This document shows, one piece after another, positions 1-41,248 of a DNA stretch of 41,248 bases; within the stretch, counting starts at the first letter, position 1, and every line of letters begins with the position of its first letter. The position numbers and the translations under genes are program-made. The DNA is from Oscillospiraceae bacterium. GTDB lineage: Bacteria; Bacillota; Clostridia; Oscillospirales; Ruminococcaceae. Where the stretch lies: assembly GCA_017533485.1 (NCBI GenBank), contig JAFXIC010000029.1:1-41248 (forward strand), in the 5' to 3' direction. The notes beneath the pieces are model-generated. The model had not been told where the DNA came from, did not search any database, and worked only from the letters and a program-made list of their open reading frames with translations.

Positions 1-395
1 CTTGGTTGTCTCCTTTCGTTTTATATCCGTGAAAAGAATCAAGGGGGGCACCCATAGGGGAGGAAAGAGCGCTCCCGCGCATTCTCTCCTCCCCTTCAGG
101 GTTTCCCCCTTGTACCCCCTTCCAACGCATACCCTCCTCTCTTATACTGAACCCATGATTTTTCTACTGTATCTTACAATCAGAACACCTAATACAGACC
201 TGAAATCATCTGCACGTGGATTTTTTATAACCATTTTTATCGTCCTTGCACGCTGCTAGAGGGGGATGGGTAACGGAAAGGGGATTGAAAGGGGAAAACC
301 ATAGGGATAAGGGGGAGACGTGAGAACGAAGTTCGAACACTCCCCCTTGCCCTTGGTTTGCCCCTTTCGTTTTATCCCACCACAAACACCACCAT
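1..395. repeat. Gene-free repeat-rich segment upstream of purB
   Basis: No credible gene is seen. The stretch holds pieces of a composite repeat that recurs at 17.7 kb and at the right end of the window. Positions 10-48 resemble 41213-41248, and 261-283 is a 23-base module identical at 17805-17827 and 41183-41205. A GC-rich hairpin pairs 56-63 with 88-95. The two open frames that cross this stretch have no ribosome binding site and consist of repeat sequence, so I treat them as non-coding. Confidence 0.7.
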
Positions 396-424
396 TTGAC
401 AAAACCGCCGATTTATGGTATAAT
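396..424 (+). promoter_or_regulatory. SigA-type promoter of purB
   Basis: TTGACA at 396-401 and TATAAT at 419-424 are separated by exactly 17 bases, which is a consensus vegetative promoter. The start site would fall near 431. A 6-bp hairpin (433-438 with 443-448, loop CTCG) would then lie at the very 5' end of the transcript, where such a structure may stabilise the mRNA. Confidence 0.85.
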
Positions 425-496
425 ATACGAAATATGCGCTCGCGCATACAATACGATATTCTTTCTATTATATATTATACGAAAGGAGCTCTCCTT

Positions 497-1939
497 ATGA
501 GCCAGAATTCGATCAATTCCTATGAAAGCCCATTCTGTACCCGCTATGCCAGCAAGGAAATGCAGTACATCTTCTCCGCTGACAAAAAGTTTACCACCTG
601 GCGGAAACTCTGGGTCGCCCTCGCCCGTGCAGAACATGAGCTGGGATTGAATGTCACCGCCGATCAGGTCGCAGAACTCGAAGCCCATATCCATGATATC
701 GACTATGCCGCTGCCGCAGAAGAAGAACGCCGCAGACGCCATGATGTTATGGCTCATGTCCACGCTTACGGGCTCGTCTGCCCCAACGCAAAGGGCATCA
801 TCCATCTCGGTGCAACCTCCTGCTATGTCTGTGATAATACCGATATCATCATTACACGCGATGCACTGAACCTCGTCCGCGGAAAGCTTGTCCGCGTTCT
901 CGCAAATCTCGCAAAATTCGCGGAAGAATGGAAAGCCCTCCCCTGTCTTGCCTATACCCACGGCCAGCCGGCACAGCTTACTACCGTCGGCAAGCGTGCA
1001 ACCCTCTGGATGAATGAACTGCTGATGGACTTAGAGGAAATTGATACCCGGATCGAACGCCTCCAGCTCCTCGGCTCTAAGGGCACTACCGGTACACAGG
1101 CTTCCTTTATGGAGCTGTTCCGCGGCGACGGCGCAAAGGTTCGGGAACTCGAACGCAAGATTGCTGTGGAGATGGACTTTGCGGCAGATGCCGTCGTCCC
1201 CGTCTCCGGCCAGACCTATTCCAGAAAAGTAGACGCGATGGTGCTCAACGCACTCTCCGGTATCGCACAGTCTGCTATGAAATTTGCAAACGATATGCGT
1301 CTGCTCCAGTCCTTCAAGGAAATGGAAGAGCCGTTCGAAAAAGATCAGATCGGTTCCTCCGCAATGGCATATAAGAGAAACCCGATGCGCTCGGAGAGAA
1401 TCTGTGCACTCGCAAGATATCTCATCACCGACTGTCTCAATCCTGCCTTCACCGCAGGTACCCAGTGGTTCGAGCGCACGCTCGATGACAGCGCGAATAA
1501 GCGGATTGCTGTCGCAGAAGGCTTCCTTGCTGCGGACGCAATCCTCAATATCATGATGAATGTCACCGGCTCGATGGTTGTCTATCCCGCAGTCATCCGC
1601 CAGCGTGTCATGAACGAGCTTCCGTTTATGGCAACCGAAAATGTCATTATGGATGCTGTTGCACGCGGCGGCGACCGTCAGGAGCTCCATGAGCATATCC
1701 GTCAGCATTCGATGGCTGCCGGCGCACAGGTCAAGGAAAAAGGCCTCCCCAACGATCTCTGTGCAAGAATTATCGCAGATCCCATCTTCGGTACAACCGA
1801 GGAAGAACTGAACGCAAAGCTCGACCCCGCAAACTATACCGGAAGAAGTGCCGAACAGGTGGATGAATTCCTCCGCGAATGCGTCCGCCCCATCCTGAAC
1901 GGCGCAGATCTCGCAGAAGATGTTGAGCTGACCGTATAA
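497..1939 (+). CDS. purB: Adenylosuccinate lyase, animal-like type
   Basis: This enzyme removes fumarate from adenylosuccinate and from SAICAR, serving AMP and purine synthesis in the cytosol. The 480-residue protein carries the fumarase/ASL signature SSAMAYKRNP from residue 287, plus the segments RHDVMAHVH, GIIHLGATSCYV and GTTGTQASF. I chose the ATG at 497 because GAAAGGAG (481-488) stands 8 bases upstream; the longer frame upstream is repeat DNA. The sequence is closer, from memory, to the vertebrate ADSL type (for example YxSPFxxRYASKEM and TYSRKVD) than to the shorter B. subtilis PurB of about 430 residues. It is a single-gene unit with its own consensus promoter and lies outside any pur operon. 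Confidence 0.95.
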   Translation: MSQNSINSYESPFCTRYASKEMQYIFSADKKFTTWRKLWVALARAEHELGLNVTADQVAELEAHIHDIDYAAAAEEERRRRHDVMAHVHAYGLVCPNAKGIIHLGATSCYVCDNTDIIITRDALNLVRGKLVRVLANLAKFAEEWKALPCLAYTHGQPAQLTTVGKRATLWMNELLMDLEEIDTRIERLQLLGSKGTTGTQASFMELFRGDGAKVRELERKIAVEMDFAADAVVPVSGQTYSRKVDAMVLNALSGIAQSAMKFANDMRLLQSFKEMEEPFEKDQIGSSAMAYKRNPMRSERICALARYLITDCLNPAFTAGTQWFERTLDDSANKRIAVAEGFLAADAILNIMMNVTGSMVVYPAVIRQRVMNELPFMATENVIMDAVARGGDRQELHEHIRQHSMAAGAQVKEKGLPNDLCARIIADPIFGTTEEELNAKLDPANYTGRSAEQVDEFLRECVRPILNGADLAEDVELTV

Positions 1940-2025
1940 TCCAAAGCAATGCGCCGTTTTCTCCCCATCTGATATCGACATATTTCCGCACCAGAATCCC
2001 CGGTATGAAAATTATGCGAAATCTC

Positions 2026-2054
2026 TTGACATTTTCAGCAAAATGCTCTATAAT
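2026..2054 (+). promoter_or_regulatory. SigA-type promoter of secDF
   Basis: TTGACA at 2026-2031 and TATAAT at 2049-2054 are separated by 17 bases. The start site would be near 2061, giving a leader of about 75 bases before the secD GTG codon. Confidence 0.85.
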
Positions 2055-2136
2055 AAATTGTATCTGTCGGTGAATGGCGTTTTTCTGCCCCTCCGCACGA
2101 AAAAGCATTCCCCGAAAAAAGCAAGGAGGCTCCATT

Positions 2137-3612
2137 GTGAAGAATCAGAAACCTGTATTTTTCATCGTATTCCTTCTCATTCTCGCCTTTGCGGCATCAA
2201 CCGTCTTTGGTGTGAAGAATCAATACGGTGACCTGACGACGACTTATATCAATGGTCTGGAAGATATCCGTCTGGGCATTGATATCCAGGGCGGTGTAGA
2301 CGTCACATTCGCGCCCATTGATGATGTGGACGCAACGAAAGAACAGCTCGAATCTGTTCAGACGGTCATGGAAACCCGTCTCATCACCCTCGGCATCAAC
2401 GACTATGAAACCTATATCGACGAAACGAACGATAAGGTCATCGTCCGCTTCCCGTGGCAGAGCGGCGAAGAAAACTTCGATCCCGAAGCTGCGGTCAAGG
2501 AGCTCGGCGAAACCGCTCAGCTCCAGTTCCGTAAGGGCTATTCCTATTCCACCGATGTCGCGGACGACGGCGAGGTTACCGTAATCCCCGAAGGCGATAT
2601 CATCCTCGAAGGTACGGATGTCGAGGAAGCTTATGTCAACTATGCCTACGATTCCCAGGGTCAGGTCATCGCCGGTGAATACTCCGTCGGCTTAAAACTC
2701 AAGAGCGACGGCGAAAACAGCGGCGCGGAAAGATTCCGTACCGCAACACAGGAAGCTGTCAATAAGGACGAGGCATATAAGGATTCCACCGACTCTGCCG
2801 GCTCCCGCTATGTCATCTCGATCTGGATGGACAACTACTGCATCTCCTATCCGAGCGTCAACGATGTCATCACCGACGGCTCCGCTTCCATTACCGGAAG
2901 CTTTGATTATGACGGCGCAAAGTCCCTCGCCGATAAGATCAACGGCGGTGCACTTCCCTTTAACCTCAAAACCGAAACCTTTAAGACCATCTCGCCCTCT
3001 ATGGGTACCGGCACTCTCCAGATCATGCTCACCGCAGGCGTCATCGCACTGATCCTCATTATGCTCTACATGATCGTACTCTATCGTCTGCCGGGCTTCG
3101 TCGCAAGCATTGCGCTCATCGGTCAGGTCGCAGGTACACTTGCTGTGATCTCCGGCTGGTTCGGTTTCTATTCCTCCAGCACCCTCACCATCCCCGGTAT
3201 CGCAGGTATTATCCTCGCAATCGGTATGGGTGTTGACTGCAACATCATCACAGGCGAACGTATCAAGGAAGAGCTGAATGCCGGAAAGTCGCTCGATGCA
3301 GCACTCAAATCCGCATACCACCGCTCCTTTACATCCATCCTCGACGGCAACATGACCGTTATTATCGTCGCAATCATCCTGATGGGTGCATTCGGCGTTT
3401 CCTCCAGCTTCTTCTCTAAGCTGCTGCACTGGCTGTTCTTCATGTTCGGTGTATCCACCGAGGGTACGATCTTCTCCTTCGGCTTTACACTGCTGACAGG
3501 CGTTATCTTCAACTTCATCATGGGCGTTCTGGCTTCCCGTCTGATGCTGACCTCCCTCTCGAAGTTCAAATGCTTCCAGAACAGAAAGCTTTACGGAGGT
3601 GCTGAGAAATGA
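2137..3612 (+). CDS. secD: Protein translocase subunit SecD
   Basis: SecD works with SecF in the membrane to drive late steps of Sec-dependent export using the proton or sodium gradient. The 491-residue protein has one N-terminal membrane segment (about residues 7-25), a large external domain with the LGIDIQGGVDV motif, and five C-terminal membrane segments preceded by NGGALPFNL. The start is a GTG at 2137, because AAGGAGG (2123-2129) lies 7 bases upstream; the frame is open to 2074 but has no ribosome binding site there. The stop overlaps the secF ATG (ATGA), so translation is coupled. SecD and SecF are separate here, unlike the fused SecDF of Bacillus, and no yajC is nearby. Confidence 0.95.
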   Translation: MKNQKPVFFIVFLLILAFAASTVFGVKNQYGDLTTTYINGLEDIRLGIDIQGGVDVTFAPIDDVDATKEQLESVQTVMETRLITLGINDYETYIDETNDKVIVRFPWQSGEENFDPEAAVKELGETAQLQFRKGYSYSTDVADDGEVTVIPEGDIILEGTDVEEAYVNYAYDSQGQVIAGEYSVGLKLKSDGENSGAERFRTATQEAVNKDEAYKDSTDSAGSRYVISIWMDNYCISYPSVNDVITDGSASITGSFDYDGAKSLADKINGGALPFNLKTETFKTISPSMGTGTLQIMLTAGVIALILIMLYMIVLYRLPGFVASIALIGQVAGTLAVISGWFGFYSSSTLTIPGIAGIILAIGMGVDCNIITGERIKEELNAGKSLDAALKSAYHRSFTSILDGNMTVIIVAIILMGAFGVSSSFFSKLLHWLFFMFGVSTEGTIFSFGFTLLTGVIFNFIMGVLASRLMLTSLSKFKCFQNRKLYGGAEK

Positions 3613-4577
3613 GCAAGAACAACAAATCCAATAATTCCTATACCGCGAATGTAAAGGTACGCGACTTCTACGGCACGCGCAAAGTCTTCTTTATCATCTC
3701 GATTGTCCTCGTCGCAGTTTCTATCCTTTCGAGCTTTATCTTCGGCGTCGGCATCTCCATCGAATTCAAGGGCGGTACCATCGCAGACTATTCCTATACC
3801 GGAACCGTCAACGAGAACGACCTTGCATCCGCTGCAAAAGATGTCCTCGGTACAAACGTCAGAGTTCAGCTCGGTGAAACCTTTACCGGCGACACCAGCG
3901 CAAGCTTTACCGTTTCCTTCAGCATGGACGAGCCGTTTACTGTCGAGCTTCAGGACGAGCTGATGAAAACATTCACCGAGAAATATCCCGATTCGGAAAT
4001 CGAACTGCTCCAGTGCAACGACGTTGCCGCTTCCGCAGGTAAGAACTTCTTCGGAAAATGTATCGTTGCCGCATCCTTCGCCGCAATCGTCCTCATCCTC
4101 TATATCGCATGGCGATTCAAGAAAATCTCCGGCTGGAGCGCAGGTCTCTTTGCAGTTGTCACACTCCTGCATGACCTTACGACCGTATATGGCGCGTTCG
4201 TCATCTGCGGCTTCGAAATCGACTCCAACTTCATGGCTGTTATCCTCACAATCCTCGGCTATTCCGTAAACGATACCATCGTGATCTATGACCGTATCCG
4301 TGAGAACCAGCAGCTTATGCCGCAGAACACGCCGCTTGTCGAGCTGGTCAATACTTCCCTCAGCCAGACAATGCGCCGTACCATCCGTACTTCGATTACC
4401 ACAATCACGACGATGCTCATCGTTACCATTCTTGCTGCAATCAAGGGCGTCGATTCAATCCTCAGCTTCTCGATCCCGCTGATGATTGGTATGATGGTCG
4501 GCTGTTATTCATCGCTTTGTTTCGCACCGATGCTCTGGACTTCCTGGAAAACACGCAAAGCAGAAGCAAAAGATTAA
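3609..4577 (+). CDS. secF: Protein translocase subunit SecF
   Basis: SecF is the partner of SecD in the membrane export motor. The 322-residue protein has an N-terminal membrane segment (about 24-45), the FKGG motif shortly after it (SIEFKGGTIADY), a short external domain, and five C-terminal membrane segments. Between these lies the conserved GYSVNDTIVIYDRIREN motif that carries proton-relay and structural residues of the family. The ATG overlaps the secD stop by 4 bases, with CGGAGG (3594-3599) inside the secD end as ribosome binding site. A long hairpin follows 80 bases after the stop. Confidence 0.95.
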   Translation: MSKNNKSNNSYTANVKVRDFYGTRKVFFIISIVLVAVSILSSFIFGVGISIEFKGGTIADYSYTGTVNENDLASAAKDVLGTNVRVQLGETFTGDTSASFTVSFSMDEPFTVELQDELMKTFTEKYPDSEIELLQCNDVAASAGKNFFGKCIVAASFAAIVLILYIAWRFKKISGWSAGLFAVVTLLHDLTTVYGAFVICGFEIDSNFMAVILTILGYSVNDTIVIYDRIRENQQLMPQNTPLVELVNTSLSQTMRRTIRTSITTITTMLIVTILAAIKGVDSILSFSIPLMIGMMVGCYSSLCFAPMLWTSWKTRKAEAKD

Positions 4578-4659
4578 ATCTTTCAGCATATATTAAGCAT
4601 TTCCGCAAAAACTACTCTTTGCCCACCGTCCGGAGTTATACAAATCTCTAAAATTTATC

Positions 4660-4687
4660 AAAGCACCTTGCAATTGCAGGGTGCTTT
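4660..4687 (+). terminator. Hairpin after secF, possible terminator
   Basis: Bases 4660-4671 pair with 4676-4687 around an AATT loop, giving 12 pairs including one G-T wobble. There is only a short TTTGTGTT run after it, so termination may be weak. The -35-like box of nrdR lies inside the stem. Confidence 0.5.
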
Positions 4688-4697
4688 GTGTTATGAT
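4668..4697 (+). promoter_or_regulatory. Possible nrdR promoter inside the secF hairpin
   Basis: TTGCAA at 4668-4673 and TATGAT at 4692-4697 are 18 bases apart. The -35 box forms part of the hairpin that ends the secDF unit. No clear pair of NrdR boxes was recognised. Confidence 0.4.
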
Positions 4698-4827
4698 AGT
4701 GTCGTAGAAATATCAATCATCGCCGGAATCTGTCCGACAGTCCCCAAACGATGATATGTTATCAGAAAAAGAAAAAGAGAGTTCCCCCTGAGTGTAGAAC
4801 ATTGCAAACCGAAAGGAGTCCTTTACC

Positions 4828-5274
4828 ATGCGCTGCCCCTTTTGTGGAGAAGACGACACAAAAGTTGTGGATTCCCGCTCCATCGACGGCAGAAAAAAAA
4901 GACGCCGCCATTGTCTGAAATGCGAAAAGCGATTCACAACCTTTGAATCCGTCGAACGGCCGCTGCTGATGGTCGCAAAACGCGACGGAAGCTTCGAACC
5001 GTTTAATCGCAATAAGCTGATCTCCGGAATCTATTCCGCGATCAAAAAACGTCCCGTCCATATGGAAGATGTCAATAATATGGTGGACGAAATCGAATCC
5101 GAACTCGCCGGCGGTATGGTCAATACCGTTTCCCCCGACCAGATCGGTACGATGGTCATGGAACGGCTTCGGAAAATCGACCTCGTCGCATATGTCCGAT
5201 TCGCTTCCGTCTATATGGCATTCTCCGATGTCGAGGATTTTGTCCGTATCATCAGCGAAATGCAGCGGAAATAA
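4828..5274 (+). CDS. nrdR: Transcriptional repressor NrdR
   Basis: NrdR represses ribonucleotide reductase genes when its ATP-cone binds dATP/ATP. The 148-residue protein is full length for the family. It has a four-cysteine zinc ribbon (C3, C6, C31, C34; MRCPFCG and HCLKCEKRF) followed by an ATP-cone domain (about residues 49-139) beginning at VAKRDGSFEPFN. GAAAGGAG at 4811-4818 sets the ATG at 4828. No ribonucleotide reductase gene is in the window, so its targets lie elsewhere. Its TAA directly abuts the stop codon of the convergent gene at 5275. Confidence 0.97.
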   Translation: MRCPFCGEDDTKVVDSRSIDGRKKRRRHCLKCEKRFTTFESVERPLLMVAKRDGSFEPFNRNKLISGIYSAIKKRPVHMEDVNNMVDEIESELAGGMVNTVSPDQIGTMVMERLRKIDLVAYVRFASVYMAFSDVEDFVRIISEMQRK

Positions 5275-5700
5275 TTACCGCACACGTTCCATCTTCTGTG
5301 TTGAGGCGTCATAAATGACTGCGCCCGCCAGTACCTCAGAGCAGACAATCAGCTCTGCATAAAAGGTATCCGCACACAGATTTTCGATATGATATAAATA
5401 CCGCACACCCGTTTCTCCGCCATGCAATTCCGGAGAAAGACCCTGTGACTGCTGGATCAGCAGCCACTCGTTCCCTGCCGCAGTACGGTACTGAAACGGC
5501 ATCCGGCATTCTTCCTCGGAAACCGCTGTTACCGCAAAGCCGTGTAAATTCAGCCACGCTTCCCTCGTGTAAGCGTCCGGCAAACGGATTTCTACGTGCG
5601 ATTCCTCATCCGCAGCCTTCCGATCACGATAATACTTGTATCCGGCTGTGCCTCCGGCAAATCCGATGCAAAGCATCAGAATCAGCGGCGTTCGTTTCAT
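5275..5700 (-). CDS. Membrane-anchored DUF4830-like protein
   Basis: The 141-residue product begins with a basic start and a hydrophobic segment (residues 5-20, ending FAGGTAGYKYYRD), which is a membrane anchor or uncleaved signal. The rest would be outside the cell. The pattern of a short helical region (TREAWLNLHGF) followed by beta strands ending in LIVCSEVLAGAVIYDAS resembles DUF4830 domains of Clostridia, which have no known function. The assignment is from memory of the family shape. The gene faces nrdR tail to tail with zero bases between the stop codons, and starts 86 bases from the divergent rsuA gene. No good ribosome binding site is obvious. Confidence 0.6.
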   Translation of the reverse strand: MKRTPLILMLCIGFAGGTAGYKYYRDRKAADEESHVEIRLPDAYTREAWLNLHGFAVTAVSEEECRMPFQYRTAAGNEWLLIQQSQGLSPELHGGETGVRYLYHIENLCADTFYAELIVCSEVLAGAVIYDASTQKMERVR

Positions 5701-5786
5701 CTCTCATCCATCCCCTCCGTGTTTTCTGCGCCCGGTCTATCCTATGCGCAAAATTCCGCCGGGATTCCTCGAAAGGAGCATTTTTT

Positions 5787-6566
5787 ATGCGCCTTGACCG
5801 CTTTTTATCCGAACAGACTGCCCTCTCCCGAAAAGAAGCACAGGCGGCTGTCCGTGCGGGCGCTGTACAGGTTGACGGCATCATCATCCGAAAACCCGAC
5901 AGCCCCATATTCCCCGAAAAAAATCAGGTTTCGCTCCGCGGAACACCCGTTGCGTATGCCGCGAACCACTACTTTCTGCTCCATAAACCCTCCGGCGTCA
6001 TTACCGCTACCGAGGATAAAAACCAGAAAACCGTCCTTGATCTGCTCCGCCCCGAGGACAGGCTCCCGAAGCTTGCACCCTGCGGCAGACTCGATCTCGA
6101 CACCACCGGCCTTCTCCTCATGACCGATGATGGTCAGTTCGCGCACCGGATGCTCTCCCCGAAACACCATGTCCTGAAATATTATCTCGCAAAACTCCGC
6201 GATCCGCTCGCAGAAGATGTCCCGCAGAAATTTCTCAGCGGCATCTCCCTCCGCGAAGGAAGCGGCGAGGTCAGCTGTCTGCCGGCGGAATGTGCCGGAA
6301 TCGCCCCCCGTATGGCAGTCATCGCCCTCAGAGAAGGGAAATATCATCAGGTCAAGCGGATGTTCGCAGCCGTCGGAAACCATGTGGACGCGCTCCTGCG
6401 GTTTCAGGTCGGAAATCTTCCGCTCCCACCCGATTCTCAGCCCGGACAGTATTTCGTCATTTCTGACAAAGAAGCTGTTGAAATGTTGAGAAACCCTGCT
6501 TTTTCCAGCGTCTGCGCGTTTTGCAAGCAGAATTATTCGTCATATTGGATAAACAATCCTCTCTAA
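5787..6566 (+). CDS. rsuA: Pseudouridine synthase, RsuA family
   Basis: This enzyme converts uridine to pseudouridine in rRNA; RsuA acts on 16S U516 in E. coli. The 259-residue protein has an N-terminal S4 RNA-binding domain (about 1-58, MRLDRFLSEQTALSRKEA) and a catalytic domain with the GRLDLDTTGLLL motif that holds the catalytic aspartate. It also has the EGKYHQVKRM motif typical of the RsuA/RluB/E/F group. The start at 5787 is set by GAAAGGAG (5771-5778); the frame stays open far upstream but only through the neighbouring promoter region and antisense gene. About 25 residues at the C-terminus, with a CAFC pair, extend past the family core. The exact target uridine cannot be read from the sequence. 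Confidence 0.88.
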   Translation: MRLDRFLSEQTALSRKEAQAAVRAGAVQVDGIIIRKPDSPIFPEKNQVSLRGTPVAYAANHYFLLHKPSGVITATEDKNQKTVLDLLRPEDRLPKLAPCGRLDLDTTGLLLMTDDGQFAHRMLSPKHHVLKYYLAKLRDPLAEDVPQKFLSGISLREGSGEVSCLPAECAGIAPRMAVIALREGKYHQVKRMFAAVGNHVDALLRFQVGNLPLPPDSQPGQYFVISDKEAVEMLRNPAFSSVCAFCKQNYSSYWINNPL

Positions 6567-6584
6567 GTTTGGGCAATTATCGAC

Positions 6585-6613
6585 TTGACCAAACGGAAAA
6601 AATCTGGTATGAT
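6585..6613 (+). promoter_or_regulatory. SigA-type promoter of the msmK-like gene
   Basis: TTGACC at 6585-6590 and TATGAT at 6608-6613 are 17 bases apart. The start near 6620 leaves an untranslated leader of about 155 bases. Confidence 0.75.
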
Positions 6614-6619
6614 GTTATA

Positions 6620-6775
6620 TAAAGTGAATTTGTATGTCAAGTTCACAGTTCCATTCGTTTCATTTTGTATGCGGTCAGGCGCATACTTGTCGAGGTCGGC
6701 TGCATGGATTGTCCGTCCGTGTGACGCCGATATCCCGACATGATAAAATTTGAATTATTTAGGAGGACAAACAGA
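6620..6775 (+). promoter_or_regulatory. Long structured 5' leader of the sugar ABC ATPase
   Basis: The leader contains a 5-bp stem (6624-6628 with 6642-6646) and a perfect 7-bp stem (6667-6673 with 6680-6686, loop GTCAGG). It shows no T-run that would mark an attenuator and no riboswitch class I recognise. It holds no open frame of note apart from an in-frame ATG at 6740 without a ribosome binding site. Confidence 0.4.
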
Positions 6776-7915
6776 ATGGCAAGCTTATCTCTGCGGGGTA
6801 TCTATAAGAAATATCCCGGCGGCGTTGTCGCAGTATCCGATGTAAATCTCGAAATCCGCGACAAAGAATTCATCGTACTGGTCGGACCTTCCGGCTGTGG
6901 TAAATCCACTACCCTGCGTATGATCGCAGGCCTCGAGGAAATCTCCGAGGGCGAACTCTACATCGGCGACCGCCTCGTGAACGACATCGCTCCGAAGGAC
7001 CGCGATATCGCAATGGTATTCCAGAACTACGCGCTCTATCCGCATATGACCGTTTTCGATAACATGGCATTCGGTCTGAAGCTGCGTAAGGTTCCGAAGG
7101 ACGAAATCGCCCGCAAGGTAGAGGAAGCCGCCAGAATCCTCGACCTCACTCCGCTGCTCAACCGTAAGCCGAAGGCTATGTCCGGTGGTCAGCGTCAGCG
7201 TGTTGCGCTCGGTCGTGCGATCGTTCGTAACCCCCAGGTCTTCCTCCTCGACGAGCCGCTCTCTAACCTCGACGCTAAACTGCGTGCACAGATGAGAACC
7301 GAAATCTCTCTCCTCCACAAGCGTCTCGGTACTACCTTCATCTACGTTACCCACGACCAGACCGAGGCTATGACCATGGGCGATCGTATCGTAGTTATGA
7401 AGGGTGGCTTCATCCAGCAGATTGATACGCCCCAGAACCTCTACGAGACTCCGTGCAACAAGTTCGTTGCAGGCTTCCTCGGTTCTCCGCAGATGAACTT
7501 CATCGACGCTACGCTCAACTACCGTGAGGGTCAGTATGTCGTTTCCTTCGGCGCAACCGATCCGAAGCTCTCCCGCGGCGCTCAGTATGAGGTCGTTCTC
7601 CCGCAGTCTAAGGTCACTCCTGACCTCGAACACTATATCGGTAAGGAAGTTACCCTCGGTATCCGTCCGGAAAACGTTCACGATGAGCCGATGTACCTCG
7701 CAAACGCTACCACCGGTATCGTTAAGTGCTCCGTTGAAATCACCGAGCTGATGGGTGCAGAAACTTACCTCTACCTCGACTGCGAAGGCGTGAAGCTCAC
7801 CGCTCGCGTTTCTCCGAAGTCTACTGCGCATCCGCAGGATGAAATTGATGTTGTCTTCGATGCTGAGAAGATTCACCTCTTCGATAAGGAAACCGAAAAG
7901 ACCATCATCAACTGA
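6776..7915 (+). CDS. msmK: Sugar ABC transporter ATPase, MsmK/UgpC type
   Basis: This is the cytoplasmic ATPase that powers ABC importers for oligosaccharides or glycerol phosphate. The 379-residue protein has Walker [10 protein letters not shown] (37-45), Q-loop at Q83, signature MSGGQRQRV (135-143), Walker B VFLLDE (155-160), an H-loop in VTHDQTEA, and a C-terminal OB/TOBE regulatory domain as in MalK. The start at 6776 is set by AGGAGGAC (6761-6768). No permease or binding-protein gene is adjacent, so it probably serves several importers encoded elsewhere, as MsmX does in Bacillus and MsmK in streptococci. Its codon choice (GGT, CGT, CTC) looks like that of a highly expressed gene. A strong terminator follows. 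Confidence 0.93.
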
Positions 7916-7925
7916 TTTTGTCACC

Positions 7926-7961
7926 AAAGCAGGGCATCCATATCGGCTGCCCTGCTTTTTT
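7926..7961 (+). terminator. Rho-independent terminator of the msmK-like gene
   Basis: An 11-bp stem (7926-7936 with 7948-7958, AAAGCAGGGCA on the left arm) is followed by TTT, and the stem itself ends in T, giving a six-T tail. Confidence 0.9.
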
Positions 7962-8002
7962 ATGCCCTCAACCCATCCCTCTCATGAAAGGAACGATTGC
8001 GG

Positions 8003-9616
8003 ATGCTTCTCCTCAACAACCTCTCGCTCCCGCTCGGATATTCCGAAGATGACCTCCGGCGGATGACTGCCGCAAGCCTCAGACTGCAATCGGATGATAT
8101 CCGGACGCTCCGCCTCGTGAAACGCTCTGTCGATGCACGAAAATCCGTCCATTTCATCGCGTCTGTCGAATTCAGTCTGAAAAACCGGAATGCCGAAGAA
8201 AAACTCCTGACCCGATGCGCGAATCATAAAAATCTACGTCTCGCAGCCCCCGAAATCCTTCCCGTATATCCGAAATGCTCCGCCAATTATCCCCCTGTGA
8301 TTATCGGATGCGGCCCCGCAGGCCTCTTTGCTGCCGATCTTCTCGCACAGGCAGGCTTGCAGCCGATTCTTCTGGAGCGCGGAAAACCGGTGAAAGAACG
8401 ACAGAAATCTGTCGAAGCCTATCACCGCAGCGGCATCCTCGACCCCGAAAGCAATGTCCAGTTCGGCGAGGGCGGCGCAGGCACCTTCTCCGATGGAAAA
8501 CTCAATACCGGAACGAAAAGCCCGCATATCCGTCAGGTGCTCCGGAGATTTGTCGAATGCGGTGCACCCGACGAAATCCTCTGGCAGGCAAAACCCCATA
8601 TCGGTACGGATCGGCTTGCGGTCTGTATCCCGACGCTTCGCCAGAAAATTGAGGAAAATGGCGGTGTTGTCCGGTTTCAGGCGAAATGCACCGGATTTAC
8701 TGCCGAAAAAGGACGGCTTGTTTCCGTGGAATATGAACAAAACGGCGTCCCCCACAGCATCCGTACCGACCATGCAATTTTTGCTGTCGGCCACAGCGCA
8801 AGAGATATCTTCGAGCTGTTTTCGGAAAAGGGGATGATGATGGAACAGAAAGCCTTCTCCCTCGGCGTCCGCATCGAACACAGACAATCCCATATCGACA
8901 AAATCTGCTACGGCTCCGCCGCAGGGCATCCCGCACTCGGCGCGGCAAGCTATAAGCTCGCAGCCCATCTCACCGACGGCAGGGGAGTCTATACCTTCTG
9001 TATGTGTCCGGGCGGCATCGTTCAGGCTGCCGCATCCGAACCCGAAACTGTCGTCACGAACGGAATGAGCTGTTTTGCACGCGACGAAGAAAATGCGAAT
9101 GCCGCACTGCTGGTCGGAATCACACCGGATGATTTCCAAAGCACAGATATCCTTGCCGGCGTCACCCTCCAGCGAAAGATTGAACGTGCCGCATTCGAAG
9201 CCGGCGGAAGAAGCGGAAAAGCACCCTGTATCCGGCTCGAAGATTTTCTGAACCGCCGCGAATCCCGAGCCTTCGGGGATGTCTCGCCAAGCTATCCCCT
9301 CGGCACCGTTTTTGCAGCCCCCGAATGCTGTCTGCCCGATTTCGTCTGCAGCGCACTCCGACAGGCAATCCCGAAGCTTGACGGCATTCTCCGCGGCTTT
9401 CTCTCGCCGGATGCCGTGCTGACCGCCCCCGAAACACGAAGCTCCTCTCCGGTGCGTGTTTTACGAAACGCAGAAACACTCGAATCTGCTTCTGTCGGCG
9501 GATTATATCCCTGCGGCGAGGGTGCCGGCTATGCCGGCGGCATCGTTTCCGCCGCCGTTGATGGCATCCGCTGTGCGGAAAAAATCATCGCCGCCCTCGA
9601 AAAAACAAGTTTCTGA
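8003..9616 (+). CDS. FAD-dependent oxidoreductase, COG2509 type
   Basis: This is a flavoprotein of the uncharacterised COG2509 dehydrogenase family; its substrate is unknown. The first 95 or so residues form a separate N-terminal domain. They are followed by a Rossmann FAD site (VIIGCGPAGLFAADLL, GxGxxG at 102-107, ending in LLERG) and by conserved family stretches FGEGGAGTFSDGKLN, SLGVRIEH, FCMCPGGIV and GEGAGYAGGI near the C-terminus. The protein is 537 residues, normal for the family. I chose the ATG at 8003, 10 bases after the AAAGGA box (7987-7992); a TTG at 7997 is also in frame but only 4 bases from it. It is a single-gene unit after a terminator. Confidence 0.85.
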   Translation: MLLLNNLSLPLGYSEDDLRRMTAASLRLQSDDIRTLRLVKRSVDARKSVHFIASVEFSLKNRNAEEKLLTRCANHKNLRLAAPEILPVYPKCSANYPPVIIGCGPAGLFAADLLAQAGLQPILLERGKPVKERQKSVEAYHRSGILDPESNVQFGEGGAGTFSDGKLNTGTKSPHIRQVLRRFVECGAPDEILWQAKPHIGTDRLAVCIPTLRQKIEENGGVVRFQAKCTGFTAEKGRLVSVEYEQNGVPHSIRTDHAIFAVGHSARDIFELFSEKGMMMEQKAFSLGVRIEHRQSHIDKICYGSAAGHPALGAASYKLAAHLTDGRGVYTFCMCPGGIVQAAASEPETVVTNGMSCFARDEENANAALLVGITPDDFQSTDILAGVTLQRKIERAAFEAGGRSGKAPCIRLEDFLNRRESRAFGDVSPSYPLGTVFAAPECCLPDFVCSALRQAIPKLDGILRGFLSPDAVLTAPETRSSSPVRVLRNAETLESASVGGLYPCGEGAGYAGGIVSAAVDGIRCAEKIIAALEKTSF

Positions 9617-9711
9617 ACCCCTTTTCCGCCCCCCGATCCATGCTGATATCAGGCGTGCGGCGGCTTTCCTCCGGTCTTTCGTAAAATATTCCGAAAATCA
9701 GAAAAAAAGGC

Positions 9712-9740
9712 TTGCTTTTTTTCTCCGGATATGATACAAT
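9712..9740 (+). promoter_or_regulatory. Promoter of the carboxyltransferase operon
   Basis: A weak -35 (TTGCTT, 9712-9717) is followed after 17 bases by TACAAT (9735-9740) with a TGA just before it, an extended -10 element (TGATACAAT). Confidence 0.65.
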
Positions 9741-9790
9741 AAATTCGTATAGGTTCCAAATTTTCCTACGAAAGGATGCGTAAAGAATCA

Positions 9791-11131
9791 ATGGAAACTT
9801 CCGCTTCAATCGCAAAAGAACGCCTCGCGCTGCTCTTCGATAACGGTACCTTCACAGAGCTGGATGCTCTCCGTACCGAACAGGATTCGAAAGCCGCTGT
9901 TGTCTGTGCACACGGCTTCGTCGAAGGTCAGCCTGTCTGTGCATTCGCACAATCTTCCGATGTCAAGGACGGCATCATGGGCAAGAATACCGCAGGCAAA
10001 ATCAAAAGACTCTTCTCCCTCGCCGCAAAAACCGGTACGCCGCTGATCGGAATTTATGATTCCAACGGCGTATTCGTAGACGGTACCGCCGATGCACTCT
10101 CCGCTTATGGAAAGCTCATCGCTTCTGCGGCAAATCTTTCGGGCGTTGTCCCCCAGATTTCTGTTGTCGCAGGCGTTTGTGCCGGAAGTGCGGCATTGAT
10201 GGCTTGTGAGGCGGATTTCGTCCTCGCAACAAAAAAAGCTGAACTCTATCTCACCCCCGCTTACGGTACCGATGCCGCAGCGCCCGAAACTGCTGCAAAA
10301 ATCGGTCTGGCTGCCGAGGTCTGTGAAGATGATGCGGACGCAATGGCAAAGGTAAAATCCCTGCTGCGGATGCTTCCGGCGAATAACCTCGCAGGTGCTC
10401 CGATTTCTGAATTTGATGTTCCGGAGACTGCCGTATCGAAAGAAAATCTCCTCAACGGCATCGCTGATCTCGGAAGCCTTGTTCCGCTCTATACCGCATA
10501 TGGCGATACGGTCGAAACTGCACTCGCAACAGTTCGCGGAACTGCTGTGGGACTGATCTCCACCGCGAAGACAGATGCTGCGCTCACCGCCGACGATGCT
10601 GCAAAAATTGCACGTTTCGTCCGTACCTGTGACGCATTCTCGATTCCGGTCATCACGCTTGTCGATACCATCGGCTTCTCCGATGATACCGATGCGGCAA
10701 AAGCCGGCGCACTCCGTTCCGTTACCCAGCTCTGCGGTACCTACGCAGAAGCAACAACCGTGAAAATTGCTGTCGTTACCGGACTTGCCTGTGGCGCGGC
10801 ATTCTCCGCAATCGTCGGCAGAGGCGCAGGCAGTGACCTCGTTTATGCCTGGGAGAACGCTGTGATCGCACCCCTCAAGCCCGAAGCTGCGGTCGAATTC
10901 CTCTGGCACGACAAGCTCAAGGGTGCTGCTGATGTCAACGCAAAACGCAAGTCCCTTGCGGACGAATACGGAAAGACACTCGCATCTGCTGCAAAGGCTG
11001 CGGAGCTCGGCGTCATCGACACCGTGATTGCACCTGCCGATACCCGTCAGGCAATCATCGACGCACTCGATATGCTCGAAGGCAAGCGCGTTTCCAGAAT
11101 GCCCAAGAAGCATAGCAATATCCCGTTCTGA
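9791..11131 (+). CDS. Short acyl-CoA carboxyltransferase subunit
   Basis: This is a biotin-dependent carboxyltransferase of the crotonase fold, the group that includes methylmalonyl-CoA decarboxylase alpha (MmdA) and the transcarboxylase 12S subunit. The 446-residue product starts at RLALLFDNGTFTELDAL, so it lacks about 50 N-terminal residues present in typical 500-residue members. In the first half the usual DSGGARIQEG motif reads DSNGVFVDG and the CAGG oxyanion loop reads GVCAGSAAL. In the second half GLACGAAF and YAWENAVIAPLKPEAAVEFLW are well conserved. I chose the ATG at 9791; AAAGGA is 14 bases upstream, a long spacing, but the ATG at 9776 would have no site. The next two genes supply the biotin carrier and a second carboxyltransferase. 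Substrate is uncertain. Confidence 0.85.
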   Translation: METSASIAKERLALLFDNGTFTELDALRTEQDSKAAVVCAHGFVEGQPVCAFAQSSDVKDGIMGKNTAGKIKRLFSLAAKTGTPLIGIYDSNGVFVDGTADALSAYGKLIASAANLSGVVPQISVVAGVCAGSAALMACEADFVLATKKAELYLTPAYGTDAAAPETAAKIGLAAEVCEDDADAMAKVKSLLRMLPANNLAGAPISEFDVPETAVSKENLLNGIADLGSLVPLYTAYGDTVETALATVRGTAVGLISTAKTDAALTADDAAKIARFVRTCDAFSIPVITLVDTIGFSDDTDAAKAGALRSVTQLCGTYAEATTVKIAVVTGLACGAAFSAIVGRGAGSDLVYAWENAVIAPLKPEAAVEFLWHDKLKGAADVNAKRKSLADEYGKTLASAAKAAELGVIDTVIAPADTRQAIIDALDMLEGKRVSRMPKKHSNIPF

Positions 11132-11181
11132 GAACCGAACATAAAATATAAGAATTTTACGTATATAGGAGGATTTTTCCC

Positions 11182-11568
11182 ATGAAGCATTTTCGTGTGA
11201 CTGTGAATAATAAGCAATATGATGTTGCTGTCGAGGAACTCGGCGCCGGTGCAGCTCCCGCTGCTGCGGCTCCTGCTGCTGCTCCTGCACCCGCTGCCGC
11301 TCCGGCTCCTGCTGCGGCTCCGGCTCCGGCTGCTGCACCTGCTGCGGCTGCTGACGGTACACCCGTTACCGCTCCGATGCCCGGTACCATCCTTCAGGTG
11401 AAGTGCGAAAAGGGCGACGCCGTAAAGAAGGGTCAGGTTCTCTTTGTCCTCGAAGCAATGAAGATGGAAAACGATATCGTTGCGCCCGAAGACGGCACCA
11501 TCCTCTCCGTCAATACCACCAAGGGCAGCAATGTCAACCCCGGCGATCCGCTCGCTGTGCTGGGCTAA
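11182..11568 (+). CDS. Biotin carrier protein with Ala/Pro linker
   Basis: This small protein carries the covalently bound biotin that moves carboxyl groups between the two carboxyltransferases encoded on either side. The 128 residues comprise a short N-terminal part (1-21), a flexible Ala/Pro-rich linker (about 22-58), and a biotinyl domain with EAMKMEN. K94 is the expected biotinylation site, placed 34 residues from the end as is usual. AGGAGG (11167-11172) sets the ATG at 11182. The linker DNA is low-complexity GCT/CCT/GCA repeats. It resembles the 1.3S subunit of transcarboxylase and the gamma/C-terminal part of sodium-pump decarboxylases. Confidence 0.95.
   Translation: MKHFRVTVNNKQYDVAVEELGAGAAPAAAAPAAAPAPAAAPAPAAAPAPAAAPAAAADGTPVTAPMPGTILQVKCEKGDAVKKGQVLFVLEAMKMENDIVAPEDGTILSVNTTKGSNVNPGDPLAVLG
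11257..11352. repeat. Low-complexity Ala/Pro coding repeat
   Basis: This GCT, GCA, GCG, CCG and CCT codon run encodes the biotin-carrier linker. The reading frames on all strands look open here, which creates spurious Ala- or Gln-rich frames. Length variation between strains would be expected. Confidence 0.8.
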
Positions 11569-11586
11569 TCGGAAAGCGTGGCGAAT

Positions 11587-12984
11587 ATGGCAAAAATTAA
11601 AATTACTGAAACCGTACTGCGTGACGCCCATCAGTCCCTCCTTGCAACCCGAATGCCGACCTCGGATATGCTTCCGATCCTCTCCGAGATGGATAAAATC
11701 GGCTTCCATTCGCTCGAATGCTGGGGCGGCGCAACCTTCGATTCCTGTCTGAGATTCCTCAACGAGGATCCGTGGGAAAGACTCCGCCTGCTGAAAAAGC
11801 ATCTCCCCAATACCAAGCTCCAGATGCTCTTCCGCGGTCAGAATATGCTCGGCTATCGTCACTACGCTGATGACGTCGTTGAATACTTCGTCCGGAAATC
11901 CGTCGAAAACGGTATTGATATCATCCGTATCTTCGACGCGCTCAATGACCTCCGCAACCTCGAAACTGCAATCAATGCGGCAAAAAAAGAGGGTGCGCAT
12001 ACGCAGGTCGCAATCAGCTTCACCACCGGTGATGTCTTTACCGACGAGTATTACGTGAAGTATGCAAAACAGGTAGAGGCTGCCGGCGCGGATTCGATCT
12101 GTATTAAGGACATGGCAGCACTGCTGACCCCCTACCGCACCGAGTCCCTCGTGAAGGCACTCAAGGCTGCTACCGATCTCCCCATCCAGCTCCATACCCA
12201 TACCACTTCCGGTCTCGCTTCGATGTGTCTCCTCAAGGGCATCGAGGCAGGTGCCGATATCATTGATACCGCAATGAGCCCGCTCGCACTCGGTACTTCC
12301 CATGCGCCGACCGAATCTATGGTTGCCGCACTCCAGGGTACAGAGTATGATACCGGAATCGACCTCGCAACCGTCTGCGGCCTCCGTCCGTATTTCATGG
12401 ATCTGCGCGACAAGTACATCGAATCCGGTCTCATCGACCCGAAGATGCTCGCGGCAGACGCAAAAACCCTCATCTATCAGGTTCCCGGCGGTATGCTCTC
12501 GAACCTCCTCTCCCAGCTCAAGCAGGCCGGCAAAGAGGATAAGCTCACAGAGGTTCTCGAAGAAGTTCCGCGCGTCCGTGAGGATGCAGGCTTCCCGCCG
12601 CTCGTAACCCCCTCCTCCCAGATCGTTGGTACACAGGCTGTGTTCAATGTCATCATGGGCGAACGCTATAAGACTGTCACAAAGGAATTCAAGGGCATCA
12701 TCCGCGGTGAATATGGCCAGACGCCTGTTCCGATTGATCCCGAATTCCGTAAGAAAATTATCGGTGATGAAAAGGCAATTGACTGCCGTCCGGCTGATCT
12801 GCTCGCACCGGAGCTCGATAAGCTGAAAGAAGAATGCGCCGAATGGATCCAGCAGGAGGAGGATGTCCTCTCCTATGCACAGTTCGGCCAGGTTGCCGTT
12901 AAATTCTTCGAGAAACGCCGCGATCAGATGGTCGGTCTCGACGGTGTCCACGGCAATGCCGAAAAACAGATCCATCCGGTCTGA
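11587..12984 (+). CDS. oadA: Oxaloacetate decarboxylase alpha / pyruvate carboxyltransferase
   Basis: This carboxyltransferase moves a carboxyl group between oxaloacetate (or pyruvate) and biotin. The 465-residue protein has an HMGL-like TIM barrel with TVLRDAHQS (R12, D13), the lysine K174 in CIKDMAALLTP that is carboxylated in the family, and metal ligands H203 and H205 in QLHTHTTSGLA. The PYC_OADA conserved domain follows with VPGGMLSNL. It lacks the C-terminal biotin domain of fused OadA, which fits the separate carrier gene just upstream. I prefer the ATG at 11587 (MAKIKITETVLRD matches the family start); a GTG at 11578 is also in frame. No membrane beta subunit is encoded nearby. Confidence 0.93.
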   Translation: MAKIKITETVLRDAHQSLLATRMPTSDMLPILSEMDKIGFHSLECWGGATFDSCLRFLNEDPWERLRLLKKHLPNTKLQMLFRGQNMLGYRHYADDVVEYFVRKSVENGIDIIRIFDALNDLRNLETAINAAKKEGAHTQVAISFTTGDVFTDEYYVKYAKQVEAAGADSICIKDMAALLTPYRTESLVKALKAATDLPIQLHTHTTSGLASMCLLKGIEAGADIIDTAMSPLALGTSHAPTESMVAALQGTEYDTGIDLATVCGLRPYFMDLRDKYIESGLIDPKMLAADAKTLIYQVPGGMLSNLLSQLKQAGKEDKLTEVLEEVPRVREDAGFPPLVTPSSQIVGTQAVFNVIMGERYKTVTKEFKGIIRGEYGQTPVPIDPEFRKKIIGDEKAIDCRPADLLAPELDKLKEECAEWIQQEEDVLSYAQFGQVAVKFFEKRRDQMVGLDGVHGNAEKQIHPV

Positions 12985-13083
12985 TTTTCCGCGCAGCTTC
13001 TAAGCTTTCTCGGTCGGAAGGCATCGGCATAAACCATATTCTCTCTCTCTTGCTTTTTCTTCTGAGAAAGGAGCTTTTTAACC

Positions 13084-14031
13084 TTGCCAATCTGCATCTC
13101 CAAAGAACTGCCGGCATATCAGGCGCTTTTGAATGAGAATATTTTCGTGATGGGCAGCGATCGCGCCGCCCATCAGGATATTCGTCCGCTCCGTCTCCTG
13201 ATCCTCAATATCATGCCAAAAAAAATAGAGACCGAAATCCAGCTGATGCGGCTTTTAAGCAACAGTGCGATTCAGGTCAATGTTTCTCTGCTCCGTATGG
13301 AAACCCATGTTTCGAAGAATACCAACCAAAGCCATCTCGATGCTTTCTATACCACATTCTCCGAAATCCGGAACAAGTATTATGACGGTATGATTATTAC
13401 GGGTGCGCCCGTCGAACAGCTTCCTTTCGAGGAGGTTGATTACTGGACGGAAATCTGTGAGATTATGGAATGGTCGAAAACCCACGTATTCAGTACGCTC
13501 CATATCTGCTGGGGCGCACAAGCCGCGCTCTATTTCCATTTCGGTGTACCGAAATATCCGCTCGACCAGAAAATGTTCGGCATCTTCCCCCATCAGGTCG
13601 AAGTTCCGAATGCTCTCCTCGTTCAGGGCTTTGATGAGATCTTCGATGTCCCCCATTCCCGTCATACCGAAATCCGGAGGGAAGATATCGAAAAAGTCGC
13701 GGAGCTTGAAATCCTGACGAGCTCACCGCTCTCCGGTGTGCATATTGTCGCGAACCGGAACGGAAGACAGTTCTTTATTACCGGTCATTCCGAATATGAC
13801 CGCAATACCCTTGCGGACGAATATTTTCGTGATATCCATCGGGGGCTTCCGATTGCTGTTCCCTACAACTACTTCCCCGAGGATGATCCGTCGAAACAGC
13901 CCCGGTTCACCTGGCGCTGTCACGCGAATCTGATGTTCTCGAACTGGCTCAATTACTGTGTGTACCAGCGTACTCCGTATGATCTGACAGAGCTTTCGCT
14001 GCGAAACTGGAATTGGGAGCTCGATGCCTGA
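13084..14031 (+). CDS. metA: Homoserine O-acetyltransferase (MetA family)
   Basis: MetA acylates homoserine in the first committed step of methionine synthesis. The 315-residue protein starts at a TTG (13084), set by GAAAGGAG (13066-13073) and by the family-like start MPICISKELPA. C142 in STLHICWGAQAALYF is the nucleophile, and the histidine and glutamate lie in the FITGHSEYD stretch. Residue 111 is Glu (TGAPVEQLPF) where E. coli has Gly; published work on MetA proteins links Glu111 to acetyl-CoA and Gly111 to succinyl-CoA, so I infer acetyl-CoA specificity. No SAM riboswitch or T-box is visible in the 99 bases upstream. It is convergent with the next gene, 5 bases apart. Confidence 0.93.
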   Translation: MPICISKELPAYQALLNENIFVMGSDRAAHQDIRPLRLLILNIMPKKIETEIQLMRLLSNSAIQVNVSLLRMETHVSKNTNQSHLDAFYTTFSEIRNKYYDGMIITGAPVEQLPFEEVDYWTEICEIMEWSKTHVFSTLHICWGAQAALYFHFGVPKYPLDQKMFGIFPHQVEVPNALLVQGFDEIFDVPHSRHTEIRREDIEKVAELEILTSSPLSGVHIVANRNGRQFFITGHSEYDRNTLADEYFRDIHRGLPIAVPYNYFPEDDPSKQPRFTWRCHANLMFSNWLNYCVYQRTPYDLTELSLRNWNWELDA

Positions 14032-14036
14032 GCCCA

Positions 14037-14444
14037 TCAGCCTCCGAGCAGATTCCGTAAAACTGTATATAACAACCAGATTCCCAGAACCCCAAGCCAG
14101 AACTTGGAGGTTTTGGGAATTATTTTTTTCTCCGATCCGAAAAATTCCATCCAGCATCCGATGTACCATAAGATCCCCAGCAGAACCCCGACCGGAACCA
14201 TCAGATTCTCTCGCACTGCGCCGACAATATCTCCCCGAAACAGCGAAAGTACCGCATGGGTCATCCCGCAGGACGGACATTTCAGCCCCGTCAGCGTTCG
14301 GATCACACATCCCGGAACATGGGGCAGAATCCAGCTTACATATACTGTTTTTCCGAGCATCGCAAGGGCGATGGCAAAAATCGGCAGCAGAATCAGAAAA
14401 ATTGCGGTCATTGGTTTTTTTCGTAAATTCGTTCCTTTTCGCAT
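14037..14444 (-). CDS. DUF2752 membrane protein
   Basis: The 135-residue protein has about three membrane segments (roughly residues 12-32, 70-90 and 108-128). It carries the DUF2752 motif GLKCPSCGMTHA with two conserved cysteines between segments one and two. The function of the family is unknown. I start it at the ATG at 14444 because the complement of CCTCCT (14451-14456) gives AGGAGG 6 bases upstream; a longer frame to 14474 lacks a site. It is a lone minus-strand gene, divergent from the operon that starts at 14567. Confidence 0.8.
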   Translation of the reverse strand: MRKGTNLRKKPMTAIFLILLPIFAIALAMLGKTVYVSWILPHVPGCVIRTLTGLKCPSCGMTHAVLSLFRGDIVGAVRENLMVPVGVLLGILWYIGCWMEFFGSEKKIIPKTSKFWLGVLGIWLLYTVLRNLLGG

Positions 14445-14505
14445 TCTGCACCTCCTGTAATTATTGATGCTCAAAAAATATTTATTGTTTTTCGATAATT
14501 TTCTA

Positions 14506-14534
14506 TTGACAAACGGAAATTTCTGTGTTATACT
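14506..14534 (+). promoter_or_regulatory. Promoter of the DUF2975 operon
   Basis: TTGACA (14506-14511) and TATACT (14529-14534) are 17 bases apart, with TGT before the -10 as an extended element. It is the only strong promoter seen ahead of the five genes to 17696. Confidence 0.85.
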
Positions 14535-14566
14535 GGGAACAACAAATCAAAAGGAGGATTCTCTCT

Positions 14567-15016
14567 ATGAATCACTGGACCCCTTCCCGCTCCCTGAAGC
14601 TGACACGGCTTCTGAATATCGCGACCATCTTCCTCGGTGTTGCAGCCTTGTTCTGTATCCCGATCTGTACCGAATGGTACGACGCCGTTTCCGGTCAGGA
14701 ACCAATCCGCAATCTCCTGAATGTCATTTTCTACCTTACCGTCTTCCTTGCACTCATCGCGCTCTGGAAATTAAACGGGCTTCTCTCCCGTATCATCCAT
14801 CAGCAGATCTTTGTTTCCGAAAATGTCACCGTCCTCCGGATCATTTCGTGGTGCTGTTTCGGAATTTCCGCGCTGTTCCTGTTCCTGACCTTCTACCGTT
14901 TTCTTGCGTTTATTGTTGCCTTTGCCGCAGGCTTCTTCGGACTGATTATGAGAGTGCTGAAGAATGTATTTGAGCTTGCGGTGAATCTCCGCGAGGAACA
15001 GGACTTTACAATCTGA
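14567..15016 (+). CDS. DUF2975 membrane protein
   Basis: The 149-residue protein starts with SLKLTRLLNIATIF and has four predicted membrane helices (about 12-32, 48-70, 90-112 and 115-130). This is the plan of DUF2975 proteins, which are almost always encoded next to a small XRE regulator as here. Their function is unknown. AAGGAGG (14551-14557) sets the ATG at 14567. The next gene starts 15 bases after its stop with its own AGGAGG. Confidence 0.8.
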   Translation: MNHWTPSRSLKLTRLLNIATIFLGVAALFCIPICTEWYDAVSGQEPIRNLLNVIFYLTVFLALIALWKLNGLLSRIIHQQIFVSENVTVLRIISWCCFGISALFLFLTFYRFLAFIVAFAAGFFGLIMRVLKNVFELAVNLREEQDFTI

Positions 15017-15031
15017 GGAGGATTCGAAATT

Positions 15032-15250
15032 ATGCCGATTATTGTCAATCTGGATGTGATGATGGCGAAACGGAAGATATCTTCCGGCGAGCTTTCCGAA
15101 CGGATCGAAATTACACCCGCCAATCTCTCCATCCTGAAAAATAACAAAGCCAAAGCCATTCGCTTTTCAACCCTCGAAGCCATCTGCCGCGAACTGAACT
15201 GTCAGCCCGGCGATGTCCTCGCCTACGAACCCGATGAAAAGGAGGAGTAA
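15032..15250 (+). CDS. Small XRE-family HTH regulator (YozG-like)
   Basis: This 72-residue protein is essentially a single Cro/CI-type helix-turn-helix (MMAKRKISSGELSERIEITPA, then a recognition helix in NLSILKNNKAKAIRFSTL, then LEAICRELNCQPGDVLAYEP). It belongs to the YozG-like group that accompanies DUF2975 genes. It probably binds the operon promoter at 14506, but no operator can be assigned. AGGAGG precedes the ATG. The stop is 2 bases before the next start, so translation is coupled. Confidence 0.9.
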   Translation: MPIIVNLDVMMAKRKISSGELSERIEITPANLSILKNNKAKAIRFSTLEAICRELNCQPGDVLAYEPDEKEE

Positions 15251-15252
15251 CG

Positions 15253-16848
15253 ATGTTGTACATACAGCAAGAACCGACGGGCACCCCGACACCGGATGCA
15301 CCGGCACCGATTCCGCCGGAATATGCTCCGCTTTCCACGACAGAACCAATGATGCAGAGAACTGTCCGGAAGGAAATGACCTTTGAACGCCATGACCATG
15401 CATTTGCATGGATTTACCTGATTCTGGGATTTCTGTTTCTGCGCTACCTGATCATCAAGCAGGACGGACTGATTACCACAATCGTCTGTCTGGTGATGCT
15501 GATACTCGCCGCAGTCTACGTCAGACTTTCGAAAAAGGAAATCCGCACTTCGCATAAAATCACATGGGGGATTCTTGCCGCTGCAGCGCTTCCCTTCTCC
15601 CTTTCCCACGATCCGCTGCTGCATACGCTTTGTGCGATTCTGCTCGTAATCGGAACGGCATGGTGGGTACGGTCAATCACAATCGGCTGTGGATTCGTAA
15701 GCCGCTTCTTTCTTCCCGACCTCGCGGACGCTTCCCTCTCGTTCCCGCTCAACAACTTGGCCGCACTCCCAAAGTCAATTTCTCATGGCTTCAAAAGCTC
15801 AAGCGGCGGAAAAAAATTCGGTATGATCGCACTCGGCATCGGGCTTGCAATCTTCCCGACACTGGTCATCGGCGGACTGCTGGCGTCAGCTGACGCAGGC
15901 ATGGAGCGGATGCTCGCAGAGATCGCCTATGTCATTTTTTCAGAAGATCTCACCGTTATTGTCTGGCAGCTCATGTTAGCAATCCCCACCGCATTCTTCC
16001 TCTATGCCGGTATTTATTCCAATCAGAATACGAAGCTGAGTCCTGTGATTTCGGACGAAGCCTACGAACGCCTTTTCGATAAGAACCGAAATATTCCGAA
16101 CCTCATCCTCTATACAAGCCTCATCCCGATTTTTATTCTCTATATCACCTATGTCGTTTCCCAGCTCAGCTATTTTGCTTCCGCATTCGCTGACAGTCTC
16201 CCGATGAGGAGCTATTCGGTATATGCGCGCAGAGGATTCTTTGAGCTTTGCTGGATCGCAGTCATCAATCTCATCATCCTGCTGATTCTGAATGGATGTG
16301 CCAAGCAAAGCGGAAAGAATGCGCCGCGTACACTCAAAATCTTCGGCGCAATGCTCTGCGGCTTCACGCTCTTTATTATCCTGACTGCAATCGCGAAAAT
16401 GGGACTGTATATGGCAAACTACGGGCTGACAAGAAAGCGCGTGCTGACATTCTGGTTCATGCTGCTGCTGACGGTCTGCTTCCTCGTACTGCTTGTCCGC
16501 CAGTTTAAACAGATTCCGACCGCAAAAATCCTGACCACAGGCTTCCTGATCCTCTTTGCCGCACTCTGTATCATCCGTCCCGATGCGCTGATTGCAAAAT
16601 ATAATATCTCGCGCTATGCAGACGGTTCGCTGGATGAGCTGGATCTCTCTACACTCTGTGGCGATTTGTCGGATGACGCATATGTGGTGATGCTCTCGAA
16701 TACCGATATCATCGAACAAAGCGGCGATATTTCCTATTTCAAATCCAGACTCAGATACCGTCAGTCCAAATATGAGGATTCGGTTCTCAATATCCTCAAT
16801 CTCTCCTCGTTTCTCGTATACACCACCAACTATGAATTCACCACGTAA
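15253..16848 (+). CDS. DUF4153/DUF4173 polytopic membrane protein
   Basis: The 531-residue protein has a proline-rich cytoplasmic start (TGTPTPDAPAPIPPE), then about 11-12 hydrophobic segments between residues 50 and 450. A soluble C-terminal tail begins at NISRYADGSLDELDLSTLCGDL. That tail, which in the family follows an N-x-x-R-Y motif and describes a string of short aspartate-rich turns, is what led me to DUF4153/DUF4173. The function is unknown. A GGAGGAG box overlapping the end of the HTH gene sets the ATG at 15253. Confidence 0.8.
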   Translation: MLYIQQEPTGTPTPDAPAPIPPEYAPLSTTEPMMQRTVRKEMTFERHDHAFAWIYLILGFLFLRYLIIKQDGLITTIVCLVMLILAAVYVRLSKKEIRTSHKITWGILAAAALPFSLSHDPLLHTLCAILLVIGTAWWVRSITIGCGFVSRFFLPDLADASLSFPLNNLAALPKSISHGFKSSSGGKKFGMIALGIGLAIFPTLVIGGLLASADAGMERMLAEIAYVIFSEDLTVIVWQLMLAIPTAFFLYAGIYSNQNTKLSPVISDEAYERLFDKNRNIPNLILYTSLIPIFILYITYVVSQLSYFASAFADSLPMRSYSVYARRGFFELCWIAVINLIILLILNGCAKQSGKNAPRTLKIFGAMLCGFTLFIILTAIAKMGLYMANYGLTRKRVLTFWFMLLLTVCFLVLLVRQFKQIPTAKILTTGFLILFAALCIIRPDALIAKYNISRYADGSLDELDLSTLCGDLSDDAYVVMLSNTDIIEQSGDISYFKSRLRYRQSKYEDSVLNILNLSSFLVYTTNYEFTT

Positions 16849-16895
16849 CTCCACCATCACCTGTCTTCTCATCCCCGCGAAAGGAGCCTGATTTT

Positions 16896-17267
16896 ATGAA
16901 AAAAGCCATTACAAACCTGCTGAAAGCCTTACTCATCGTCTTTGTACTGATCGCCGGATATCTCGGGTTCGAGGTCTATGATTATACCAGCAAAGCACCA
17001 AAGCTCTATCCAAAAGAAAACCTGCGATTCCAATGCGGCGAGACAATCACTGCCGCGGATATCGCAAGTCTCGAATCTGTACAGTCATACAAAATGTATG
17101 CAGTCTGGGATGACGGTGCACGCGATGAAATCACTGTTTCCGATGACGCATCCGCAATTACTGTCGGAGAAAAAACCGGTAGACTGACGATTACAATCAG
17201 CGCAACCGGATATGTCTCGGAGCATCGTGCTGTCGATATTCCTGTTTTCATCGAACCAAAGGAGTAA
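16896..17267 (+). CDS. Small exported, membrane-anchored protein
   Basis: The 123-residue protein has an N-terminal membrane anchor (residues 10-27, LKALLIVFVLIAGYLGF) followed by a soluble extracytoplasmic domain. That part is rich in short beta strands (VQSYKMYAVWDDGARDEITV, then GRLTITISATGYVSEHRAV), which suggests a small Ig-like or bacterial surface fold. I do not recognise a family. GAAAGGAG precedes the ATG. It lies between two polytopic membrane proteins in the same operon and may interact with either. Confidence 0.75.
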   Translation: MKKAITNLLKALLIVFVLIAGYLGFEVYDYTSKAPKLYPKENLRFQCGETITAADIASLESVQSYKMYAVWDDGARDEITVSDDASAITVGEKTGRLTITISATGYVSEHRAVDIPVFIEPKE

Positions 17268-17270
17268 GCT

Positions 17271-17696
17271 ATGAAAGCGTCGTATTCGCCGGCTCGTATC
17301 CGGATCAGCATGGGACTTGCTGCCTGTATACTATTCGGAATCGAAATCACAATTGCGCTGACCCATCACGGAGACTGGATCCGCAATTCGCTGGGTGATA
17401 TCTTAGTCATGCCGCTGCTGTACAGTATTGCACGCTGTATGACACCAAGGAAGCCACAGTATGGCTGGATGCTGCCGCTGGGACTGCTCGTGTTCAGCTT
17501 TTTCGTCGAGGGGCTTCAGGGAATCCGGATTGCGGACATCCTGAATATCACAAATCCGATTCTTCGGACGATTATCGGCACGACTTTTGTTCCGACAGAT
17601 TTTCTCTATTATACAATCGGGATTTTACCAACATTCATTCCCGAATATTTCCTGCGCAAAAAAAGACAGTGTGAAATTGTATCTCCGATGGAATGA
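17271..17696 (+). CDS. DUF2809-type membrane protein
   Basis: The 141-residue protein has about four membrane helices (roughly 12-30, 40-57, 66-84 and 110-130). It contains the DUF2809-like segments RNSLGDILVMPLLYSIAR, FFVEGLQGIRI and FVPTDFLYYTIGI. The family has no known biochemical role. It starts 3 bases after the preceding stop, with AAAGGAG in the end of the upstream gene. It is the last gene of the operon; repeat DNA follows 14 bases later. Confidence 0.75.
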   Translation: MKASYSPARIRISMGLAACILFGIEITIALTHHGDWIRNSLGDILVMPLLYSIARCMTPRKPQYGWMLPLGLLVFSFFVEGLQGIRIADILNITNPILRTIIGTTFVPTDFLYYTIGILPTFIPEYFLRKKRQCEIVSPME

Positions 17697-17710
17697 TTGA
17701 TTATTGATTA

Positions 17711-17926
17711 TGGGGCGCTGCCCCAAACCCCGCCAAAGGGATACTATCCCTTTGGAATCCCATTTTCGGAAAATGGTAGCATAGCAGACTTTATAGCCAA
17801 TAGAGGGGGATGGGTAACGGAAAGGGGTTTGAAAGGGGAAAACCAAAAGAATACAGAAAAAAAACCGTAAGCGTATGCCAATAAAGGGGAAAGGTAAGGG
17901 AAAGGGGTCCTCCCCTTTCCCTTTTC
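17711..17926. repeat. Composite dispersed repeat, full copy
   Basis: The stretch begins with a GC hairpin (TGGGGC/GCCCCA), then a 9-bp hairpin (CCAAAGGGA/TCCCTTTGG). Bases 17711-17766 are identical to 41081-41136. A third small hairpin (CATTTTC/GAAAATG) follows, then the 23-base module 17805-17827, which is identical at 261 and 41183. A 12-bp hairpin closes it. It contains no gene. Confidence 0.85.
17896..17923. terminator. Two-way hairpin between convergent genes
   Basis: A perfect 12-bp stem (17896-17907 with 17912-17923, loop TCCT) lies between the ends of the DUF2809 gene and the sensor kinase gene. It could end transcription from both sides. It is formed of purine- and pyrimidine-rich tracts that belong to the repeat. 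Confidence 0.55.
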
Positions 17927-17927
17927 C

Positions 17928-19358
17928 TCAAGAAAGAATATCATCCTTATGAATCTCAAACCAGAACGTCGATCCGATGCCTAACGTACTGTCTACCCCA
18001 AACGCATAATCATGCAGACGAAGAATCGCTTTCACGATCGAAAGCCCAAGTCCCGTCCCCACAACTTCACGCTTATAATTCTCGCTCCGGTAATATTTAT
18101 CAAATATCTTCGAAACCGTTTCCTGATCCATGCCCTGACCTTCATCACAGACCGAAATCCGGATCCCGTCCGAAACCTTCTCCTGCTTTACAAGAATCCG
18201 CTTACTCTCCACAGAATAATTCATCGCGTTGTTAATCAGATTGCAGATCACCTGTTCAATTTTTCCTGCGTCACAGTTCACGCGTGTACTTCCATCCGTT
18301 TCGAGCACAAAGGTATATCCCGATACGCCGCTCAATCCGCGGTATCGTTCAATAATATCCGTAAGCTTCTGTTCGATATCAAATTCCGATCGGTTTAAGC
18401 TCAGCTTTCCGTTTTCAAGCTTCGAGAGATCCAGAATATCGTTTACCAGCAGCGTCAGCCGATCTGTTTCTTCGATAATAACCTGTAAATGTTCGGCACG
18501 CTTCACAGGATTATCTCCCGAAAGATCCCGGATCATCTCTGCATATGCTTTCAGCATCGTCAGCGGTGTTCTCAGGTCATGCGATGCATTCGCCACAAGA
18601 TCACGCTGCATCATATCAATCCGATTGATTTCCCGGCTCGCATAGGTCAGTGTCTGTGCGAGCTGTTCCGCTTCCGCATATCCGCCGCCCTGGAATACGA
18701 TATCATACCGTCCGTGTGCGAGCTGTTCGGCATCCTTTGTGACCTGGACAATCGGACGGGAGAGTATTTTCGATACGACAAGTGAAATCAACACGGCGAA
18801 TACCATCAGCAGCAGACAGACAATCAGAAGCTGACGTTTCAAGATGCTGACGGTCGAATAGACAGGTGCGAGGGGGGTGTTCAGCAGCAGATACGCTTTC
18901 GGATGGTCTGCGTCCCCGATCACACTCGCATAGATCAGAATATCGACATTCGCTTTCTCGTTGAAATATTTATAACAGATTTCTCCGCTCTCGCTGGATT
19001 TCACCTGACGGATAATCCGGAGCGATTCATTCTCCAGACCATGCAGCACACAGTTGATGCCCATAATATCCTTCGAATAAAGCTTACGATTGATATTCAC
19101 CGCGTCATATATCACAATGCACATCTCATTATCGGTTGCAAGCTTCGAGAATTCTGCCTCGTACCCATCCTTTTCATAGTGTAATTTCATATCATCCGCA
19201 AGCGATATGATATCGGAGGTTTTGGTACGGACATAGAAGCTTTGGAGAAAGAGAATCTCGAATACCCAGAGCAGCACGAATACAATCAACACAAACAGCA
19301 TGAACCAGCACCAGATATGCGCACTGATGGTCAGCCGTTTTCCAAGCTTATGCTTCAA
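17928..19358 (-). CDS. Membrane sensor histidine kinase
   Basis: This is the kinase of a two-component system. The 476-residue protein has membrane helices at about 15-37 and 175-197 flanking an external sensor domain of about 135 residues. A HAMP linker follows (about 196-248), then the phospho-acceptor H260 in NASHDLRTPLTML and an ATPase domain with N-box NLINNAMNYS, G1 DEGQGM and G2 GTGLGLSIVKAI. It starts at a TTG (19358) that overlaps the end of the response regulator gene by 11 bases, so it is translationally coupled. The stimulus is not evident; the external domain has no motif I recognise. Confidence 0.92.
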   Translation of the reverse strand: MKHKLGKRLTISAHIWCWFMLFVLIVFVLLWVFEILFLQSFYVRTKTSDIISLADDMKLHYEKDGYEAEFSKLATDNEMCIVIYDAVNINRKLYSKDIMGINCVLHGLENESLRIIRQVKSSESGEICYKYFNEKANVDILIYASVIGDADHPKAYLLLNTPLAPVYSTVSILKRQLLIVCLLLMVFAVLISLVVSKILSRPIVQVTKDAEQLAHGRYDIVFQGGGYAEAEQLAQTLTYASREINRIDMMQRDLVANASHDLRTPLTMLKAYAEMIRDLSGDNPVKRAEHLQVIIEETDRLTLLVNDILDLSKLENGKLSLNRSEFDIEQKLTDIIERYRGLSGVSGYTFVLETDGSTRVNCDAGKIEQVICNLINNAMNYSVESKRILVKQEKVSDGIRISVCDEGQGMDQETVSKIFDKYYRSENYKREVVGTGLGLSIVKAILRLHDYAFGVDSTLGIGSTFWFEIHKDDILS

Positions 19359-20016
19359 ATTTATATCCCATCCCTCTCAAGGTCACGATAAATTTCCGGT
19401 ATTCTCCGAGACTGTTGCGAAGCATCTTGATATGGGTATCCACCGTCCGGTCATCTCCGAAAAAGTCATAGCCCCAGACTTCTTCGAGAAGCTTATCTCT
19501 TGTCATCGCAAGATTCTGGTTCCGGACGAGGTAGAATAAGAGGTCATATTCCTTCGGCGTCATATTCGCTTTCTTTCCGTCTACATAAACCTCTCTTCCC
19601 GCCATATCAATCTCCAGCCCTTCGAAACAGAGTCTCTGGGGGAGCTGCGGCTGGGACTGCTGGCTCCGCGCAGAAACCGCCTTGACGCGTGCCATCAGCT
19701 CCTTCGGGGAGAACGGCTTTACAACATAGTCATCAATCCCCAGCTCAAATCCGAACAGCTTATCATATTCTTCGCCGCGTGCCGAGAGCATAATAATCGG
19801 GATTGTTTTTGTTTTCCGGATTTCCTTGCAGGCCGAAAATCCATCCAGCCGCGGCATCATGATATCCATAATAATCAGGTCATAGTCGAACGCTTTCGCT
19901 TTCATGACCGCTTCCATGCCGTCGGATGCCTCGTCAACGGTATAGCCCTCGAATTCTGCATATTCTCTGACGACACGTCGGATATTCGCCTCATCATCCA
20001 CAATCAGTATTTTCAT
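19348..20016 (-). CDS. OmpR-family response regulator
   Basis: This is the DNA-binding partner of the kinase encoded immediately downstream. The 222-residue protein has a receiver domain (1-118) with D7/D8, the phosphorylation site D51 in LIIMDIMMP, T/S at MLSARG, and K103-type VKPFSP. A winged-helix domain follows (about 128-222, ending RTVDTHIKMLRNSLGEY and GMGYKFEA). I start it at the ATG at 20016 (MKILIVDDE); the frame extends to 20070 without support. An 11-base-periodic direct repeat upstream is a likely self-binding site. Confidence 0.93.
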   Translation of the reverse strand: MKILIVDDEANIRRVVREYAEFEGYTVDEASDGMEAVMKAKAFDYDLIIMDIMMPRLDGFSACKEIRKTKTIPIIMLSARGEEYDKLFGFELGIDDYVVKPFSPKELMARVKAVSARSQQSQPQLPQRLCFEGLEIDMAGREVYVDGKKANMTPKEYDLLFYLVRNQNLAMTRDKLLEEVWGYDFFGDDRTVDTHIKMLRNSLGEYRKFIVTLRGMGYKFEA

Positions 20017-20112
20017 GTATAAACGCCCGTCCTTTCCTGCTGTATCAAAACAGCCCATAGCTTGTGTCATGGTTTCGACAGCAGATGCTGTCTTTTCCTC
20101 GGATACTCTTTC

Positions 20113-20156
20113 AGTATAACAGAAAGATGTGAAAGTTTCGTGAAATATTTCGCAAA
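20113..20156 (-). promoter_or_regulatory. Likely promoter and OmpR-type binding site of the two-component operon
   Basis: On the minus strand TATACT (20113-20118) is a plausible -10. Upstream are TTTCAC (20129-20134) and TTTCAC (20140-20145), with TTTGCG (20151-20156) as a weaker third copy. All are spaced 11 bases, the period at which OmpR/PhoB-type dimers bind. The repeats occupy the -35 position, where no consensus hexamer is seen. A perfect 7-bp inverted repeat (20077-20083 with 20086-20092) lies just downstream of the expected start. Confidence 0.5.
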
Positions 20157-20182
20157 CTTATTGTTGGATTTACAAAAATTCA

Positions 20183-20211
20183 TTGACAATCCGTTTAAAA
20201 TATGGTATAAT
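20183..20211 (+). promoter_or_regulatory. Promoter of the GGDEF-EAL gene
   Basis: TTGACA (20183-20188) and TATAAT (20206-20211) are 17 bases apart, with TGG before the -10 (extended element). It is divergent from the two-component promoter at 20113. Confidence 0.88.
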
Positions 20212-20251
20212 AATGACAGTATCTTATTTTACGGAAAGGATTGGGCTCGTT

Positions 20252-22540
20252 ATGAAAAAGTCATGGGTCTACGCTATCGTTTCAGTCTTTGTTTTTGCCA
20301 CAGCCTACCTGATGGTATTCGCCTTCTGGCATCGTACCAATACCGAGCTGCTATTCCTGATATTAAGCATATATGCGCTCGTTTCCGTTTCCATCTCCTT
20401 CCTCTCCGTCTACCTCTGGAATCGGACGAAACAGCGTGCAAAGGCTGCGTCAAACCGCCGGCTCCACCGCTTTCTCACCCATCTCTCTACCCCCGCAATG
20501 CTCTGGGACGACGGGATGAACCATATCCTCATCAACGACCGTCTCCGTAAAATCATCGGAACAGACGCGGAAAATGAAGAAACCCCCGACCCGAATCTCC
20601 TCCTTCCCCTGCTGTTCAATAAAGAGGAATTCAACGAAGATGCGCTCAAAGAAATCGTCAGCTCGAATCAGAAGGAATATTCCTTTATGACCGAGAACGG
20701 TGTGCGCCATGACATGATCTGGAATACCTCTGTGGTAGAAACGGATGACAAAGGAATCTCGAAATTCATTTCCATCGGAACCGATCTTGCGGAAATCCGC
20801 GCAATGGAATCCGAACTGAAATATTATACGAAGAAGCTTGCCGCATCCGAGGGAAAACACGCGCTCAGTATGGAGCTTACCGAAATCGGAATCCTCCTCG
20901 GCGAACAGGGCAGCCGCCTCATCTTTCCCTCCAAAGAGCTTCAGAAAATGCTCGGACTTTCGGGCGACGCCGTCCGGATCGAGGAGCTGCGAAGCCATAT
21001 CTATCCGGAGGACTGTGAGGCATTCGACCGCCATATCCTGACGATGCGCCACCGGATGCACGAATATCTCAACGAAATCCATACCATGGAACTCCGGCTT
21101 TACAGTGCGGACGGCCAGCTCCGCTGGTATTCCTACCGCTTTAAGGCAACCCGTATGACAGACAGCGGAAAGCTTGTTGTCGGCGGCGCAATCCTCGACC
21201 AGACCACCGAAAAGGAAAAGGATGCCGAAATCGAACGGATCGCCTATATGGACAGCGTCACCGAAGGCCCGAACCGCAACCGCCTCATGCAGGTCGGCAG
21301 AGAACACTATCAAGAAACCGAACATTCTGATGCACAATACTGGGTCATCGCCCTCGATATCGACAAATTCCACCTCATCAATGATACCTGCGGCTACGAC
21401 AGCGGAAACGAGCTGCTCCGCCATTTCTTCCATGTCATCATGAATACGATCGGTGCCGAGAGCTTTGCCGCACGAATCTCCGGTGATAATTTCGCGCTCA
21501 TCGTCCCCTGTACCGAGGATGATAATTTCCCCCAGCAGCTTCTTGCAGATATTCAGACCGGATTCGGAAAGGTGATGGAGGGAACCTTCGCCAACAGCTC
21601 ACTGACCTGTTCCGCAGGCTATGCAAAAATGCCGCAGGACGGAAAATCCTTCGAGGAAGTCCTCGAACACGCTGAATTCGCACTCTCTGTCACACGCCCC
21701 GAACGAAGCTGCATCAATCCCTATACCCATAAAATGCACGACACTATCATCCATGAAAATGATATCGAAATGCGGCTCACCGATGCCGTCAGACAGCAAA
21801 GCTTCGTCCTCTTCTATCAGCCCAAAATCTCCCTCAAGGATGGAAGCGTCATCGGCCTCGAAGCACTCGTCCGCTGGAAACAGCCCGACGGTTCTCTGCT
21901 GATGCCCGGCGACTTCATCCCGATTGCGGAAAAATCTCTCCTCATTACGGAAATTACACGCTTTGTACTGCATGAATCCTGCCGCCAGCTAAAAGAATGG
22001 CAGGCACTCGGACTCCCGAAGCTTGTAGTCTCGATCAATGTCAGCAGCACCGATTTCTATCAGAATAATCTCCATGCACTCGTGACGCAGGCGCTCGATA
22101 CCCATCAGATTGAACCCTGCTGTCTGGAGATCGAGCTGACCGAAACCCTCGCGCTGAAGGATATTGATGTTTCGATCGCACAAATGGAGCAGATTCGTGC
22201 TTCCGGTATCCAGCTCGCGATGGATGATTTCGGTACGGGCTACTCCTCCCTCGGCTATATCCAGCAGCTCCCGTTTACGATGCTGAAGCTCGACCGCCAG
22301 TTCGTCAGCAATATGACGGATGATCCGGTCGTACAGGAAATCCTTTCCTCGATCGTCCGGATTGCAAAAGCGAAACACGTCGAAACGATTGCGGAGGGCG
22401 TCGAAACCGCCGAACAGGCAAAACAACTCCGGTTATGCGGATGTGAATACGGTCAGGGCTACCTCTACGGAAAACCCATGCCGGCAGACCAGATCGAAAC
22501 CTTTATCCGTGATAATCTCGTTCATAAAAAAGTCTACTGA
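20252..22540 (+). CDS. Membrane PAS-like/GGDEF/EAL cyclic di-GMP protein
   Basis: The 762-residue protein has two N-terminal membrane helices (about 5-27 and 33-55) and a cytoplasmic sensory region of about 240 residues with two PAS-like segments. A GGDEF domain (about 325-490) and an EAL domain (about 510-755) follow. The GGDEF site reads SGDNF (410-414), so cyclase activity is unlikely. The EAL domain keeps EAL (537-539), the ELTET glutamate and DDFGTGYSSL, so it should hydrolyse cyclic di-GMP. By analogy the dead GGDEF may bind GTP and tune the EAL. The ATG at 20252 is set by GGAAAGGA. It is a single-gene unit with a strong promoter and a strong hairpin after it. Confidence 0.92.
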   Translation: MKKSWVYAIVSVFVFATAYLMVFAFWHRTNTELLFLILSIYALVSVSISFLSVYLWNRTKQRAKAASNRRLHRFLTHLSTPAMLWDDGMNHILINDRLRKIIGTDAENEETPDPNLLLPLLFNKEEFNEDALKEIVSSNQKEYSFMTENGVRHDMIWNTSVVETDDKGISKFISIGTDLAEIRAMESELKYYTKKLAASEGKHALSMELTEIGILLGEQGSRLIFPSKELQKMLGLSGDAVRIEELRSHIYPEDCEAFDRHILTMRHRMHEYLNEIHTMELRLYSADGQLRWYSYRFKATRMTDSGKLVVGGAILDQTTEKEKDAEIERIAYMDSVTEGPNRNRLMQVGREHYQETEHSDAQYWVIALDIDKFHLINDTCGYDSGNELLRHFFHVIMNTIGAESFAARISGDNFALIVPCTEDDNFPQQLLADIQTGFGKVMEGTFANSSLTCSAGYAKMPQDGKSFEEVLEHAEFALSVTRPERSCINPYTHKMHDTIIHENDIEMRLTDAVRQQSFVLFYQPKISLKDGSVIGLEALVRWKQPDGSLLMPGDFIPIAEKSLLITEITRFVLHESCRQLKEWQALGLPKLVVSINVSSTDFYQNNLHALVTQALDTHQIEPCCLEIELTETLALKDIDVSIAQMEQIRASGIQLAMDDFGTGYSSLGYIQQLPFTMLKLDRQFVSNMTDDPVVQEILSSIVRIAKAKHVETIAEGVETAEQAKQLRLCGCEYGQGYLYGKPMPADQIETFIRDNLVHKKVY

Positions 22541-22572
22541 ATCAAAATCCCCCTATCCCCAAAAATATGATA

Positions 22573-22613
22573 CACAAAGCACCTGCGGTTTCTTCTGCCG
22601 CAGGTGCTTTGTG
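22573..22613 (+). terminator. Strong hairpin after the GGDEF-EAL gene
   Basis: A perfect 16-bp stem (22573-22588 with 22598-22613) encloses a 9-base loop. There is no real T-run outside the stem, so it may act as a terminator with low efficiency or protect the 3' end. Confidence 0.6.
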
Positions 22614-22663
22614 CCGGTATGCCCTCCCTGAAAAAAACGGATGAAAAAAATATTGCGAAATGA

Positions 22664-22692
22664 TTGCAATATGATATGGATTATGCTATAAT
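22664..22692 (+). promoter_or_regulatory. Promoter of the GNAT operon
   Basis: TTGCAA (22664-22669) and TATAAT (22687-22692) are 17 bases apart. Confidence 0.8.
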
Positions 22693-22733
22693 GATTTTGT
22701 ATTGTGTCACCTGAAACTACGGAGGAATTTCCT

Positions 22734-23237
22734 ATGCAGACAGCCTATCTTGTCCGTCCGGCAGAAGCTTCCGATATCCCGGAACTTTCTGCACTCCGCA
22801 TCGCCTACCTCAAAGAGGAATTTCAAAATACAGATGTTCCGGAATCCGATTGGGGCGCGATTGCCGCACAGCTCCCCGATTATTTCCGCACCCATCTCGG
22901 CATCGACTGTTTCCCCTTTGTCGCAGAAGCTCCGGATGATGACCGGACGCTGATCGCGCTCGTCATTCTCTGCACCTCGGAAAAGCCTGCAAACCTGAGC
23001 TTTCCGAACGGAAAAAGCGGTGTTGTCCTCTCGGTCTATACCAAACCCGAATACCGCGGCATGGGCTGTGCAACAAAACTCATGCAGGCACTTCTCCAAA
23101 AGGCAGAATCGCTGGGGCTTGATATCGTAAACCTCTCCGCCAGCGACATGGGAAAACCCATCTACGAAAAACTCGGCTTTGTCCGCTCGCATTCAAAATT
23201 CACCGAAATGGAATATATCATTTCCCATCCGGACTGA
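22734..23237 (+). CDS. GNAT-family N-acetyltransferase
   Basis: The 167-residue protein has the GNAT fold pattern: start LVRPAEASDIPELSALR, a central strand GVVLSVYTKPEYRGMGCATKLM that holds the acetyl-CoA pyrophosphate loop (R/Q-x-x-G-x-G/A, here RGMGCA), and a final GKPIYEKLGF segment. The acceptor cannot be read from the sequence; members of this group acetylate small amines or protein termini. GGAGG (22722-22726) sets the ATG at 22734. It is the first gene of a run of short-spaced genes (tautomerase, mreB, rsmA) that seem functionally unrelated. Confidence 0.88.
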   Translation: MQTAYLVRPAEASDIPELSALRIAYLKEEFQNTDVPESDWGAIAAQLPDYFRTHLGIDCFPFVAEAPDDDRTLIALVILCTSEKPANLSFPNGKSGVVLSVYTKPEYRGMGCATKLMQALLQKAESLGLDIVNLSASDMGKPIYEKLGFVRSHSKFTEMEYIISHPD

Positions 23238-23264
23238 ATCCACGCAGCATCGGAGGTATTGACT

Positions 23265-23495
23265 ATGCCGCATATCGAAATCAAATGTTATCCGGGACGA
23301 ACCGACGCACAGAAAACTGCGCTCGCCCGTAAAATTACCGAAGATATCAAGGAAATCTTCGGCTCTCCCGAAAGCTCCGTATCTGTTGCAATTACGGATA
23401 TTCCACGCGAAAACTGGAAAACCGAAGTCTGGGATACCGAAATCGCACCGCATATGGATACGCTCTATAAAAAACCCGAATACAGCTGTGACTGA
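23265..23495 (+). CDS. 4-oxalocrotonate tautomerase-family protein
   Basis: The 76-residue protein begins MPHIEIKCYPG. After removal of the initiator Met, the Pro at position 1 would be the catalytic base of the tautomerase superfamily. The length and the beta-alpha-beta pattern fit the small, hexamer-forming members. The natural substrate is unknown in most such organisms. I chose the ATG at 23265 (CGGAGG 9 bases upstream) because the alternative TTG at 23259 would bury the essential Pro. Confidence 0.88.
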   Translation: MPHIEIKCYPGRTDAQKTALARKITEDIKEIFGSPESSVSVAITDIPRENWKTEVWDTEIAPHMDTLYKKPEYSCD

Positions 23496-23522
23496 TACAG
23501 CACGAAAGGATAGATCGAACGC

Positions 23523-24536
23523 ATGGACATCGGAATCGACCTTGGTACGGCGAATATCGTCATCACCATGAATAATAAGGGCGTCATGCTGGACGAACCG
23601 TCCGTCATCGCCTTCAACAAACGCACCGAACGTGTGGTGGCTGTCGGCACAGAGGCATATAAAATGGAGGGGCGTGCACCGGAGCATATCGCGGTCGTCC
23701 ATCCGCTTCAGGACGGCGTGATTTCGGACGATATCCTCACCCAGGCGCTGATTCGTGAGCTGATTTACGCGGTCGCGGGCCACCCCATTATCAAACCGCG
23801 CATCATTATCTGTGTACCGTCGCTCATCACCGAGGTGGAAAAACGTGCCATCCTCGACGCCGCGATGAGTACCGGCTCCCGTAAGGTGCATCTCATTCAG
23901 GAACCCCTCGCCGCACTCCTCGGCGCCGGCATTAACATCAGTAAGGCAAACGGACATATGGTCGTCGATATCGGCGGCGGTACCACCGATGTCGCAATCG
24001 TTTCGATGAACGGAATCGTCACCGCCCGCTCTGTAAAAATCGCCGGAAACCATTTCGACCGCTCGATTATCCGTTATGTCCGGAATAAATATCAGATTCT
24101 CCTCGGTACAAAATCTGCGGAGGAAGTCAAGAAATCCCTCTGTAACCTCTATGATCCGAGCGAGGATGTCATGCAGACCGTAAAGGGCAGAAATATTTCC
24201 CGCGGACTTCCGGATCAGTGCGATCTCAGTGAGGTGGAACTCTATGAAGCACTCGAAGCAGATATCCATACCATTACCGAGCTGATCCGCCGTGTCCTCG
24301 AAGAAACACCGCCGGAGCTTGTCGGGGATATCTATCAGAACGGAATTCTGCTGACCGGCGGCGGCGCACTCCTCGGCGGACTCGAATCCTACCTCACCCG
24401 TACCCTCAGCGTTTCCTGTCATGTCGCAAAGGATCCGATTACCTGTGTCGCACGCGGTACGGCAAAAGCCTTCCAGCGCAGAGATGTCCTTCTCGACGGC
24501 TTCGAACGCATCGACGGCTACCAGCAGGAAATGTAA
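23523..24536 (+). CDS. mreB: MreB/Mbl actin-like protein
   Basis: MreB forms membrane-bound filaments that guide cell-wall synthesis and rod shape. The 337-residue protein has the actin-type ATPase signature: phosphate-1 DIGIDLGTANIV, connect-1 IIICVPSLITEVEKRAI, phosphate-2 VVDIGGGTTDVAIVS and adenosine motif LLTGGGALLGGL. It is normal in length. There is no mreC or mreD beside it, so it is likely a paralog such as Mbl rather than the main MreB of an mreBCD operon. AAAGGA lies upstream of the ATG. Confidence 0.92.
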   Translation: MDIGIDLGTANIVITMNNKGVMLDEPSVIAFNKRTERVVAVGTEAYKMEGRAPEHIAVVHPLQDGVISDDILTQALIRELIYAVAGHPIIKPRIIICVPSLITEVEKRAILDAAMSTGSRKVHLIQEPLAALLGAGINISKANGHMVVDIGGGTTDVAIVSMNGIVTARSVKIAGNHFDRSIIRYVRNKYQILLGTKSAEEVKKSLCNLYDPSEDVMQTVKGRNISRGLPDQCDLSEVELYEALEADIHTITELIRRVLEETPPELVGDIYQNGILLTGGGALLGGLESYLTRTLSVSCHVAKDPITCVARGTAKAFQRRDVLLDGFERIDGYQQEM

Positions 24537-24552
24537 TCATCAGGAGAATATC

Positions 24553-25410
24553 ATGATCAATTTAACCGATATGCAGACCGTCCGCGGGCTTGCGAAAAAA
24601 CATAACTTCTCGTTTTCGAAAGGTCTCGGTCAGAATTTTCTGATTGATGAAACGGTCTGTCCGGCAATCGCAGAATATGGAATCCCGTCAGCAGAATGCG
24701 GGGTTTTAGAAGTCGGCGCCGGCTTCGGCGTCCTCACCCAGCAGCTTGCACTCCATGCAGGACAGGTCGTAACCGTTGAGCTGGACAAGCGCCTTGCGCC
24801 CGTCCTCGAAGAAACACTCGCCGGTTTTGATAATACCGAGATCGTCTGGCAGGATATCACAAAACTCGATATCAAAGCCTTTCTGCATGAAAAATTCGGA
24901 GAAAGAGAAGTCGCGTTCTGTGCGAATCTCCCGTATTATATCACCTCCCCGATTCTGATGCAGCTCCTCGAATCGGGCGCGAAATTTACCGCAATCACCG
25001 TCATGGTACAGAAAGAAGCTGCCGACAGACTCTGTGCGGAAATCGGAAGCCGTGCCGCAGGTGCGGTGACTGCCGCCGTCGGACTCCGCGGAACCGCAGA
25101 GCTTTTATTCGATGTCCCCCGCACTTCCTTCTATCCGGCACCGAATGTCGATTCGGCTGTGATCCGTATTACACCCTATGACACACCGATTTGCAGCGAC
25201 GAGCTCCTCGCTTTTACACTCAAAACCGTGAAGGCAGGCTTTGGACAGCGCAGAAAAACTGCGGTCAACGCCCTTTCCGCCGGCATGGGATTTTCAAAAG
25301 ATGCCGTGATACAAGCACTGGCTGACTGTGGACTCGCGGCGACCGCCCGCTTTGAACAGCTCGACCGCGATACAGTCCTGCGGCTTGCCGAAACGCTAAA
25401 AAACATCTGA
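24553..25410 (+). CDS. rsmA: 16S rRNA dimethyladenosine transferase RsmA
   Basis: RsmA (KsgA) dimethylates A1518 and A1519 near the 3' end of 16S rRNA during small-subunit maturation, using SAM. The 285-residue protein has the SAM loop EVGAGFGVLT (53-62), the acidic VTVELDKRL, the catalytic NLPYYI (125-130) and a C-terminal helical domain with GFGQRRKTAVNAL. It starts with the family-typical N-terminus ending GLGQNFLID. CAGGAG precedes the ATG at 24553, which lies 16 bases after the mreB stop. Confidence 0.96.
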   Translation: MINLTDMQTVRGLAKKHNFSFSKGLGQNFLIDETVCPAIAEYGIPSAECGVLEVGAGFGVLTQQLALHAGQVVTVELDKRLAPVLEETLAGFDNTEIVWQDITKLDIKAFLHEKFGEREVAFCANLPYYITSPILMQLLESGAKFTAITVMVQKEAADRLCAEIGSRAAGAVTAAVGLRGTAELLFDVPRTSFYPAPNVDSAVIRITPYDTPICSDELLAFTLKTVKAGFGQRRKTAVNALSAGMGFSKDAVIQALADCGLAATARFEQLDRDTVLRLAETLKNI

Positions 25411-25455
25411 ATTTACGTATTTCCGTCTATTCCATATTATAAGGAGGGTATCATC

Positions 25456-25950
25456 ATGAACCGACGCGACAAAACCAATTATTATCTCGATATCGCAGAA
25501 ACCGTCTTGAAACGAAGCACCTGTATCCGCCGTAAATTCGGCGCAATTATCGTCAAGAACGATGAGATTATTTCGACCGGCTATAACGGTGCGCCCCGCG
25601 GCAGAAAAAACTGTTCCGATCTCGACTACTGTCAGCGCGAAAAACTCGGCATCCCGCGCGGCGAACGCTATGAGCTTTGTCGGAGCGTCCACGCCGAAGC
25701 CAATGCGATCATCAGTGCAAGCCGTTCCGACTTAATCGGTGCGACCCTCTACCTCGCCGGTCATGACGCAAAATCCGACCGCCTCGAAGGCGCTGTCGAA
25801 CCCTGTTCGATGTGTAAGCGGCTGATTCTGAATGCCGGAATCGAACGCGTCATCATTCGCGTATCTGCGGACGAATATCGGGAAATGCACGTAAATTCAT
25901 GGATTGACGCGGATGATTCCCTCGCCGAGGAATGCCACGCCGGATACTGA
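25456..25950 (+). CDS. Deoxycytidylate (dCMP) deaminase
   Basis: This enzyme deaminates dCMP to dUMP for thymidylate synthesis. The 164-residue protein has zinc ligands H79 and catalytic E81 in SVHAEANAI, and C117 and C120 in EPCSMCKR, with the family-typical GYNGAPRG ahead of them. AAGGAGG sets the ATG. It is similar to ComEB of Bacillus. It is 45 bases downstream of rsmA and may share its transcript. No terminator is visible after it. Confidence 0.92.
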   Translation: MNRRDKTNYYLDIAETVLKRSTCIRRKFGAIIVKNDEIISTGYNGAPRGRKNCSDLDYCQREKLGIPRGERYELCRSVHAEANAIISASRSDLIGATLYLAGHDAKSDRLEGAVEPCSMCKRLILNAGIERVIIRVSADEYREMHVNSWIDADDSLAEECHAGY

Positions 25951-25979
25951 TCTCACGTATCTTCAACAAATTCAACAGG

Positions 25980-25988
25980 TTATCCACA
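25980..25988 (+). promoter_or_regulatory. Single perfect DnaA-box-like sequence
   Basis: TTATCCACA matches the DnaA box consensus exactly. It stands alone in the spacer between the dCMP deaminase and ferredoxin genes, with no cluster of boxes, so this is not an origin. It could be a regulatory site or chance. Confidence 0.3.
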
Positions 25989-26073
25989 TTTTTACCCCCG
26001 AAAACAGCCGAAACCACCCCGAAATCCATGCATATCGGCAGATTTTTGAATTGCGGGAATTTTATAAAAACGC

Positions 26074-26102
26074 TTGCAATTCATAAAAAGCTGTGATATA
26101 AT
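26074..26102 (+). promoter_or_regulatory. Promoter of the ferredoxin oxidoreductase operon
   Basis: TTGCAA (26074-26079) and TATAAT (26097-26102) are 17 bases apart. The leader of about 70 bases forms an 8-bp hairpin (26120-26127 with 26135-26142) before the first gene. Confidence 0.8.
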
Positions 26103-26178
26103 AAAAAACAGGTGTGAAAAACCGACAGACGGAATGTCGGTTGGAACCTGAAATCTAACTAGAGGACTGGTGTGAATT

Positions 26179-26385
26179 ATGGCAAAAATGACCGTCATTT
26201 TTGACCGCTGCAAGGGCTGTGAGCTTTGCACAACAGCCTGCCCGAAGCAGATTGTCGCCCTGCAGCACGAAAAGCGCAATAAGGAAGGCGTCTTTACCGC
26301 TTATTGCACCGACCAAGACGCGTGCATCGGCTGCGCAATGTGTGCAATGATGTGTCCCGACTGCGCAATCATCATTGAAAAATAA
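26179..26385 (+). CDS. korD: Ferredoxin-like delta subunit of 2-oxoacid oxidoreductase
   Basis: This 68-residue protein carries two 4Fe-4S clusters that pass electrons from the oxidoreductase to ferredoxin. The motifs are CKGCELCTTACP and CIGCAMCAMMCP, each CxxCxxC...CP. It starts with ATG at 26179; GAGGA lies 14 bases upstream, somewhat far. It heads the four-subunit operon in the usual delta-alpha-beta-gamma order. Confidence 0.93.
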   Translation: MAKMTVIFDRCKGCELCTTACPKQIVALQHEKRNKEGVFTAYCTDQDACIGCAMCAMMCPDCAIIIEK

Positions 26386-26405
26386 TCCAGAAAGGAAGAT
26401 TTTCA

Positions 26406-27467
26406 TTGGAAAAAGTTTTGATGAAAGGCAATGAAGCCCTCGCAGAAGCTGCAATCCGTGCCGGCTGCAAGTGTTTCTTTGGCTACCCGATTACCCCGCA
26501 GACCGAACTTTCCGAATACCTCGCAAAACAGATGCCCAAACGCGGCGGCGTCTTTCTTCAGGCAGAATCGGAAGTTGCTGCAATCAATATGGTCTTAGGC
26601 GGCGCCGCAACCGGTACCCGCGTTATGACCTCCTCCTCCTCGCCCGGAATTTCGCTGAAATCCGAGGGTATCTCCTATATCGCCGGCTCCGATGTCCCCT
26701 GTCGCATCGTCAATGTTGAGCGCGGCGGCCCCGGCCTCGGCTCGATCCAGCCCTCCCAGCAGGATTACTGGCAGGCAACAAAGGGTCTTGGACATGGCGA
26801 TTTCCGCCTCATTATCCTTGCACCCAACTCCGTCCAGGAAGTCGTTAACCTCACAAGCCGTGCATTCGACCTCGGCGAAAAATATCGGATGCCCGTCATG
26901 CTGCTCTCCGACGGTCTCCTCGGTCAGATGATGGAGCCGGTCGAATTCCCGGAGGCTGTTTCCGAACCCGCTGACCAGTCCGCATGGGCTGCAACCGGTA
27001 CGAAGATGGCGCGTGAGCACCATATCATCAACTCCCTCTACATCGAAGCAAATGACCTCGAAGAACAGGTTGTGAAGCGCTACGAAAAATATGCGAAAAT
27101 CGAGGAATCCGAATCGGATGCAGAGCTTTATCTGTGTGACGACGCGGAAATCGTCATCACCGCATTCGGCGCAACCTCCAGAATCGTGAAGTCTGCTGTC
27201 AATAAGGCAAGAGCCGAAGGTATCAAGGTCGGTATGTTCCGCCCCATCACCCTCTGGCCGTTCCCGAAAAAACAGCTCCTCGATGCCTGCAAGAATGCGA
27301 AGAATGTCCTCTCTGTCGAAATGAATATGGGTCAAATGGTAGAAGATGTCAAGCTCGCACTCGACTGTAAGCTCCCCGTTTCCTTCTTCGGAAGAACCGG
27401 CGGTATCATCCCGACACCGAATGAGGTACTCGCCGAAATCAAGAAACTGAACGGAGGTGCACAGTAA
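26406..27467 (+). CDS. korA: 2-oxoacid:ferredoxin oxidoreductase alpha subunit
   Basis: This is the alpha subunit, which binds pyrophosphate and CoA-side partners in the TPP-dependent oxidation of a 2-oxoacid with ferredoxin. The 353-residue protein begins at a TTG (MEKVLMKGNEALAEAAIRAG), set by GAAAGGA 9 bases upstream. Characteristic stretches are FGYPITPQTE, ESEVAAINMVLGGAATG, MTSSSSPGISLKSEG and RGGPGLGSIQPSQ. Such alpha subunits are named VorB or KorA in different genomes, so the acid may be 2-oxoglutarate or a branched-chain 2-oxoacid. The stop overlaps the next ATG by one base (TAATG). Confidence 0.92.
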   Translation: MEKVLMKGNEALAEAAIRAGCKCFFGYPITPQTELSEYLAKQMPKRGGVFLQAESEVAAINMVLGGAATGTRVMTSSSSPGISLKSEGISYIAGSDVPCRIVNVERGGPGLGSIQPSQQDYWQATKGLGHGDFRLIILAPNSVQEVVNLTSRAFDLGEKYRMPVMLLSDGLLGQMMEPVEFPEAVSEPADQSAWAATGTKMAREHHIINSLYIEANDLEEQVVKRYEKYAKIEESESDAELYLCDDAEIVITAFGATSRIVKSAVNKARAEGIKVGMFRPITLWPFPKKQLLDACKNAKNVLSVEMNMGQMVEDVKLALDCKLPVSFFGRTGGIIPTPNEVLAEIKKLNGGAQ

Positions 27468-28036
27468 TGGCAGTTGTTTTCGAAAGACCGAAGTCGCTGT
27501 GCGATGTCCGTCTGCACTACTGTGCAGGCTGTACCCACGGCATCATTCACCGTCTTGTCGCGGAAGTCATCGACGAGATGGGAATCGAGGGCACAACCGT
27601 TGGCGTATGTCCGGTCGGCTGTTCCGTATTCGCTTATAATTACTTCAACTGCGATATGATTGAAGCGCCCCACGGCAGAGCTCCGGCTGTTGCAACCGGT
27701 GTGAAGCGTGCAAGACCCGACCTGAATGTATTTACCTATCAGGGCGACGGCGACCTTGCTGCAATCGGTACCGCAGAAACAGTGCACGCTGCAACCCGCG
27801 GCGAGAATATCGCAATTATCTTCGTCAATAACGGTACTTATGGTATGACCGGCGGCCAGATGGCTCCGACCACCCTCCCCGGTCAGGTCACTACTACCTC
27901 CCCCTATGGAAGAAATCCCAAGACCGCCGGCTATCCGGTTCATGTCTGTGAGATGCTTTCTACGCTGGATGGTACCGCACTCGCAGTCCGTACTGCGGTG
28001 GATACCGTTCCCCATATCCGCGAACAAAGAAGATGA
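27467..28036 (+). pseudogene. korB: 2-oxoacid oxidoreductase beta subunit, N-terminal part (frame broken)
   Basis: The first 189 residues of the TPP-binding beta subunit are encoded here. It has HYCAGCTHG with cluster or TPP-site cysteines, VCPVGCSVF, the TPP motif YQGDGDLAAIGTAETVHAATRG and IIFVNNGTYGMTGGQ. Beta subunits run to about 250 residues, and the missing C-terminal part lies in the next frame at 28033. The frame is lost near 28023: one added base in the GAACAAAG stretch would give RETKKMIRKAFENQ and join the two. It may be a real frameshift, a sequencing error or a split gene read by coupled re-initiation. Confidence 0.85.
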
Positions 28037-28251
28037 TCCGTAAGGCATTCGAAAACCAGCGTGACGGCAAGGGCTTCTCTATCGTTGAGATTCTGTCCAC
28101 CTGTCCGTCGAACTGGGGCCTCACCCCGAAGGAGTCCATCGTCCGCCTCCAGCAGGAATGTATGCCGTACTATCCGCTGGGCGTCTATAAGGATGTGGAT
28201 ACCAATGTCGCAAACGAAAAGCTTCTGGAGATGGGAGGTGCACTGAAATGA
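28033..28251 (+). pseudogene. korB: 2-oxoacid oxidoreductase beta subunit, C-terminal part
   Basis: These 72 residues (MIRKAFENQ...GKGFSIVEILSTCPSNWGL...YYPLGVYKDV) match the C-terminal section of KorB-type beta subunits. The ATG overlaps the TGA of the upstream frame as ATGA, the same arrangement as secD-secF, but only a weak AAAGAAG precedes it. Its stop overlaps the next gene's ATG by 4 bases. It lies in the -1 frame relative to the N-terminal part. Confidence 0.85.
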
Positions 28252-28787
28252 CCTATGAGATTCTCCTCGCCGGCTTCGGCGGTCAGGGCGTCCTTTTTGC
28301 CGGAAAGCTGCTGGCTTACTGTGCACTCCTCGAAAATAAGGAAATTTCATGGCTCCCGAGCTATGGTCCGGAAATGCGCGGCGGTAAGTGTAACTGTTCC
28401 GTCTGCATCTCCGATGAGCCGATCGGTTCTCCGAAGGTTATGGAACCCGATCTTCTGATCGCACTCAACGGCCCCTCCTTTGACGCATTCGTTCCGAATG
28501 TCAAGAAGGGCGGTAAGGTCTTTGCCGACAGCTCCCTCATCGACGCTGAATGCGACCGCGATGATATCGAATATTTTATGGTTCCGGCAACCCAGATGGC
28601 GGACGATAACGACCTCAAGAAAGGCTCCAATATCATCCTCCTCGGAAAGCTGCTGGGCGAAACCGGTCTGTTCTCGATGGAGACTGTCCGGAAAGCACTC
28701 GAAAAGAATACACCGCCGCAGCGTGCACATACGATTGATAATAATATGCGTGCGCTCAGTCTCGGTGCGTCTTACGAATGTCAATAA
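28248..28787 (+). CDS. korC: 2-oxoacid:ferredoxin oxidoreductase gamma subunit
   Basis: This is the gamma subunit that completes the enzyme. The 179-residue protein has the family start LLAGFGGQGVLFAGKLL, then WLPSYGPEMRGGKCNCSV and PDLLIALN. Length and sequence are normal, so the complex should work if the beta subunit is made. The ATG overlaps the preceding stop by 4 bases, with GGGAGG upstream. Confidence 0.94.
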   Translation: MTYEILLAGFGGQGVLFAGKLLAYCALLENKEISWLPSYGPEMRGGKCNCSVCISDEPIGSPKVMEPDLLIALNGPSFDAFVPNVKKGGKVFADSSLIDAECDRDDIEYFMVPATQMADDNDLKKGSNIILLGKLLGETGLFSMETVRKALEKNTPPQRAHTIDNNMRALSLGASYECQ

Positions 28788-28810
28788 ACCGTAGAACCGA
28801 AATCTTCACG

Positions 28811-28862
28811 AAAATGGGATTCCAAAGGGATGATATCCCTTTGGCGGATTTGGGCGGAGCCC
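28811..28862 (-). repeat. Inverted, diverged copy of the composite repeat
   Basis: Read on the minus strand this is the same double-hairpin module as at 17711 and 41081. The CCAAAGGGA/TCCCTTTGG arms and the following AATCCCATTTT are kept, while the first hairpin has changed to GGGC/GCCC with a new loop. It sits between korC and its terminator. Confidence 0.85.
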
Positions 28863-28904
28863 ATCATCAAATTCTCATTGCGAAGCAATCCATCTACGCA
28901 CACA

Positions 28905-28940
28905 AAACCGCGCCATCCTTCCGTATGGCGCGGTTTCTTT
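28905..28940 (+). terminator. Rho-independent terminator of the kor operon
   Basis: A perfect 12-bp stem (28905-28916 with 28925-28936) with an 8-base loop is followed by CTTT. It is the expected end of the transcript from 26109. Confidence 0.85.
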
Positions 28941-28972
28941 ATCCTAAGCTCAGGAAAGGATGATATCATACG

Positions 28973-29959
28973 ATGAAGCTGTTATTGATCTTTACGGGCG
29001 GTACGATCGGCAGCACCTTCGACGGCGCATATATCGCAACCGATTCGGATAAGCCCTATGTGCTGCTCGATACCTACAAGAAAATACACCCGATGCCGGA
29101 TTATGATACCGATGAACCGTTCACGATGCTGAGCGAAAATGCCACAGGTACTGAAATTTCCGCACTCATCCGATGTGTCGGGGAGAAGCTTGGTGCTTAC
29201 GACGGCATCATCATCACCCACGGCACCGATACCCTCCAGTATACTGCTGCCGCACTCTCCTACGCATTCGGAACCGTCAGAACACCCATCTGTCTTGTAT
29301 CCAGCAACTTCCCGATCGAGCACGAAAAAGCCAACGGCATCGACAATCTCTTCGGCGCAGTATCGCTGCTGCAACAGGGAACCGAAGAAGGCGTATTTGT
29401 ATCCTACCGCAATCCGGGCGATCCGGATATTACCATCCACCGTGCTGCAAGACTGCTTGCGAGTGCGGCATATTCCGATTCGTTTTTCAGTGTATGCGCA
29501 AAGCCCTACGGATGGATCAGCAGCAAATCCGGCGCATTTACAAAAAATCCGGAATATTCAGAATCTCCTGATGCACAAAATCCACTCCGTCCGCATTCGC
29601 TTTCCTCCGGTTCCGATTCCATCCTTCGGATCTCCCCCTATCCCGGCATGACCTATCCGATCCTTCCGCCGCAGACGCGTGCGATCCTCCACGAAAGCTT
29701 CCATTCCGGTACCATCAACACCCTTTCTCCTGATGCGCGAAGATTTTTTGCGCAGGCAAAGGAACAGGGGATTCCTGTTTTCCTGACCGGCGTCAGCAGC
29801 GGCGATTCCTATGAAAGTACAAGCGTTTTCGAAGAACTGGGGATAATTCCGCTTCCGGTCATCTCTCCCATCGCCGCATATCTCAAGCTCTGGCTCGCCG
29901 ATGCCTGCGGATATGACTTAAAAACTGCGCTTATGCTTCCGCTCGGCGGGGATTTTTAA
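28973..29959 (+). CDS. Asparaginase family protein
   Basis: The 328-residue protein hydrolyses asparagine to aspartate and ammonia or a related amide. It has both signature motifs: LIFTGGTIGST with the nucleophilic T11, and ITHGTDTLQY with T85 and D86 of the second triad. A segment FLTGVSSGDSYEST aligns with the C-terminal domain region. Without a signal peptide it is cytoplasmic, as in type I asparaginases. GGAAAGGA sets the ATG at 28973. It is rather divergent beyond the motifs, so substrate specificity is unsure. Confidence 0.85.
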   Translation: MKLLLIFTGGTIGSTFDGAYIATDSDKPYVLLDTYKKIHPMPDYDTDEPFTMLSENATGTEISALIRCVGEKLGAYDGIIITHGTDTLQYTAAALSYAFGTVRTPICLVSSNFPIEHEKANGIDNLFGAVSLLQQGTEEGVFVSYRNPGDPDITIHRAARLLASAAYSDSFFSVCAKPYGWISSKSGAFTKNPEYSESPDAQNPLRPHSLSSGSDSILRISPYPGMTYPILPPQTRAILHESFHSGTINTLSPDARRFFAQAKEQGIPVFLTGVSSGDSYESTSVFEELGIIPLPVISPIAAYLKLWLADACGYDLKTALMLPLGGDF

Positions 29960-30001
29960 AAAACTGCTGTTATTTTCCGCATTCTTCCGTAGAAATTCCT
30001 C

Positions 30002-30030
30002 TTGCAATTTTCGGCTGGCTGTGATATAAT
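30002..30030 (+). promoter_or_regulatory. Promoter of the MetRS-like gene
   Basis: TTGCAA (30002-30007) and TATAAT (30025-30030) are 17 bases apart. The short leader shows no T-box, as would be expected if it were a tRNA-responsive synthetase gene. Confidence 0.8.
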
Positions 30031-30077
30031 AAGGGAATGTGAAATGAACAATCTGAATCCGAAAGGACTTGAATACA

Positions 30078-32093
30078 ATGGCTGAGAAACATCAGAATCA
30101 GAAACCCTTTGAGATTCCCCGTCCGGTATTCCCGAAGCGTGCGGTCGTAACGGGCGGTATGCCCTACGGCAATAAGGAGCTCCACTTCGGTCATGTCGGC
30201 GGAATGCTGGTATTTGCCGATACCTACGCGCGTTTCCTGCGCGACAGAATCGGCAGCGAGAATGTGATTTTCGTCAGCGGTACCGACTGCTATGGTTCTC
30301 CGATCGCCGAGGGCTGGAGACAAAAAGTCAACCGCGGTGAATTCGAAGGCTCGCTTGTGGATTTCGTGACGAAGAACCACGAAAAACAAAAGGAAACACT
30401 TGCGGCATATGCCATCTCCCCGAATCTGTTCGGTGCGTCCGGTCTCGGCAGAACCAAGGAAATTCATGCCGAAGTCACCCTCGAATTCTTACAGTCTCTC
30501 TATGACAAAGGCCAGCTCAGCCAGATTTCTACGATGCAGTTCTTCGACGAGAAAGCCGGCGTCTTTATTAACGGAAGACAGGTCATCGGAAAATGTCCGG
30601 TCGAGGGCTGTACCTCCGAAAAGGGATATGCGGATGAATGTGATCTCGGCCATCAGTATATGCCGGAAAATCTGCTGAACCCGATTTCAACGCTGACAGG
30701 CGAAACTCCGACAATGAAGCCGGTCACAAACTGGTACTTCAAGCTTCGCGATTATGAAGCACTCTTAAAGGACTGGATCGCTCAGCTCCAGAAGCGTAAG
30801 GATGTCCGTCCGGTCGTCTGGAAAACAATCTCCGAATTCTTAAAGCCGCCTGTGATTTATGTCAAGCGCGAGTTCGAGGAATTATATCTGTCGCTGAAGG
30901 ATTCGATGCCGAAACACGAATACCTCGAAGAAAAGAAAAAGCCCTCGTTTACGATTGCGTTCGAAACACTTTCGGATTGTGACGAGGCGTGTCGGATTCT
31001 CACCGAACAAGGCATCCGCTATCGTACCGGAAAAACACTCGTCCCCTTCCGCCTCACCGGAAATATCGAATGGGGTGTTCCGTCACCGGTCTTCGAACCG
31101 GGCAGCGAAGGACTGACCGTCTGGGTCTGGCCCGAATCGCTCTGGGCGCCGATTTCCTTTACTAAGGCATTCCTCGAAGAAGCCGGAAAAAATACCGACG
31201 CATGGAAGGATTACTGGTGCAGCAAGGATTCTCAGGTCTACCAGTTCATCGGTCAGGATAATATCTATTTCTACGGCATTGCCGAGCCTGCGATGTGGAT
31301 GGCACAGCAGTCCTCGCCCGAAAAATCCGCAGAGCCTGCGGAAGGCGAGCTCCAGCTCCCGATTATTGTCGCGAACCACCATATCCTCTTCCTCGACAAA
31401 AAAGCCTCCAGCTCCGGTGCTGTCAAGCCGCCGATGGCAGACGATCTCTTAAACCACTATACCCCCGAACAGCTCCGTATGCACTGGCTCGGGCTCGGGC
31501 TCGGTCAGCGTTCCGTCAGCTTCATGCCAAAGCCCTATAATCCCGATGCAAAGCCCGAAGACGCGGATCCTGTTGTCAAGGACGGACTGCTGCTGTCGAA
31601 TGTCTATAACCGGATGATCCGCACCGCGTTCTATACCACACAGAAAGAATTTGACGGCATCCTCCCGACTGTTTTGCCCGAAGAAGGCGTGCTCGCGGAC
31701 GCGAAGAAAGCGATTCTCGAATATGAACGGCATATGTCAAAATTCGCCTTCCATCAGTGTACCTATGTCCTCGACAGCTATATCCGTAATGCCAGTAAGT
31801 ATATGGCAAAGGCACTGGGCAGGGAAGAACGCACCCCCGAAGAATCTGCACAGGCACTCAGCAACCTGTTCCATATGATTAAAACCGCCGGCGTGCTGCT
31901 CCACCCGATGGCACCCATCGGCACCGCGAAATTACAGGAGTATTTACAGGTGGACGACCGCATCTGGTCATGGGATACGATTTTTGAGCCGCTGAGCTTC
32001 TTTACGAATGCCCCCCATTCGCTCAAGTTCCTCCCCCCACGTACCGACTTCTTTACGCGGCATGAAAGCCAGTTCGCTTCCGCAGAAGAATAA
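30078..32093 (+). CDS. Methionyl-tRNA synthetase-like class I enzyme
   Basis: The 671-residue protein has the MetRS fold: MPYGNKELHFGHVGG holding a HIGH-type HFGH, a zinc insert (CPVEGC, later C and H in DECDLGHQ), FIGQDNIYFYGIAEP, and a helical anticodon domain (SNVYNRMIRTAFY...). The KMSKS loop reads KASSS at residues 442-446, so the second catalytic lysine is Ser, and there is no C-terminal EMAP-II tRNA-binding domain. This suggests a variant or paralog. It may still charge tRNA-Met or may have another role. GAAAGGA (30061-30067) sets the ATG at 30078; a TTG at 30069 is in frame but too close to the site. Confidence 0.8.
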   Translation: MAEKHQNQKPFEIPRPVFPKRAVVTGGMPYGNKELHFGHVGGMLVFADTYARFLRDRIGSENVIFVSGTDCYGSPIAEGWRQKVNRGEFEGSLVDFVTKNHEKQKETLAAYAISPNLFGASGLGRTKEIHAEVTLEFLQSLYDKGQLSQISTMQFFDEKAGVFINGRQVIGKCPVEGCTSEKGYADECDLGHQYMPENLLNPISTLTGETPTMKPVTNWYFKLRDYEALLKDWIAQLQKRKDVRPVVWKTISEFLKPPVIYVKREFEELYLSLKDSMPKHEYLEEKKKPSFTIAFETLSDCDEACRILTEQGIRYRTGKTLVPFRLTGNIEWGVPSPVFEPGSEGLTVWVWPESLWAPISFTKAFLEEAGKNTDAWKDYWCSKDSQVYQFIGQDNIYFYGIAEPAMWMAQQSSPEKSAEPAEGELQLPIIVANHHILFLDKKASSSGAVKPPMADDLLNHYTPEQLRMHWLGLGLGQRSVSFMPKPYNPDAKPEDADPVVKDGLLLSNVYNRMIRTAFYTTQKEFDGILPTVLPEEGVLADAKKAILEYERHMSKFAFHQCTYVLDSYIRNASKYMAKALGREERTPEESAQALSNLFHMIKTAGVLLHPMAPIGTAKLQEYLQVDDRIWSWDTIFEPLSFFTNAPHSLKFLPPRTDFFTRHESQFASAEE

Positions 32094-32101
32094 AAATTCC
32101 G

Positions 32102-32142
32102 ATAAAAAAGAAATCGCCCTGCCGATGATGGCAGGACGATTT
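32102..32142 (-). terminator. Rho-independent terminator of tRNA-Arg
   Basis: Read on the minus strand, a 13-bp stem (32111-32123 with 32130-32142) is followed by CTTTTTT. One position is a G-T pair on the minus strand but a C/A mismatch on the plus strand, so the hairpin is more stable in the tRNA direction. Confidence 0.85.
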
Positions 32143-32148
32143 TCGGGA

Positions 32149-32222
32149 TACGCCTGATGCGATTCGAACGCACGACCTTCAGAGTCGGAGTCTGACACTC
32201 TATCCAGCTGAGCTACAGGCGC
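32149..32222 (-). tRNA. tRNA-Arg (anticodon CCG)
   Basis: The minus strand folds into a standard 74-base tRNA: acceptor stem GCGCCTG/CAGGCGT with a G1-U72 wobble, D arm with AGCTGGATA, anticodon stem TCAGA/TCTGA with loop CTCCGAC giving anticodon CCG (reads CGG, Arg), and T loop TTCGAAT. CCA is not encoded. A consensus promoter and terminator flank it, so it is a single-gene unit. Confidence 0.95.
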
Positions 32223-32254
32223 ATATTTCAATACCGTACATTACGTACCATAAT

Positions 32255-32283
32255 ATTATAACAGAATTCTCGGAAGATTGCAA
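32255..32283 (-). promoter_or_regulatory. Promoter of tRNA-Arg
   Basis: On the minus strand TTGCAA (32278-32283) and TATAAT (32255-32260) are 17 bases apart. The start falls about 25 bases before the tRNA 5' end. Confidence 0.85.
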
Positions 32284-32360
32284 GCCTTTTGAGAAAAAAA
32301 TTTTTTCGGATCCCCCGATGGCCGCATTCGCATCTGACAGACGGAAAGGAAAGTGAAGCT

Positions 32361-32963
32361 ATGGAAGAAACGACGGAACGAAATACATCTGTCTGTGCGC
32401 TGTATGTGGTACTGACACGGACGGATACGATTCCTGCCAAGGCAATCCGCATGGCAACACGGGTTCCTTATTCTCATGCGTCCCTGTCTGCGGATGCAAC
32501 ACTCAGGCAGATGTTCAGCTTCTGCCGCAATTACGCACCGATTCCGCTTCCTGCCACATTCAACGAGGAGCTCATCGGTCAGGGTACACTCGGTCAGTTT
32601 GATTCGATCCCCTGTGAAATCTATAAGCTTTCGGTCTCCGAAAACCAGTATCAGAAATTTCTTGCGCTCATCGACCATTTTCAGGCGTGCCGCAGACAGT
32701 ATTCTTATAGCCTGATGGGACTTGTGCGCGTGCGGCTCCAGATCGAAAAACAGCTCCGGAATAAATTCGTCTGTTCCCAGTTTGTCGCGTATATGCTGGA
32801 GTCCTGCGGCATCCGCCTCGATAAGCCCGCAAGCCTTTATGCACCCGATGATCTTCGGTTTCTGCCGGAGGCGGAGCTCATTTACCGCGGCGAATTAAAC
32901 CACTATTATCACCAGCAGACTGCACTCACCGAAACCCAGCCAAGCACCCGTTCTGTCGTATGA
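32361..32963 (+). CDS. Permuted NlpC/P60-like (papain fold) protein
   Basis: The 200-residue protein has a conserved His early (H39 in PYSHASLSAD) and a Cys late (C138 in NKFVCSQFVAYML). This is the order of the circularly permuted NlpC/P60 group (YiiX/YycO-like) rather than Cys-then-His of classic cell-wall hydrolases. Such proteins are hydrolases of amide or ester bonds, with largely unknown substrates. It has no signal peptide, so it is probably cytoplasmic. The ATG at 32361 is set by GGAAAGGA. Its 3' end overlaps the convergent gene by 55 bases. Confidence 0.75.
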   Translation: MEETTERNTSVCALYVVLTRTDTIPAKAIRMATRVPYSHASLSADATLRQMFSFCRNYAPIPLPATFNEELIGQGTLGQFDSIPCEIYKLSVSENQYQKFLALIDHFQACRRQYSYSLMGLVRVRLQIEKQLRNKFVCSQFVAYMLESCGIRLDKPASLYAPDDLRFLPEAELIYRGELNHYYHQQTALTETQPSTRSVV

Positions 32964-33280
32964 TTCCAAAGATAATACGTCCGAACCATCCATTTCGCCA
33001 TAGACGGCGGAAGTACCGGCAGGATTTTTTCTGCCGTAAGCGTTCCGGATCCTTCGAACGGTATCGTCCATTCACCGCCCCCGAATGACAGGATATATCC
33101 CGAATCATCAGAAAATTCTGCTTTCGTAACGGATGAAAGCACCGGCTTCCCTCCATAAAGAACCTGTCTTGTTTTCTGGGCAGTCCGAAGAAAACCGAGA
33201 ATGAACAGCATGGACATCATATAGACCAGAACCGCATAGAAGACTGCGGTTCTTTTTTTATGCCTTCTGAATGTTTTCAT
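32909..33280 (-). CDS. Small membrane-anchored protein downstream of spoIIP
   Basis: The 123-residue protein has a basic N-terminus and one membrane segment (about 12-32, FYAVLVYMMSMLFILGFL), then a soluble part likely facing outside with beta character (YILSFGGGEWTIPFEGSGTL). I do not recognise a family. AAGGAGG lies 6 bases before the ATG, and the ATG overlaps the TGA that would end a read-through spoIIP (ATGA). It is thus coupled to spoIIP and may act in sporulation. The last 55 bases overlap the end of the convergent NlpC/P60-like gene. Confidence 0.75.
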   Translation of the reverse strand: MKTFRRHKKRTAVFYAVLVYMMSMLFILGFLRTAQKTRQVLYGGKPVLSSVTKAEFSDDSGYILSFGGGEWTIPFEGSGTLTAEKILPVLPPSMAKWMVRTYYLWNHTTERVLGWVSVSAVCW

Positions 33281-33339
33281 AAACCCTCCTTAGATGCGGC
33301 AAGCTGACGGATTGTCTCCGCAAGCGATTTCCCGAACTA
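33277..33339 (-). other. spoIIP: Read-through tail of spoIIP beyond the TAG
   Basis: After the TAG the same frame runs 19 further codons (FGKSLAETIRQLAASKEGL) to TGA at 33277-33279. This looks like the conserved last helix of SpoIIP. Whether it is translated depends on suppression of TAG or on the TAG being an error for TTG (Leu). Confidence 0.7.
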
Positions 33340-34446
33340 TTCTCCGGAATAGCGTGCTTCCTCCATCGTATTGCCCTGAGAACCGAATTCCACAAGCAGA
33401 CTTCCGGTTGTTAAATCCTGGTTATATTTCCGGTAGTCGAATAGGATCGGACGCGTCAGCCCCTCGTACATGGATTCCGTGGTCTGCTGGAGTGCACTCG
33501 CAAAATGGAAATTCTTCCGGTATTCCGGCAGATCCATCGTCCCGTCATCACAGCCCGATATAATCATAATCTGTGCAGCTTTTTTCCCGTTAATCACCGC
33601 AACCGGCGCATATATTGTCGAATCGGTGGAGATTGCGTCGCGGTGGATATCGAGCGCAATACAAATCGAAGGATATTCCGCTAAAATCTCCGAAACAGTC
33701 TTTGCACTTCGGGAATAGCTATGGTTCCAGACCGGAAAATCATGAATCTCGCCCGAATGAATCACACCGATTCCTGCATCCGAGAGTGCTTTTGCAATCG
33801 CCGCACCAACCATTACCATATTTTTATCCGGTTCTGTGGTACGATAGTTGAATGCCGCGTCAAAAAAACTCCGTTCCTGCCGTTCAAAGCTTTCGGTGGT
33901 GTGGGTATGGTAAATCAGCACCAGCGGCGTTCCATCGAGCTTCAGCGGAAGATCAGGCAGAATTTTCGATTCCGCCAGCAGATCCTGATTGTTCCAGAAT
34001 GTACAGTTCCGAACCTGTCCGCCGTTTTCGAGCGAAAAAAACTGTGTACCGGACTGTTTCCCGTAGTGCTTTTCCACAATCTTTCCATCATCTGACGCAC
34101 GGGATTCGGGATAGAGCTTTGACGGATGCATCTCCGCCGAAGCCTCCGATTCCCGAAATATCACCGCAGATTCGTCTGTTTCGGTAGATTTCTCCTCCGA
34201 AAGCCCCTCCGTGCCAAAACCTTGCGCACCAAAGCCTTCTGCGAACTGACGCCCGAACAGCTCCTCCGATATCCCGAATGACTGATCGGAAATACTCGTA
34301 TCTTCCAGAATTTTCTGTTCCCCACCAATCCGGATGCTTTGGAGTAGGGGAACTGCTTTCAGCCCGAAGCCGATGGCGGCAGCTCCGATTCCGATGGCTG
34401 CTGCGGAAACCGCCGTCCGCTTCCATTTCCATATCCGTATTTCCAT
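33337..34446 (-). CDS. spoIIP: Stage II sporulation protein P, with in-frame TAG near the end
   Basis: SpoIIP is a membrane-anchored amidase/endopeptidase of the engulfment complex with SpoIID and SpoIIM. The 369-residue frame has a membrane anchor (about 11-32), a low-complexity linker rich in Gly, Phe, Glu and Ser (about 50-115), and the amidase domain with LIYHTHTTESF (H180, H182, E185) and ALDIHRDAI. It stops at TAG (33337-33339) right after ARYSGE. The next 19 codons continue as FGKSLAETIRQLAASKEGL and end in a TGA overlapping the next ATG, so the ancestral gene ended at 33277. GGAGGA 6 bases upstream sets the ATG at 34446. Confidence 0.9.
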   Translation of the reverse strand: MEIRIWKWKRTAVSAAAIGIGAAAIGFGLKAVPLLQSIRIGGEQKILEDTSISDQSFGISEELFGRQFAEGFGAQGFGTEGLSEEKSTETDESAVIFRESEASAEMHPSKLYPESRASDDGKIVEKHYGKQSGTQFFSLENGGQVRNCTFWNNQDLLAESKILPDLPLKLDGTPLVLIYHTHTTESFERQERSFFDAAFNYRTTEPDKNMVMVGAAIAKALSDAGIGVIHSGEIHDFPVWNHSYSRSAKTVSEILAEYPSICIALDIHRDAISTDSTIYAPVAVINGKKAAQIMIISGCDDGTMDLPEYRKNFHFASALQQTTESMYEGLTRPILFDYRKYNQDLTTGSLLVEFGSQGNTMEEARYSGE

Positions 34447-34510
34447 CTTTCTCCTCCGTTCTCGCAAGATTCTCCAAAAAATTTCTGCCGCATCTGCGGA
34501 CGTACCTGAG

Positions 34511-34539
34511 AAAGAATATGCACCGCCCGAAAAATTTAT
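34511..34539 (-). promoter_or_regulatory. Possible SigE-type promoter of spoIIP
   Basis: On the minus strand an ATA (34537-34539) lies 16 bases from CATATTCTTT (34511-34520). This approximates the mother-cell sigma-E pattern (ATA, 16-18 bases, CATACAnT). SpoIIP is made under SigE in Bacillus, so this is plausible, but the short -35 makes chance likely enough to be careful. Confidence 0.4.
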
Positions 34540-34601
34540 GTAATGTCGGACGGCTCACCCGCATATTTTAAACCAGAATCTTTCGAAAGGAAGCGCGGCT
34601 T

Positions 34602-35510
34602 ATGCGAAAAAGCGGAAAAAGAACGATGTTCCGAAAATTTCGGGTACGATTGGTTCTATGTATCATCGGTCTGCTCACGATTTTTACGACAGTACGAATC
34701 GCGCAGCATCATCCAAATCCGAAAAAAAATCCGCCCGATGTCCGTCCGACAGCCGGACTTACAGGCGAATCCAAAGAATTATTGGTCTTGATGTATCACA
34801 GCATCCGAAAGGGCGTGGAATCGGATTATTCAGTGACGCCCGAAACACTCGCATCGGATTTTTCGTATCTACGAGAAAATAATTATCACTCCGTTTCGCC
34901 GGAGGATCTGGTGCGGTATGTCTATGACGGGATACCGCTCCCCGAACAGCCCGTCCTGATTACATTTGACGATGGATTTTATAATAATCTTGCTTATGCA
35001 CTGCCGCTGCTGGAGGAGTACGATTTCCACGCCGTCGTGAACATTGTCGGGGAATTTACGGAGGAACTCGCGCCCCCCGACAGCCATATTCCGGCATATT
35101 CCTATCTCACCGCCGCTGACTGCGGGGAACTGATCGCGAGCGGCCGCGTCACCCTCGGAAACCATACCGCCTATCTCCATCACCGTGAGCGCCGAAACGG
35201 ATGTGCAATTTCCAAAGGCGAGGAGGAATCGCGCTACCATGCTCTTTTGTGGGCGGATTTATCGCATTTACAGGATTTTCTGATGGAAAAACTCTCCGTA
35301 AAGCCCTATATTTTCGCGTACCCCTACGGATTTACCTGCATAGAAAGCGTACCGGTGTTAAAGGAAATGGGATTTCTGATGACGATGACCTGTACCGAAC
35401 ACCGCAACCGTATTGTCCAGGGGGACGGCGACAGCCTGTACGGACTCGGACGGTACAACCGCCGCGGAAATCTCAGTACAACTGAGTTTTTTTATCAGAT
35501 AAATTCCTGA
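34602..35510 (+). CDS. Polysaccharide deacetylase (CE4 family)
   Basis: The 302-residue protein has a membrane anchor (about 17-33) and an extracellular NodB domain starting at LVLMYHSI. The metal/catalytic motif is TFDDG (121-125) and the histidines are H188 and H193 in LGNHTAYLHH, spaced by four residues as in clostridial relatives. It also has AYPYGF. It likely removes acetyl groups from peptidoglycan or another surface sugar. Divergent from spoIIP, it could have a role in spore cortex or wall remodelling, but that is inference from position only. GAAAGGA sets the ATG. Confidence 0.85.
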   Translation: MRKSGKRTMFRKFRVRLVLCIIGLLTIFTTVRIAQHHPNPKKNPPDVRPTAGLTGESKELLVLMYHSIRKGVESDYSVTPETLASDFSYLRENNYHSVSPEDLVRYVYDGIPLPEQPVLITFDDGFYNNLAYALPLLEEYDFHAVVNIVGEFTEELAPPDSHIPAYSYLTAADCGELIASGRVTLGNHTAYLHHRERRNGCAISKGEEESRYHALLWADLSHLQDFLMEKLSVKPYIFAYPYGFTCIESVPVLKEMGFLMTMTCTEHRNRIVQGDGDSLYGLGRYNRRGNLSTTEFFYQINS

Positions 35511-35535
35511 TTATGTGCAAAAAATTTCAAATTAC

Positions 35536-35564
35536 TTGATATTTTCGGATTTTTATGATATAAT
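35536..35564 (+). promoter_or_regulatory. Plus-strand promoter without a downstream gene
   Basis: TTGATA (35536-35541) and TATAAT (35559-35564) are 17 bases apart, a near-consensus promoter. No gene starts within 440 bases. The transcript would begin near 35571 and could fold with a 6-bp closing stem (35592-35597 with 35710-35715) around two hairpins. Confidence 0.65.
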
Positions 35565-35609
35565 ATGATGCAGAATCCGATGAAAAAATCAATCTGTCTG
35601 TACAAGTTA

Positions 35610-35829
35610 AAAGAAAAAATCACTACCTATCACTGGCAGTGATTTCAGGAAAACGCAAATGTGTACCGGCATCTGCGCTTGAGAAATGCGGGAGGATACA
35701 AGCCGGAAAACAGATATTCAGAGAGGGTTTTTTGTTCACAGCAAGAGGGGGCTGTGCGGGAAAAAAGCCTGTATTTCCGCCGCATATTCGTAAATATTTT
35801 TGCAGTCTTTGAAAGCGTTGACTGACTAC
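35610..35829 (-). ncRNA. Candidate structured small RNA, minus strand
   Basis: The segment lacks a gene but has a minus-strand promoter at 35836-35864 and a Rho-independent terminator at 35611-35645. The implied transcript is about 220 bases. It folds into a hairpin with perfect arms 35737-35742/35751-35756 and CU-rich loop CCCCTCTT, and another with arms 35677-35681/35699-35703 (or, competing, 35666-35670/35702-35706) whose loop contains CCTCCC. I do not recognise an RNA family. The opposite strand also has a promoter (35536), so the true strand is not certain. Confidence 0.4.
35611..35645 (-). terminator. Rho-independent terminator of the candidate small RNA
   Basis: An 8-bp stem (35617-35624 with 35638-35645) followed on the minus strand by TTTCTTTT, with T also inside the stem end. 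The T-run exists on the minus strand only. A second ATCACT copy inside the loop allows an alternative pairing. Confidence 0.65.
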
Positions 35830-35835
35830 AATTGC

Positions 35836-35864
35836 ATTATAGCACAGCCGTTTTCAAATAGCAA
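35836..35864 (-). promoter_or_regulatory. Minus-strand promoter ahead of the small RNA
   Basis: On the minus strand TTGCTA (35859-35864) and TATAAT (35836-35841) are 17 bases apart. Inverted arms surround it: 35828-35838 (ACAATTGCATT) and 35863-35875 (AATGCAGAATTGT), nearly complementary, which could form an operator. It is divergent from the AraC gene. Confidence 0.6.
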
Positions 35865-36007
35865 TGCAGAATTGTACATTCAACTGTTATTTTATCACCA
35901 ATTTTCCCCGAAAGATGTCTGTATTCCGCGAACTTACGGGCATACAACTTCTCTCCGCTGACCGAATATCCCGACACGGAAGCTTTTTTTGGAAAGGAAT
36001 GAGATCC

Positions 36008-36826
36008 ATGGAAATTGCTGCTGTTTATGAAAAGCAAAAAAACGAAGATATGTTTCTGCGTGCGATCCGGAAAACCGCCAATCCCCAGCGTCAGCACTAC
36101 TGTCTGTTATACTTTATCGAAAGCTGTGAATTTACATGGAAAAACGGCGGCACAGACCGGATTCCGAAAAGCAGCTTCTGCTTACTGCATTCCGATAAAA
36201 TACCGAACGAAGCCGTGATTCTTTCCGCTGATTATGCGGTACTGATTTCGGAAACCCACGAACAGATGCCGCTTCCGATGCGGATGGGGATTGCCGCACA
36301 GGTCATCCTTTCCACGCCGCAGGAGGAAACCGAAGACCTGACCGCACTCTTTCAGCTCCTTTCTCATATGTACATCGACAAAAACAATCGTACCTACGCG
36401 GATTATGCTGCGAGCCGGCTATTAGAGATGCTGCTCTGGAGAACAAGGCTGCTGACACTCGAAAAGACCTGTCTTACGAAACCCGACAGCAATACTGCGG
36501 CACTGGTTGAGCTGCGCGAACAGATTTACCGCGAACCTGCCCGAAACTGGAGCATCGACGAGATGTGCGAGACGGTAAGAATCAGCCGTACCCACCTCCA
36601 GCGTGTATTCAGCGATACCTTCGGCTGTTCCTGCTATCAGGATGTGCTCCGGAGCCGCCTGATCTATGCGGACAGGCTGCTTTGTGAAACCGATATCCCG
36701 ATCTGTAAAATCGCCCAGCAATGCGGCTTCGACAGCGATTCTACCTTCATTCGTGCCTTCAAACGCTTCCGCGGCTGTACCCCCACCGCCTTCCGCCAGA
36801 ATCCTCATTCGAATCCAATGTTTTGA
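36008..36826 (+). CDS. AraC-family transcriptional regulator
   Basis: The 272-residue protein has an N-terminal ligand-binding domain of about 165 residues and a C-terminal pair of helix-turn-helix motifs (about 175-265). The DNA-binding domain has NWSIDEMCETVRISRTHLQRVFSDTFG followed by the second motif PICKIAQQCGFDSDSTFIRAFKRFRGCTPTAFR, which is well conserved. The likely target genes are the two downstream GGDEF genes and the divergent RNA promoter at 35836; neither is proven. GGAAAGGA (35991-35998) sets the ATG at 36008; one at 35999 is too close to it. Confidence 0.92.
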   Translation: MEIAAVYEKQKNEDMFLRAIRKTANPQRQHYCLLYFIESCEFTWKNGGTDRIPKSSFCLLHSDKIPNEAVILSADYAVLISETHEQMPLPMRMGIAAQVILSTPQEETEDLTALFQLLSHMYIDKNNRTYADYAASRLLEMLLWRTRLLTLEKTCLTKPDSNTAALVELREQIYREPARNWSIDEMCETVRISRTHLQRVFSDTFGCSCYQDVLRSRLIYADRLLCETDIPICKIAQQCGFDSDSTFIRAFKRFRGCTPTAFRQNPHSNPMF

Positions 36827-36902
36827 TGCTCGTCAAGGTGCACAATCCGAGTAATTTTATTTTGTGCTTCTGACGAAATTTATGTTTATTCATCTGTACA
36901 AC

Positions 36903-36932
36903 TTGACATTTCTGTATATTTTGTGGTAAAAT
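36903..36932 (+). promoter_or_regulatory. Promoter of the tandem GGDEF genes
   Basis: TTGACA (36903-36908) and TAAAAT (36927-36932) are 18 bases apart with a TGG ahead of the -10. It separates this operon from the AraC gene. Confidence 0.75.
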
Positions 36933-37003
36933 ATTCGTGTGTAATATATCAATTATCAACAGAATCCCGTATGATTCTGAATCCAAAAAGGAGAGCGCGC
37001 GGA

Positions 37004-38944
37004 ATGCCAAAAAATATTGCTGTTGTCGTTTCCTGCCTCAATGAGGGCTACCAGAACCGCATCTTGCGCGGTATCCGGGACTATGCTTATGAACGTAAGG
37101 TCAACGTCTGTCACTTCGTCGCGGCGGGCGGCTTAACGCAGAATCCTGCACATGACGCCGGAGAATATCAGATCTTCCATCTCCCCGATCTTTCGAGATT
37201 CGATGGCGTGATTCTGATGGGAACGACCATCCAGTCTCCTGAAATCGTTTCCGGACTGATCTCGACAGTCAAGGCAGCAGGCATCCCCTGTGTGTCGATC
37301 GACGTCGATTTTCCTGAAATCTCCGCTTCTGTCGGTACGGATAATTATTTGTCTATGCGCGAGCTGACCGAGCATCTCATTTCCGTACATGGCTGTAAAA
37401 GCTTCGCATTCCTCTGCGGGCCGGCGGAAAACGACGAAAGCAATATGCGGCTGCGCAGCGTTCGGGAGGTTGTCTCGGAACATGGGCTCGATCTCCCCGA
37501 AAACCGCATCTATCAGGGCGATTTTACCCAGCTCAGCGGCAGAAGATGTGCCAGAAAGCTCATCCAGGAACACCGCAACGGCAAACCGCTCCCCGACGCA
37601 CTGATCTGTGCAAACGATTCGATGGCGCTTGCTGCCATTACCATGCTCGAACAGCGTCAGTGTCGGGTTCCGGAGGATATCATCGTCACAGGCTTCGATG
37701 AAATTGACGAAACAAAATCCTTTATGCCGGAGCTTACGACCATCGCAAGACCGCTCTATGAAAGCGGATATCAGGCGTGTACGCTCCTCGAACAGTATTT
37801 CCATAACCCCCAAACGCCCCATCAGACCATTATCCTCGATACCAACTTTATCAAAGGTCTGAGCTGCGGCTGCCGCCAGCCCTCCGACTGCTGTGCGGAG
37901 GCAGTCAAAAAAGAAAATTTCCGCTATATTATGCAGTACCGCAACGGCATCTACCAGAATAATATGATCCATTGCGCGCTCGCAGGCTGTGAAAATATCG
38001 AAGAAATTGTGGAATGCTTAAAGCCATTCGTTGAGGGACTCCGGTGTGATTCCTTCTATCTCTGTCTGAATGATGAATGGATCGGCGAGAATGACGCGCT
38101 GCTCGGACGTCAGTATATTGACGCCGTCACAAAACACCGCGGCCCTGACTATACCGCCTCCGTCAGCATCCCACTCGCCTACAAAAACGGGAAATTCTCC
38201 TCGATCGAATCCTTTGCGGTCTCCGATCTTGTACCGGAGCTCTGGGATTCCACCGATAAAGGCAATACCTTCTTCTTCTTCCCGCTCCATTTCCGGGATG
38301 AATGTCTCGGCTATATCGTATTCTCGAATACCAACTATCCGCTCGAATCCCCGAGCGTCCATGCGATGATGATGACAATCTGTACCGCAATCGAAAATGT
38401 ACGGAAAATCTGCTGTATGAATGCGGTCACCAATGTCCTCGAACGACTCTATGTCATCGACCCGCTGACCGGTATCCATAACCGCAACGGCTTCGCCAGA
38501 AAAACAAAGAAACTCTATGAAATCGCAATCGAAAAACAATATCCCGTCATGGTGATGTTCGCGGATATGGACGGACTGAAAATGATTAACGATGTCTACG
38601 GCCATACCGAGGGCGATGCTGCGCTCAAGGAAATCGGCGCAATCCTCCAGCGAATCTGTCACGAGGATGAGGCATTCTGTCGATTCGGCGGCGATGAATT
38701 TCTGCTCTTTAAAATCAATGCAACCGAGGAACAGGGCTTACAGCTCAAAGCGGATTTCTATCGGGAAATGGAAAAATCCCGCGTCGAGAATAATTTCCCC
38801 TTCCCCCTCGAAGCCAGCATCGGTTTCCATATCGAGGTTCCAACCGAGAATACCTCCATTTTCCAGATGATCGCAATCGCTGACCAGAAAATGTATGAGC
38901 AGAAGAAGAAACGGAAACAATCCAAATATGTCCGCAAAGACTGA
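37004..38944 (+). CDS. LacI-type sugar-binding domain/GGDEF diguanylate cyclase (1)
   Basis: The 646-residue protein has no signal peptide or membrane helix. Residues 1-285 form a periplasmic-binding-protein-like domain as in LacI/PurR, without the DNA-binding headpiece (KNIAVVVSCLNEGYQNRILRG, GVILMG, ALICANDSMALAAI, EDIIVTGFDEI, PELTTIARP). A GAF-like middle follows (about 320-475, with GLRCDSFYLCLND and FPLHFRDECLGYIVF). The C-terminal GGDEF domain (about 480-640) has DPLTGIHNRNGF and an intact FGGDEF (562-566). The RxxD product-inhibition site is missing. It likely makes cyclic di-GMP in response to a small ligand. It is the first of two paralogs 42 bases apart. Confidence 0.9.
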   Translation: MPKNIAVVVSCLNEGYQNRILRGIRDYAYERKVNVCHFVAAGGLTQNPAHDAGEYQIFHLPDLSRFDGVILMGTTIQSPEIVSGLISTVKAAGIPCVSIDVDFPEISASVGTDNYLSMRELTEHLISVHGCKSFAFLCGPAENDESNMRLRSVREVVSEHGLDLPENRIYQGDFTQLSGRRCARKLIQEHRNGKPLPDALICANDSMALAAITMLEQRQCRVPEDIIVTGFDEIDETKSFMPELTTIARPLYESGYQACTLLEQYFHNPQTPHQTIILDTNFIKGLSCGCRQPSDCCAEAVKKENFRYIMQYRNGIYQNNMIHCALAGCENIEEIVECLKPFVEGLRCDSFYLCLNDEWIGENDALLGRQYIDAVTKHRGPDYTASVSIPLAYKNGKFSSIESFAVSDLVPELWDSTDKGNTFFFFPLHFRDECLGYIVFSNTNYPLESPSVHAMMMTICTAIENVRKICCMNAVTNVLERLYVIDPLTGIHNRNGFARKTKKLYEIAIEKQYPVMVMFADMDGLKMINDVYGHTEGDAALKEIGAILQRICHEDEAFCRFGGDEFLLFKINATEEQGLQLKADFYREMEKSRVENNFPFPLEASIGFHIEVPTENTSIFQMIAIADQKMYEQKKKRKQSKYVRKD

Positions 38945-38986
38945 ATCCTGACAGTTTAAGAATCGGATGATAACGAGGTGAATAAG

Positions 38987-40915
38987 ATGAAGTATACTAT
39001 TGCTGTGATTGCTTCGGGTGTTGACGAAGAATATCAACAGTCGATTTTAAGCGGTATCCACCGCTATGCTGCACAGCATCATGTCAATATTGCGCATTTT
39101 ATTGCGTTCGGCGGTATGCTCAATAACCCGAAATATGATATGGGTGAATATAATATTTTCCAGCTCCCCAATTTTTCACTCTTTGACGGTGTGATTCTGC
39201 TTTCGAATACATTCTCATCCGATCTGGCTGACGAAATCTCGAAACGTATCCGCGATGCAGGTGTTCCTGCGGTCAGTATCGACAAGGAACTCGATGATAT
39301 GTACTATATCGGAATCCATAATGACTCCGCTATGGAACAGATTACTCGCCACTTTATTGTCAACCATAATGTCCGGCGCTTCAATTATATTTCCGGACCT
39401 GATGATAATACCGAAAGTATCGCCCGACTTTCTGCGTTCCGCCGTGTGCTGGAAGAATATGATATTCCGCTCGAACCCGAACGGATCTATCATGGTACAT
39501 TCCGTGCAAAGGATGGCAGACGGGCAGTCGAATCCTTCTTAAAATCCGAGCTGGAATTCCCCGAAGCAATCGTCTGCGGCAATGACGCGATGGCGATGGC
39601 GGCAATTCTTGCCCTCGAAACACATGGCATCCACTGTCCGGACGATATCCTCGTATCGGGCTTCGATAATATCTATAACGCAAAGAATTTCTCCCCCGCA
39701 CTCTCTACGGTCGAGCGTCCGCTGATGCAGTCGGGTGCGCTGGCTTGTGAGCTGATCTGCCGCCATTGTTCCGGAGAATATCCGCCGCGTGTCCAGGAGC
39801 TCAACGCCGTTCCGATTTATTCCGAAAGCTGCGGCTGCGGCTGTTCTTCGGGCGAGGAAATCCCGATCTTTAAAAAGCGTAATTACCAGACGATCGAAAA
39901 AACAAATCGTGAAATCGCCCGTCTCAATCAGATGACCTGTTCGTTGGTAGAATGCGATACGTTTGATGAATATCTCGATGCACTCCGTATGACTGTGCTC
40001 AATACCGGATGTGAGGAATTCTATCTCTGTCTCAACGATAACTGGTATAATAAACAGATTCCCCATGAAGCAGGCTATACCGGTGAATTACAGCCCGAGG
40101 AATATACCGTAAAGGGCTATTCGAAACGTATGATCATGCCAATGATCTATTTCGACGGCGAATTCCATCCCACCGAAAGCTTCTCTTCCGATAAGGTCCT
40201 TCCGCGGCTGCGCTATGAAACCGATAATATGCGGAATATGTATTTTGTACCCCTCCATTTCCGTGAACGCTGTCTCGGATATTTTGTCATCGTCAATACC
40301 GATCTTCCGATCCGAAGCTCCCTGTTCCATACCTGGAGCATCAATATCAGCAATTCCCTCGAAAATCTTAGAAAGCTTCTCTGTCTGGATGAGGTTGTAA
40401 AAGAGCTCGATAAGCTGTATGCAATTGATTCGCTGACCGGAATTTATAACCGGAATGGCTTTAAGAGAAGCTCGAATGAGGAATTTAAACGCTGTATCGA
40501 AGAACAAAAACCTGTTATGATTATGTTCGCCGATATGGACGGTCTCAAGAGTATTAACGATAATTATGGCCATAAAGCCGGCGACCATGCCATTCGGAGT
40601 ATCGCTTCTATTTTACAGGAATGCTGTCTGGATGGAGAAATTGCGTGCAGATTCGGCGGCGACGAATTCTTTATCTTCGGCGCAGAATATTCGAGTGAGA
40701 AAGCGATTGCGATCCGGAAACGGATTCAGGATAGTATTGATATCTGTAACCGGAATTCGGGACGCCCATATCAGCTCAGCGTCAGTATCGGTGCCTGTAT
40801 TACAGTACCTGCACCCGGAAGTACGGTCTTCCAGCTGATTACAATCGCAGATAACCGGATGTACGAGGAAAAGAATAAGAAGAATCCCTCGAAATATCTA
40901 AAACAAAATCTCTGA
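38987..40915 (+). CDS. LacI-type sugar-binding domain/GGDEF diguanylate cyclase (2)
   Basis: This 642-residue paralog has the same layout as the protein before it. The LacI-like domain (1-285) shares patterns such as DGVILLSN, AIVCGNDAMAMAAI, DDILVSGFDNI and PALSTVERP. The GAF-like middle is at about 310-470. The GGDEF domain is at about 475-635 with DSLTGIYNRNGF and FGGDEF (557-561). No RxxD site is visible (LDGE at that place). The ligand-binding part has diverged more than the GGDEF, suggesting a different ligand. The CGAGGTG box sets the ATG at 38987; a GTG at 38978 is in frame but overlaps the box. Confidence 0.9.
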   Translation: MKYTIAVIASGVDEEYQQSILSGIHRYAAQHHVNIAHFIAFGGMLNNPKYDMGEYNIFQLPNFSLFDGVILLSNTFSSDLADEISKRIRDAGVPAVSIDKELDDMYYIGIHNDSAMEQITRHFIVNHNVRRFNYISGPDDNTESIARLSAFRRVLEEYDIPLEPERIYHGTFRAKDGRRAVESFLKSELEFPEAIVCGNDAMAMAAILALETHGIHCPDDILVSGFDNIYNAKNFSPALSTVERPLMQSGALACELICRHCSGEYPPRVQELNAVPIYSESCGCGCSSGEEIPIFKKRNYQTIEKTNREIARLNQMTCSLVECDTFDEYLDALRMTVLNTGCEEFYLCLNDNWYNKQIPHEAGYTGELQPEEYTVKGYSKRMIMPMIYFDGEFHPTESFSSDKVLPRLRYETDNMRNMYFVPLHFRERCLGYFVIVNTDLPIRSSLFHTWSINISNSLENLRKLLCLDEVVKELDKLYAIDSLTGIYNRNGFKRSSNEEFKRCIEEQKPVMIMFADMDGLKSINDNYGHKAGDHAIRSIASILQECCLDGEIACRFGGDEFFIFGAEYSSEKAIAIRKRIQDSIDICNRNSGRPYQLSVSIGACITVPAPGSTVFQLITIADNRMYEEKNKKNPSKYLKQNL

Positions 40916-40922
40916 TAATAGA

Positions 40923-40959
40923 AAATCCTGCATGAGTTTTTCTCGTGCAGGATTTTTTT
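40923..40959 (+). terminator. Rho-independent terminator of the GGDEF operon
   Basis: A 10-bp core stem (40923-40932 with 40946-40955) extends through a few more pairs to a T5 loop (37-41) and is followed by TTTT. It ends the operon just before the right-end repeats. Confidence 0.9.
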
Positions 40960-40980
40960 ATTCTGCTGATGAAGTTAGTA

Positions 40981-41080
40981 TGGGGCGCTGCCCCGCACCC
41001 CGTTTATATGTATCTCCGATGGAGTTATTATGGGGCGCCGCCCCGCACCCCGTTTATATGTATCTCCGATGGAGTTATTA
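40981..41080. repeat. Two 50-bp tandem repeats
   Basis: Units 40981-41030 and 41031-41080 are the same apart from one base (GCGCTG versus GCGCCG). Each starts with a GGGGC/GCCCC hairpin and ends with GATGGAGTTATTA. A third unit begins at 41081 but runs into the CCAAAGGGA hairpin of the composite repeat. Confidence 0.9.
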
Positions 41081-41248
41081 TGGGGCGCTGCCCCAAACCC
41101 CGCCAAAGGGATACTATCCCTTTGGAATCCCATTTTAAGAAAATGATAGAATGTAAGGTATATCTTACAAGTACGCCAAACAGGGGGATGGGTAACGGAA
41201 AGGGGTTTTCCCCTTTCTTTTTATATTCGCGAAAATAACCAAGGGGGA
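41081..41248. repeat. Composite repeat, copy at right end
   Basis: The double-hairpin module (41081-41136) is identical to 17711-17766, and the 23-base module at 41183-41205 is identical to those at 261 and 17805. The tail (41213-41248) is similar to 10-48. The copy continues off the end. No gene is seen. Confidence 0.85.

Follow-up and report, generated by a model that had tools for sequence, protein, structure and literature searches.

The window analysed here, i.e. the whole stretch of DNA with its 41,248 nucleotides, probably encodes on its minus strand a free-standing small RNA that acts in trans: it would pair at two sites with the leaders of glycoside hydrolase messages, block their Shine-Dalgarno (SD) sequence and turn translation down. 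From the conserved sequence features described below, this RNA is most likely transcribed, most likely pairs with the hydrolase leaders and most likely acts on them as a repressor. Fibre breakdown in rumen and gut relies on bacteria of this kind, and the post-transcriptional control of their cellulases is little described. If the reading is true, the RNA would be a direct handle on cellulase output and a clear case of one RNA co-evolving with several messages.

The sequence-only reading of this DNA had described a segment without genes, flanked by a deacetylase and an AraC gene, in which each strand carries a promoter and the minus strand also a terminator, along with several hairpins; we found all of these in place. 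The plus-strand promoter (35536-35564, TTGATA-17-TATAAT) agrees with the consensus at 11 of 12 positions and the minus-strand promoter (35864-35836, TTGCTA-17-TATAAT, with the -35 box at 35864-35859 and the -10 box at 35841-35836) at 10 of 12, each with TG ahead of the -10; on the minus strand, a transcription start is expected near 35829. The minus-strand terminator has its stem at 35646-35616 and a T-run reaching 35611. Between 34500 and 37000 we counted 10 promoter-like sites, vs 3.8 ± 2.0 in shuffles, so that a single one of them proves little, and two terminator-like sites where 2.9 were expected, a number not above chance. Such sites are cheap in DNA of this kind and the case therefore rests on conservation.

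The minus-strand transcript of about 220 bases with several hairpins that had been outlined stood up well, since the RNA from 35829 to 35611 is conserved and folds at -64.4 kcal/mol, better than its shuffles (z = -4.27, 0 of 200 as good). The proposed plus-strand fold of the same DNA did not, being near chance (z = -1.10, 27 of 200 shuffles as good). In 18 representative copies, with 60 shuffles each, the mean z was -5.1 for the sense and -2.8 for the antisense strand; with the z of the window copy, this comparison favours the minus strand and led us to reject a structured RNA on the plus strand. An antisense pair, also suggested earlier, is likewise disfavoured as the main function: beside the near-chance plus fold, only one of the other 27 loci, that of the close relative L126, has a corresponding but weaker plus promoter at this position (TTGATT-17-TATTAT, 9 of 12 positions). 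When the 200 bases after each RNA were scanned, a different promoter reading back into the RNA was found in L115 (10 of 12). There may be an antisense transcript in the lineage of the window. A transcript from the plus promoter at 35536-35564 would run antisense through the entire small RNA toward the AraC gene (36008), and a 32-base match to the plus-promoter stretch is also present at G011:C209.

The small RNA (35611-35831, minus strand) is about 220 nt long in the window and measures 166-222 nt in the 28 copies as cut by script. It opens with a 5' hairpin, P0 (35800-35831, minus strand), in which 35831-35824 pairs with 35807-35800. Then comes P1 (35683-35789, minus strand), a long irregular closing helix with its 5' strand at about 35789-35761 and its 3' strand at about 35719-35683, which encloses both the hairpin P2 and a CCCUCUC bulge. 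P2 (35737-35756, minus strand) consists of CACAGC, the loop CCCCUCUU at 35750-35743 and GCUGUG, and carries a first C-rich motif, CCC(C)UCU, in its apical loop; the second C-rich motif, CCCUCUC (35721-35727, minus strand), forms the bulge 3' of P2. The hairpin P3 (35651-35680, minus strand) exposes the nearly invariant loop CCGGUACA at 35669-35662, and P4 (35611-35646, minus strand) is the intrinsic terminator with its T-run. We observed that CCCUCUC is kept in 28/28 copies and that all 28 have two C-rich motifs ahead of P3, and in the predicted structure these conserved motifs sit in loops or unpaired regions. CCCUCUC is open in the model of P1 used for the arm-swap test below; in single-sequence folds of the window copy, most of it is either paired with the P1 U-run or unpaired, according to the structure considered. 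In its constancy the P3 loop CGGUACA equals the C-rich motifs. A short peptide encoded by the RNA was considered and rejected, since no reading frame is conserved across the 28 copies.

A comparison between related genomes for covariation had been proposed as a check on the earlier reading, and its outcome was positive: the RNA is present in 28 of the 30 genus genomes and its helices P0 to P3 covary. For P0, the arms of the 28 copies pair at -10.1 kcal/mol with their own partners vs -6.8 kcal/mol when swapped between copies (0/20000 permutations), the helix being weak in L123 (-1.0) and L121 (-4.6). For P1 the corresponding values are -19.7 and -12.8 kcal/mol, again with 0/20000 permutations, and both helices gave the same result with the 18 representatives. 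P2, P3 and P4 were assessed in a sequence alignment of the 28 copies, with the helices taken from its consensus fold. Together they show 96.7% standard pairs, changes on both sides at 11 of 22 pairs (5/6 in P2, 4/7 in P3 and 2/9 in P4) and 47 double-change cells, vs 13.7 ± 4.7 in shuffles, and slid controls were 29-54% paired. P4, with 99.2% of its cells paired, adds little to the covariation. In the copies of L121, L122 and L125, P3 and the terminator are separated by an insert that resembles an extra hairpin.

A first DNA search gave matches in 9 of 12 relatives of the same genus and in none of 8 genomes of the same order; in G011, what matched was the plus-strand promoter, at another place in the genome, and the other matches fell within the RNA or its promoter. 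Searching by motif gave 21 stretches, 16 of which are copies and five of which were judged from their sequence to be chance matches (L010, L015, L016, L024 and L026), as was G007:C151. The 16 copies belong to metagenome-assembled genomes labelled Ruminococcus sp., Oscillospiraceae or Clostridia, several of them named for rumen, omasum, rectum, horse or pig samples. We then used the covariance model R1, built from 18 copies (a second, antisense match in L108, at 23.9 bits, was omitted from the alignment A3), and it detected one strong copy each (73-119 bits) in 28 of the 30 genomes of the genus; 18 of these copies belong to the model-building set and 10 lie outside it. All 13 genus genomes with a completeness of 90% or more and a contamination of 5% or less were positive, and the two without a match, G025 and G006, are 88% and 81% complete. 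Among 396 genomes of the family, R1 was strong in 7/7 of the same genus, and the other 389 gave weak matches only (26-37 bits, in 22 genomes). The best six of these weak alignments, among 12 loci, rest mainly on the terminator, on which ground RNA homologues outside the genus were rejected. The motif pair CCCTCTN{20,50}GNCGGTACACA occurred outside the genus in 8/389 genomes, as did its reversed control (also 8). The RNA family is, in these searches, confined to a single genus of bacteria of the Ruminococcus type from gut and rumen.

With Rfam 15 at the gathering score, no family matched the RNA, either in its window copy or in the copies from 20 homologue loci, and only tRNAs passed, in agreement with the earlier statement that the segment resembles no known class. 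6S RNA (RF00013) was rejected, as it had no match at the locus and the 6S RNA of this genome lies at G000:C31:50326-50530 (68.8 bits). A new small RNA, one of the possibilities first raised, is the one supported, by the minus-strand transcription unit, downstream genes that only close relatives have in common, the covarying helices, the conserved promoter of its own and the lack of an Rfam match.

We now come to its candidate targets. AGAGGG, the complement of the C-rich motifs, is found in pairs in hydrolase leaders, with the second copy at the SD site. Across the genome of the window the complement of the second motif shows no excess ahead of ATG (35 matches vs 31 in the control); the one place with two tandem copies precedes a family 9 glycoside hydrolase (PF00759, 2.4e-89), whose start is signal-peptide-like. 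The closest genus matches of this hydrolase, at 23 loci and with 57-100% identity, are called GH9-A here; GH9-B is a second family 9 group, with 15 leaders. The pattern AGAGGGN{10,40}GAGAGGGGN{3,12}ATG was present in 23 of 30 genus genomes and its reversed control in 2 of 30. It has 33 matches in the genus, of which 25 precede a gene, and all 25 genes are glycoside hydrolases: 17 GH9-A, 6 GH9-B, one CBM4-GH9 and one GH26 with CBM35 (six were identified with Pfam, the others assigned through matching the GH9 query). By eye, the starts of all 25 resemble signal peptides. The eight matches without a following gene are six copies of one G005 repeat, G021:C44 and G002:C155.

The hydrolases were compared with 253 background genes taken from the 28 RNA loci. 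GAGAGGG lies within positions -20 to -1 in 21/23 GH9-A, 10/15 GH9-B and 2/253 background genes, with start codons that were chosen by script, SD-like starts being preferred, for GH9-A and GH9-B, and by a similar, not identical rule for the background. Two GAGGG are present in 21/23 GH9-A, 11/15 GH9-B and 0/253 background leaders, counted over 80 bases for GH9-B and 72 for the others, and an exact pair of AGAGGG in 17/23 GH9-A and 8/15 GH9-B leaders. Complementary G-rich sites at the SD are thus a property of the candidate target set and are conserved in relatives.

Outside the genus, the pattern occurred in 32 of 389 genomes, below the reversed control (42). It was found at 45 places, 37 of which were fetched; of the eight left out, two overlap a fetched one and six are further repeat copies in G158 and G042. 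Among the fetched stretches, L287 is short (164 bases). A reading frame of at least 90 aa follows in 10 of the 37. By Pfam, none of these 10 reading frames is a glycoside hydrolase; they are aminotransferases, citrate synthase, an oxidoreductase, a nuclease and similar proteins, two being without a family. The link between two-site leader and hydrolase is therefore seen in the RNA-bearing genus and not outside it.

Most GH9-A leaders keep the two sites despite a variable spacer. The first site is exposed in a hairpin loop, for example CCAAAAAU-GAGAGGG-AUUUUUGG or UGCCGGAU-GAGAGGGAA-CUUCCGGCA, and the second, GAGAGGGG, stands directly 5' of the start codon, at the SD. The first site is present in 21/23 GH9-A leaders, and in 20 of those 21 it is surrounded by a stem of at least 7 pairs, the exception being G000, the genome of the window, with a stem of 5 pairs (5/6). 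In an arm-swap test on 19 distinct GH9-A leaders, the hairpin arms pair at -8.7 kcal/mol with their own partners vs -6.1 kcal/mol when swapped (0/10000 permutations), and so covary. In GH9-B, AGAGGG is carried by the loop of a different hairpin, for example UGCG-UAGAGGG-CGCA (11/15 leaders by the looser GAGGG rule), and the arm-swap result is weaker (46/10000 permutations, 9 distinct leaders). No Rfam family matched in the hydrolase leaders. A conserved leader peptide in GH9-A was considered and rejected because, by eye, an upstream start codon is not kept. In many GH9-A leaders (L200, L204, L214 and others), the AGAGGG hairpin is also preceded by a further hairpin (GUGUCGG...CCGAC) and by a shared promoter-like stretch, GTCCATATAATACAG...TATAAT.

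Several observations count against the assignment of these targets. G010 and G027 have the RNA, and their GH9-A has only GAGAGG at the SD; conversely, in G025 and G006 the sites are present and the RNA match is absent. In G000, the stem around the upstream site of GH9-A is weak and is not formed in the minimum-energy fold, and the GH9-B of this genome has the SD site only. At three further GH9 places of the same genome, no AGAGGG was found in the fetched stretches. GH9-A was first noticed through the motif in G000 and its orthologues, being of common ancestry, are not independent; this concern is only partly addressed by the background genes, the controls and the genomes outside the genus. Mean duplex energies, computed with inner structure ignored, are -28.6 kcal/mol for GH9-A, -28.1 kcal/mol for GH9-B and -19.0 ± 6.1 kcal/mol for the background, and 9/21 GH9-A and 8/15 GH9-B leaders are not in the best 10% of the background, so that the computed duplex energy separates targets from background only on average. 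As a side observation, in the genome of the window a single GAGAGGG also stands before the start of a purine nucleoside phosphorylase-type gene and of a flavoprotein-like gene (L178 and L181).

According to the mechanism that we favour, the P2-loop motif CCC(C)UCU and the adjacent CCCUCUC would contact both AGAGGG sites of a hydrolase message. The bound RNA would then cover the SD sequence and translation would stop. The target messages would be those of the two GH9 families and, in single genomes, of the CBM4-GH9 and the GH26 enzyme. For G000, a two-part pairing of -35.8 kcal/mol is predicted, in which the SD is bound by the P2 region and the upstream site by the second motif; in an alternative arrangement, the P2 loop would kiss the leader loop and the second motif would lie on the SD.

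The same pairing could have the opposite sign, the small RNA raising translation or shielding the mRNA from decay. We consider such an activation unlikely, since the second site is the SD itself, whose occupation normally blocks initiation. It would be consistent with the folds of several leaders, in which part of GAGAGGGG is paired, and with the gut-bacterial small RNA GibS, which seems to switch on, perhaps by an indirect route, a galactosidase-glucosidase operon (PMC7366714, in excerpt).

We give a little less weight still to the idea that the main job of the RNA lies elsewhere and is centred on the P3 loop CGGUACA, which would bind a protein or another target, the hydrolase match being secondary. 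This loop is indeed nearly invariant, with UGCCGGUACACA in 25/28 copies and UGACGGUACACA in 3/28 (consensus UG[C/A]CGGUACACA). However, both C-rich motifs are equally constant, and a role as 6S RNA is taken by the other locus, with its 68.8 bits.

It is improbable that the AGAGGG sites serve an RNA-binding protein and that the C-rich motifs of the RNA match them by coincidence. The leaders do resemble the classic CsrA layout, which consists of a hairpin-loop site plus an SD site. A CsrA match was found, however, in none of the 30 genus genomes, some of them incomplete, while three control genomes were positive, and this makes a CsrA-type reading of the leaders unlikely. In addition, CsrA needs GGA, which is not kept at the sites, as in GAGGGUUU and GAGGGCGC. 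A CsrA sponge of the CsrB/CsrC kind was also rejected, with CsrA in 0/30 genomes and 0-4 GGA in each RNA (15 of the 28 copies have a single one).

Judged from its sequence, the RNA that would act on the hydrolases forms a separate transcription unit with its own promoter and Rho-independent terminator: the -10 box and the terminator stem with its T-run are present in 28/28 copies, the best-scoring -10 being TATAAT in 27 and TACAAT in one. A structured RNA with a terminator could also be a riboswitch or attenuator for the minus-strand downstream gene, as the sequence-only reading had allowed. This is very improbable here, as the terminator that ends the RNA is kept in all 28 copies and no downstream gene is fixed. 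The genes after the terminator are common to close relatives only and are often convergent, like the deacetylase gene of the window, and a riboswitch for a fixed gene is therefore disfavoured. Promoter-like sites are common in the region, yet genus-wide conservation with compensatory changes leaves hardly any room for chance promoters and hairpins in a spacer without a functional RNA.

Upstream of the promoter we observed a conserved element (35862-35896, minus strand), made of GATAAAAT (from 35896), ACAGT (35887-35883), ACAAT (35875-35871) and CATTG (35866-35862), with a layout close to GATAAAAT-N-ACAGT-N7/8-ACAAT-N4-CATTG in which CATTG overlaps the -35 box. Of the 27 copies whose upstream sequence is available, 26 have CAGT-N7/8-ACAAT-type-N4-CATTG (gap 7 in 16, gap 8 in 10), and the remaining one, L115, has one base changed (CAGC). 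From this conservation, the element is a probable binding site for a regulator. A search for it at other promoters, with the gap fixed at 8, gave 23 matches and recovered 10 of the 28 known copies; recovery was low because 16/26 copies have a gap of 7.

The conserved neighbour of the RNA is a divergent gene (38978-40915, plus strand) encoding a protein with Peripla_BP_3 and GGDEF domains according to Pfam. Its orthologue, with 67-84% identity, lies near the RNA and divergent in 23 of the 27 other loci, which makes a functional link to the RNA possible. An AraC-type gene stands between the two in the window, L126, L110 and L112, and a second Peripla/GGDEF gene stands between them in the window, L126, L113, L117 and L118. 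The L104 locus is cut by a contig end. L121, L122 and L125 have other neighbours, namely SpoVAC and uracil phosphoribosyltransferase (Upp) genes (Pfam on L121), and they keep the promoter and the upstream element despite this. The upstream element and the divergent gene together suggest that the RNA may be tied to carbohydrate sensing. The divergent GGDEF message was rejected as a target of the RNA, since its SD, mostly GAGGTGA, has only GAGG in common with the sites.

By analogy, the RNA most likely works like RNAIII and LhrC, and we do not claim descent from either. RNAIII, with its 514 nt, is a much longer quorum-sensing RNA from another order with virulence targets, and the Rfam scans here gave no match to a known family. 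Like the RNA described here, RNAIII of Staphylococcus aureus uses C-rich hairpin loops on G-rich signatures, with two sites per mRNA: an RBS duplex plus a loop-loop contact on coa, and two loop-loop contacts, in the 5'UTR and at the RBS, on rot (PMC2837412, in excerpt). LhrC of Listeria monocytogenes resembles it in that redundant CU-rich motifs, located in a loop and in an unpaired stretch, pair with the SD region; it differs in its three CUCCC motifs, one of them in the terminator loop, its five copies per genome and its other targets, and the excerpt of the source mentions no closing helix like P1 (PMC4132741). IsrR of staphylococci and FsrA of Bacillus subtilis also carry C-rich regions in loops or unpaired stretches, and FsrA binds the SD through a C-rich motif; unlike the RNA described here, whose candidate targets are glycoside hydrolases, they belong to Fur-controlled iron sparing (PMC9410917, in excerpt). 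GibS of Bacteroides thetaiotaomicron is likewise a conserved intergenic small RNA of a gut polysaccharide degrader with carbohydrate metabolism genes as its targets; it differs in its 145 nt, its largely unstructured 5' seed and its phylum, and the excerpt of the source mentions no cellulase (PMC7366714).

A C-rich small RNA that pairs with the SD is thus of a known kind; this family and its target set appear new, according to Rfam and the literature matches listed. Among the matches listed, which are mostly without subscription journals, titles and abstract starts gave no small RNA that targets cellulase mRNAs in either Ruminococcus or cellulosome-forming clostridia, nor did the excerpts of three cellulosome papers (PMC10311766, PMC3880215, PMC8219983). 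These excerpts deal with control of the cip-cel operon via mRNA processing and with small RNA predictions in Clostridium thermocellum.

A broader reading, to which we give slightly less than even chances, is that one dedicated RNA serves as a genus-wide post-transcriptional switch for plant-cell-wall hydrolases. Several hydrolase genes would have acquired independently the same landing platform, AGAGGG in a hairpin loop plus GAGAGGGG at the SD, and the divergent partner would link the switch to c-di-GMP. If this is true, the sugar-binding-like/GGDEF partner would connect cellulose degradation with sugar sensing and c-di-GMP. In the window, 36923-38944 and 38978-40915 (plus strand) encode tandem proteins that combine a LacI-type sugar-binding-like domain with a GGDEF domain; such a domain is an unusual input for c-di-GMP synthesis, and by eye neither protein has an obvious membrane segment.
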